Source: Vitellaria paradoxa
Taxonomy: Eukaryota > Streptophyta > Magnoliopsida > Ericales > Sapotaceae
Direction: 5' to 3'
Assembly (NCBI GenBank): GCA_019916065.1
Contig: CM034239.1
Coordinates: 34,434,419-34,498,418, forward strand
DNA: 64,000 nt
The number at the start of each line of letters is the position of its first letter. Position 1 is the stretch's first letter. Made by a program: the position numbers and the translations under genes. The notes beneath the pieces are model-generated. The model searched no databases. It was given only the letters and a program-made list of their open reading frames with translations, and was not told the origin of the DNA. Of the stretch, positions 1 through 64,000 are shown piece by piece.

Positions 1-1933
1 ATTGTAAGAAATCCAAGAACCTTTGTCTTTCTTGTGGAGACAATGTGTACAATACGGGAGGCATTATAAGTTTTCCATCAGGTCGCTCCTTGCAATGCAA
101 GGCTTTTCTAATTTTCATATCTTTTAAGTCCATGCGGGCTTTTGGGGTATCCTTGTTTTTTCCATGAATGCTCAACAGTGTGCCAATTAAACTGTCACAT
201 ATATTTTTTTCGATGTGCATGACATCAAGATTGTGCCTGAGATTGAGTGTCTTCCAATAGGGTAGCTTGAATAGAATGCTTTTTTTGTTCCAATTCAGGT
301 TGAATTTCTTGGTAATAGCTCTTTGAGATTTGCTCATCAATTTTTGCCTCTTAAGATTGTTTGGATGCTTCCCAAAGGGCTCATACATACCTACCGACAC
401 TTGTTCAAATATTTGTTCACCAGTTAAAAATCGTGCTTTTGGTCTATTCTCAACTTTACCATCAAAAAGCTTGCTTCTTCACCAAGAATGATCTTCAGGA
501 AGAAACGACGAGCACCCATGTACCCAATCTTGCCTCTAAATGACTGGGTTGAATGTTCTTCATTACAATTAGGGCAAGCCATATACCCTTTTGTTGTCCA
601 CCCTGACAAATTACCATAAGCTGGGAAGTCATTAATAGTCCACATGATAACTGCACGCATTTGAAAATTGCATCTTGATGATGCATCATAAGTGCACACA
701 CCATTTTCCCACAAGTCCTTCAACTTATCAATTAATGGGCGCATATAAACATCAACGTTTCGACTTGCTGCAGTTGGTCCTGGAATAAGCAATGACATCA
801 TGCAAAATTGCCCCTTCATACATTTCCATGGTGGCAAGTTATATGGTGTAACCATGATAGGCCACATACTGTATGAAATACTCATGTTTCCAAAAGGATT
901 AAACCCATCAGTAGCTAGGCCTAGCCTCACATTTCTTGACTCTTTAGCAAATTCAGGATGTGTTCTGTCAAAATTCTTCCACTCATCACCATCTGCAGGA
1001 TGCCTCGATATCCCATCATCAACTCGCTTCTCCTTATGCCATCTCATGTCTGAAGCCGTTTTCCTCGACATATACAATCTTTTCAACCTCGATGTAAGTG
1101 GGAAGTACCGCACCACCTTGTGTGCAATTTTCTTATCATTTCTACCTTGTGGTTTATATCTGGACGCCTTACATACTGGGCATTTATCTAGGCTTGCATT
1201 CTCCTTCCAAAAAAGTGCACAATCAAATTTACAAGCATCAATGCACTCATACCCTGAGCCCAAATCTTGTAACAATTTCTTAGCCTCGTAAACAGTCCAA
1301 GGAACCCTCTCATTACAATTGGGTAAAAGGTTTTTTAATATCTTTAATAAATAGTCTACAGATTTGTTGCTCCACTTAAACATCACCTTTGCATGCATAA
1401 TAGTGATAACAAATGACAACACACTATACTCTTTACAACCTGGGTATAACTCACGTCGAGTCTCGTGTAATAGCTTGTTGAAGTTTCCAACGTCCTCTAC
1501 TTCTATGTCGTCAATACTTTCTTCTGTATCATGATCATTGCTCAAATTTCCAAAATAAATATCTTCTAACATATCAAAAACTCATTACCATTTCCCTGCA
1601 ATTCATCACTTTTTCACTTTCATTGGTTGTTATTCTGTCCTGAAAATCATCGTCGTCGTCATTCATGGCAACATTTTCTACATTTGATGAACTAACTGCA
1701 ATATCTTCACCATGATGTAACCAAGTTGTGTATGTCGTTGACATTCCTCTCAATAATAAATGATACCTGACTATATTAATGTCAAGGTATGAAATGTTCA
1801 TGCAATTCACACATGGACAACGAATCTTTCCATCCAATCCAACACTTGCAGTAGCAAATTCAATAAACGCATTAACCCCTATTCTGTACTCGTCGCTCAC
1901 TCGATCTTTAAGTTTCATCCAACTTTTATCCAT
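1..1933 (-). pseudogene. CACTA transposase relic (transposase-associated domain plus TNP2 / Transposase_21)
   Basis: Minus-strand reading starts with MDKSWMKLKDRVSDEYRIGV (ATG at 1,933). This matches the transposase-associated N-terminal domain, including the Cys pattern RCPCVNC. It then runs into the TNP2 core, with motifs such as CPVCKASRY, RYFPLTSRLKRLYMS, NPFGNMSISYSMWPIM and MACPNCNEEHSTQSFRGKIGYMGARRF. Past the last long open stretch, the family reading continues to position 1 in another frame (NLRHNLDVMHIEKNICDSLI). There are three breaks: a one-base shift near 1,575-1,580 between the N-terminal and core ORFs, a one-base loss near 499-506 after the GARRF motif, and a TGA at 479-481 where an Arg codon is expected. 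The gene is therefore dead, but the order and spacing of motifs are clear. In an active element this protein would bind subterminal repeats and cut the ends. Confidence 0.85.
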
Positions 1934-4534
1934 TTATAACAACCTACAACAAAAAATCAAAACATATATCTAATATTTTCTACTAAAAATTACAACAATT
2001 ATTATTTGTAAATAATAATTAAGTATATCAAAACACATTCTCATAAAAAAAAAAGTCGTGTAGTCCAAATAAAATCACATCAAAACATAGATGCAAGAAT
2101 ATTAGTTTGTGTACTCACAAAAATTTTGAGACTCACCATATTATATGATAACAATAGAATTAGAGGTTGAAATAATTGAAATTTCAAAAGGCTGCAAATA
2201 AGTGCTAAGCAACTTCAATCTTTGGGGTTGACTACTAGAATCCATATTTTCCATTTTGTGAGGGTGACAAATCTAGTTTAAATTCCAATGAAAATATCTT
2301 TCCTACTATCTAAAATATAGCTCTTGATATGGTGTCAAATTCCCTAACTAATGCAGTTATTAATTTTTCTTGAAGAATAACTTTGATGTAATGTGCAGCC
2401 TAAGTACAGAGAAAATCCTGAGTAATTGGAATTGTTATCCTCCTTGAGTGTTAAATCTAGTATCAATTAGAAACGTTAGATGAGAAAGCCTCCGATAATA
2501 TTTTTTATTTTATAATGAATTCTGTTCAAACATAAGTTGATTTCATAATAAACCAAACGAGGCATGTCATTGAAAGCAATCTAGTAATATTATTATTACT
2601 AAAATAGATTTCTATAATTTTATTATTTTCAAGTAATATTTTTTTTTTTATATAAGTTGTATAGCATTACTCAATATCTATTCATTTTCTTTTCATTTTC
2701 CTAATCATACCAAAGACAACTAAAATAAATTTAACATTTTTCTTGTATACATTTTCTTTTCTTTTTTTCCTTTTATTTTTTCCCCTAACAAATCTTTTAA
2801 GGGGCCAGCCAACTTTAGTTAGCAAGCCCTAGCCAGTGAAGGGATTCATTAAGGGACAAGACAAGAAATCACGGGTCATATTCCCGTCTGACGTAGCAAA
2901 GATAAAAGAATGCCCCATGGTCCTATTTAATTTAGGAGCGTAGATCGATGTGTTCGTAATGGCAGTGCGTACAGAAGTGTAACACAAAGAAAATCAAATT
3001 AGAGAATTGATTCTCTCCTTTGTCTCGCTAATTGCAGACATAAATTCGTCTTCTCAGGGCTAATACTGTGTGATGTTTGCGAACTCAATGGACGAAAATG
3101 CCTGTCCGTAGAAAATAAAATTATAATGATTATTACATATTGTTTGTAAATTATTTTCTAATAAAAAAATTGTCCGTACTTTTATTTATAAAAAGAATTA
3201 GCAGGCGATTTTGCCACAGGCATGAACAAATTTGCACAACGTTCCTTCCTTTTTTTTCACTCATTTCGTTTTCGAATTTTTTGCACAAATTAAGCATGTC
3301 ATAATAAAATTATAAATATACACTTAGATACTCGTTTTGTGCATGAATGAGAAAAAAAACTTTTTAAATTTTAATTTGTGTAAAAACCAAAAAATACATT
3401 TTTTATTTTTTACCCAAACAATTTTTGTTTAAAAAAAAACAATTCTAATATATATACTTATAAAGTTGTTTGAAATAATAATTTCAGCTTTTGCCAAAAT
3501 AACTATAAACTTAAACGTTGAAATATATATTGTTTTTAAAAGTAAAAAGTTTTGCTTTCAGTCCATACTTGGACTTGGACGGCGTAGAAATCATAGATGG
3601 CTAGATTGGAATTACATTTAGCAAGGGATAATAAATACCACTTGGTTTGAGAGTAAACTACGACATTGCCATTGAGTGGATCGACAAAATCCTTGTTCCG
3701 ACAACATATCCGGGGCATCAGATCTTTAACACAAATCAGAAACCTGGCTTCTTCAAGGTGGGTCCAAGAGTCTTGGCCATCCGATTATAAGTGGGATACC
3801 CACATCCAATGGTCAATAAAGCTTTATAAAAAAAAATCCATAGTTCAGACAGTAAATAAAAAAAAAAAAAAAAAAACTTACCAAAAAGATAAAATGAAAA
3901 AAGGGTATTTGATGTTTTGGATTTGGAAGATTTGATGCTATGGCCTCTTTGTACCTCTGCAAAATTTACGAATTACAAAATTGTAAATTTTATAAAGTTA
4001 TATAACTCCAAACACTCCTTTCTCTCTCTCTCTCATCTTTATATATATATATATTGCCCTGACGCCGTGTGATGCAGGGAGAGTGATGGTTACGGAATAG
4101 AAGAGAGAGGAAAAAGAAGCCGCCCACTTGTTTGGCATTGTTAACAGAGATGTCTGTATATATATATATGTTTTTTTTGGGTTTAAACACAGAAAATCAA
4201 TGGAACCAAGCCCTTAAATTCATGATACACAACACTAATCATCCACACAATCCAATGCTCAACCACCAACACGGATAAGAACAAGTCGTCAAGATTTCAC
4301 ATACAAAAACACCTGCATATATATAAATATATATATCAAGAGAGAGAGAGATTGAAGGCATACCAACAGCAACGGTGGAAAGGAGAGTGACAGGAAGAAT
4401 ATAGTGGCAGAGAAACTCAGGTGGCAACGGCGGAAGAGGAGAGTGACAGGAAGAAAGCAGCGGCAGAGAAACCCAAGTGGAGAGAGTGAGAGAATCAGAA
4501 ACGCAAAAGGAAAGCTGTTTGCGTGGGGGATTAT
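1934..4534. other. Internal non-coding part of the CACTA element; no gene seen
   Basis: AT-rich sequence between the transposase start and the subterminal repeats. It holds several homopolymer runs, a CT microsatellite at about 4,019-4,034 and short TA runs near 4,038-4,054 and 4,314-4,336. Short ORFs here have low-complexity translations and no recognised motif. It presumably holds the element's promoter and 5' leader, but I cannot point to specific signals. Confidence 0.4.
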
Positions 4535-4961
4535 ATTTATCCTTTACCGACCAGTTGGTCGGTAATGAGAAAAAAAAATTTCTTAATCCTTTACCGACCA
4601 CATAGTTGGTCGCCGAATGAGATAATTTCCGACTAAGTAGTCGGGAAATATACAAACTATTCTTAAAACCTTTGTCGACCAAGCCGTTGGTCGCGAAAGG
4701 TCTAAATTTTTTGGCGGAAAAAAAAAGGAAGGGGGCACTTTTACATTATCCCCGACTGATTGGTCGCGGAAAGGATGCCTACGTTTGCCGACTAAATATT
4801 TGGTTGAGAAATGTTATTTCTTTAGTCGGTAAAACCTTAGAAAACGGAATCCAGTATTTTTGCCTATTGCCGACTAAGTAGTCGGTAAAAGCCTTATAAT
4901 TACCGACTAAATTACATTTGGTCGGCAAAATTGGTCGGCAAAGTTGCGTAGTGTTGTAGTG
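4535..4961. repeat. CACTA subterminal repeat block and terminal inverted repeat
   Basis: At least ten copies of a short unit built on CCGACTAA / TTGGTCGG alternate in orientation, for example near 4,546, 4,590, 4,675, 4,755, 4,870, 4,900 and 4,930. The block ends in TTGTAGTG. In CACTA elements such repeats bind the transposase or its accessory DNA-binding protein. The pairing of direct and inverted copies would also let single strands fold. Confidence 0.8.
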
Positions 4962-5575
4962 ATGGAAGGCGAAAATGGTCTTTCTAGGTCACAGCATTTA
5001 AGCGTCTATAGTCAATACACATACATCACCTAGTTTGGGTATGTTGTGGTACTAACTCTCCTTTTTCATTTTCTGCAATAGTGACACCAGATTTTTTAGG
5101 AACCACTTAGGTGGGACTCACCACCTTGAATCTAAGATGGGGTAAATGATACTCACATCCAGCAATTTGAGCACTTCTCCCTTCACAAACTCTTTCATGT
5201 TAGGATTAAGCCTATGTTACATTTGCCTCACCGGTTTGGCATCATCCTCAAGGTATATATGATGAGTGTATACTAAAGGGCTAATACCTCAAAGATCTAC
5301 CACTGTCCAACCTAAGGCCTTAAGGTGAGCATTTAAAACTGTTAACAAGCTCTCTTCCTAGGCTTTCTCCAACTTAGAAGACATAACTATTGGAAATGTC
5401 TCACCCAAACAAAACTACTAGAAATTTCTCACCCCCTTAGAAATGCATACTGAAGCTCACTAGGTAAAGGTTTCCTAGAAGGACAAGGGAGACACTCTAC
5501 TGATGGCTTGGGTTTAATCAAAGATGGCTCCGAAAGCTCAAACACCAGCACGTAGCCACTAATAGCCAAAACTTC
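4962..5575 (-). mobile_element. Ty3/gypsy reverse-transcriptase relic interrupted by the CACTA element
   Basis: The minus-strand translation gives the typical plant gypsy order. Reading leftwards there is a PPKLELKPLPSHLRYAFL-like pre-RT stretch (about 5,420-5,510), then motifs such as LEDDAKPVRQ, RLNPNMKEFVKGEVLKLLD and SIIYPILDS, then VCIDYRRLNAVT at 4,975-5,020. In-frame stops occur throughout. The reading ends abruptly at 4,962 right after the KDHFRLP-like motif, exactly where the CACTA terminus begins. The spacer resembles Athila/Tat-type elements, which is an inference. No LTRs belonging to this relic are visible. Confidence 0.75.
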
Positions 5576-5577
5576 TT

Positions 5578-7010
5578 CTCAAGAACAAATGGTTGTTCAA
5601 GTTAAAGGATGAAGAAAGAAATCAACCAAGGTACATTGCCCAATTGGTGGTAAAGGGTTTTGGTCAAAGAAAATATATTAATTTTGACGAGATATTTTCA
5701 ATAGTTGTGAAAATCAAATCAATTTGAGTTATACTCAGATTAGCTACTAGTTTGAATCTGAAGATTGATAAGTTAGATGGCAAAATTGTGTTCTTTCATG
5801 GTAATTTGGAGAAGAAGATATACATGGAGCAGCCGGAAGAGTTCAAAGTCAAAGGCAAGGAAAATCTTATATGCCGATTGAAGAAAAGCTTGTACAGACT
5901 AAAGTAAACTCCACAGCAGCGCTATAAGAAATTTGATTCATTCATGATGGATTATGAATATAGCAGGACCACATTTAATCACTGTGTTTACTTTAAGATG
6001 TTTATTGAAAGTGATTTCATTATCCTACTACTGTAGGTTGATAAAATGTTAATTGTTGGCTATGACATTGCCAAAATTAACCAATTGAAAAAGGAACTCG
6101 ACAAGTCATTTGCCATGAAAGATTTCGGTCCAATGAAACAAATACTTGGAATGAAGATTGCTAAAGATAGACAAAGCAAGAAGTCATAGTTATCCTAAGA
6201 AAAGTATATTGAAAAGGTGTTGGAAAGATTTAATATGAACAAAGCAAAGGTTGTATCATTTCCACTCGCAAACCATTTCAAGTTAAGCACAGATCAGAGT
6301 CCCAAGATTGACAAAGAGAAGGCAAAAATGAATAATATGCCTTATCAGTCCACTGTTGGAAGCCTAATATATGCAATGGTGTGTACAAGGCCTAATATTG
6401 CTTACACAGTTAGAGTTGTAAACAAATTTCTTCCAATCCTAGAAAGGAACGCTAGAGAGCAGCGAAATGGATTCTCAGGTATCTCAGAGGTACTTTAAAA
6501 GTATGCTTGTGTTTTGGTACTAACAAAATAGTACTAGACAATTTTATTAATGCAGATATGACTGGTGAAATTAACTCTAGAAAGTCAACTTCAAGATACT
6601 TGATAAAATTTGTAGGAGCATTGTCTTGGTAGTCAAGACTACCTAAATGTGTAACTCTATCCACTATAGCAGTAGAGTACATAGCAGTGACAGAAGCCTA
6701 CAAGGAAATGTTGTAGTTGAAAAAATTCTTAGAAGAGTTTGGATTGGCACAAGAAAAATATGTCCTTTATTGTGACAGTCAAAATGCAATCCATCTATGC
6801 AAGAATCTAACTTTTCACTCTAGGCTAAAGCACAATGATTTGAGATATCACTAGATTCATGACATCCTGGATTAGAAGCAAGCTGGACAAAGTTCATACA
6901 GACAAGAACCCATCAGATATAATGACAAAGGTGATTTAAAAAGAAAAAATTGATTTTTGTAGAAGCTTGGCAGGCATGAACTCAAGCAAGGAAACACTAC
7001 ATTGAACTTT
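5578..7010 (+). mobile_element. Ty1/copia relic: reverse transcriptase to RNase H
   Basis: Plus-strand translation shows a copia RT: KWLFKLKDEE at the start, NLKIDKLDGKIVFFHGNLEK (the normally 'DVKTAFLHG' motif), ICRLKKSLYRLK, the active-site region VDKMLIVGYD, and MKDFGPMKQILGMKI. The connecting region is open from 6,217 to 6,498 (NMPYQSTVGSLIYAMVCTRP). RNase H follows to about 6,990 (SRKSTSRYL, VEYIAVTEAYKEM, YCDSQNAIHLCKNL). Many stops (for example near 5,727, 5,905 and 6,035) make it non-coding. The motif set fits the Tork-like side of copia. A second relic with similar sequence lies at about 47.1-48.1 kb. Confidence 0.8.
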
Positions 7011-7014
7011 GCAC

Positions 7015-7650
7015 GGTGAAAGGGGGTGCAAGGGCACCTCGATAAGAAGGGGTAGTGAACTAAGACCAAGGGCAAGCCTTCACTGGACAGAAGCATTGCA
7101 GAAAGGAATCTCGGCTATGATTCTTATAACTAATGTTATTGGCACTCAAATAAAAGAGTGTAGGAGCATCATTAAGGGGGTGCTTTAAGATTACCAGAAG
7201 ACGTTCTATTCTGCAAAATGTGACAAATCCACCCACGCTGGGTGAAGACAGTGATTGTTGACTTACAATGGTGTCCACCCACGTGGGTGGATGATGCCAA
7301 AATTGACAGCTAGATGACACCAAAATTGATAGCCAACATTTGGCTAAATTAAATAAAAAAATTATATTTGGCAAAATTCTGTTAAACCTCCTGCACTAAT
7401 TCTGTCAAATAAAGTAATATAAATATGTGCAGAAGATTTATGATTTTTGGTATGGCAAAAGTTAATGAGCAGAGAGATAGTGTGTGGCAAAATATTTGTA
7501 AGACAGAGAGGAAATGAAGAGAGTTGAGAGAAAAATTTCTTTTATTTCCACTATAATAAAGTAAAGCTCTCCATTAGATGTAGGCCTTGTCGAATCATGC
7601 AAAAATTATTGTGTTATTCTTTGCTTATATTTTTGACTCCTTCTGATATC
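7015..7650 (+). repeat. Probable 3' LTR region of the copia relic (ends not fixed)
   Basis: A purine-rich GAAAGGGGG tract at about 7,017-7,026 directly after the RNase H end looks like a polypurine tract, followed by TGCAAGGG as a possible LTR start. The segment around 7,540-7,620 has the look of a plant copia LTR tail. I could not find a matching 5' LTR or a target duplication, so both borders are approximate. Confidence 0.4.
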
Positions 7651-8222
7651 CCCAAAAGGGGCGGAACTACATTAAGGCAATGAAGACAAGTAACCCCCCT
7701 TGATCTTGGATGCAAAATTATCAAAATACCCTTGATGTTTTAGTTGTATTAAAAGAATTAAATTAATTTAAAATTAGAGTATATTAGTCTTATAACAAAA
7801 TTAAGGCTAGCTTAAATTTTTTTAATATAAAAAAAGTTTATAAGAATCAAACCTAAGTATTTTTTATGAAATAAAGTACATTCTCCCTCTACACTATTGA
7901 ATACTTTTGTGCATAATATCAAAAAATAAAATATAACATAATAAATTTTATGAACAATAAAGCTTAATAATAGTTATATTTTTTTTGGTAACAAGAAACA
8001 TCACTATTAAATCTCAGGCGCCTCTAAAAGTACCAATTGAATCATTATACTATGAAAAATAATTCACCAATTTAATGTCCATAAATAATTCTAACTCTCC
8101 CTAAAAGTAAGATTATTTCTCTTCTACCCCCTAACCCTAAGGTTATTCATTATCCTTTTCTTAAGTACCCGGTACCCCCTTACTAAAAATCCTAAATCTA
8201 CCCCAGATCTCCAACACGCATC

Positions 8223-8264
<42 letters not shown>

Positions 8265-8571
8265 CGTTGTAAATTCCATGCTTGAGATAAGAGTTTTTGA
8301 TTAATTAAAAAATTATCTCTAGAAAATCTATATATTTGGTACCCTATTAATTCATAAGTTTTCTCGACAAAAATAGATTAACCTACATCCTACCCACACA
8401 AGATTTGTCGAAGACTTTTGATTTAAAAGTAGTGGATCTCGTTCCCTTGACTCTTCCCCGACAATAAAGAGATTAACCTACACCCCACCTACATAAGACC
8501 CGCATGAAGACTTTTGAGTTAATAAGTGCTAGATTTCCTTCTCAACGCAAACATGAAACTGCAAAAATTGG
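7651..8571. other. AT-rich spacer with a long poly-T tract; no gene
   Basis: No coding or repeat structure recognised apart from an uninterrupted T run at about 8,227-8,261, possibly the reverse-strand tail of a retroposed copy. The last 8 bases (8,564-8,571, AAAATTGG) are the left target duplication of the following hAT element. Confidence 0.45.
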
Positions 8572-10718
8572 TAGGGATGGCAATGGACCGGACCAAACTA
8601 GTTATTGACAAAACTGATAATTGAATCGGTCACTCGAACCGTAATCCGAAACTGAACGGTTTCGATTTTGGGTAATCGAAACTAAATCGTTCGGATAACC
8701 AAACTGTTCGGGTAACCGGTTTCATCAAAAAACTATTTTTTTTTCTCTCCACTACTAATACAAGGAAAACCAAAACAATAAATAAAATTAAGAGATCCAA
8801 AACAGATTCTAGCAACCGTGGCAGTTTAGGTCCAAAACTACAAGGAAAACAAATACAGATTCCAAAAACAGTGATAATCCCACTAACAGTGACAATACCT
8901 ACTAGTGACAATTCCAACAAACACAGATTCCAACAACAAAAACAAAAGCAAGTAGATCCAAAGCAAATTCCAGCAACAACACCAGATGTAAGCAATAAGA
9001 GATCCCATAGACCACATCAAGCTTCAACATTCCACAGCATCAAAGAACAGCAGTAGGGAGAAATAGGTCCCAAAAACTCCATAATGTAAGATCTAATTAC
9101 TAGATGAAAACACACCATTATCCAGCGTTCACAAACAAAGGGTTTAACTTAAATTTTTCATCGTTTCCATTTAAAATTAGATGCACAATTAATAATATCA
9201 AAAATTGAACCATGAGATACATCATCTCTAGGTCAGCAAACTAGCAATTATTTCAATTTACCTCATTCGATGGTCTTAACAAGCTTTGCTAGAATCAAAT
9301 CAGACATACTTAATTATAGACAAAAAAAGTTTAATCAATGTGAGCAATATGTAATGTAAAACCACAAGAAACATAAGATAAATGATAATTACCTCACATG
9401 TCACACACGAATCCCCCAAAAAATTACAAGATGATACTATTTTGATTACCTTTCACTTCTTTAGCCCACAATCAACTTTGAGAGCACATTAAGGCTTCCA
9501 TTGTATCAAGATGAAGTCTACTACGATATGGACTCACCAACCTACCATTTGTGCTAAATGCAAATTCAGAAGCAACCGTAGATACCGGAATAGCCAACAA
9601 ATCTCTAGCCATGGTAGCTAAAATTGGATACTTGGGTTGATTTGATTTCCACCAATTTAAGACATCAAAGCCTAGGTTAATGGCAAGACATCTTCCGAAA
9701 AATAAAGATCCAACTCCAATCTTGCAGTATTGATGGTCTTACTTCTCTTTGATGCATGAAGTTGATAGACAGCATACTTTGACAGGCCCTCTAGATCATT
9801 GGAAGTTGATTCGGAAGAAGATTGGCCAGTACCCTCCCTTCTTGAACTAGGACATTGGTACTCGTTAAGTAATTTGTAACAAAATTGGCGAACTTTCTCA
9901 ACTTCATCCTCAAAAGTTGTTGGAAACAACAATGAATAGTAGAAATCCAAAACTTTCATTTTGTTCTTAGGATCCAATACTAAAGAAACTGCCACAATAC
10001 CATGTATCACAGACCAATACTTGTCAAATTTTTCCACCATTCTTTCAGCTATTTCTTGAATCATCTCATTCTTATCATTAAGCCAATCTCTCAATTCAAG
10101 TCTAATCTCACATATGTTTGGAAAGCATTGATTTACAGTGCGGTATTAAGTTCCAGATAATAACTCAATCGCCTTAAAAAAGATTTTTAGCCTCGCACAA
10201 ACATCTTTGGCAAACACCCACTCATGTTCATTTGGTATTGATTCGTATTGAGCATCCGTTTGCTTAAGCGATAAAATACTTCCTTATACAATAGGGCTGT
10301 TTAAAGCATCAAGAATGTGGAATTCCACCTAGTTGCACAATCAAGTCCTAATTTCTTAGTATAAGTCACATTCAATTGGCATGCCGTTTCTTCAAATTTC
10401 TCGATTCTTTTAGGTGTTGCTGTCCAAAAAGCTACACTATTCGAAATTTTCTCAATAGCCACCTTTATTACATCCAACCCATCTTTAACAATAAGATTAA
10501 GAATGTGCGCACAACAATGCATATGAAACAATTCTCCACGCAATAATAGTGATGTACTATCAAGTTTGTCCTCTAAAAGTTCAATCATAGCATCATTAGT
10601 AGAGCAATTATCAACAGTTACACAAGAAATCTTCCTATCAATGTTCCAGTCCATCAAACAATCCAACAATTGGTTACATAGAACATCTTTTGTACGTGGA
10701 CATGGCACATATATGAAC

Positions 10719-10813
10719 CTAGCATGTAACATTGATATTTAATTAATTAAACATGGAACAATAAAGGTCTACATCGTATAAGTGAATAAGATAATAGTGT
10801 ATGTTAGACATAC
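10719..10813 (-). other. Intron of the hAT transposase relic
   Basis: The minus-strand donor is TTTTGAG|GTATGTC and the acceptor ATGCTAG|GTTCATA. Joining the borders gives an uninterrupted LQSRILRFIYVPC, which is the conserved order in plant hAT transposases. The 95-bp intron is otherwise featureless. Confidence 0.7.
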
Positions 10814-11594
10814 CTCAAAATGCGACTTTGCAAAGTCCAAGTGTCATCAACAAAGAGGGCTATGACAGCAATGAAGCCTTTTTTTTTTTATTACAATCTA
10901 CTTGTGATAGCCAATCTTGATTACAATCTACTTTGCAAAGTCCACATATCCGTTATGATAGCTAATCTTGTCACGCCCCGAAATCCACAATTGGGGGCGT
11001 GGGAACAAAACCCATTAAGTAAATATCAAACCGTGAAGAACGTACCATATTAAAGTAGATGCTAGTTAAAATAAGTATTATTCAATTTCTTGAATATTCA
11101 AAATGCCTTTAAAATGCCCTAAAAAATGGGCTACAAAACCATGCCCAAATCAAAACTCCATTACATTAAAATTTAAATGTTAGAATGCAAAGTAAAACAA
11201 ATCATCCAGCTAGAACAACCTAAGACGGTTAGCTAACCCACTAGTCCATTACGAGCATCAACTCCTGCATTACTAACTGTAGTAGGGGGTGAGCAATAAA
11301 TTCCACGTGTGCTCAGAAAGTGTTTATGAAATATAATTTTTAATCATGCAAAGCTATTAACACTAATTTAATAAGAATAAAATTTAAAATCTTATAATTT
11401 TCAACATATCTATATTTAATTATTACATTCAAATTATATAGTTACTTAGCCATGATCCCGCAGTCTTATGCTAAAAATAATCATATCACATCATCACATC
11501 ACCACACATCAATATCATACTATGGGTTAAGTACTCTGTAAGTTTAGTCTGTGGCCTTAGAACTAAACCCAAAATAAACTCCAAGCCTAAACCG

Positions 11595-11790
11595 TGAGGT
11601 ACAACTAGTCCTGCAGTCTTAGATCTACTCATCATATCCCTAGATCTTAGTCATAGGGTACAATTGGTCCCGCAGTCCCAAATATACTCATCACATCCCT
11701 AGACCTCTATCATGGGGTACAATTGGTCCCGCAGTCCCAAATGTACTCAATTGCCTTAGTAGGCAAACCGGTCCCGCAGTCCCGATACTA
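11595..11790. repeat. Imperfect tandem repeat inside the solo LTR, ~57-bp unit
   Basis: Three to four copies of a unit containing GGTACAATTGGTCCCGCAGT and a CTCATCACATCCCTAGA-like stretch, at about 11,600, 11,657 and 11,715, with a partial copy near 11,770. No coding potential. Confidence 0.7.
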
Positions 11791-13126
11791 AATATACGCT
11801 AGAATAAGCTGTAAATACATTTTGTAGGTTTCTAGCCTATTGGTTATGCTAACTACTCTTCGCAGGTTTTAGGACTTTCAACCCTTGGACTCTAGAACCC
11901 ACCTTTTCTAGTACCCTTAATGACCCCAATAACCCAAAAATTAAATCTCAAGTAATTCCTTTAATTAACAGCACAACATATACAAAAGTTCTCCCTAATT
12001 TGATTTTTTTTTTTTTTGTTCTTCCTTTTACTTTATAAGTTTTATAAAGTGTGAATGTGTTTGGGGCCTAAGTTTCATGTTGCCCTTCCATAAAATATTC
12101 TCATACAAGATTTATCAAATAAATATCATGCAACCATATTTAGGAATATATATGTAGCTAGCTTAGTAAATAAAATTTTATATCAAGCATGTTATGACAA
12201 TGAAGGATTCAAGACATAAATTTTGATAATTCATAAAAAATAGAAAATGAAATATTTTATACTAATTCAAAAGCCTAAAATACTTATAATTAAGTCTAGT
12301 TTCATAAAACAAGATTTAAAATTTATTCATAAAGCCATATAATAGATTTTAAGAATACTAAATGGGTATTTCAGCTAGAACCATACAGAACAGCTTACTT
12401 TCATGATTTTATAAAATCCATTTTAAATCCAAAAGTTTTGAAATTTTCACAAAAAGCTCATTCATATATCTAGTTTAACATATAAAAATTTCAAAAAATT
12501 ATATCAACTTTTATTTATACCTTTTATACCAAATCTCTGATTGCTGTCAGTATAGCAATGTAAACCAAGCAGCCAAGTTTCAATATTTTTACAAAATAAA
12601 TTATTAGTCAAAAAATTATAACATATCTAGTTTCATACATAAAATTTTTAGAAATAAATTTAATTTCTATGTATTATTTTTATACCAAAAATCAAACTCC
12701 TGTCAGCACAGCAATTTAAAACAAACAGTCAATTTTCACAATTTTTATAAAATCCATTTTAAATAAAAAAAAGTATGAAATTTTTACTGAATACTACTTT
12801 AGATATGTACTCCCATAGATAAAAATCGAAAATTAATTCGACCTGTAAGTATGAATTTCATGAAAAAACAATGTGCTAATAAATCCCAACCAAATAGTCA
12901 AGTTTGACTATTTTTAATAAATTCCTTTAAATTCCAAAATTATAAATTTTTACAGGAAACTCATCTACATGTCTAATTTAACATATAAAAGTTTCAAGAA
13001 TTAAATCAACCTCTAAGTATGATTTTTATGGGAAAACAGTGTACCCATTCCAGTGTGAAAGTTCTAGAATTTCACATAATCAAGAATCAATTCATAGAAC
13101 AAGTTTTTCATCTCTTGCGCACGCGC

Positions 13127-13180
13127 TCACACACACTCACACACACACACACACACACACACAATATATATATATATACA
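13127..13180. repeat. CA/TA microsatellite
   Basis: A run of about 20 CA dinucleotides is followed by about 8 TA dinucleotides, inside the solo LTR. Confidence 0.9.
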
Positions 13181-15710
13181 CATGACATGATAAGAAAAAT
13201 TATATCAAATAAACAATCCCACTACCTCGAATTATATACGTCGACAAAGTATATAAAAAACTCTAAATAAAACACCAACTCAAGTTGGCTCTACAAACAG
13301 TCTCCGTCGATTTCACTCCAAATTTCCTCTACAATCATGTTCGTCATTTTTTCAATGGATAAAATAGTAGGCACAACTCTCTCTATTTTATTTTATTATT
13401 ATTTTCTCACACAGAAAGGAAAAAGAGAGAAGAAAGAAAATAAAACAACAAAAGATGAAAGAGGTGTAAAGAGTATATACGGGAGATAATGAAATTGACG
13501 GTGTAAATGTGAAAAGGGGTATTTATGCACTAAGTAAAAACCCCCCTCTCTCTCTCTTACTCAGATGCATGCAATCATAAAACCTCCTTAATTCTTCCTC
13601 TAACTCCCACACAACCTGCAAACTCTTAGCCTCCCCACAAATTAATAAACAAAGATCAACGCCTCCCCTCTCTACTGATGAGTTATTAATATAATTACAC
13701 ATATACTTATGCACACATTAATACATATAACATAAAAATAAATTAACACAAGACCATATACATAAAATAAAATGGCGGTCCAAAATATCAGAATTTTAAA
13801 TATTATAAATTCAAAATAAAAGAGCCAAAAATTTTGGGTCTTTACAAATCTACTTGCATTATTCACTACCAAATTCAATGTCTTACTCATAAATCTTGAA
13901 TATGTCACTCTTTAATGGTTTCCTACACAGCACCTTAAATAAAGGTTGAAGTGTGTTCAAATACCTCTTAAACCCAACACGGTCCACAATTGAAAGCGGA
14001 TACTCATGCATGATTATGGCTTTTGCAAGTTTTTTCCATGCCGTGTCATGATCAAAACTATATGAAGTTAGTTGCGGAGTACGGTCTTTGTTCATCAAAT
14101 TACTTGTTAGAACTTGTTGCCTCATGTTATCCTTCTTTTGGTGTTTTTTTTTTTTTTTAATGTGTTGACAAATGCAAAGTCCCATTTTGAGTGTTTCCAA
14201 AAAGTTTGACTCCACAATACTTGCAAAAGGCCTTCTATTCCCCATTAATTTTTAGCCTATTAAAGTGAGTCCAATACACACTCCTTAACATTTTTTCACC
14301 CTCATTGCCCTATTTCTTCGAACCAGCTTCATCAACAATATTTTCACCTAGAATGGTATTGGGAGGGGATGATGAGGATGGTACGAGGCTACCACTTAGT
14401 CCAAAAGCATCAACCGGATTTGTGGACTGAGCACTTGAACCGTCAGGTGAAGGTGTTTCAGACATTTATGGCTTTGCTTACCGTGTAATCATCCATATGG
14501 GAAATATAAAAGCTTAGGTCTGTGTTTTCTTAATCTTTACTTCTCATGAATATAGACAGCTACATTTTCATAAGAGAAGTTGTTTTATCAAACCAGACTT
14601 CAAAATTTCTTACATTAAAACATCACATAAGCATGTGAAATTGATTGTTCTAGTTGAAAATTAGAGTTTTAGTTAAATTCAACTGATAAGCACTGATAAG
14701 CAAAATTTCCTTTATTTTTTATAAGATGATTGGTTAAGTAAATAAATCCCAGATGCACACTCTTATAGGGAGCAGTAAACCCTAGATCTAGTATGATTTT
14801 GAATCTAGCAGATATGTCAACTAACAAATCAAAGTTAAAAATTGGGGGTTTTGCTCTCATAAAGCTCAGATATATAAACAGATTCATCCAATCAAACAAA
14901 AACAAACCAATAGGAATCAAATACTAAAAAAGAAAAAAAATAGACAAAAAAACAAAACACGAAAGCAGACAAAAGCTAAACCAAAGAGGTCTCTCACCTC
15001 TAAACAGACCCGGTGACTATAGCTCTAATTGTTCGAGAGATGGCGGAGGCCACTTGGCATTGAGGAGAGATTTGGAAGATCGATAGAAAAAAAATTAGGA
15101 CTTTTTAAAGTTAGGGGTTGGTCTGGTTTGGGACAATGGGTAGTGAGTAGGCCGGTTTAGGGGTTAGGGATATATATATATATATATGGAATTAAATCAG
15201 TTTGGTTACCTATTACCGGTTTGGTTCGGTTCAGTTATCATCTGAACCAAAATCGAACCGATATCCATTCGGTTCCCTCATTCGGTTACCGGTTCGGTTA
15301 TTTTTTAGTTACGATTCAGGTAAAAAAATCTATTTCGATTCGATTACCCATTTGGTTCGGCCGCGATTGCCATCCCTAAGAATTGGGACTTGGGGGGAGC
15401 ATCACTATTTCAGTGCCACCCAAACATCAAATTTGAATTATTAAATTAATATTTAATTGCCTAAATCTATTCATATTTTTTAATTTAAAAATGCTTAAAT
15501 AAATTTAGATCGTTAAATTTTAATTCAATGGTTTTAATTTTAATTGAACAGTTTAGAGCTTGATGTTATGGAACTGACATCAATGTGAGATGTCAGCCCC
15601 TCACTTTTTCAAGAATTAGGGTATCTTTTCCACAAGAAGTTTTTTGAATACCTCTAATTTTAAATGTTACAAAATAAACTATATGTTTTTATCGTATAAA
15701 CTTTCTATGA

Positions 15711-15853
15711 GGGTGTTTAGTTGGTCAAAATTAATCAAAATTCACTCATTTTTATAAATTTTTTATAGTTTCTTTCAATCAAATTTCACCATTTATTATT
15801 TTAATATTAAATTTTTATATTTTTACTTTACTTTTTGACCAACTAAGCACTTC
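15711..15853. mobile_element. Small MITE-like element
   Basis: GTGTTTAGTTGGTCAAAA at 15,713 pairs with TTTTTGACCAACTAAGCAC at 15,832-15,850, an inverted repeat of about 18 bp around a ~110-bp AT-rich centre. CTATG occurs on both outer sides and may be a target duplication. Non-coding. The right half recurs at about 16,500-16,540 as part of the larger duplication. Confidence 0.5.
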
Positions 15854-16975
15854 CTATGTTGGTTGATGGCCTCAGCCTAACTAATCCTTCAAACTAAGCA
15901 ATCTGAGAAACGAATTCAACATAACATAATAATTTTATATATCTCTTTGTGGACTAACCCTTCATATTTACAAGGGTGTTTGGATCTCAAAAACATCAAA
16001 AAAAAATTTTATGTTTTATAATATTTTTAATTTTTCTAATTAAATTTCTTACGGCTCACTCTTACACCTATTTTTTATTTATTTTTTTAACCAAACAAGA
16101 CCTATATTAAAAATATTTATTCAGTTCACCGCCGTGAAATTTGTATAGGCAATATTCTGATAATCCACAAAAAATCTAACATTAAATTATTATTGTTGTA
16201 CCATCTCCGCCAGCAACGTGAGAAATGCGGTCGACGTACGGAGTGGTCCAAAGTAAAAAGTCAAAGACATTAACTTGCTATTATTGGGGTAACGAAAAAG
16301 TCAAAAAAAAATTAAATTATTTTTATTGGACCAATCCGCACACTTTACGCCGTCGGCAAGAGTACAGCTATTGTAAGCTCATTGAAGAAAATTATTAGTT
16401 TAGACAAAGTCCAATACGCAGTTGGACCCGATGCAAGGAAGCGTACGCATGTATACTTTTTTTAATTAAATTTTATTATTTATTTTAATATTAAATTTTT
16501 ATATTTTTATTTTATTTTTTGATCAACTAAGCACTCTTATGTTGGTTGATGGCCTCAGCCTAGTTAATCCTTCAAACAAAGCAATCTGAGAAACGAATTC
16601 AACATAACATAATATTTTTATATTCTTGTGGACTAACCCTTCATATTTACAAGGGTGTTTGGATTCAAAAAACATCAAAAAAAAATTTATGTTTTACAAT
16701 TTTTTTAATTTTTCTAATTAAATTTTCTTACGGCTCACTCTTACACCTATTTTTTATTTTATGTTTTAACCAAACAAGACCTATATTAAAAATATTTAAT
16801 CAATTCACGGCCGTGAAATTTGTATAGGCAATATTCTGATAATCCACAAAAAATCTAACATTAAATTATTATTGTTGTACCATCTCCGCCAGCAACGTGA
16901 GAAATGCGGTCGACGTACGGAGTGGTCCAAAGTAAAAAGTCAAAGACATTAACTTGCTATTATTGGGGTAGCGAA
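15785..16975. repeat. Direct duplication, two copies of ~500 bp offset by ~680 bp
   Basis: The segment from about 15,785 to 16,297 recurs at about 16,470-16,975. Shared landmarks include GGTTGATGGCCTCAGCCTA (15,861 and 16,544), CAATCTGAGAAACGAATTCA, and GAAATGCGGTCGACGTACGG (16,221 and 16,901). The copies differ by small indels and substitutions, so this is an older segmental duplication rather than an assembly duplicate. No ORF of note. Confidence 0.8.
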
Positions 16976-17091
16976 AATTCACATAAATCCAATCTAGTAG
17001 TTGAACTATGTCCCCGGTTATTGACAAACGTTCTAAAATTCACATAAATCCAATCTAGTAGTTGAACTATGCCCCCGGTTACCACCTCCCC
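16974..17091. repeat. 61-bp direct repeat, two copies
   Basis: AAAATTCACATAAATCCAAT and the following ~35 bases occur at 16,974 and again at 17,035 with one substitution (GTCCCC versus GCCCCC). It abuts the end of the larger duplication. Confidence 0.8.
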
Positions 17092-17227
17092 CATATATAT
17101 ATATAATATAATTGCTACATTTATATATATATATATAATTGCTACATTAACCAATAAATAAATAAAGAAAAAAACAAGTTGCAATATATATACGCTAGTA
17201 AGAAATCCAACGGCATTCACAGCTGTT

Positions 17228-17327
17228 NNNNNNNNNNNNNNNNNNNNNNNNNNNNNNNNNNNNNNNNNNNNNNNNNNNNNNNNNNNNNNNNNNNNNNNNN
17301 NNNNNNNNNNNNNNNNNNNNNNNNNNN
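17228..17327. other. Assembly gap (100 N)
   Basis: Exactly 100 N, the conventional length for a gap of unknown size. Any ORF reported across it is an artefact. Confidence 0.98.
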
Positions 17328-18447
17328 CGGACAAACAAAAAAAAAACTGTTTCGACGGTTTTTTCTCAAAAAATCTGACGCAAACGTCAAAAATTTCGCT
17401 ATTTCTTTGAAAAAAGTGATTTTGTGGCTGTGTATCAAACGGTAAAAAATTATCCAAACTACATTTTTTTTTTTTTTCATTATTTTTCGTCGCATTAAAT
17501 ACCCCTTAAATGTCTGATTAAAAATGCTAAATATGCATGCATAAGAAACAGACAAATAGTATGCTTTATTAATAGTTTTGATAAAATAAAACACAATAAA
17601 CCTGTATTAGTGAAATTGTATTAAAATATAAGAAAAAGTAAAATTATTTAGCATATAAGGTTGAAAGTGAAATTCAGTATAAATTATAGGAGTTTACCCT
17701 ATTATTTTTAAATTTTTGGGCTATCAGTTTAAACAATTCATAACGGAAAAACTTCTTTGTGACTATGGTTTCCTCAAAAACTCAAACAAATAAAATGAAT
17801 ACTATTCCAATTATAAGGCTTTCAAAGGCAGAGAGAATTGTAAAAATATTAGATAATTGACGCATGATTTAATATTCAAAATTATACACATGGAAATATT
17901 AAAAATTATTCAAATTTATATTTTAACCAATCAAGTGTTACAAATCATTTTAGTATAATATCTAATTTAAAAATATAAAACAAAGTAAGTTAAGAAAATA
18001 ATTCGAAGTTTTAATCATTCAAAGCGGGACATATAATATTCTATTATTTATTTATTATATTGAAATCTAATAGGATTTCCTCAAATTCTTTTTTTTCCAC
18101 CTTTGTTGTTTGAAATCATATCATCTTAAGCTGTTGTAAGTGTAGATGACTCTTCAAAATAAATAGTCTTTGTTTACTATTAATTCCGACAAATTTTTTA
18201 TATTCGGTAGAAGATAAATGTTATTTAATTTATTTTCTATTTTATTTGTTGTGCCTATTACTTCAAGCACATCACCTATTAAAAAATTTGTAATTTTAGC
18301 ACTAATTATGTTTAAAACTATTTAGTTTTTTTTTTTTTTTATGAAAAATTATAATTTAATGTTTATACACTTTTTTATTACCTTCTCCTACACAAAAAAT
18401 TTCTTATTGAATACTATTAACGATTTTTAATTTGTTTATCCTAAAAG
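17328..18447. other. AT-rich spacer, no gene recognised
   Basis: Only short low-complexity ORFs, with no motif, repeat boundary or RNA gene that I can support. Confidence 0.4.
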
Positions 18448-18459
18448 AATGTCAATTTC

Positions 18460-18566
18460 GAGGATGGCTTGTGGCTGAGTGGTAAAAGTTTTCCGTGTCT
18501 CCTCATTGACTCGGGTTCGATACTTGGGGTGCCCACCCCCACTTACCAATCAAAAAAAAAAAAAAA
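18460..18566 (+). mobile_element. Short tRNA-derived SINE with target-site duplication
   Basis: The sequence has pol III promoter-like boxes: box A at TGGCTGAGTGG (18,473) and box B GGTTCGATAC (18,514). It ends in an A run. It is flanked by a 12-bp duplication, AATGTCAATTTC (18,448-18,459) and AATGTCAGTTTC (18,567-18,578), with one mismatch. The head resembles a tRNA, but the length and A tail make this a retroposed SINE rather than a functional tRNA gene. Confidence 0.8.
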
Positions 18567-18578
18567 AATGTCAGTTTC

Positions 18579-20226
18579 AAATCTAACTTAAAAAGTTGTA
18601 AAAATGTATAATCAGTACTTAGAAATGAACTCTTAGTAACCTAATTTTTTTACTTATGATCTCTTGATTCAATTTTTAACAACTTTCAAAAATATATATG
18701 TAAAAAAAATTGAACTATGAGCTCAAGGTCACAAATACTGTAAATAGATCATAATCATAAAAGCAGGTGAAAATGTATAAACAATTAAGGAAAAAAATGC
18801 AAAAAGATTAAAAATAAAAAGTTACCAAACAACATGTAGCTTTTCATTTCCAAAAATAAATTAAAGATTTCACTAAACCTCTCATTTATATTATATTTTG
18901 ATTCTAAACTTCAATTAAAAAAATGACTGATAAATAGAGTTATTTTCTATCCTTTTTTTTTTTTTTGGTTTAACGACTTATTTTCAATCATTAAAAAAAT
19001 AAAAATTACATTTTTTTTGCAGATAATAATTTTTTTCATTTTAATTTTTAACTTAATAAAAAATTAAAATGATTTTCTTTTATTTTTTTTCTTTTTCTTT
19101 CCTTTCCATTTTCTCTAAAATTGAAGACCCAAACATAGGATTAAAGACTCTCCTTTTTTTTTTTTTTAAATAGAATTTCATACATTTTTCCTAAACATTA
19201 TTCTAAACTTGTGGCCATTATCATTACCACTCTGGGTGCTTGGGTTTCAATATGCATATTTGAAAAGCAAACCAAGATTACAACAATTGGTACGTAGAAA
19301 CGGAATTGAATGAAATGAAAATGAAGGTTGGAATAGAATGAAATTGAAAATGAAATAAATTACTGTAATTATTCTTTTGTTTGGCTATTAGTAAAATAAT
19401 GTTAGAATGGAATAACTATTCTCACTCTTTTGGTTGCTAAATTAAGTAATGATAGAAAGGAATAATAATTTTTCTCTTAATATTAATTTAAATTAAAAAA
19501 AAAAAAAACTCATGGATCTAAAATTAGTGTAGAAACGGTGGTGGAGATTGGTGGTCATTGGCAGCTAGCATTTAATTTTATGTGCTCTCTTCTTATTTCT
19601 TCTTATTCTCTTTCTTATTTTATAACAAAATTAAAATTTGAGAATGACCATTTCTTCCATTAAAGAAAGCGCCATTCCCACATTTTGTTAAAATGAATAT
19701 TCTATGGGAATAGACATTCCACTTCTCATGAGCATACCAAACAAGAAAATGAGAACGAAGTGGGAGAATAAACATTTTATTCCCTTCCATTCACTTGTAC
19801 CTGATCGGCTTTAAATTCAATATTAATATTCTTCATTAAAGTTTCACATCATTATCAATCTGTCACAAGGCAACTTACACTGAATATCTACATGTGCAAT
19901 TGTTTCCCTCACTTCCGATGGAGAAACAAATCATTCACATAACCAATATACACATATTCCAAATCATTCACATAACCAATCCTATTCCAGCAACTACAGA
20001 ATTCAGGTTAAATTCCCAACATTATAAAATCATGCAAACTGTTTTTGGTTCCCAGTCTGTACAATCATGTACAATGTCTTCCCAGACTAATGTACGCACT
20101 CATAAATTACAAGATAATGTTGTCACAATTGAAAGTAAACTAGATTAACTCTGACAGCTTCATAATCAGTTGCAGATTACAGGTTTAACACCTATTTGCA
20201 ACATGTACAGCAGTTCACCCTAAAGA
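18579..20226. other. AT-rich spacer; 3' flank of the L18a-like gene at its right end
   Basis: Several A and T homopolymers. A region at about 19,290-19,790 has GGAATGGAATGAAAT-like ends facing CATTCC-rich sequence and may be a degraded MITE, but I could not fix its borders. The last few hundred bases before 20,227 should hold the 3' UTR of the minus-strand L18a-like gene. I saw no single convincing polyadenylation signal. Confidence 0.35.
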
Positions 20227-23200
20227 TTACCAGTCATCCCTCGTCGCACCAAAGACTATCGCAATGGTAGCAAGAACAGCCTGCACATACGCAGCAGTGT
20301 CAGTCGTGGATGAGGGTAGAACAAAACATACAAAATAGTTTGCTTAAATATAGACAAAGTAAAGGGTAAGACTGCCTGATGTGGAAGGGAGGATCCAAAA
20401 ACATACAACGAGTTTCATTCCAGTTCTCGTATTATTAGCGGCCATGCATAGATCAACAGTTTGTGTCGGCCATGCATAAACCATTGTCCCTAGTTAAGAC
20501 ATTATTCATATGACCTTTTCCGACCTTCAGAGCTAGACATATTTTCATTTTTCATTACTCGGCCTAACCTCTCTGTCTTAATATAACCCCGAACCCATTG
20601 TCTCCTCTTGATTTAAACCTTAAGAAGCCTTATTCTCCCAGCCTCAACCGTTCCTTCTGTGACTTCTGTCTACCACCCTCCATTGTCCAACTACGGATGG
20701 TGTTCCTGCTCGAAAAACAGCAAAATCTCACCAAAATGCCTATCTTCTTGTTGGAAAGAATATAGCCTTGTGACCTCTTTGCATACAGGGTGTGATAAAT
20801 GCGGTTTGGAGAATCAAGGATGGCTTTGCTATATCAGTGTGGGGAGGAAATGTTTCCAGTTTTGCCTTCCAATTAGAAGACGACCAGATAAAAATAGTAG
20901 TCCAACCTCGGTCAGTGATGGAGCATCTACTAGTCTTAGAAGACAGGATGTCAAAAGCCATAGAGGAAGGAACTGGATTACTCTCAGTCCATCTTGGATC
21001 ACCCATACGACTTTAGTCCCTATATGAGATTGGTCCCCTGTATAAGTTTGGCCCTAAACTTAGAGCTAATCCAATCAATAAGGACCATTCCATGAGAAGG
21101 AAAAATCAAAGACAAAAGAGAAGTTATACCTAGCTCCAACCCACCTATGGTAACAGTTCACAGACTACGATGGTGCTTGATGCCCAACCACTTGCAACAC
21201 ACGCCAAGAGAGGGATTCTGTGCTGTCAGGTAGTACAAATTGACAAGATGACGGCCAAGAAACGGGAAAAGTCCAGTACACCATTGATGAAAACGAGTCA
21301 GGAGAGAATAAAACCACAATACCGAGGCCAATCCAGCAGGGGTCTTGCCAAGATTAACATGCCCCACAACCGGGTAGTGGAGCTGAAAACACTACACAGA
21401 CGAAAGGACCAGAAATGAGAGGTGATTCATCCCTTGGGCAGCTGAGAAAGGATTGCGTGCTATGTACACTCACAAATATGCGAACAAAGCTATTACGTGG
21501 AAGAGGCTCTGAAAGCCCAGTAGAGAATGGCCTCTTATCCAAATTTGGAGGCCTCAGGCCCCTTATAGGTTATGGTTGTCTGCCCAAGACCAAGTAGATT
21601 TCAACGAACCCAAAGCTCCAAGAGGTCCAATCTTTTGAGATGTCAGATAAACTCAATCAACCGGAATCCACCCTTGCCATAATATTTTGACAAAATTCTG
21701 TCCCTCAAAAGAAAATACAACAAAGCCACAAAAAATATTACCCTAAAAAAACTTCGAAAGATGGTTGGCCATGGGCAGAAACGGATGACATTTCCCTGGG
21801 AAAACTGGTGAAAGCTAGAACCTCGCCTTTAGACAAGAGGGGCAATCTTAAGCTTTGAAAACCAGGAAATAAGTGCTGGCCAAGAAACCCACTTCCAAAA
21901 ACCCAAGGATGGACAGCTGAATTGAGTGCACTTCAAGATGGTACACAACAAATGTGTCCTATGCCATTCATCTTGTCAGTTAGTTCATGTCTGTTTCTCG
22001 CCCTATTCATTATGCTACTGTTCTTCGCATTCTCTGATATGTCAAGGGCACTCTATTTCATGGCCTTTACTATTCTTCTTAGTCTTCTCTGACTCTTCTG
22101 GCTTACACTGATGTTTATTAGGCTAGTGATCCTATTGATTGTCATTCCACCACTAGGTATTACTTCTTCCTTAGTGATTCTCTCATTTTCTAGTGAAACA
22201 AGAAACAGATTGTCACTACTTGTTCTAGTACAAAACTTGAATATCGTGCCCTTACTGATACTGCACAGAAGCTTCTCTAGCTTCGTTGGTTACTCAAAGA
22301 GATGGGAATATCTCATGCAATCTATTGCAATAATTAAAGTGCTATTTAGATTGCCTACAATGATTCTTTTCATGATCTCACTAAACACGTCAAAATTAAT
22401 TGTCATTTTGTACATCAACGTGCTGTCCGGGATACCATACAACTTCTCCATACCTCATCTACTGCTCAAACTTTTGATCTACTTGCCAAAGCCCATTCAC
22501 TAGGACAGTTTCAGGATTTGGTCTCCAAACTCGAGTTAGTCTCTTCTATATCCCCTTGAGTTTGCGGGGGATGTTAGAATACTGTGTTAGTTTAGAATAT
22601 TTGCTATGTATACTCTATTACAATATATATAGTATATTCCCTAGGATTCCTATCTTGGGCAGAGATTCTCTAGGTTATCTACCTTGTATAGTATATCCCT
22701 AGGCTATTATATAGTGTAGACATTCTATTAAAACACATAATTCAATCATATATACAATTCACATACTCCTTCTATCTCCAATTTCAATCTGTTCTAACAA
22801 AATGTACATCGAGGAGACGGTGAATACAACAATTATATTAGCAAGTTGTGGTAGAGGCAACTGATGAAGAAGAGGTAGTCCCTAGCATCTTTCCTCAAGA
22901 AAGTAGTGACAATTCTTTGACAAGGGCGGTGGTGACTGGCCCCAGACAGCCATAAAACCAATGTTAGTTCTCTCATAAAACCGGCAAGGAGTTGGATGAC
23001 CCTAGACAGCTTGAGCATTAAGAGAGACCATCAAGGCTCATTATCTTTTCATTGTTTTCTTGATGGAGACTAAGACTAATTCTGTAAAAATGGAGAAGAT
23101 CTGCCGATCTCTTAAGTTTTGAAGCTAGTTGTTACATAAATCCTTTCAGTTTACCATAGGGCTTAACAGTTTGCCGGAAGAAACAAATGAACTTGATTAT

Positions 23201-26200
23201 TGAAGAAAAAGGAAAAACATCTAATTCATGCTCATTGTTCTTGTAGTGATCAAGTATGAATTGAGACAATGTGAAGAGCAGTTGGAATCGGTAGATAATA
23301 GAGCTAAAGAAGAGATGCAAGCAACATTAACCAACCTCTAGAGTTGTACTGCTTTTCTTTTTACTAGAAAAAGGTTTAATTTGGAAATCTTATTCCCCAT
23401 GGAGTTGTATTGCTTTTTATGTAAATAATGCTGCAAAAAAAGTAATGAGGTGTTTCTCACTTGGTAATAAATTATAAATCTTTGAATGCTATTTTAAAAT
23501 GGGTAAGATATCCAATGCCTAACAAAAAAGATTTGGTAGACAGATAATATGACAGTATAAAACTGCTTTTTAGTGCCTTTTGGGCATTAAGATTGAAATA
23601 TTATGCCATTTAGTTTAAGAAATGCTCCTTTTGAGTCTTAGAATATAATAAATGTAACATTCAATCCTTATACTGAATTTATATTATTATATTGATGATA
23701 TGCTCAAGTTTCAAAATCAAGTGAAAAACATTTTAAACACTTGCATATTTTTAAAAATACTGTTAAACGCAATAGGTTAGTTATATTTGCCTCTAAAATT
23801 AAACTTTTCAAACCAAAGTTCAATTTTTGGGTCATTTAATTAATCAAGGGAAAACAATTCCTATTGATAGAAGAATTGAATTAGCTTCAAAAATTTCAGA
23901 TGAAATTAGTGATACTAAATAGCTACAAAAGATTTTAGGATCTCTTAATTACATTTCTTCCTATTATAAAGATTTAGCTAAATACAACTATCATACATGA
24001 AAGTTAAATAATAACTCAGTCTCTCGGACTCCCAAACATACTTTGGCAGTTAAACAAATAAAAACCAAGGTTAAGAATCTGCTTTGCCTTGGTATTGCTA
24101 ATCCCAACTAGTTCAAAATAGTTGAAACAGAAGTTTATAATATTGGATATGGTGGAATTCTTAAACAAAGAAATCTTGCTGATAACCAGGAATATCTATT
24201 AAGATTTAGTTAAGGAAAATAGAATCTTACTCGGTCAAAAAATGTGATTATTAAAAGAGGAATACTCTTCATTATTGTGAAATGTATAAATAAATTTCAA
24301 GAAGATTTGTTCTTTCTTTATCAAAAAAAAAAAAAAAAAATCAAGAAGATTTACTTGAGGAAAGATTTCTTCTAAGGATTGAATGCAGTGTAGTGAAACA
24401 AATAATCCCAAAAGATGTTAAAAACTTAGAATCGAAGAACGTACATGCTTGATGCCAAGCACAACTAAGTTGCTTTGAGTTTGATATAGAATATATTAAA
24501 TAAGAAAAAAATTCTCTTCTTAATATCTTGACCTGCGAATTTTTACAGGGTGCATGACCTCCAGGAAAGGATGAGCATGTGGAAATATGACACGAGGGAA
24601 GAGGATGAGGAAGAAAGTTCTTCCAAAAAGCAAGTGATGGAATTTCTTTTCGGAAGGCAACAAACTCACATGATTCCAGTTTTCAAAAATAAATACGTTC
24701 TAAGTAGCTTTTCCAACAATGACGGCGATTCTCATCTAATGGATCTAGAAACATATTTGCAGAAGATTAAGAAAAGTGAATCTTCGTCAACAGACAATAA
24801 GCCTAATGATTCTACTGAATCCTCACTAACTGCAAAACACATTTTGCAAACTACAACTAAATATCAATAGACTGCAATTATAGAATCAATTCTACCTTCA
24901 GAAATTGAGGATAAGCAGTGGTTTAGCGGTTCTTGGTATCTATGCCAAAAATATTTAGATAGAACCAGTTATCCTTTTACCGAATACAAATACAAGCCAA
25001 TCTTCAAAGCTATGCTACCTTGACAGGGTTAGTTGAAATACACCACCTTAGCTAAAATAATAAACCAAATGAGGTCGTACATTATAGTAAATGCAATATT
25101 CTAGAAGTCCTCACACTAATAAGCTATGGATCAGACCCTCATAGCATAGAAAGCTTAGAATGGGTGAAGTTGAGTACCATACTAATTACTAGGATTATGT
25201 GAATGCTTTGACTTCTTCATTTTACTATGAAAACGCTAAACGAAAGCATTCTTAGTTTTTCCAACTAGATGGAAAATTCTTTGATAATTCAAACACTATT
25301 CCCTTCTGGTTTTACCAATGGGGGAATTTGGGCTAGAATTAATTTTGCTGCCTAAACCTATCAAAAAGAAAAATATTCTTTGGGCTAAAGTACGCCCACT
25401 ATTTAGTAATAACCTACTCTATTGTAAAGGACAATGCATCTTTCATTATTTTCCAGACTTCCCTGCATTTGGAAGTGGGATTAACCATAGAGTATGATGG
25501 TTTGGGTATACCAATGTTAACCTGAACTTTTCATTTTAGATGGTGGAAAGAATTTTTGGTTCAACAATGTATTGATGATATTACTAAAGTAATGATAGTC
25601 TATCAAGAAGATAATCTTATTACTAAACCTACTACTTCAGATTTCTTAATAGAGAGCACCAAGTCTAGAAGGAATCAAGCAGATGTTCATTGAAAAAAAT
25701 AATTTCAGCCATTTTCTCATCAGATAATAAGTTTGATAAAATGTCCAATAACACTAAGTCTAAGCACTGTCATGCTTCAGATAAAAATGACTACATTCTT
25801 CCAGGAGAAACTCAAAATCTCGAGGAACACCTACCTCAAGATGAGAATATTTGGGACCCTAGGTCCAAGTCATGAAAGAGAAAAAAGACAAAGGAAAGGA
25901 CAAGATAACCATTAAAAGTTTAGAAGTCTGAAAATTTGGCAAAACACCAAAATATTTTCATTGTTAGTGTAAAGAAGCTCGAATACGCATACAAGGAGGG
26001 GCCTTAACCTTAAAACGTAGGTATTAAGATGAGCGAAGTTCATTTCTTATATGGGAAGAATAACTTTTCTTATGAATCGATATCTAACAACCCCTCTCAC
26101 GCTAGCTCACATGGACATAGGCATAGTATGAATTGTGATAAGACTCAGTTAAAAACCCACTCCGATACCATGTCAAGAAACCAAACAATACGTAAGAGGA

Positions 26201-29200
26201 GTGGGCTTTAACCTTAAAACCTAGTGATAGGTGGTGTTGGACCTATCTCAATCCCAAAAGCTAGCTCAAGAGGAGGGTTTTTCCTCACACTTATAAACTG
26301 ACCACTAGTCCCTTTCCATAATCGATGTGAGAAACCCTAACAATCTCCCTCTTCAAACACCGGCCCTTCGGTCGAAAGAAGCAATAACCCTTTCTCCCAA
26401 TGGGCTGAGATTAATGGTACACCTATACTCGGATACTAGTAAAGAAGCCCAACTATGCATAAGAGGAAGAGTCTCAACCTTAAAACCTAGATGTTAAGGT
26501 AATGGAAGTCCATTTCTTAAATGGGAGGAATAACTTTTCTCATGGGCCGATGTGGGACAATTTATGTAAGTTAGAATAAAGAGGTCACATGCCTTTGTTG
26601 AAAGGAATCTACTTTTGACAACTTCTCAAAAAGCTGATACATTTTCTAGAAGAACTTGACTTCTAAACACCAAGAAATAAGCATTGTATAACTTTGTCAA
26701 AGAAGATAATTAAAGTAAAGAATACTTTGTCATTCCTAGTAACACTACTCTAGGAACACCTTGTTCCTTCATCAAAGGTTTATAATTAATTACCAATCTA
26801 GAAACATCTTGCTCCTTTTCAGCTACATTATTTACGTTAAAAGAAAAAAAAAAGGAAACACGATACAGTGAGAAGAAGATTTCTTCATAATACCTAATTT
26901 CTACATTATTTAGTGGTGCTCGGCTTGTCCCATTCTAAGCTTTTCTGATCCTCAACTTATTACTGTAAGGAATCTTAAAATAATGCATTTATTATAATTT
27001 ATAATCTCATTTGGTTTATTATTTTGGGTAAAGTGATGTACTTCCGACGATCCCGTCATGGTACTCATAACTTTGAAGACTACCTTGGGTTTGTATTCAG
27101 GAGGAGGATCCTCTTCACTAATCAAAGACAAAGTTTGCTCTTGATCCTCCATATTTATGGTCAATGTCATGGCTTTCACTGCCATCTTGGAGCTTGTAAT
27201 TTACAGTTCAAATATTCTTGCGGCCCTAAGCTTTAGAGTTCAAGCTCATGAGTATAATTTTCTCCCATGATCAGAAATTATAGCTGTACTCTATAAAACT
27301 CTGGTCAAAGTTTTGCATACCATATGTCCTAATGCTAGAAACATAAGTATACCAGGAAAGACTTTTGGTTGAAACTAATTTATTGAGTCGTTCATGAAAT
27401 GTACCAAGCATATTGAACTTGTCATTCCATCTGGAAATCTCCTGCTTAAGCATAACCTCACCACTCCATTTGTGCACTCAGATTCTTAGTTGAATGACAT
27501 CCTCACCAAGACATTAGCTCGTCCTTTGTTTCAGCAGTTGTCTGCCAAAGTAGACATGTTTGATCTTCATCACCCGATTTATGAGGGAGTGGTAGAAGAA
27601 CAAGACAATAACTCCGTATATCCTAGTTTCCTTTTCTATTTTGGACAATTGTGTTCGGTTGCATCCTGGAACTTTGATTATAAATACAATACGAGAGAGA
27701 AGGGGATAATCACTCCATTCCAATATCTTCTCTCTTTCTTCCAACCCATTCTGTTTGTTTCTTTCAACCATGCTTCAAATTCAAGTTCTTCTTGTCAAGG
27801 ATCAAACATTAATAAGTAATTAAATGACATTTGTTTGCAAGGTACACGTGGAAGAAAGTAATTATAAATGACAAAACAATGAGGATAACTTCATGAATAT
27901 TCATAAACTATGTCGTAAAATCATGACATAAACTGAAATGGGAAGGAACTACTCACAGCAACTGTGCAAGCAATATATCCCGGTTTCTCTCTGTAATCAA
28001 CTGGCCTGACACAAAGTAGAATGACTGCCCCAACATACCAGGGGATAGCAGCAAGGAAGAAACCAATAATGAACCTTCACAAAACAGACAGCTTATTACC
28101 ATCAGCTTATTACCATTTATGTCAGGACCATGCCACGAAAAAGAATTCAATATAAAATAGGATATGACATCAAATCCATCCCATATCAGGTATCAACATT
28201 CAGAAGCCCTGGTACCTAGGTATCAACAGTTTTTATCAGATTCATAAACAAATTTATTTTGATACCTTAAGTTCAAGCAGTAAAATGAAAATTACTTCAT
28301 CCACAAAGCCATGAATCCAAATACACTTATCAGTTGGTAAATGATGAACAACATTTACACAAGCTGCAGAAAACAATCTAAAAATTTAGAAATCACAATT
28401 CTAACAAGACAAATGAGACTCATCAAGTTCACCTAGATGCCCCCTGGGATTAGCCCGAGTGGCTCATGGGTATACTCCCACAGAGACCACACAAGTTCGA
28501 TTCCTGACTCAGTAGGGTGTGCATGAGGGGCACGTATATCGCCCCAGTTTACCTATCAGTTACCAGTTCGTTGAGAGTTGCAATAAATCGAGAAGGGTTC
28601 CTAGTTACCCCAAAAAAAAAAAAAAAAAGAAAAAAAAAAAGAGGTTCACCTAGATAAAAATAAATTGGCAATTGTAAAGTGATTTATTTAAGAAAACTTG
28701 CAAGATCTCATGGAACTCAACATTATTATAGGAACTTAAATGGTTCCATGACAAATGAAAATATCCTCGAATAGAGAAGAGACAAAGGTGGAAAATTTAC
28801 AGAGCAAAAATCAGTAAGAAAGGAATAAAAAAATAAAAGAAACAAGGACAAAAAGAGAGCAACCCATAGACTGATACATGGGTCCCTGTCATCACAATCT
28901 AAGCAGAAATTATAGTAATTTAAGCTATATTAAAAGAAATGGAAAATCCTACTCTTGATAATTGACCACTCAAAAATGCAAAAGCAAACTCACAAATAGA
29001 GGCATGTGCACAAAAACACATGCTTGCATGCACTCAAATGTTCATAGAAAGAAAAAGACATTCCTTCAAATAATGCGGCCAATTAATCAAAAGATGGGTT
29101 TAATGGAGTCTATGGACTTTATTGGAGTCTTAAGTGTCTAAAGAAAAATTAACACGCAGTGAGATACAGAGGACCAAAACAAGCTTAGAAGTTCGGACAC

Positions 29201-30937
29201 TTCTAACAAAGTGACAGACTCGTGTCTTGTCCATACTGAATATACTAAGATTCATCACACTACCAGTAAGTATCAAAGGCCCATCTAAAGCTGTCCCATT
29301 ATTTTTGTTATTATTTTTATTTAAACAATATACACTCTTCGGACACTTACTTAGACACTAGACACATGTGAAACGTATTATAACTTTGAAGTGAAAATTT
29401 GGACTTAAATAATAAGATAAAAACAATATGAATTTATATTCATTAATTTCTTATCCCTCCAATTATTTACTTAATCCACTGAACATCAGTTTTACATTTA
29501 GTCAAGCTTCTTCACAGCACTATCTCAAGTTACAAGCTTGACTATAACATAACCAGAGATATGACCATGTAAACAAAAGTGGGAGCAAATTGGCTTGCCA
29601 ACTCAATTTAACAAAACAACGCTTTAGTCCCAAACTAGCCAGGTTGGCAATAGAATCTAGGTCAAAAATAGCTGACTTCGACTAGTTTGAGACTGAGACT
29701 TTCTTGAGATGAGTAACAGGCTAAAGGTGCAAATTTTAAACATAGATTCACTTTCATCCAAGTGAATAATCTAGTACACCTCAAACAACATGTTTCCTGT
29801 CGGGAACTACATACTACAAGAGGAAGGTGCAAAACTCACAAACAAATTTACATATCAATCCCAATCCTTCAGATCATGGTGTATATTTACACATACATTA
29901 ATTAAACAATAAGACATCAAAATAATTTTTTTTTTCTTTTTGCTAATTAATAAGCATCAAAATGATTACTTACAAGCACCAACCCACCCCACAGCCACAA
30001 CAAGGAAGGCGACCCTCTCCTACTGGTCTTCCTTCGGCAACCGCATAACCTGGAGCAGGATAACAGCAAACGAAATTCCAAGATATACAACTCTCAGGTA
30101 TGTTTGGAACAAGGATTTATGGAAAGATAAATTTAAGCGAAGAGAAAATAAAATTATTAGTTCACATTATTTTTATTTTTTTTTTTTTATTTTTATTTTT
30201 ATTTTTTTACGTGTAATTAAGTAACAAATTTTAACCAATGAAATAAATACAAAATTTTCACTCCACTTTGTTTCCTACCATTTTACTTTATTTTCTTTTC
30301 TTCCACAAATCCATCCTCCAACAATAGCATCAAGGAATATAAAAAATATGAAGCAACTAAGGTTCAGCAAAGGAAAATGGCGGAAGCTTATAGATAACCA
30401 TAATTTTTTCTTTTCCCAAGAATTCATTGGAATTCAGCAGACTGATCTTAAATTAAAGTAGTAATCACTACAATTTATCACCCGCTACCAAAAATGATAT
30501 TTGTATATTTGTCCGAATTAACTTTCATATATGATTCCTTTCCTTTGGCACATAAACTTCTGTCAAAGTTTCAATGCCTTTCAGATTGACTACACAAAAG
30601 AAACCATCCACAATCCCATTTTCAGCTTTCGAGATCTAAAGTGTTTAAACAGAACAATGCCAATAAATCATCCACAATCCGAACTAGAAAGAAATTTGGT
30701 ACCCGGAACTGCTTGATAGCCATGGACGTAGTATGGAGGAGCAGACGGAGGAGCAGACGATTCGGTAGCACCGGGAGGTGGAACCGGTTGAGGGAATCCG
30801 ATCGCCGGCTGCGGAGGGTAGTTGGCCACTCCCTGGAACGTTCCATACTGAGGCTGCGACGTCTCTTGCTCATGGTGGTGGTGATAATGAGGCGGACCGC
30901 CACCGGCGAATCCTCTCTCCTTCCCTTCTCCAGTCAT
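20227..30937 (-). CDS. 60S ribosomal protein L18a-like protein (small membrane protein), four exons
   Basis: Exons on the minus strand are 30,703-30,937, 29,974-30,049, 27,957-28,074 and 20,227-20,280. All borders are GT-AG and all phases join (235, 76, 118 and 54 bp; 160 residues). The N-terminus is MTGEGKERGFAGGG, followed by a His/Gln-rich stretch, then QYGTFQGVANYPPQPAIGF and QPVPPPGA, a typical start for this family. Exon 2 gives GYAVAEGRPVGEGRLPCCGC. Exon 3 gives FIIGFFLAAIPWYVGAVILL, a first membrane segment, then VRPVDYREKPGYIACTVA. Exon 4 gives AVLATIAIVFGATRDDW and stop. The length and the two hydrophobic stretches fit the family. Despite the name it is not the ribosomal L18a protein, and its role is poorly defined. 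The last intron (20,281-27,956) is swollen by transposons and a viral relic. The gene looks intact, and it is the only confident host gene here. Confidence 0.88.
20650..21915 (+). mobile_element. LINE (L1-type) ORF1 relic with DUF4283-like region
   Basis: The plus-strand reading at 20,790-21,010 includes VWRIKDGFAISVWGGNVSSF and AFQLEDDQIKIVV, then VMEHLLVLEDRMSKAIEE. This resembles the DUF4283 domain that starts ORF1 of plant L1 LINEs. Downstream text to about 21,600 (DSSLGQLRKDCVLCTLTNM) is Arg/Lys-rich and broken by frame changes. It continues as the endonuclease relic beyond the copia insertion at 21,925-22,799. The domain call rests on pattern memory, so confidence is moderate. Confidence 0.5.
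21925..22571 (+). mobile_element. Ty1/copia RNase H relic (element internally deleted)
   Basis: Across two frames the translation gives VLRILRYVKGTLFHGLYYSS, then CHSTTRYYFFLSDSLIF and STKLEYRALTDTAQKLL (the last two carrying stops), and RWLLKEMGISHAIYC. It ends KAHSLGQFQDLVSKLELVSS just before a polypurine tract (TTGCGGGGGA). This is the C-terminal RNase H of an Ale/Retrofit-like copia. Stops are frequent. Only the last ~650 bp before the LTR remain, and the rest of the element and its 5' LTR are missing. Confidence 0.8.
22572..22799 (+). repeat. 3' LTR of the copia relic (228 bp)
   Basis: Starts TGTTAGAATA directly after the polypurine tract and ends CTGTTCTAACA. TGTTAGAA and TTCTAACA form an 8-bp inverted terminal pair with TG...CA ends. 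It contains a TATATATAGTATATT stretch. The short LTR fits small copia lineages. Confidence 0.88.
22800..23345 (+). mobile_element. LINE endonuclease-region relic, continuing from the left of the copia insertion
   Basis: A plus-strand reading near 22,985-23,120 gives FLMETKTNSVKMEKICRSL, very close to the start of the endonuclease of plant L1 LINEs, where FLMETK carries a catalytic Glu. Further on, VIKYELRQCEEQLESVDN resembles the linker before the RT. Stops and deletions are present. Its orientation matches the ORF1-like relic at 20.65-21.9 kb, so both probably belong to one LINE split by the copia element. Confidence 0.6.
23560..25650 (+). mobile_element. Endogenous pararetrovirus (Caulimoviridae) relic: RT/RNase H end and downstream ORF
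   Basis: The plus strand reads as the distal part of a pararetroviral reverse transcriptase, with a YIDD active-site box near 23,690, followed by the thumb and an RNase H segment to about 24,560. A second reading frame starts at 24,550 (open to 24,870) and continues in pieces to about 25,690. It is broken by stop codons and frame changes throughout, so nothing functional remains. The RT relatives are caulimoviruses rather than Ty3/gypsy. The extra ORF after RNase H is reminiscent of florendoviruses, common fossils in flowering-plant genomes, but that assignment is inference. It lies entirely within the last intron of the L18a-like gene. Confidence 0.7.
25880..26600. repeat. Intron segment with a diverged repeated motif; origin unknown
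   Basis: Two stretches about 470 bp apart (about 25,990-26,070 and 26,450-26,545) share CCTTAAAAC..TAGG, TCCATTTCTTA-TGGGA and GAATAACTTTTCT; a third partial copy is near 26,195-26,230. The 'GATGTGGGACAA' and 'gatgtgagaaaccc' phrases are common in plant repeats, but I cannot name the family. No ORF. Confidence 0.45.
26850..27190 (-). mobile_element. Second pararetrovirus fragment, inverted relative to the first
   Basis: The minus-strand ORF from 27,185 down to about 26,880 reads like the part of the downstream viral ORF found on the plus strand at about 24,990-25,160 (shared pattern around KPNE and the following residues). It is broken at its end. Opposite orientation and different decay suggest either a rearranged copy or a separate integration. 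Confidence 0.55.
27480..27800 (+). mobile_element. Copia RNase H C-terminal tail and possible LTR fragment
   Basis: The plus reading NDILTKTLARPLFQQLSAK matches the end of copia pol ('DILTKPL...F..L..KL'). It is followed by a purine-bearing stretch and then AT-rich LTR-like sequence with TATAAATA (about 27,679) up to about 27,800. No matching LTR was found. It is a short fragment inside the L18a-like intron. Confidence 0.5.
28439..28643 (+). mobile_element. tRNA-derived SINE in intron 2 of the L18a-like gene
   Basis: Head with pol III-type boxes: TAGCCCGAGTGG (about 28,452) and AGTTCGATTCC (about 28,494). The tail is an A-rich run at 28,613-28,640. A perfect 12-bp target duplication, GTTCACCTAGAT, lies at 28,427-28,438 and 28,644-28,655. 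The intact duplication suggests a fairly recent insertion. Same strand as box A and box B, opposite to the host gene. Confidence 0.85.
28660..29960 (-). other. Rest of intron 2 of the L18a-like gene; nothing else recognised
   Basis: AT-rich intron sequence without motif-bearing ORFs or clear element boundaries. Confidence 0.5.
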
Positions 30938-31009
30938 CTTTTTCCAAAATCTACCAAAACACTTCCAAGCGCTCAGATGACAAGATCATTGACTTCTTTT
31001 ATTAATTAA

Positions 31010-34000
31010 TTGATATTTTCATCTAATATCCACTGTATTAATTAAAATGAAATAACAGCATTCACCTTGTGATAATTAGTTGACTTTTCCTTTCAAAGTT
31101 TATCAAGTAACTCAATCAATTAAAGTTAATAATCCGGAGAAATATTAATTATGTACCCACTAGGTAATTAGTTTATATAGTAAGCAACACCCAAACAAAA
31201 TTGTGTTAAATTATAAATTATTAACATATTTAATTAAATTCAAAAAATTGTCAAAAAAATTAATTAATAAATATATGTATATTCAATATAAATTTGACCT
31301 AATATCCATTGAGTGTTATTTAATGTATCAATGGATAGCGCTAAGGGTTTGCACTCATTGAAGTAAGATAAAGTAGACAATAATGAGTCCAACCAATCTT
31401 GGTACTAAAGCTAGTACAACTGAAGTTAGTGCATTTGTGACTTAATGTTAGTATTGAACATGAATGTTTGCATCTTTGGAATCTTCTTGCCTCTAACTGG
31501 ATATGCAATGATGCATTCGGAGAATAGTCAAAAATTGAAAGCATGCATTGTTAAATGGGAGTCAACCAAATATCCCTCCAACGAGCTAGGTAGTAAATAA
31601 TTTGATTGGAAAAAATTAAACATGATAGTCTATGAAGTATTCATCTTTTGACAATATCTTCTTCCTTCTATTTATAATCTCTATCCCTCTTAATGGTTAA
31701 TGAGGTATGTAATATTATATATTTTTATATTATTGTGGCACATTCATGTGGGCATTTATCTTTTCTTTTGATTTGATATCATCACAATTACTTCACTTTC
31801 TTGTTTTACAATGTTTAATAGGATTTTTAGCATTAAATATAGCATTTGAGGCCTATAGACAACCGTAGGGTTGCAAGAGAAGAGGAGCATGAGCAGAGAA
31901 ATAAAGAAAATTGCACAATATAAGCTATAACAATTGCCACATTTTTGACCAAAGAAATTGTGTCACGACTAGAGGAACTTAGAAAAACAGGAAATCTGAA
32001 CCAATAACTACGTTTGGACAATTCGATAGCGTCCAAACGCTAGTGTCTAGGGATACCCCATACTTGCGTGTAGGTCAGATGCCCACACCTCAAATTCAAG
32101 CAAATTACACCAAAGGTCAAGATATGCCAGCCATCCAGATGCTAGCCACATGTGAACTCCAACTCTCCATGCAACCGAATCTCCAAAGAGTAACTTGTCT
32201 TTAACCCTCGTCCTCTTCCCCTATTCCATTCCCCTTATATTTATTTTATCTCCTTGTAATTCTTTGTAGATTGTTGTAATTTCAAATTATATAAACCTTA
32301 GTTTTGGTGGAAGTTAGATTTCAATCACTTTGGGTTCTTCAAAGTTTTGTAATTGATAACGTGTTTTGCTTTCAGTGATTAATCTCTTTGTTTGATGAAA
32401 TGATTATTGTTTAATTTCATATAAATTATTAAGTTAATGTTCTTCATCTTCAATTTTTTGCATGAACCATAGGATTTTGTATATGTCATTTATTAGATTA
32501 ATTTCTTACCTAATTAGACTTATAATTTCCTAAATATAATGAGAATTAATCAATCCACTTTACTTAGTGCATAAGAAATTAGAAAATTGGTTTCTAAGAA
32601 TGCAAGCTAGCTTTGATTAGGATTGCTAATTTCATATTGGTATCTCAAAAGTTTGGTGAACCATCTAGATAATCAACTCTTTAGTTCAAATTTCATTGCA
32701 TCCATGTATTTCATTGTTTCCCAAACTAAATCTCTAGTCGATGGATTGCAGATGAGTTATCAAGTTGTCATTACTTGTAAAAAAGGTGCCCACAAGGTAT
32801 TTGACGAAATATACCTTTTACAATTTAATTTTAATTCCTTTAATTTATGTTATTTACTTATAAGTTCACCATTTAATTTATTTGTCCTTTTTAATTTATT
32901 GTCTTTAAAAATTTACATTTTTCCTCAACTCATCACCATCCACCAAATTCAACATTCTAAATTAGGTTAGTTTAAAGTTGGAATCACTTACTAGTTTATA
33001 AGAGTAAACTGTGAGTGTGCTTCAAAAAACTGACTGAAACCAAGTCTTTCTCTATGGATAAAATGGCCCAATCTTTTCGATATTATATTGCAATGACTCT
33101 ATGCACTTGCGAGAGCTCAAAAAAACTTTAGCATTATTGCTGGGGAGAGCAAGTGTTAGGGTGCAATACTAAAATAGGAGGATGTCATTTGAGAAATTAG
33201 CTAATTTATTTCCTTTCTTCAATAGTAATTTTCTTTTTCTTTCGCACTGTAATATATTAATATACATATCATATAGTTTAATTTGCATTCTAGATTAGTT
33301 TTTATATTTTTATTCATTTTTTTATTTACATACACTTGTGAACATAGAATTCAGTACATATACATCTACTTCACTTGACACCCCAAACACATATAGATTA
33401 TCTAGGAGGCTTTTATAGCTACGACGTTGTCCTAGAAACCTTTCATGTGTTACCCCAATTCTATGGGCTAGGAAATAAAGACCTCCTCTTCCTGTCGATA
33501 ATTTTGAGTCGATTTGTGCATTTAGAATGAATTGTATCATAGATGACAACTTTAGGTTATTGGTTTTTCCTCCATCAATGCAAAGTATGCCTGGGAGAAC
33601 GTGTCTATGCCACTGGTAACTCATTCGGAACTTGGGAAGGCTTCTATAATGCTTTCATTGAAAATTTTCTTCATTTACATCAAATTTTAACTTTAGATTT
33701 CAATTAGAAATTTTTTCTCAAAATAAGGATGAAGCATTTTATAGATGTTAGGAGTGATTTAGTAAACTTTTGCAATCCTTCCCAATCATGAATATAAGTT
33801 GTGGTACATCTTTGAATCTTTTATAATACTTTATCTATCAAGGTGTAACACATTTGTGATGACATATTCAAAGGAAAGTATCTTGACTCCACTCTAAAAG
33901 AGGCATGCCATGTTCTCGAAGTCTACGAGAATGAAAGGCTTAAGGGAGAAATGAAGTTGAAATTCAAGTCTAATGCTCTTGAGAACCACACCAACCAATT

Positions 34001-34885
34001 TTTGCAAGACTCCCTGTCACACGAATCTTATTCTTTACTTTTTGGGAGTCATGTATGTCAGGATCCTATATTTGACATTGTATACTCCAATCTCACACCA
34101 CTGACCAAGCCCTATCATGAAAAATCTAGGGTCATGTTGCCTTTTGCATATGAGGATAAACCTTTAGAGACCTTAGATTCCAAGTGGAGCTATTACACTG
34201 ACCTTGAGTCTTTTGCTTCATTCTCATCAAACTCTCTCATTCATGAGACTTCCTTTACCTTTATTGAGAATCTAGAGAGATGCAATTTATTCCTACCCAC
34301 TGAGCATGATGCTCATCCCATTCCAACCACCTAGGCCACCTTTGAGAGTTTTAGGAGTCATTTTGAGAGCATATATCCCATATGGCCTAAGGAGCACGTC
34401 ATTGAGTTTATCACTTTCCTACCACTCACTTATACACTTGAAGATAAGAATGATGCATACCACATATTTCATGTATTGTCCCCAAAGAAGAGTCTAATTA
34501 AGGCAAAAGTGAGTGAAGAGTTCACCCAAACCTACCATCAGTGGGGGAGGGAGGTAGCACATGTAGATTTCTTAGGTATCGAAAGACTATTTAAGAGGCC
34601 TATATTCATATTTTGATCTTCAATATGTGTTATATTTGGGGTTGTTTGGACCTTAAGAGGTAATCCCCCTCTGTTATTTGTCCCTTACCCAAAGTTATAT
34701 ACACACACATGTATATTATATGTATAAACACACATAGAAGATGCTTTGAAGGGAAGAAAAAGAAAAGGCAGGGTGATTGAAATAACAAGGGGCAGTGGAC
34801 CTAAAACCTAGGTCCTATAGCTTGGATGGGGTAAATCATAAGACTGAATTCAGTAAAAAATTACGAAAAAGCTTGCTATAAATTG
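31010..34885. other. Intergenic region upstream of the L18a-like gene; decayed repeats, no gene called
   Basis: The first few hundred bases should carry the promoter of the minus-strand gene, but I see no distinctive element. ORFs at 33,322-33,624 (minus) and 33,951-34,334 (plus, MKLKFKSNALENHTNQFLQD) are open for 100-127 codons, yet resemble nothing I can name. A GCATTATTGCTGGGGAGAGC phrase at about 33,132 recalls the leader just after the 5' LTR of Athila-like gypsy elements, so this may be an old gag region. Confidence 0.35.
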
Positions 34886-34912
34886 GCTAATGTGACAGTC
34901 TATGTACGCGAA

Positions 34913-37900
34913 TGTGACATCCTGAATTTTTATTATTTTAAATGCATTATTAATTTAATTTTTACTTTATTTTATGCTTAGAAATTGATTGGACTTCAAT
35001 TGTTACACATTTGTCCATTTAAATATATTTCCTAAATGCACATTAATGATATACAATTCTTGTTTTGTAGGATTCATTCCCAATTGCTTGATCATGGAAA
35101 GTAAGCTGAAATCAATCACAATGTGAGTAATAAAAGTTACAAATGAAAGAATCAATGAAGGAAAAAATAGAAGAGGATGTAGTATATGTTGACCATATTC
35201 AAATACTCATATGGCAGATTCAGATACCACGATAAAGTCTTGAGAAATGTAGCATATTCGAATGCAACATGGTGATATTCAAATGCCTGTAACATCTTTC
35301 ATGTGAGCCCCTTCCTAAAATCACGAACAATAATCTAAAAATCAATGGGAAAACCTATTGCATGAGCCTGAAAGCTTTGAGAAAAATTACACATAACACC
35401 TACATAAGGACTTAGCTTACATCACGGGGATTATCTGATTTGTTAATTTTTTCAATTACAGCTTCCTATTAATTTTGTGGGAGAGGGGGAGGGAATTCTT
35501 AGTTTTAATACTGTTTTTAATTTTTAACTTCAGTTTTCAACTTCAAGTAGTGTAATTTGATTTTAATTCAATTCAAATTTGAATTTCAGTTCTTCATTTT
35601 TCAAGTTTTTCCATTAATTTTTGTTTTTAAATTTACAATGATGATTGGCTAAGTTCCTCTTGGGCTAAGGCAAGGGCAATACCCTTTCTATTGATTCTCA
35701 AGATGCAGCTTCATAATTCTATTTGGAGTTCTTCATTTACCAATTGATTTTTGTGTCTAATTACTTTAAAACTCATTGTCTTAAGTTCTGATTAATACTG
35801 GTTTATATATTCCATTGATGAGTTCATAGATGTTGCTTAAATTAGAACTCTCATGACAATTTTATATGTGAGTTGCTAGACTTATAATTTCTGTCATCCT
35901 TAAGATGGATTATGTACATCAAGTGTTTGATCTATGGCTTGTTTCAATCAAATTTATTTTCTGCAAAATCAGTACAAAGTGAATTGGTAAATTGTAAACT
36001 TATCATTTTGAGAATTAGTTGGGTTAGGTGTTGGAACTGTCTTGTCCTTACCTTTTACCATTAGTTTTTAATCAAACCCAAAATTTATTTCCAAAATCAA
36101 GAATGAAATTTTTTTTTCAGTCATACATTTTGTAAGTTTAGTTTTTGGCACTTAAATCAATTAGAATCATTCACCATGTCGCATCTTAGATCCCTGTGGA
36201 AATTGACCTGGTACTTAACTAGTTTACAGTGTTACTTTGAAGCCTTTCACTTAGAGTATTTGTTTCAATTATTCAGTTTATATAAAAAGTTTTCAATTAA
36301 ATCTGAAGCAAAGCAGTTGAAAATAATGACAAGCAAAAATTTTAATTGTACTAATTTGGTATTATTTTAAAATTTATTCAGTTTTAATCTAAATTAATTA
36401 GTTGATTAATTAAGTTTATAATATATCCTAATTAGATTAAGTTAATCAGTTAGTATAAAACAAAAAAAAATCATTAGTTGATGCTAGCCACGTGGCTACA
36501 ACGTGGCAAGTGTAGGTTTATATATCATGGTGTAAGGCTTGTGATAAGCCACCTAAGAAGTTAGGGGAAAAAAAAGAGTTTGAGGCGATGATTACCTAGC
36601 TGCCCAAGGTATATGTAACTTATATATATAAGTTATAAGTTGAAGAAAAAAATGGTAAGGAAGAAAAAATAGCAAGGAAAAGGTAGTGAGAAAAAAAAAA
36701 AGCAAAAAAAGGGGGGGAAACTTAAGAATTTTAGCCAGATTGTTGAGGTAAGTTATTTTATTTTGTTAGTTTAAAATTAAATCTATAGGAGATTAAATAA
36801 GTTAAATAAGGTAAAATTACACTTGCCTCCCTAGAACATCAGGCATAATTTAAAGACCTCCCCCAACCTTTTGAACTTGACAGTTTCCTTCCCTGAACCC
36901 AAATGTTTGTTACATTTAACTCCATCTATTAGTTTGGACCGTTAAACTTTAATAGAGTCAACCAAGTCAACTAAATTTTTTACGTAAAAGACAAATTTAA
37001 CCCCAATGAATACAATACAAAACCAAAAAAAAAAAAAAAAAAGAGAGAGAGAATGCCTTGTTCACCATCACAAGCGACATCGACAACCATCGATGCTCAT
37101 TGGAAGCTTGGACAGCCATGGGAAACTTTGAAGAAAAACCCAAATATTTGTGCCTACAAGGTCACATCTCTAGACGTTTGTCACGGCATAGCTATATCGA
37201 AAATACCCAAACTTGGGGAAAAAGCAGCATCAAAAGCCACCAAAGGATGGGGAAGACCGAAATTGAAATAACCTAAGCTTCTCTTTCTCTCTCTCTCTCT
37301 CTCTCTGTGTATGTGTGTGTGCGAGCGTGTGCAAAACCCAGTAAAAAAATATGTTCATTGAGGGTCTAGACCAAAGTGCAATCAATTGGATCAAGCATGT
37401 ATCAAACCGTAGCTTTCCCATTCAAAATTCTTCACCATACATATGCACATATATATACATAAATATTGTTTTCAATTATTTCTTTCTCAATCAATCTTCA
37501 GTTGGAAAACTTAACTTGCAAGGATTAGAAGTTGAACAAAACCATCATTGATCACTAGTAACAGAAAAAATCAATCATGATTTTTATGCTATACTAGATC
37601 TCCTCTAGCATTTAATAACACTGTTCACTATATATATATATATATATATGCATATGCGTATGTCAACAAACTTAAACCTAAAACCGCCATCGCCAGCCTT
37701 TTTTCTGGTGTCCCCATAGCTCAAATGAAAGAACACCATAAATCTATAACAACCATACAAAATAATCTCAACAAACCCACAAATTCCTACACGAATCACC
37801 TAGAGTTGAGGTGACACTCTCACCGTCGCTTTCGTGGTTGCTATCTAAACCAAGAGAGGTTGTGTCATGGTGTGGGTTGCGGAAGGCCTCATTACCTCCT

Positions 37901-39479
37901 CACTAGTGAAGTGTTGCAGGCTTCGTAATGTAAATTCGGCAACACGGTGTGCGACGGTGGAAATAGAGGGGCTTGTGACTTGCGCCAAGTGCGGTGGTAG
38001 TGGAACCACCCACGGTATACATTACGTGCAGCGGCGGTAGCGGAGCCATTCACAGTGAGGAGCATGATGGTATTTATGGCCCAACCAATTTGAAGGCGAT
38101 GGAGATAAGATAAAAATCAAGAATTTTTTTTTTTTTTTTTTTTGGTTTTAGGTTTGTTTTAGATTTCATAGATAAGTATATTTGTCTTTATGATAATTTA
38201 TTTTGTTGACTTAATTGACTATTAAAGTTTAACGGTCCAAATTAATGTATAGGGTTAAGTGTAACAAACATTTGAGTTTAGGGGAGGTAATTGTTAGGTT
38301 TTAAAGGTTGGGGGAAGTTCCTAAATTATGCCTAATATTCAGGGGAGGTAAGTGTAATTTACCTAATTAAATATGTTGAGGGTGTACTTGTTGTATTCTA
38401 TTTATTAGATTATTATTATTATTAATCGATTTGGTTTACATATTAACTGTTTAATATCTGATTTGTATAATTTATTTGGGTTAAAATTAGGATACGGGGA
38501 TAATCAGTGGCAATCACCTCAATAATTTGATTTCTCAGAAATTTTGTTGTTTAGGTGGGAGTATTAAACTTAAAGGCAAAAGGTACTTGATAAATTTTAT
38601 TTATTTATTATTGTTATTAAATATTTACGTTGATAAGGAATGCTGGCTATTTATGAATTATTTGTGTTAGCGGAGAATTGGGATTATTTGTGAAATGATA
38701 AATTTGAAAAGTAATATTTTTATTTGAGAAAAAAATATTATTATATATCAGTATGAATTTTATGCATTAGACTTGTATTGATGGGCCAAGAGAAAAAAAT
38801 AATGAAGCCAAATAGGGCTAATGGAATATATTATATTAAAGCCACTACCCACATTTGAGCGCTCAACTCATAAGCCAGATGAGACCAAACGTGTGTTGCA
38901 TTATTATTTAAATTATTTGTCATGCAAATATGTCATGAGACGGCCAATTGGGGCCTAGTGATGATGATGATAGTTGATAAATGAAAAGTGGCAAGGAATT
39001 GTGTGCTATGATATTTTTATCATTATCAGTTATAATACATTTAAATTAATAATTATTTATTTGTGGGACATTTAATTACATAATTACTGTGGATTATTGT
39101 TAGTGTTTATTTATTATCTTTTATTCTAAGTACAATACCTTCACTGAGTGCGTGATACTCACACCTAAATTTAACGAATTTCAAGTTAAGTTTAAAAGTT
39201 ACCACATGTACCTAGAGAAGAACTCGAATTGTCTATTTCCCTGTTTTAATTATAGTGCTTTGTTACGATCTGGGGTTTGTATAAATAAATCTAGAATTTT
39301 AACAGTATTAGATTGATATTCTGTTTTCTATTTATTTTATCTATAGATATAATATGGACTTGGCAGGTTGTGCTATCTTTTAATGTAGGTATTTATATAA
39401 ATTCTAATTAAGCAGAGAATTTAGAGGTGTCTACTCTATTTAAGGAATTAAATATGTATATTAAAATAAGGGTGCGACA
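34913..39479 (+). repeat. 5' LTR of the gypsy element (about 3.0 kb without the MULE insertion)
   Basis: TG...CA borders with related ends (TGTGACATCC against TGTCGCACCC on the other strand). From about 36,607 on, it matches the truncated 3' LTR at 43,803-45,156 with many substitutions. A TATA-like stretch (TTTATATATCATG) is near 36,517. The left 1.5 kb has no second copy, because the 3' LTR lacks it, so the start rests on terminal sequence and the target duplication. Confidence 0.7.
36809..38364. mobile_element. Non-autonomous MULE with ~190-bp terminal inverted repeats
   Basis: Left end AGGTAAAATTACACTTGCC and right end GGTAAGTGTAATTTACCT are inverted repeats. The similarity extends inwards about 190 bp (to about 37,000 and from about 38,175), for example GACCGTTAAACTTTAATAG against CTATTAAAGTTTAACGGTC. 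The 9-bp flanks AGTTAAATA (36,800-36,808) and AATTAAATA (38,365-38,373) differ at one position. The equivalent point of the 3' LTR near 44,005 is uninterrupted, which proves the insertion. The ~1.2-kb interior contains CT/GT microsatellites and no convincing transposase or captured gene. Confidence 0.88.
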
Positions 39480-39482
39480 GTT

Positions 39483-39494
39483 TGGTATTAGAGT
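39483..39494 (+). other. Primer-binding site of the gypsy element
   Basis: TGGTATTAGAGT three bases after the 5' LTR end is nearly the complement of the initiator tRNA-Met 3' end (TGGTATCAGAGC), the usual primer of gypsy elements. Confidence 0.8.
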
Positions 39495-41722
39495 CTGGGT
39501 TAGAAGGTTTTATAGACTTGTTAGTGTCTAGTATTTGCAGCTAATTATATGAGAAGTGCTATAGAGTTAAGTGATTATGGTGTGGCATTTATTTGCATGG
39601 ATATTAGGGATCATGAAAATAAAAAATATGGTAGAACTATATTTTACATCTCACTTTAAGTTTGATGTTAGATAATGATATGGATATTGAATACAATCTT
39701 TAGGTAATAGAAGGAGAAGGCTCAGTGAATCAGATTCCACCAATAGTACATGCTTTAAGACAACAGGGAAATCAGGTGGATCAACTTCCAGCTCTGAATC
39801 AACCAAACTCAGTGGAAAGGGTAATTTAGGCTGTGGACAGATTAGTTGAGTCTTACACGAAATAGAGGTTTAGGCCAGAAGCATATGGTACTATTTATGA
39901 ATAATTTCTTAAGTTTGGACCCACGACATTCTTTGATACTGTTAATCCTTGGGAAGCTAAAGACTGGTTAAAGAGCAAGGAGATAATTTTTTAGGTAATA
40001 AAGATATCTAACAAAGACAAAATTATTCTACCTGCATTTATGCTAAAAGATCAAGCTAGATTTTAGTGGGAGGCTACTAAAAAGTTGTCAAATGCTGGAA
40101 TGACCCAGAAGCAATTCACTAATACCTTTGATGATAAGTATTTTCCCCAGTCCTATAGATATGATAAAGAATAGGAGTTAATTACTTTAAAGCAAAGGAG
40201 GATGTTTGTCACAAAGTGCAAAGCTCAATTTAGTGCATTATCTAAATTTGCTTTGGAATTGGTGCAAACAAAAGGTGCAAAATGCTAGAGATTCCAGAAG
40301 ATGCAAAATTCTTAAATTTTTTGCTTTCAAAATGAGAAGTTATGGAGGATTAGTAAATAAAGCAAAGATTATAGAAAAAGATGTTTGGGAGGCAATCGAA
40401 AGGCAAGAATAGTCTAAAAAGGCTAGATTAGATTTTTCAGCCTCTAGTGAGTCTTCTAAATAGAGAAGTCAAGACTTTCATAGTTATAGAGGCGCAAGCC
40501 AATTAAGGGGAAGTAGAGGTATAAGTTATAACAAGACTCAGGAATAAAGTTTGAGGCAGTCACTATCTAGTTCACGAGTTGATGTTGGGGAAAGAGTAAG
40601 AAATGTAATATGCTTTATGTGGCTGGGCTACAGGACATTACGCCAATGATTGTACCATTCAGTAGCTTTTTACTTGTTTTTGAAGTGGTCAGGAGGGCAT
40701 ATTTCAAGAAATTGTCTTACTTTATCTACTCCAATAACATCTGTGACTAGTGCGGCCAATGGTAATAGGGCTTCTTTAGTGACTACATAGAAAGGTAAAG
40801 GAATGGCCGGGAGATCTCACCTATAAGCTCGGGTCTATGTTATAACTCGTTAGGATGCTTAGGCTTCTCTTGATGTTGTTACAGGTATGCTTTTCATTAT
40901 TGGTAGACTTGCTTATGCATTGATAAATTTCGATTCTGCTTATTTTTTCATATTTTGAGCATTCTGTGTGCATTTAAACTAACTACTCTCCTAATTAGAT
41001 TCTGTATTGGCTGTGGCTACTCCTATTGGTAATATAATATTAGTAAGAGATGTATATAGAGACTTTGTAGTGCAATAGCTGGCAAGGGTTTGGTTGTTGA
41101 TTTAATACTTGTAGGCATATATGATTTTAACATTATTTTGAGTATGGACTAGTTGTCGGCATATCATACTTCTATTGACTGTTTGACCAAGAAAGTGACG
41201 TTTCAAGTTCTAAGAGAGTCGGAATATTTAGTGGTGATTACAGAGTTATGCCTAATTACTTGATATATATACTAAAAGCTAGGAAGGTGTTAAGTAAGAA
41301 ATATTAGGAATATATTGGTTATGTGGTTGATGCTGAAAGGCCAGAAACTAAGTTTAATGACTTACTTATTGTGAGTGAGTATCCCGATGTGTTTCCAGTT
41401 GAGTTACCAGGGGTGATCTTAGATAGAAATGTAGAATTTACTCTTGAATTGTTGTCAGGAACTACAGTAATTTCAATTGTACCTTACAAAATGGCACCTG
41501 CAGAATTGAAGAAGTTAAAAGTTTAGTTCCAAGATTTATTAGACAAAACTTTTATCGAGCCTAGTGTATCACCATGGGGAGCGTTAGTGTTATTTGTGAA
41601 GAAGAAATATGGTACTATGAGATTGTGTATTGATTATCGTCAATTGAATCGGGTAATAGTAAAGAACATGTATCCATTAACAAGAATTGATGATTTGTTT
41701 AATCAGTTGCAAAGTGCTACTA

Positions 41723-41953
41723 AACCAAACCAAACAAAGCCTCTTCCCACTAGGGGGGTCGGCTATATGGATTTGATGACGCCAATCAATTCTATTTAGG
41801 GCCATGTCTTCCGTTAAATCCAGGTAGGCAAGGTCATGTTTAATAGTTTTTTTTCCAACTTCTCTTAGGTTTTCCTTTTCCTCTCCTACTCTTGGCAATC
41901 TCCATACTTTCACACCTTCTAACAGGTGCTTCTGTTGGATGCCTTTTAACTGA
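41723..41953 (-). mobile_element. SINE-like insertion in the gypsy RT region (Au-like tail)
   Basis: A 231-bp insertion is flanked by a perfect 12-bp duplication AAAGTGCTACTA (41,711-41,722 and 41,954-41,965). Removing it restores the RT reading. It contains CCACTAGGGGGGTCGGCTAT, a phrase typical of the widespread plant Au-type SINE read from its 3' end, hence the minus strand. I could not identify the tRNA-like boxes with certainty, so the family name is tentative while the insertion is clear. Confidence 0.7.
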
Positions 41954-42208
41954 AAAGTGCTACTATGTCCTCTAAAATTGATTTGAAATCTGGGTAATAT
42001 TAGATTAAAGTACAAGATAGTGATGTGCCTTGGACAGAATTCAGAACTAGATATGGACACTATAAGTTTCTTGTTATGCCTTTTGCATCAACTAATGCAC
42101 CAACTGTGTTCATGAACTTGATGAACAGAATATCTAAACCCTATCTTGATACTTTTGTGATTATTTTTATTGATTATATTTTGATTTATTGAAGAAATAA
42201 TGAAGAAG

Positions 42209-43146
42209 CAGGCCTATCAATGGGACGAATCTGGATCTGCTTCGAATCAAATCTGCCAGATCTAAATCCAATTATAATGGATCCGATCTAGATCTAAAAA
42301 TAATTGAATCTGATTTGTAAGATCCAATCCAAATCCATATATTTAATGGATCCGACCTATTTTGAAAAATAATTTTTTAAGCCATCATTTCAAAATATGT
42401 TGCATATAATATATATATATATATATATAAAATAAAAATAGAAAGTACAACAGCTAATTTTTATTTTTTTATAATATATAGTTTATTACATAAATGTGAA
42501 CATATAAAAATCAATAGCAGTAACTGATAGATCACCTAGTGCTAAACCTACTAAGGCAACTAATGGTACTGTTGACAAGTCTATGGAGAATTGCCAGTCC
42601 GATGATGCAGTTGCCGTTGAAAGTACTATATGTATAAAAAATATGTAATATATAAAGATAATTATTTTTAAATTTAAATCCGTGCAACTCTATTTAATTT
42701 TATTAATTGTTTTAATAAAATAATATAATATATATTACACGTTTTAATTGCACGACACAAATGCCCAGCCCACCATTGCTTGTAGTCAATTTTCTCGTTC
42801 CCCATTGTCAAAGTACATAGAAATATATATAATATATTATATATATATAATAAAAATATATTATATATATAATATTTATATATATGCGACAATTAAGGAC
42901 CTGATTTTTTTAATTTATTATATTATTTTTCATTCTTAAATATTTTTAAAAATCTTATTTTTAATTTCAGATATTTAATTTTAGAAATAATGGACTGACG
43001 GATCATCTAGATTGAGATTTACTAGTTTTTGAACCCAACAAATTTAGATCTATTGAGTCACGTATTTAATTGGACAAATCTGGTCTAAAATTATTAGATT
43101 TGGTCTGGGTCAGATCTGGACAAAATCCACTCCATTGACAGGCCTA
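42209..43146. mobile_element. Non-autonomous hAT-like element inside the gypsy RT region
   Basis: CAGGCCTATCAATGG at the left and CCATTGACAGGCCTA at the right are inverted repeats of plant hAT type. AGATCTGGATC / GGATCCGATC units cluster just inside the left end. The 8-bp flanks TGAAGAAG and GAAAGAAC match poorly, so the exact ends are uncertain by a base or two. The interior is AT-rich (long TATA stretches at 42,410-42,430 and 42,820-42,885) without a transposase. It separates the RT active-site region from the thumb/RNase H part. Confidence 0.7.
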
Positions 43147-43802
43147 GAAAGAACATGCTCAACATTTTAGAATAGTTTTGCATACTCTGTGAGAGATACA
43201 ATTGTTTACAAAGTTCAGTAAGTGTAAATTTTAGCTAGATCGAGTAGTGTTGTTGGGGCATATGATTTCAAGTAGTGGTATTAGTGTTGATCCTAATAAA
43301 GTTAAGCTTGTACTAAATTGGAAGTGTCCAACTAATGTGACAGAGATGCGCAAATTTCTTAGTTTGGTAGGATATTATCATCATTTCATTCAGAATTTTT
43401 CTTCTATTACGTCACCTATGACACGATTAACTTGTAAAGGTGTTAAATTTGAATGGAATGATAGTTGTGAGAAAATTTTCCAGGAATTGAAAGCTAGACT
43501 AACTCAACTAACTATAACTCCATTATTAGCACTTCCTTTAGAGAATGGTGGATTCATAATTTATAGTGATGCTTCACAACAAGGGTTAGGATGTATTTTG
43601 ATGTAAAATAGGAAGGTAATTGCGTATACTTCAAGATAGTTAAAATCTCATGGACAAAATTATCCAACCTATGATTTGAAGTTAGTTGCAGTTGTGTTGA
43701 AGTTATATAGGCATTATTTATATGGAGAGACTACTGATATTTACACTGATTATCAGAACCAAAAGTATTTGTTTACTCAGAAAGAGCTAAATTTGGGATA
43801 AA

Positions 43803-45156
43803 AAGATATAACTTATATATATATATATATATAAGTTATGAGTTAAAGAAAAGAATGGTAAGAAAGAAAAAATAGTAAGCAAAAGACAATGAAAAAAATA
43901 GCAAAAAAGAGGAAAACTTAGAAATTTTGACCAAATTGTTGAGGTAAATTATTTTATTTTGTTAGTTTAAAATTAAATTTATAGAAGATTAAATAAATTA
44001 AATATATTGAGGGTATAATGGTTGTGTTCCATTTATAAGATTTATATTATTAATCGATTTGATTTATATTTTAACTGTTTAATATCTGATTTATATAATT
44101 TGTTTGGGTTAAAATTAAAACTCCGGGATAATTAGCAGCAATCACTTCAATAATTTGATTTCTCAAAAATTTTATTGTTCAAATGGGTGTATTAAACTTA
44201 AAGGTAAAACGTATTAAATATGGATTGATAAATTTTATTTATTATTATTATTAAATATGTAGGTTGATAAAGAATGCTAGCCATTTATGAATTATTTGTG
44301 TTAGCAGAGAATTGCGATTATTTGTGGAATGAAAAATTTGAGAAATAATATTTTTACTTAAGAATAAAATATTATTACATATCAGCGTGAACTGTGTGCA
44401 TCATACTTGCATTATGGCTAGATAGAGCCAAAGAAAAAATATATGAGGCCCAATGGGGGTAGAAAAAATAAAATAAAATCAGATGAAGCTAATGGGACAT
44501 GCTAAATTAAAGCCACTATCCACAATTGAGTGCTCAACTCATAGGCCAGATAGGGGAAAACGTGGCTAGATGTGTGTTGTATTATTATTTAAATTATTTA
44601 TCATGCAAATATGTCATAAGATGGCCCGTTGGAGCCTAATAATGATGATGATGATAGTTGATAAATGAAAAGTGGTGATAAACTGTGTGTTGAGATATTT
44701 TTATCATTGTCAGTTATGATATATTTAAATTAATAATTATTTACTTGTGGGACATTTGATTATATAATTACTGTGGATTATTGTTGGTGTTTATTTATTA
44801 TCTTTTATTTTAAGTAAAATACCCCCACTGAGTATGAGACACATCTAAATTTTACACTTTTCAAGTTAAGTTTAGAAGCAGCTTCTTGTGCTTGGAGAAG
44901 AACTCGAATTATCTATTTCCCTGTTTTAATTATAGTCCTATGTTAGGATTTAATGTTTGTATGAATAAACCTAGAATTTTAACTAGATTAGATTGATTTT
45001 TTTTCTATTTATTTTATCTACAGATATAATATGGACTTGACAGACTGTGCTTTCTTTTAATGAGGGTATTTATATAAATTGTGATTAGGTAGAGAGTTTA
45101 GAGGTGTCCACTCTATTTAAGAAATTAAATATATATTCTAAAATAGGGGTACGACA
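43803..45156 (+). repeat. Truncated 3' LTR of the gypsy element
   Basis: Matches the 5' LTR from about 36,607 to 39,479 (minus the MULE), for example TTTAAAATTAAATTTATAGA-AGATTAAATAA, GGTTAAAATTA and the CA end. It joins directly to RNase H sequence, so a deletion removed integrase and the LTR's first ~1.7 kb. Confidence 0.8.
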
Positions 45157-45161
45157 GCGAG

Positions 45162-47110
45162 GGACTTAATTTGTGCACCCGGACAAACATGTGCACCCAA
45201 GGATCTTACCCCTTGTGCTCGGCCAAATCCGTGTGAACTGACCAAGTGTGTGCCTTGACCCCTTGGTCAGTTCGCATGGATCACCCCATTATTCTAAAAT
45301 TCTCTAATTGTTTAAACAAAATCAAAGTCAACCTAGAAGTCTAACAACCAGGTCAACGCACATATCAAATTAATCATACCAAATAGTATATTTGACCATA
45401 ACCCTAATGCATTATAATTAAAATATTATTTATGAAAACATAGGTCATTATAGTAGATGTAGTCTTAGAAGTCAAACGTTTGTCAATTCAAAGTATTCAA
45501 CTTAGCAAGTAACATTCTAGGGAATGGAATAACTTAAGATTGAGTAAGTTAATGGTTTCTATGTTATAACTCCCATAAAGATATCTGACATGCCCTATAA
45601 TTATAATCCATGATAGGAACGAAAGCAAGAATATAAGTTGCTATGACATACAAATATACCTATAATATATCACAACGCATATATTACATTACTCACATAA
45701 CATTTGGCCCCTAGGCCTATATCACACATACTTAAGCACTTTCACTAGGATCTAAGCTCCCCACAGAGTTAGGTGTAAGGCATTGACTCCACTCGAGCGT
45801 GAAGAGTTGACCAACCACAAAGCTAGGTTCTTCCACACAAGTGTAAAACTAACCTCTTTTCCAAAGTTAAGTGCAACGAACTAAATCAGCTCTCAAGTGC
45901 AAGGCGCTGATCAAACACAAAGCTAAGCTCGCCCCTAAAGTTAAATGTGAGGCACTAACTTGACTCTCAAGCATGAAATGATGATTAAACACAAAACAAG
46001 GCTCTCAGTTAAGTGCAAAACACTAAATCATCCACATGATCCAAGCACATGGTTATCAGAAGGCTATGCTCTAGCTGTGAGTCATTGACCTAGTTACCGG
46101 ATTCATAGTGAGACTCCCTTACCCAATTACGTGTGAGGCATAACATCTACACCAAACTAGGCTCCCACATTTAGTCCAATGCAAGGCACTAACTCCCACA
46201 TCTAATCTAGAACTAGGCTCCTAAACCTTGACCAGGTGTGAGGTAGTAATCCATATATCAAACCAGGAGCTAAGTTCCTATCCTGAGTTGGGTGCAAAAC
46301 ACTATCTCAACTATCAGACCTAGGAGCTAGGCTCTAATTCCTTGATCAAGTGTGAGGCACTAGTCCACATATTAGACTAGGATTGTGGCTCCCATCTTAA
46401 GCTAAGTATGAGACATTGACTCAATTACTTAATTGTGGAACAAGTCTCCCTGCACAAAAATCTAGCACAAAATATAGACCTTTAGATTGCACAAAATATG
46501 GAACACTTAAAGTTAATTTAGCAATTAGATTGCATTTAGTCTTTAACCAACACACAGAACCCCCTAAGGAATATTATTGCAAAATAGGCAGACATATCAC
46601 TACACTTGCACACACACAAACTACACTTGGCCTAATTCTCAATGAGATACATAGGCAGCCTTGCAAGGCTCCACAGGCTCATTTTTCACTTATCATATGC
46701 ATTTTTATTTTTGAGTTTGTATTATATTCACTGCTATAAATTAGATATTATTGTAGATCGCGATTGAAGAGTGGAAATGGACTCTGGATATCACAAGTTA
46801 TCTAGCTATAATAGTTCCCATGATCAACTAAACTGTGGACCTATTATCTTTAATTGCATAGATTAGTACAGAGTCACTAAAAAAGAGGCTATATGTCACA
46901 ATATTAAAATATAATAAAAAACACTTTTTAATTAAGAACCAAAACTTGGGTTTCTCGAAATTCCTATTTTTAAAGTGTCGAATGATGACTCCAAGTCTCT
47001 AAATTATGGCCCTACTTCAAAATCAAAACTAGTTTTTCACAAGTAAAGGCTTGCGAGCCCTACACCTCTACCCAGGTGTGGACTTGGTCGTGACAACTGT
47101 AGACCTACAT
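45162..47110. repeat. Probable older LTR-type sequence with imperfect ~50-65-bp tandem repeats
   Basis: From about 45,725 to 46,420, copies of a unit with GTGAGGCACTAACTC and AACTAGGCTCC-like phrases repeat every ~50-65 bp. The segment ends near GGACTTGGTCGTGACA (47,095), which looks like an LTR terminus. A TGTGACAGTC start lies just left of the gypsy insertion at 34,891, so this may be one older LTR split by the gypsy element. Flanking 5-mers (GCTAA and ACTGT) do not match, so this stays tentative. No gene. Confidence 0.45.
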
Positions 47111-47114
47111 GTGT

Positions 47115-48250
47115 ATAATAAAAAAATATTTTGATGGTGATGACATGGTAATAATTGGTCAAAAATTTGGGATGATTAGTAAGTTAAAAAGTAAGTTGTC
47201 CAAGTCTTTTGATATAAAGGGGATATAGGTCTAGCATGACAAATTTTGATAAAGCAAACCATTCAAAATAGCAAGGTTGAGAAACTGTGGTTATCATAGA
47301 GAAGTATAGTGACAAGGTAATTGAGGGATTTAATATGAAGAAAGCTAAGCTAGTTAGCACACTCTTAGCTAGCCACTTCAAGTTAAGTAAGAAATTGTGT
47401 CCCTCCATCAAAGAAGGTAGAGATGAGATGGCACTTATTCCCTATTCTTTAGCAGTAGGAACTCTGATATATGTAATAGTTTGTACTTGGCTAGATATTG
47501 CTCACGCTATTAGAATTATGACTAGATTTCTTTCCAATCTTGAACAAGAATATTGAGAAATAGTCAAGTGGATCATTAGATATCTAAAAGGTACACACCC
47601 AGTTGATATATATGCTTTAGAGATTCAAACCCATTCTCGGAAAGTTTTACATATGCAAATGTGGTAAGAAACCTCAATTATAGAAAATTTATATTAGGTT
47701 ATCTGCTCACTTTTGTGAGGGAGTTGTCTTATGGAAATGCAAACTGCAAAATTATGTTTCTTTGTCTACAACTAAGGTAGAGGGTATCACTACCGCTGAA
47801 GCAGGGAAAAATGTTTTGGTTACAACGATTTCTTCAAGAATTGGGATTAAAATAGAAAAGGTCCATTCTTGTATTGTGATAGTGAAAGTGCATTGGATTT
47901 AGGCAAGAATGTTATGTACCATTTTCGAACTAAGCACATTGATGTACAATATCATTGGTTATGGAAAGTGCTAGATAAATAATTAATAGAGCTATAGAAG
48001 ATTAACACAGATAAGAACTCCTCATATATGTGAGCAAAGATGGTTACAAAAGAAAAGTTTAGGCTTTGTCGAAGCATATGGCTGGCATGAACCCAAACTA
48101 AAAATAACAAATAGTATTCCTTCTTCCCTTGAATGTGGTGGGGAGATTTGTTGGGTGATATCCACACCTATGGAAGAACCTAAAAAAGGTCAAAAGAACA
48201 TGGATACTGCAATAATGTCAAACCAACGCCAAAAGCTGAAACAAATCCTT
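47115..48250 (+). mobile_element. Ty1/copia relic: RT tail, RNase H and LTR start
   Basis: Plus-strand motifs are VIIGQKFGMISKLKSKLSKS, then VIEGFNMKKAKLVSTLLASH, IPYSLAVGTLIYVIVCTW and IVKWIIRYLKGT (47,110-47,600). Further RNase H pieces run to about 48,060 (MVTKEKFRLC). A purine tract GGTGGGGAG is followed by TGTTGGGTGATATCC at 48,149, a typical LTR start, but the LTR is cut short near 48,250. Numerous stops are present. The sequence is close to the copia relic at 5.6-7.0 kb and probably belongs to the same family. Confidence 0.75.
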
Positions 48251-49710
48251 TAGTTTATATTTTGCATAAACAGTTTGATTACAGTTTGGAAAATTAGAAA
48301 ATTGAATGATTCAATTTGACTCGTCATTTAAGAGCTCAATTAACTAACTATTGAATATAATTTATTACATAATATTTTAAATATATAAAATTTTATTACT
48401 CATTTTGCTAAATCAGATTATATGAAGTCATATCAATGGTAGTTTTTAAAGTGTTATTTATAGTTTTATCTATCTTTTTATTCCACTGTACTATGGAACT
48501 AATACTAACAATTTTAGTGTAGCCCTAACAGTAATTCAGTTAATGCTTGTGTTCATACAAGTATTATTTAGATTAAAAAAAATTATCAACTATTTAGCAT
48601 AAAATTAGTAAACTAAATTAAAACAAAGAGAAATTTGTAATTCAGTTAAGTCCGATTTCTTCCATTGAATAACTTGAAGATAGTTTAAAAAATTCTCAAA
48701 TCATTGACTTACACTTTGGTTTAAGCTAGTTTCGACACAAAATCGAACCAAATAGCAGAACCATGTACGACATTTGAAAACTATACTGAAAAAATGCCAT
48801 TAATTGAAATATTGCTGCTAAATGTGCATTTCATTTTTAACTGCCACTAAAATGAAGTTTTCTTGTAGTATGAAATGAATCATTAATTTCTGAAGAAATG
48901 TATGAAGCAGTGAGGTAACTCTTATACCCCTGGTTGGCTTTGAATATATAGCCTTTAATTGACTAGTAAGCCCCTTGGCTCTCCCAGACATAATTGTGGA
49001 AGATGATTCTCCAATGGCCAAACCATCCAATCCCCACAGCAGCGAAATAGGAAACAAAATTGTAGATTAAATTTTGTGCCCCATTACGCAATCAGATTTC
49101 TATGTACACCGGAAGTTAACAAGATTTTATCATGCAGAAGACATTCAAAATACAAATTGGTGGCAAGCACATAATATCAAATGGAAGGCTTTTCATTTCA
49201 TAAACGTCAAAGGTTCATCATGTTAGACCAGTAATTCATAATTAATTAATCTGAATCGGAAACAGCTAGTATATGCAGTAACCAATATTTAAACAAGAAA
49301 AAAAAAAAAAAAAAGACAATAAGACAAGAAATAAGTACAATTGAGAGCATTGTCCAATCCCTTTTCCTTAAACAATGAATCACCTTGCGCGCTAAAAAAA
49401 AAAAAGAATCTCTCTCTCTCTTCTCTCTCTCATAAGAGGGATGGTTACGGTAGGCATGACGATAGGGCGAGCATCGAGCCTTCCCCAATCTTGCCGTGGT
49501 AGGAAATTTTGCTCCCCTATCTCTTTTGAGACGGGTATTTTGTGAGCGGCCCGCTCCACCCCTATTAAAATTGATAATATTGTATTACTTTATTTTTAAA
49601 AATAAGATAACTAACATAATACATATAAACTATTACAATAAAAGAAATAAAAAATAAAAATACTTGTTTATAAATTTTAAAATAGTAAAAATAGATATTC
49701 TAATAATGAA

Positions 49711-50053
49711 TGTGGCATTTGGTTTGCTTTTCTATTTTCTATTTTTATTTTATGTGTTTTATGTTTTAAAAATTTTAAAATAAGAAAAATAAAAAATGCT
49801 CGATTTTCTTTTTTTAGAGATTTTTCTTATTTTTGAATTAAAAACGCTTAAAATAATTTTTTACTATTTTTTATTTTTTGTGTAAACTCATTTTTTATTT
49901 TTTAAAATAAAATTTGAAATGCAAGTGATCAAATACGTTTTGAGCTGTTTTTGTTATTTTCAAAAGCACAAAATGAAAATTAAGTTTAAAACAGAAAATA
50001 GAAAATAAGAGCAGAGAACAAAAAATATAAAAACAAATTAAATGACACCAAAA
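49711..50053. mobile_element. MITE-like AT-rich element
   Basis: GTGGCATTTGGTTTGCTTTT at the left faces a right end whose complement reads GGTGTCATTTAATTTGTTTT, an inverted repeat with a few mismatches. The interior is almost pure A/T and non-coding. The target duplication was not resolved. Confidence 0.4.
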
Positions 50054-50275
50054 TTTTTAACTTCTCAACCTATAAAAGGAGATTAATAAATATTTTTATG
50101 TAATTTTAATCCTCAAGTTAGAGTTGGTTGGAGGAATTTTATTCTAAACCCGTTCGTTTCCCAAACTGTATTAGGTTTTTAGTTTTTTCTTTCACCTTTC
50201 ACTCATATAGGAGTACAACCAGATTAGATCTCTTACTCTAGTCGCTCCGTTATCATCCGTTCACCTGGTATTTTG

Positions 50276-50487
50276 GAAGATCTTGCGCAAGACCACACAG
50301 GCCATTCCGTAAGCAACGCATCGAGACAATACTCTAATTAGCCAGTTCTTCATTTCCTCACAAGACATCTTCTTGCTTCACGTACGTACTCTTGGCGACT
50401 TGGCATTGTCTTTAAGCTGTATTATTAGACAAGTGTCCGGACGCGGTGTTTCATGAACAGATTGCGCGGTCTTGAGCAAGATCTTAA
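50276..50487. repeat. Inverted repeat with ~18-bp arms, ~170 bp apart
   Basis: AAGATCTTGCGCAAGACC (about 50,278) and GGTCTTGAGCAAGATCTT (about 50,469) are complementary apart from one base. The left arm contains the perfect palindrome CTTGCGCAAG. Weak pairing extends a little further in. It could be a decayed MITE or a chance hairpin. Confidence 0.5.
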
Positions 50488-51158
50488 TTTCCTTTGTGAC
50501 CACCACATACATACAAGTTATAGAGTTTCACAGTCAGTCTCCTCCATTACTTCATTTTTGAGCTTCAACCTCTTCATGATATCCTGCAAGAATCACTGAT
50601 AACCTTCAGTGTGAAACAAACTAAACCAAAGAAAATGAGAGTGAAAATGAAAAAGAAGCTTGAAGTACATAAAGAATGAAATTAATAAGTAAAGTAAAGA
50701 AAAAAGGAAGGAGAGAAAGAAACAGCATGAGTTCTCTATAATTCCATTGAAGACAATTAAGAGAATTAGGCTAGCCAGCTATTGACTCTTTTATATGAGA
50801 AGCTTAGAAACAACTCTGGACTAGACCAAAAGGTGTCCAACCCTGGTTTGGTTAAAAGCCAAAGACCATTCCATCCCATTTGAACCAACATATTTATTAA
50901 TGGGATAACCACTTTTTTACTGCTAGAGTTACAAAGACCACCACGGCCATCCATCTTTGCTTTATGATAAAAACGAGTTTTTTTTGCTACTCTACAAAAT
51001 TTTTGTTTAACAATCTAGCTATCTCGTAAGAGTCTCTGAATTTTGTTATAATATATATTTTTAATGTGGAGAGAGGATATAGAAAAAGAGTAAAATAGAG
51101 CCAAAAAAAAAAAAAAAGAAAGAAAAAATGATAGAGCTGGAGTCCTTAAAAAAACTAA

Positions 51159-51408
51159 GGCTGCGTTGGAAAGTTAGTCAGCTTCTCCGCTTCTAACCAC
51201 TCAACTTTTTGACTATTTTGAAAATTATCAAATTTATCTTCTTAAATTTTAAATTTCTTTTAAATCATGAAGGAAAAAATGTTAAATTAACAAAAGTTAA
51301 AAAATTAGATTTTTTTTCTTACTAAACACACAAAAAAAAAGTAACTTTTTAGTTAATAGTTAGTAACCAATTATCAAAAAAATTAATTTTTTTTTTCCAA
51401 ACACAGCC
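51159..51408. mobile_element. Tourist-like (PIF/Harbinger) MITE, 250 bp
   Basis: Left end GGCTGCGTTGGAAAG and right end TTTCCAAACACAGCC are inverted repeats with small differences. Both flanks are TAA (51,156-51,158 and 51,409-51,411), the 3-bp TWA-type duplication expected for PIF/Harbinger MITEs. AT-rich and non-coding inside. Confidence 0.75.
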
Positions 51409-51604
51409 TAAACTTAGAGTGAAAATTTTATTTTACAGAACTTGAAAGAAGCTGATGTAGCTTTGTTATTTTTGTTTTTTATACTCTAAAATAGGGTACA
51501 ATATCAGTTTAGGGTGATGAGCGTTGATGCCTAATTGCACGCCAATCTAACTGTCACCATAAGGGTGTTTTAGTCAAATAAAAATAATAGTAATAATAGC
51601 AATA

Positions 51605-51880
51605 CTAAAAGTTAACATTATGAGGCAACGGTGATTGCAATGAGTTAATGTACAACCACAAATTGAAGTTTCTTCTTTTGTATGAACTTTGAAGCAGAGA
51701 GGACAAGTTTAGGTAATGTAGCTGGCATTTATCCTCAAATGGCATGTACTTGAGCTGCTTACAGTGTGTCCATGAAAGGATATCATTTTGGACATAGCCT
51801 GTGCGGGTTCCGATACCATCAAAGATTAGCTCCTTTCCATCTTCACGAATATGGCAGCGCACAGTAAAAGCCAAAACAGT
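51605..51880 (-). other. Unrecognised minus-strand ORF, possible exon
   Basis: An 89-codon open frame (MAFTVRCHIREDGKELIFDG, then IGTRTGYVQND). The first ~30 residues look protein-like, with balanced composition, but I do not recognise a family. It ends about 40 bp before the MULE target duplication. It may be part of the same lost gene as the exon-like stretches to its left, or noise. Confidence 0.25.
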
Positions 51881-51927
51881 AGCAAAAGGTCCCTTATTTA
51901 GTAAACTTGATTAGCTAGCTCTTATAA

Positions 51928-52010
51928 CGGAAAATTGTATTCAAGTCATACTTTGTAATCTTTTAAAGTTATTAGTCATACCCAAAAAAAAGTATTGCTT
52001 TTAAGTCACA
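51928..52010 (+). repeat. Left terminal inverted repeat of the KI-type MULE
   Basis: Begins CGGAAAATTGTATTC right after CTCTTATAA. Roughly 65-70% identical by eye to the right end over ~80 bp, best at 51,959-51,995. Internal AAGTCATAC/AAGTCACAC phrases repeat at 51,943, 51,975, 52,002 and 52,034, which could be transposase contacts. Confidence 0.65.
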
Positions 52011-52181
52011 TTAATGTGAAAAGTTTTGTATTTAAGTCACACTTTTGAGTGGGTCCCACGAATTTGTTTTAAATATAATTTATAATATGACTTAAATGCC
52101 CTTTTTTCTATAATTAATTGAGATGAAGTTGCCGAGAATTATGGAACCGAGAATCACGTTTTTCGTTTTTGTTTCATTCCT

Positions 52182-52188
52182 TATAAAT
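52182..52188 (+). promoter_or_regulatory. Candidate TATA box of the transposase gene
   Basis: TATAAAT lies about 175 bp before the chosen ATG, within the left end region where MULE promoters normally sit. No supporting element was identified. Confidence 0.35.
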
Positions 52189-52358
52189 CGCGTGAACAAG
52201 CATATAGTGAGATAAAAGTCTGTTAAAGGATTATATACGAAGGAATAGATACAGATTACACGAGTTTGTGCAGCGAGATTAACGTCGGTCGAAGGAATAC
52301 GTACGGATTTGGATTACGCATTTGGGTGAGTTTGTGCTGTGAACGATTTCGGTCAGTC

Positions 52359-54932
52359 ATGTCTTCGAATTTGATGCTGCTATGTAAGTTTGGTACAGAG
52401 ACTTTTGTAGTTAATTTGAACTGTGAAATGTCATTTTCAGATTTTGCATTAAAGGTGTGTGAGAATTGGTCGAGTTTGAATTTGGAAAATGTGTCATTTA
52501 GCTCAATCCATGAACATTCTTCATGTTTTCTGAGAAACGATGTTGATTTTCAAAATATGATGATGTTGGCTCGCATGGTTGGTTTGTGTTATATATCGAT
52601 TGATGTTTTTTTCAGCTGTTTGAACACAGTACCGATCCAAAGCAGTACTGGTACTGTTTCCAGCAGTTCCGGTACTGTTTCTAATAGTGTGCCAATTGGT
52701 GATGCTGGTACTGGTCTGGATTCGTATGATGATTACTGTGATGTTGATGTGTATCGTAGTTCAATTTCAAGCCGTAAGGATAAACCATTGTTGTGTTCTA
52801 ATTGGTCGTCATTAATATTGAGAGTGGGACAGGAATTCGTAGGAGGTGTTGATGAGTTTCGTGATGCAATTTGTCAATATGCTACAGAGGTTGGCTTTGA
52901 ATTTTTGTATGAGAGGAATAACAAGGATAGAGTCGAAGTTGTTTGTGCAAAAAAGTTTGCTGAAGGGTGTCCGTGGTCAATTGTTGCATCGTTATCAAAA
53001 GTTAATCGTAATTTTTACATAAGGAAATTCAACAATGTTCACAGTTGTGGTCTGACAATTATTAGGGATAGGTCTAAGAGGATGAGCAGGAAATCTTTGG
53101 GTAAGTTGATTGTTGATCAGGTAGCATTAAAACCTTCAATGTCGCCGGTCGACGTTATTATATTTTTTTAAAAACAACTATGGCATGGAAATTAGCTATG
53201 ATAAGGCTTGGAGTACTTTAGAGAAAGCTAAAGACATGATTTATGGTGAGTATGCTGATTCGTTTAATCACTTAAGTTGTTATGTGAAGGCTGCAATGGA
53301 TCTTAACCCAGGCAGTCATATTGTGTTGGATGTGGATGACGGTATAAATCGGTTTAGACGGTTGTTTGTATCATTTGGGGCTAGTATACGTGGATTCAAA
53401 TATTGCAGGCCTATCATTTTTATTGATGGTACTTTCTTGAAATCATGTTTCAAGGGTATCCTGATGGCAGCTACTGGCAAGGATGCGAATAATAGTATGT
53501 TAATGTTCATAATATTGTGTGGTACTGTTTTTATGCGGTACTGTTTTATTATGTGGTACTGTTTTTAGTAAGATGTAATATCGTATAAACACAGTACCAA
53601 ATGCATCTAGTCATACAAAGAATGGTACTGTTTTTATACGGTACTGTTTTTGTGCGGTGCTGTTTTTGTGCGGTACTATTTTTGTGCGGTACTGTTTTTA
53701 TGCGGTACTGTTTTATTATGTGGTACTGTTTTTAGTAAGATGTAGTATCGTATAAACACAGTACCAAATGTATCTAGAAATACAAAGAATGGTACTATTT
53801 TTGTGCGGTACTATTTTTATGCAGTACTGTTTTATTATGCGGTACTGTTTTTAATTCGGTACTGTTTTTATGTTCATATGCAGGGTTATTCCCATTGGCA
53901 TTTGCTGTTGTTGATTCAGAGAATTTCGATAATTGGTCTTGGTTCCTAGGTCATTTGCGTGAGTTATTGAACCCCTCTGAAGATTTTACAATTATTTCCG
54001 ATAGAAATCCTGGATTGATGGAATCTTTGTCAATTAAGTTTCCTACATGTCATCACTTTTTCTGTCTACAGCATTTGAAGAACAATTTAAGAGATAAATT
54101 TAGTCGTGGTAACAAATCTAATGGATCCCGTGAATACATTGTGAACTTGTTTTGTCAGTGTGCTTATGCTCCCACAGTTGCAGCATTTAAAGAGAAGTTA
54201 GATGTTTTGAAGAGGGAAGGGGGTGCAATTGTGGATAACTTTTTGAGTGGATTCCCTATGCAAAATTGGACTAATGCGTATTCTTGTAGTAGAAGGTATG
54301 GTGAGATGTCTTCAAATGCCATTGAATCTTTTAACTCATGGATTCTTGATGCAAGAAATATGCCAGTGGCACATTTGGTGGACAAGATAAGGGTTAAATT
54401 AATGGAATGGTTTGCCATAAGAAAGCTCGATGCTACAAAGTGGAATGGTGTTCTATGTCCAAGAATGGAAGAGAAGTTTAATGCACTTGTTGATGCTGGT
54501 AGAACATGGACCATCAAGATGTGTTCAGATAGTATTTATGAAGTATTTTCTAATACTTCAACAACTGTTGATTTGGTGAATTGTACATGTTCTTGTTATG
54601 GTTGGCAAATTTCTGGTTTTCTATGCTCTCATGCATTTGCTGTTATTGGGAGGATTAACAGACCTTTGAGTGAGTTTGTTGATGAGTACTTTCATGTTGA
54701 TAATTACAAATTGGCATATGAAGGTGTGATTGTTCCAATACCAACAAATATAATCCAAGAGTTTGCAGACTGTAATAGTTCAATATTACCTCCAATAACA
54801 CGGAGACCAGCTAGAAGGCCGAAGAAGCGTAGGATTAGATCAACTGGTGAGCTTGTACGAAGAATTCGTTGTGGTCGTTGTGGTCGCATGGGCTCTCATA
54901 ATAAGAAGACTTGCAAAGAGCCGTTGAGTTGA
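52359..54932 (+). pseudogene. mudrA-like: MURA-type MULE transposase, two exons, one apparent frameshift
   Basis: Exons 52,359-53,494 and 53,884-54,932, joined at A|GTATGTTAATG ... ATATGCAG|GG, about 725 residues. An in-frame ATG at 52,266 exists, but MSSNLMLLCKFG at 52,359 is the more likely start. In order: an N-terminal PB1-like region; a Ser/Thr-rich linker (residues ~90-130) containing GTV repeats; the MuDR domain (VGQEFVGGVDEFRDAICQYA, CPWSIVAS, about 155-235); the MULE DDE core with Asp in IIFIDGTFLK (~355), Asp in TIISDRNPGL (~418) and Glu in SSNAIESFNSW (~525), plus CHHFFCLQHLKNNL; a SWIM finger CTCSCYGWQISGFLCSHAFA (~611-631); and a CCHC knuckle CGRCGRMGSHNKKTC near the end. The only break is a T7 run (53,163-53,169), where six T would keep frame (FFKNNYGMEISY). 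It could be a real lesion or a sequencing slip. Confidence 0.88.
53495..53883 (+). repeat. Transposase intron filled with GGTACTGTTTTT repeats
   Basis: 389 bp with consensus-like GTATGT and TATGCAG borders. Inside are about 13 exact and several near copies of GGTACTG/CAGTACC, spaced ~15-20 bp, in a higher-order ~157-bp unit: the AGTAAGATGTA stretch recurs at 53,577 and 53,734, each time followed by an inverted CAGTACC copy. It sits between the first and second catalytic Asp codons, so it must be spliced out for activity. Confidence 0.85.
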
Positions 54933-55587
54933 ATTATTTTTTTTTCTCCCAAAATTATGCTGTGAAGAAGTCTGTTATTGTTTGTTTGTTATGGTACTGT
55001 TTTTGAATTAATAATGAGAATGAGTATATTTCAATCCATTTTGTGATAGTTATTTATTTAGCGATATTCATTTTAATATTGGTATTGAGAATGACAACGG
55101 TATAAAATAGTACCGGTACTGTTTTTATTAATACTGGTACTGTTTGTAATAGTGTATCAATTTTAGATTTGCAGACAGTACCGTTGTCATTCTTATATTT
55201 TAAAGGACGTAAAAATTTGTTGGTGACAATAGTTGTAAGTGTTTTCACAAGTAAACTTCATTTGCAATACGTTGGTATTGAGATACTTCATACAAACAGT
55301 ACCGGTATAAAACAGTACCGGTACTGTTAATATTAATACCGGTACTATTTCCAATAGAGTATCAGTCAGCACTATTTGTAGTACTATCAACATAACAAGA
55401 ATCAACATCCCAAGAATTATTATACAAATCACAAAAACCATGACTATTTATGTTAGCACAAATAGTACCATTAACTAAACATTGACTATTTGTATTAGCA
55501 TAAACTGTATCATTCAATTTATAGGAAAAAAATGTTGAATATACAAGTATGTTGTTAAAAAGAAACAGAATGTGCACTAATACTGTT
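54933..55587. other. Convergent 3' region between the two MULE genes
   Basis: 655 bp holding both 3' ends. It includes inverted pairs such as AACAGTACCGGTACTGTT at about 55,312, a perfect palindrome around the central CCGG, and several further motif copies at 54,990-55,350. No ORF of note. Confidence 0.6.
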
Positions 55588-56332
55588 TTAATTACAATCA
55601 CAATGTTTGTACATCACTAATGGACAGAAATTGTGATAGCATCTTTGCTCTGTAAGCTTGTACAGCTTCTTTGAAAGCATCGGCTCAAGTGGCTCGTCAT
55701 TTGATATGCATTGCATTACGTAGCACACCATTGGCCCACAGTCAACACTGCACACAAGATGTTATAGATTGTAAGAATTTAGTTATAGGTGTTCAACAAT
55801 TTGCATGAATAAAAAAGAGTATGGCTTACGTTGTAGATCCTTGTTGTGGGCAATTTGCTGCAGAAACAATTGGGTATTCGAATTCCATGCTGGTTTGTTC
55901 AATGTTTTTTGTTATTGGATCATTGAGGTATTGGTCTTTAAGTTTCAATTCCACATACTCTTTCTAATACAATATGACAAATTTGGAAACAGTATGAGTT
56001 TTAATAAACAGCACCGGTACTGTTGTAAATAGTAGAAAAGAGTACCAATGAAATTATGTATAAAATTTACACACAGAATCTTACCACTTTCCTTGCATCC
56101 TCAAGATACAAATCTTTGGAATTTGCTCTACGTGGTTTCATGGAATTATAATGTGTCCATGTCCACGTGTCTCTATCCAATACCAAAAGGGTCTAATGGT
56201 TGGGATCAGCAGGAATTCTCGTTCCACTTGTATTCAAAGGGAATACAAGTAGTCTGTATGTATCAGATAGTTTCAACTTTTGATCAATATGAGTGTCTCG
56301 AGCTGCATGATATCTCTCAAATACCACAAATG

Positions 56333-56865
56333 TCTGCAACAATAAAAAATGCATGTTGTCAAATACCACATGCTTGCGATACTATTTCCCCTAAGATGCA
56401 TGCTCTCGCAAAAACAGTACCGAATGATTGTAGTATGCCAACAGTAATATGAAAATAAAAAAGAAGTCTCATATCCATCGCATAGCTGACAGTACCATAT
56501 GGATGACAGTACCACATGTATGCGGTACTGTTTTTATGTATAAGATGAATGCTATTTGAAAAACAGTACCAAACGATAACAGTATGCAAACAGTACCAGA
56601 TGAATGCTAGTTGAAAAACAGTACCAAACGATTATAGTATGCAAACAGTACCAGATGAATGCTAGTTGAAAAATATTATCGAATGATTATAGTATGCAAA
56701 CAGTACCACGTAACTAAAAAAGAAGTCATATCCATGCCATTTGCTGACAGTACCACATATATACTGTACTATTTCTAAAAACATTTATGCTCTAGAAAAA
56801 GAGTACCGAATATATATAGTATGCAAAAAGCACAATTAAACATAGAAATAGGTCACATATCTTAC
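56333..56865 (-). repeat. Ulp1-like gene intron with clustered CAGTACC motifs
   Basis: Intron between exons 5 and 6 with about ten copies of the motif, mostly as AAACAGTACCAxA. A ~67-bp unit (CAGTACCAGATGAATGCTAG, then TGAAAAACAGTACCAAACGAT) repeats near 56,590 and 56,650 with decayed neighbours. CAGTACCACATGTATGCGGT at 56,509 starts an inverted pair ending in ACTG. Confidence 0.75.
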
Positions 56866-58497
56866 CCAACACAAATTGCTGAAGTATAAGCATCTTTTGG
56901 GGAAAGTGCTGTTGACTGATTCATGTTGTGTTGATTCCAGATAGCGTACATGATAGTCAATTAGCTGGGCAAATATTGTGATTAGTAAATATCAGATTAA
57001 TTTGTTGAATTTAAGAAATAGTCAACATACTTTATTAATTCTGTAGAAATATAAGTTAATCATATATGCCTACCATGTTTGATATACTCTCATTTGCTAT
57101 GAGGTTGTAGATATCTTCAATGCTGATCATGCAGAGTGGTTCATTTGGTACAGCCCAAACAGTTGCACTGTGTTGTGTGTATACAGTGAGTAGTGAGATG
57201 TCAACAAGATCAGCCAAAAAAAAAAAAAACAACAATAACATGAGTTAAGTTTGAAAATGTTTATGTTAACAGTACCAGATAAAGGAATGACAGTACCAAT
57301 TATTTGTAAAAAATAGAGAACAGTACCAGATGATAGCAAGTAATTTTTTTTTATAATTGACAAGTAATAAAAAAGAAAGAGTTAAATATTGTCTTACGCT
57401 TTCCCCTCATTATCAATAAGTTTTAAGATCCGTTCCTTTTCTATGTCCGATAGATGTGTGTTTTGTTGAAAAGTTGAAATAATCTGCTTAAGTGAAAGTT
57501 GCTTGGGCTCGGTTTGATGTGTAGACAGTTGTAGAAGATCAAGGTCTATAACGCCAGATTCTATATCTTTCGGGACAACTGCCGCAGTGTCTGCCTTTTG
57601 TTTTTTGGCAATCTTCTTTTTACCACTGTATGTGAACTCAGGATCTCTTTTCTTTTGGCGTGTTTTGTCCTTGAGCCTCTTGTACATTGAAGGTGGTTCG
57701 TTTGCAGCTGGAGTTTGTTTTTCATTGGTATCCGACTTCATTGGCCTTCTAGTCGCTGCATGTTTCTGCGTCACCTGGTGGACGCTAGATTCGACAAGTT
57801 CAAACCTTAATAATTCAACAACTGCATTCACATTATCAAGTTCTTCCTTTAGGTTTGTGTTTTGCAGGTTGAGATTTTCATTTTCAAGGAACAACTTTGT
57901 CAGAATTTCATCTTTTTTTGCTATTTGCTTCTCCAATTAAGCAATTTTATCATCTTTTTCCTTGACCTGTTGCTCCAACTCTTCTATTTGTTCACGGTTC
58001 AAAAATGATAAAACTGAAGCAACTGGATCATTATTTTGCTGAACTGGTACTGTTTCTGCTGAGGCAGCCTATCTTGCCTCTTGTTCTGGTTCCTCTTGTT
58101 CTGGTGCATCTTGTTCTGGGACTTTTGCTGTTATTTTGTCTGGTAAGGTGCCTTCATCAGATTCTGGTACTGTTTCTGGAAGAATTTCAGCTATAGCAGA
58201 GGGAACAGTACCAGATTGATTGAGTTCAGGAGTACAAGACACCTCTTGTTTTCGCTCGCTTTCAGTTGCCTTGTTCAAATGAACTATATTTGTCTTCAGT
58301 TTTTGAAGAATGTCAAAAATTACTAACTCATCATCACTGGTTTTTTCTGACGCAATGATGTATTCATCTGTTTCTGTCCTTTCATCATCATCATTATCAT
58401 CATCATCATCATCATTATCATCATCATATTGTTGTTGTCCATCCTCCTCCTCCTCGTCATCCTCCTCATCATCATCATCAAGATCAGGTACAATTAC

Positions 58498-58993
58498 CTG
58501 ATATTTTGTTCATCAATTATAGAATTCATTAGTATGTCCATGAATACATTGTTGAATCTAGAATGATTTTATTTATCAGATGCAAACAGTATCATGAAAC
58601 ATAAAAAGAAGTGACAAATACAAATAATAGCTGACAGTACCACACGGATGACAGTACCAAATGTATGCGGTACTGTTTTTTTTAAAGATGCATGCTCGTT
58701 CAAAAACAGTACCGAATGTATATAGCATTCAAACAGTATCATGAAACACAACAAAACAGTACCGCATACATGAAAAAAAAAGAGCTCACAAATGCAAAGA
58801 ATAGCTGACAATACCACATGTCTGCGGTACTGTTTTGTTAAGAATGCATGCTCTTTGAAACACAGTACCTAATGCACGGATGACAGTACCACATGTATGC
58901 GGTACTATTTTTTGTGTAAGATGAATTCTATTGGAAAAATAGTACCGAATATTCTAAGCATGCAAACATGATTTATTTTATCAGAAATAGTAC
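58498..58993 (-). repeat. Ulp1-like gene intron 2 with motif hairpins
   Basis: About eight motif copies. At 58,636-58,680 direct and inverted copies are arranged as CAGTACC-N-CAGTACC-N-GGTACTG, the same pattern as in the 146-bp array and in intron 5. The flanking phrase GATGCATGCTCGTTC recurs in all three places. Confidence 0.75.
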
Positions 58994-59933
58994 TTGATTT
59001 TTATTCAACTTTTTGAGATTTATTTTTTTCAATGCATTGGACAATGGCTTGAGATCCCAGACTAGACATCTAGGTGTTGCACTCTTCTGTACTTGTTGGA
59101 CCAGAGTGGTATGCTCACAGATCCAGTACTGCATCATTTGTTAGGGCTGATTAGTTGAATGAAGTTCATAAGACAGTACCAACATATAATATAGAATATG
59201 ATATGAAAAGGTTACCGGTAACATCATGACACAGCCTGCAACACCTTTGTTCCTAGAATCCGAGCACAAACTGTTCTCCAAGAATTCCAGTATATGTGCA
59301 CTCCACTTGTATTGGCGGATTTGATCCAAATTTTCAACCAATGTTGTGTAGTGCCATGACAATGAATGTCCTTTGTTAGGGACAAACAACGTTGCCAAAC
59401 AGAAGAGTGTCAAAAGTCTTGCAACATCTTCTCTGCCAATGCGTGTTTGCTCTTCAGCAGCCTGCCGCAAAGCATGAGATATGTTCTGTTTCTTAATTCG
59501 TCGCAACCCAGAGAATCTACGAGAGACGAATTCAGTGCCTGGCCTTGCGATTTTTTTGACACTGTCTATCAGTTGTTCACCATTTTCTATTGCAAACATT
59601 GTTCGCAACTCTTTCTCTCTGATGCGAAACTTTATTCCACCTAAGTTGAAAGCTTTGGACTGTGGGTCAAATGTTTTGATGATTGTTTCCACATCAACAT
59701 CGCTTTTTCTCGAGTGATCTTTGTTAATTTCACAGTTTAAAATAGTGAGGATGAGCTTCCAAAATGGAGAATGTTTAAGATATACATGGTGTGCTTTTGT
59801 CAAGTTGATGGTTTCAACTTCATTAATGACTGAGATTAGGTTCGAACGGTACTGGATGTTCACCATGTTTGATTTTGTATGAGCGTGATTGCAATACTTG
59901 TAATTCGTAACATTTGTTTTCTGTTAGAGAATG

Positions 59934-61110
59934 CAAATTCATCTAGATACAGTACCACTTCTACGACAGTACCGCATGTCTGACAGTACCACATCATGCA
60001 GTACTGTCTCACAAAATATGCTTGCTTCGCAAAAATAGTACCGAATGATTATATCATGCAAAAAGCACCATTAAACAAAGAAAAGAATCATACATACAAT
60101 GAAATGACATACAGTACCGCATGTCTGACAGTACCATAGTCTGCGGTACTGTATTTTTTATGATGCATGCCCGTTCAAAAACAGTACCGCATGACTCTAT
60201 AATGCAAACATCATATTTAAACACAAAAATGGCTCACATATCAAAAGAATGACCGATAGTACCGCATGTCTGACAGTACCATAGTCTGCGGTACTGTTTT
60301 TTTTAAGGATGCATGCTCGTTCAAAAACAGTACCGCATGACTCTATCATGCAAACATCATATTTAAACACAAAAATGGCTCACATATCAAAAGAATGAGA
60401 GATAGTACCGCATGCATGACAGTACCATAGTCTGCGGTACTGTTTTTTTTAAGGATGCATGCTCGTTCAAAAACAGTACCGCATGACTCTATCATGCAAA
60501 CATTATATTTAAACACAAAAATGGCTCACATATCAAAAGAATGAGAGACAGTACCGCATGTATGAAAGTATCACATGTCTGCAGTACTGTTTTTTTTAAG
60601 GATGCATGCTCGTTCAAAAATAGTACCGCATGACTCTATCATGCAAACATCATATTTAAACACAAAAATGGCTCACATATCAAAAGAATGAGAGACAGTA
60701 CCGCATGTATGACAGTACCATAGTCTGCGGTACTGTTTTTTTTAAGGATGCATGCTCGTCCAAAAACAGTACCGCATGACTCAATGATGCAAAAAACAGT
60801 ACCGCATGACTCTATATAATGCAAACTTCACATTTAAACACAAAAATAGTTGCAAATATCAAAAGAATGACCGACAGTACCGCATGTATGACAGTACCAC
60901 ATGTCTGTTGTATTGTTTCATATTAGGCAATTGTAAAAATAGCAACGATTATACGTTTTAGGAGAAACTAAATACATAATACAGTACCACAAAACCTGTT
61001 ATTAGAAAGATAATCGAAAACCCTAAACAGTACCACACAATAAATATTCAAACCCTCGATATGTGTTTTATGGAAAAACCCTAAAGAGTACCTTTAATCG
61101 AATATAGTAC
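59934..61110 (-). repeat. ~146-bp tandem array upstream of the Ulp1-like coding region (probably its first intron)
   Basis: At least five copies. The phrase ATGGCTCACATATCAAAAGA starts at about 60,229, 60,375, 60,521 and 60,668 (spacing 146-147), then in diverged form near 60,846. Each unit carries CAGTACCGCATG, then CAGTACC, CATAGTCTGC-like spacer, GGTACTGTTTTTTTT, GATGCATGCTCGTTC, and AAAACAGTACCGCATGACTC. CAGTACC and GGTACTG in each unit form a short hairpin. Flanking parts (59,940-60,080 and 60,890-61,110) hold looser copies. Confidence 0.88.
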
Positions 61111-61329
61111 CTGTTTATTGCGAAGGACTGTAATGTGTGGATTTGCTCGGCGAAAAGTTAGGGATCAATTGAGGCTTTATTTGGAAGAAACTTTGATTAG
61201 TTTTCAGATGATTTTTGAAGAAGTTGGAAAGTCGCTAAACGTTTCTGATAAAATAGGGAGTTTTCAAATAACAAGTTTTCTGAGTGAAATATGCGCGAGG
61301 TCCTTTTTTGTCTTTTCGTTGCAAATATG

Positions 61330-61408
61330 ATTTATTCACAAATATTTTTTAAGGGTATGACTTAAATCCTTAAAAGTCTATAAATTGTGACCAGCCTCCA
61401 AAAACCCC
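61330..61408 (-). repeat. Right terminal inverted repeat of the KI-type MULE
   Basis: On the minus strand it begins GGGGTTTTTGGAGGCTGGTC, next to the duplication CTCTTATAA, and shares AGTCATACCC plus an A run with the left end. The Ulp1-like gene's promoter should lie in or near this end. Confidence 0.6.
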
Positions 61409-61599
61409 CTCTTATAATGCCCTAAAACTTTTGTCATGAGGCTACTTAAGAGATATTCATTTAATTAGTTTTTTGAGTTATGTGTTTCAAATATATGCGT
61501 GTTTTTCTCCCCGTGTGTGTATTGTTAAAATTTTATTCGTACATGCATCTATATATATATATATTTAATATATTTTTTGAGTGTTTTTATTTGTTCTAT

Positions 61600-62345
61600 A
61601 ATATCAACTCGCATTTGTGAACCAAGGAGCAAGGTATTATAGTTTAATCAATAATTAATTTAATATATATTAAGTTATATGCTAGATATAATTTAATTAA
61701 TAATCAATAATTAACTAACTTAAGTTAATTATAATTAAATTTAAGTAATTAAATTAATATAAAAATATTATATTAAATTATTTTTCATAAATAATATAAT
61801 TACATTCTATTTAATATATTTTATTTATTGAATTAAATTATTTTTAATAAAAATATAATTAAAATAATTAAATTTAATTAATAGCTAATTAATTTTATCA
61901 ATAATTAATTTAATATAATAAATTATATGTTAAATATAATGTAATTAATAATTAATAATCACTACATTAAATTAATTATAATTAAATTTAAGTAATTAAA
62001 CTAATATAAAAAATATTTTATTAAATTTTTTAATGAATAATATAATTAAATTATATTTAATATACTTTAGTTATTGAATTAAATTATTTTTAATAAAAAT
62101 ATTATTAAAATGATTAAATTTAATTAAATTAATTAAATCTAATTAATTTAAGTTATTTTAATCTAATTAATTTAAGTTAATTAAATTATTTAATTTAATT
62201 TATTTATTTAACTAACATAAAATATATTTTATTAAATTGTTTTTATAAATAATGTAATAAATTATGTTTAATATATTTTATTTTTATTGAATTGAATTAT
62301 TTTTACAAATAATATAATTAAAATAATTAAATTTAATTAATTAAC
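61600..62345. repeat. A/T-only tandem-like repeat, three diverged copies
   Basis: Almost no G or C for ~700 bp. A unit including ATTGAATTAAATTATTTTTA and AAAATAATTAAATTTAATTA recurs with anchors at about 61,827, 62,073 and 62,286 (spacing 246 and 213). Non-coding. Confidence 0.7.
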
Positions 62346-64000
62346 AACTATACTACCAGCTAACAACTATAATTATCAAACGACTTCTAAGTTTTTGTTT
62401 TTGTTTTTATTTTTGTTGTTCTATTACGAAAATCAAAACTAAAAATAAAAAATTAAAAATAAAACTAAAAATTGATAATTTTGTCAAATTAACCCCACGT
62501 AAAGATTGCTATCCCGATGGACTTATAGAACTGCATATGCTTCTTTCCAAGTAAGACAAATGCCCATATATATATATATATATATATGTATCATATATAT
62601 GCTTGGGTTTCTTTTCAAGTGAAAGAAAATGTATTATAAATTCAAGTTGGCTGCCAAGTTCGACACGTTGAAACAAAATAATTCAACCAATATTGCTGTC
62701 AGATTTAGGCTTCCTGAATCCTGCTCGATCGAGTTATATACTCGTTGGATCAAAATGCATTCTGTAGAAATTCAGGCCAAAGGTGAGGTTCCAATTCAAT
62801 TTTCACCTTTTAGACTTATTTCAAATAATTAGTTGATTTTTTTCGAGCAATCTTTTCATCTTATTTAACTTTTTTTTTTAGTCAAATTTTAATTTGGTAA
62901 GTTTTAGGCATGCATGTTATTCACATTACAAAAAGCAAAAAAGAAAACAAAAACAAAAAAAACAAAAAACTTAAAAAAGTATTAAATTTCCAATACGGGT
63001 AAAAAAATGTTCTTATTTTAAATAAGTTACATTTTTCACCAATTTTCTCATTTTTAATCATTATTTTGTATTTTTCTTTTGAAAAAACGTGAGTAACATA
63101 GTCAAAAGCTACTAATAAAAAAAAATCAAAATTTGATTAAAAAAAAAAAAAAGAAAAGTCATGTAAACGAAGAGACCAAAAAAAACAAAAAAAAAATGAC
63201 TTATATATTGTTAATTAAGAATATATCATGATTTGCCAAACGGTGCCTTGGAGACTTTTGAACCCCCTTTTTTTTTGGGAGAAAGAGACTTTTGAACCTT
63301 AGAGAAATTGGTTCTGTCAAATTGTTTTTCATTTTCATACTTCAGAGAAGCGTCTTTGGTTAGTGGGGACTTTGTGGAGTACTCTGAGTGCATATTAGTT
63401 TGTGGATACAATATGGGCGTGCAGTGAAATCGGTATCGTTGTGACAATCAATCACTGAAAAACAATACATGAGAATTCTATATATGGCACTTAATTGGGA
63501 GCATTTGATTCAAAAGTTATGGTGTCAACTATTATATAGGTCGTGTATATAACAATGCTTCATCTAACTTTTCACGTCCTTCTCGAAAGAAAAGAAAAAA
63601 AAAATAAAAAAATTCACGTTCAATCTCATGCACAGTGCGTAGTGTTGTTTTCAGGACTGCAACAAATTTAAGTGAAAGTGTATTTCTTAATTTTTTTCAC
63701 AATTAATTAATACCTTGTATATAATTGTTCAATGGTTTTAGTATTTGATTGCCTTGTAATACTTAGTATGATTTCACTTTAAAAAAAATATATATGCCTG
63801 CGTGCTATATAGCTAACTTAATTTTTTCTTTTTTTGCCAACACAATAGGTTGGTTGGTAACTTTTTTTTTTTTTTTTTCCGATATTTGTTTGGGTATGTG
63901 TTTTTTCTTTTTTTCAAAAAAGTAGACATATTTTGATGGAATTCCAATTAGAACATGTCAAAAATAAATTAATACACTTCCAAAAAAAAAAAAATTTGAC
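62346..64000. other. AT-rich right flank; no gene called
   Basis: TA microsatellite at about 62,564-62,586. An ORF at 62,629-62,832 begins MYYKFKLAAKFDTL, which vaguely recalls the start of DWNN-domain proteins, but the rest does not fit. A minus ORF at 63,226-63,447 ends in a Lys/Ser-rich tail. Neither is supported further. Confidence 0.35.

Follow-up and report, generated by a model that had tools for sequence, protein, structure and literature searches.

An eight-base word, ACAGTACC, is packed into one Mutator-like element, lies chiefly in the introns, the spacer and the upstream DNA of its two genes, and is missing as an exact match from both ends of this element. Viewed together with the gene content, we consider it rather probable that this is a target array of the VANC/KIU type in a decayed copy, serving an anti-silencing protein that the element itself would encode.

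A short word confined to one Mutator-like element

In the 64-kb window, i.e., the whole stretch of DNA analysed, GGTACTG occurs 29 times and CAGTACC 46 times; 28 and 45 of these copies, respectively, are positioned between 51,928 and 61,408, so that the element holds 73 of the 75 exact cores. The best 8-mer, ACAGTACC (which reads GGTACTGT on the opposite strand), was found on either strand 71 times inside the element and once outside, and all copies of GGTACTGTTTTT (15/15) and AAAAACAGTACC (9/9) are internal. Two hundred dinucleotide-preserving shuffles of the element contained on average 0.59 and at most four cores (an approximately 120-fold enrichment of the observed number), and chance or base composition was rejected as their source by these shuffles. 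The 51,827 N-free bases to the left of the element contained two cores against a shuffle mean of 2.8 and a maximum of eight; the frequency outside is therefore at chance level. A genome-wide microsatellite is disfavoured within the 64-kb window, since just two of the 75 cores lie outside the element. The preliminary description had estimated some 70-80 cores in about 8.5 kb, which agrees with our counts, and had proposed a comparison with a shuffled control. Its outside match near 42,565 was recovered as well, but this match is not the only one, as a second is located at 9,827.

The element has the anatomy of a KI-type Mutator transposon, is probably VANDAL-like and carries decayed genes (Table 1). 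Its flanking duplication is in keeping with the target-site duplication of a Mutator-like element (~9-11 bp), and its inverted repeats are degenerate, with arms that start 15-20 bp inside the ends, as in KI-type/VANDAL MULEs; decayed ordinary terminal repeats would give the same look. VANDALs with degenerate ends and a target duplication are likewise described in excerpts of PMC10398659 and PMC6446971. Gene B runs in reverse to the transposase gene A, the two forming a convergent pair, and this is the arrangement of the Ulp1 gene that the excerpted text of PMC2528002 gives for KI-MULEs. The gene models were made by hand and without RNA evidence, and the last modelled exon extends 28 bp beyond its own stop. 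Pfam matches in nine open reading frames outside the element and one beside it comprised a CACTA transposase, a hAT-like transposase and one sub-threshold match.

Table 1. Features of the element and its surroundings (positions refer to the window)
Feature	Position	Strand	Evidence and remarks
Whole Mutator-like element, KI-type anatomy	51930..61410 (approx.)	.	Flanking duplication
Flanking duplication	51,919-51,929 / 61,409-61,419		CTCTTATAACG / CTCTTATAATG; 10/11 bases alike
Left arm, degenerate terminal inverted repeat	51945..52012	+	68 bp, 70.6% to 61,391-61,324
Right arm, degenerate terminal inverted repeat	61324..61391	-	Pairs with left arm, 70.6%
Gene A exon 1	52359..53495	+	DBD_Tnp_Mut and start of MULE domain; frameshifted
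Gene A exon 1 linker	52626..52714	+	4 in-frame cores (TVP / GTV / GTG)
Gene A intron	53496..53884	+	12 cores, 30.8 per kb; 16-bp and 167-bp repeats
Gene A exon 2	53885..54932	+	Remainder of MULE domain, SWIM finger; 0 cores
3'-3' spacer	54933..55587	.	7 cores
Gene B, 8 modelled exons	55588..59866	-	PMD/DUF1985-like start, acidic and coiled-coil-like middle, Ulp1 domain
Gene B Ulp1 (Peptidase_C48) part	55588..56333	-	Exons 6-8 and introns; 26.7 bits, cut-off 20.7
Gene B intron 5	56334..56865	-	10 cores; 55-bp repeat
Gene B exon 3	57398..58497	-	Linker with 3 in-frame cores (58,046; 58,166; 58,206)
Gene B intron 2	58498..58993	-	8 cores
Gene B exon 1	59216..59866	-	PMD/DUF1985-like, both Pfam matches below cut-off; 1 core at 5' edge
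Gene B upstream DNA	59867..61110	-	23 cores; 146-bp repeat, 5.7 copies at 59,965-60,793

Gene A encodes a MuDR/MULE transposase: DBD_Tnp_Mut (51.3 bits), MULE (38.1 bits) and SWIM (34.5 bits) all score above their cut-offs, and these matches fall in two separate pieces of the frameshifted gene, exon 1 being broken at ~53,160-53,175. Gene B carries in-frame stops near 58,069, 57,937 and 56,193; its Peptidase_C48 score was taken on the hand-spliced protein with an X at one stop. The beginning of the gene B protein remains below the cut-offs both for DUF1985 (15.7-15.8 bits; cut-off 35.1) and for PMD (20.2-30.0 bits; cut-off 34.9), and the predicted structure of exon 1 is poor (mean pLDDT 34.8). 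None of 1,333 candidate protein relatives reached E <= 0.01, and a PDB sequence search gave a single match at chance level (E 0.58). In viral contigs, transposase exon 2 had no match, and seven stretches fitted a pattern for gene B exon 1, none of which was confirmed.

Placement, orientation and copying of the word

According to the hand-made gene models, eight of the 73 cores fall in exons and the other 65 in introns, the spacer or the DNA upstream of gene B. The modelled exons cover 4,835 bp and the internal non-coding DNA 3,917 bp (binomial P 2.9e-15 for the bias, calculated on copies that are not independent). Seven of the eight exonic cores reside in two linkers, which appear to be of low complexity by eye, and all of them share one codon phase. 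The view that the word pervades the exons, introns and spacers of both genes consequently holds for introns, spacer and upstream DNA, but the exons are not saturated. Dense tandem arrays of a short word that is mostly non-coding and rare elsewhere (65/73 and, outside the element, 2/75 in the 64-kb window) agree with the description of VANC anti-silencing targets.

The end segments (427 bp left, 288 bp right) contain no core, and exact cores are lacking throughout the outer ~695 bp on the left and ~375 bp on the right, inverted repeats included; two one-mismatch copies are present near the right end, at 61,085 and 61,104. In some other plant transposons, subterminal repeats in inverted and direct copies serve transposase binding. 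By analogy, the word could provide transposase sites for the cutting or joining of ends, and the many copies near the right half, both inverted and direct, are compatible with this. However, an end signal is disfavoured because both ends, inverted repeats included, are without the exact word; the one-mismatch copies leave this picture unchanged, and the word is densest in an intron. We consider such a role very unlikely; for the transposase-binding option raised earlier, the empty ends tell against a terminal signal, and internal sites are conceivable.

Both strands are used, as had been noticed, but orientation is not random: GGTACTG outnumbers CAGTACC on the transposase side (13:3), the two are nearly balanced in the spacer (4:3), and CAGTACC prevails on the gene B side (11:39; Fisher P 3.6e-5 for the skew between the two gene sides, with copies that are not independent). 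GGTACTG followed by a T-run lies chiefly in sense orientation with respect to either gene, and the word is dense in several introns, as one would expect if GGUACUGUUUUU were an RNA-level signal aiding the splicing of U-rich plant introns. Equal density upstream of gene B, the copies in the spacer and the complete lack of cores in gene B introns 4 and 7 make this extremely improbable.

Orientation changes in 24 of 70 steps between neighbours, the majority being direct repeats, and in 11 of 12 minus-to-plus pairs the starts are 36-39 bp apart. Inverted pairs of this kind might form stem-loops that act as a DNA hairpin or replication signal; indeed, the four composite units tested fold better as single-stranded DNA than their shuffles (z -5.6, -3.4, -2.4 and -3.4). 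Yet such stems arise trivially once the word is present in inverted orientations together with A/T runs, and direct repeats predominate, so that we give hardly any credence to this possibility. Helical periodicity has reportedly been seen for VANC-type words; the cores have no 10.5-bp periodicity (vector length 0.10), and among the periods tried the strongest vectors belonged to 9.5 bp (0.34) and 17 bp (0.33).

Tandem arrays in the element have periods of 16-18, 55, 146 and 167 bp, and one composite unit is common to the transposase intron, gene B introns 2 and 5 and the DNA upstream of gene B. Moreover, the exon 1 linker of gene A resembles the spacer twice (52,588-52,697 versus 55,049-55,162, 67.5%; 52,626-52,690 versus 55,296-55,360, 76.9%). 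In total, 61 of the 71 exact ACAGTACC copies lie within self-repeats of the element and ten outside detectable repeats. These data support element-internal copying, one of the options of the preliminary description, for the spread of most copies; its "many independent places" hold in part, given the ten copies outside repeats and a flank homology that covers just 33 of 71 copies once the motif is masked. Between repeat units at different loci, motif columns are 86% identical (742/864) and other columns 68% (1,077/1,583), a contrast that is borderline, as random 8-column blocks reached the identity of the motif in 96 of 2,000 draws. The information content of the core across 45 flank clusters was given no weight, the core itself having been the criterion by which the sites were chosen.

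A functionless word could also have become prominent just because it happened to lie in composite units that grew within the element through replication slippage, unequal exchange and gene conversion. The 61 copies in self-repeats, the units shared by the transposase intron, gene B introns 2 and 5 and the upstream DNA, the likeness of linker and spacer, and the borderline conservation of the motif over its surroundings are all compatible with such passive spread. Ten copies outside detectable repeats, compared with ~0.6 cores expected in the whole element, and the limited homology of masked flanks (33/71) argue against it, as does the strong non-coding bias, although purifying selection on exons alone would also produce a bias. 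We regard this explanation as rather unlikely.

A predicted target array for an element-encoded protein

Under the preferred reading, a VANC/KIU-type target array, ACAGTACC is the predicted recognition word of the gene B product, a putative VANC-like protein fused to an Ulp1 domain. Drawn by closely packed sites in the introns, the spacer and the upstream DNA, this protein would accumulate on the non-coding DNA of its own family, lower DNA methylation there and thereby permit transcription of the element's genes; it would pass over isolated matches elsewhere. Tandem duplication, together with the copying of composite units from one non-coding part of the element to another, may have raised the number of sites, which would have been kept because copies with dense sites escaped silencing. 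We infer the binding of the word by gene B, its anti-silencing effect and the presence of the same word in other copies. The anatomy of both genes, the confinement of 73 of 75 cores, the 65 of 73 non-coding cores, the tandem arrays, the degenerate ends with their target duplication, the higher identity of the motif columns and the ten of 71 copies outside repeats speak for a target array; the sub-threshold DUF1985/PMD matches, the protein searches that gave no relative, the poor model of exon 1, the borderline outcome for the motif columns against random blocks, the use of both orientations, the lack of a 10.5-bp periodicity and the seven cores in coding linkers speak against it.

A more specific proposal, which the spacing of the sites suggests but which we think unlikely, is an Ulp1-fused VANC-type protein having ACAGTACC as its own word together with its own site grammar. 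Same-orientation neighbours would be ~17 bp apart and inverted pairs would start 36-39 bp apart (11/12 cases), a grammar that may be kept where the intervening DNA is not detectably related (transposase intron and gene B units, spacer, gene B exon 3). If true, this would point to a protein that is dimeric or acts as a bridge, and to sites that spread in frame even into coding linkers.

A genuine target array would be a further naturally occurring combination of an anti-silencing protein with its target word that can be recognised without more than the sequence. From such pairs one learns how transposons evade silencing without harm to the host, and each new one helps to link residues to bases; sequence-specific epigenome editing is named as a use in excerpts of PMC5735166. 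Searching for a word confined to the non-coding DNA of a single MULE would be a cheap route to such systems.

Comparison with known anti-silencing systems

In Arabidopsis VANDAL elements, DUF1985 VANC proteins bind short tandem words in the elements' own non-coding DNA and remove methylation; density matters, and sparse matches elsewhere are unoccupied (excerpts of PMC5735166). VANC21 binds YAGTATTAY, and VANC6 targets carry AGTTGTCC/AGTTGTAC (same excerpts). A crystal structure of VANC21 is referred to as unpublished in excerpts of PMC8756742. By eye, ACAGTACC shares CAGTA with the VANC21 word and AGT with both VANC words, possibly by chance. Our element resembles VANDAL21 (Hiun) of Arabidopsis thaliana, a Mutator-type element with a dense tandem short word that is located in introns and in both intergenic and terminal non-coding DNA, is rare in other elements and accompanies a DUF1985 protein (excerpts of PMC5735166 and PMC10398659). 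In contrast to VANDAL21, whose sites are arrayed in one orientation according to these excerpts, it uses both orientations and has empty ends, an Ulp1 domain, two modelled genes, a sub-threshold DUF1985 match and binding that is predicted only; YAGTATTAY occurs zero times in the window. VANDAL6/VANC6, as excerpted, has the same arrangement with a different word: AGTTGTCC and AGTTGTAC occur once and zero times, respectively, in our element.

Element-encoded proteins that reduce methylation of their own elements, as predicted here, are described for MuDR/MURA and Spm/TnpA; unlike our element, whose termini are without the word, MuDR has MURA acting on terminal inverted repeats (excerpts of PMC10398659). 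KAONASHI (KI) MULEs with KIU genes, with which the Ulp1-bearing MULEs of grapevine, melon and rice are grouped as close systems, share the Ulp1 gene in reverse to the transposase (excerpts of PMC2528002). A KIU gene is a VANC gene with an Ulp1 domain, and KIU-bearing VANDALs recognise motifs in the non-coding regions of other KIU-carrying VANDALs, as stated in excerpts of a 2026 review (PMC13317346); these excerpts contradict the earlier remark that no such description was known for KI-type MULEs. This kind of system is already known from Arabidopsis, and the word probably serves as a docking site here as well.

Abundance and form of the repeated word

The preliminary description had the word GGTACTG, or its complement CAGTACC, saturating one Mutator-like element, and the exact count upholds this: 73 of the 75 cores in the 64-kb window fall within 51,928-61,408, where 200 dinucleotide shuffles gave a mean of 0.59 and a maximum of 4. 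The 51,827 bases to the left of the element hold two cores against a shuffle mean of 2.8. A CAGTACC at 9,827, outside the element, lies inside a hAT-like transposase fragment. The longest unit to be well shared is ACAGTACC, present as 71 exact copies in the element and one elsewhere in the window. It is most commonly preceded by AAA (29 of the 71 copies), and the next base is A or G in 42 of the 45 representatives of flank clusters (A in 25, G in 17). At 27 other sites the element has a one-base variant, and 13 of these carry C to T at position 2, in CAG context. This is the pattern expected from decay of methylated cytosines.

The element and its genes

Features of the window and of the element
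Feature	Positions	Strand	Remarks
CACTA-type transposase fragment	427-1581	-	Transposase_21, 278 bits
hAT-like transposase fragment	9675-10145	-	84.7 bits
Mutator-like element	~51,930-61,410		11-bp flank repeat
Gene A (transposase)		+	DBD_Tnp_Mut, MULE and SWIM matches, all above cut-off; one intron; frameshift
Gene B		-	convergent with gene A; hand-modelled; 8 exons; GT-AG introns
Linker, gene A exon 1	52626-52714
Linker, part of gene B exon 3	58046-58212
Tandem array, 167-bp unit	53515-53872
Tandem array, 146-bp unit	59965-60793
Inverted word pairs	53555-53598; 55136-55182; 58166-58212
AT-rich tandem repeat	61643-62127		246-bp unit, 2 copies; a little to the right of the element

The element was delimited by an 11-bp flank duplicated on both sides with 10 matches; inverted similarity of its ends is restricted to 68 bp at 70.6%, starting 15-20 bp inside them. 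Gene B opens with PMD-like and DUF1985-like matches, both below the Pfam cut-offs, and its Ulp1 domain match exceeds the cut-off. Since gene A is frameshifted and the gene B model contains three in-frame stops, this copy of the element is dead.

On gene models predicted from the sequence (gene B by hand), eight cores fall in 4,835 bp of coding DNA versus 65 in 3,917 bp of internal non-coding DNA. By region there are 12 in the gene A intron (30.8 per kb), seven in the spacer between the two 3' ends, 22 in gene B introns (none in introns 4 and 7) and 23 upstream of gene B (24 less one counted in exon 1). The left and right end segments hold no exact core. GGTACTG and CAGTACC stand at 13:3 on the gene A side versus 11:39 on the gene B side. 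Seven of the eight exonic cores lie in two linkers of the two different genes, all in one codon phase; they translate as TVP, GTV or GTG, and GTV/TVP peptide repeats occur in both proteins.

Multiplication of the word

Tandem Repeats Finder reported arrays with units of 16-18, 55, 146 and 167 bp in the element. The last two are near the lengths of nucleosome core and chromatosome DNA; this may be coincidence. A composite unit, a direct pair followed by an inverted pair, recurs upstream of gene B and in two introns of that gene, 5 and 2; self-BLAST relates it to the gene A intron, and the gene A linker to the spacer. In the inverted pairs of the table the start-to-start distance stays within 36-39 bp; loops of those in the spacer and gene B exon 3 have no detectable similarity to other loops.

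Self-repeats (E <= 1e-3) contain 61 of the 71 exact ACAGTACC copies; the ten outside (54,993; 56,016; 57,269; 58,046; 58,166; 58,205; 59,173; 59,949; 60,981; 61,027) shrink to four at E <= 10. With the word masked, flank repeats cover 33 of 71 copies (E <= 1e-3). When units from different loci are compared, identity is 86% in motif columns versus 68% in other columns, a motif identity equalled by 96 of 2,000 random block sets. Duplication therefore accounts for most copies; the data suggest selection for the word but do not prove it.

Comparison with VANC and KIU systems

In KI-MULEs the ULP domain is oriented opposite to the transposase (PMC2528002), and inverted repeats are degenerate in VANDALs bearing VANC (PMC10398659). 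According to PMC5735166, VANC proteins carry DUF1985; Arabidopsis VANC21 binds YAGTATTAY, which is densely and tandemly repeated outside the coding parts of VANDAL21, the element that encodes it, and removes DNA methylation, and VANC6 targets contain AGTTGTCC or AGTTGTAC. These words differ from ACAGTACC; YAGTATTAY has no match on either strand in all 64,000 bases of the window, where AGTATTA occurs 15 times. A review (PMC13317346), crediting Sasaki et al. 2022, EMBO J, states that KIUs, the VANC genes with Ulp1, likewise recognize motifs in the non-coding DNA of other VANDALs that carry a KIU.

Helical periodicity among the word copies of the element was looked for and none was seen. In the work of Sasaki et al., word density and helical periodicity reportedly play a role, and DUF1985, DUF287 and Ulp1 are said to have been gained and lost. 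The weak points of a VANC/KIU reading are the sub-threshold DUF1985 match, the finding of no relative among 1,333 candidate proteins (E <= 0.01) and the occurrence of the word in both orientations; judged from sequence, the anatomy, gene content and word distribution of the element agree with a candidate target array of the VANC/KIU type.
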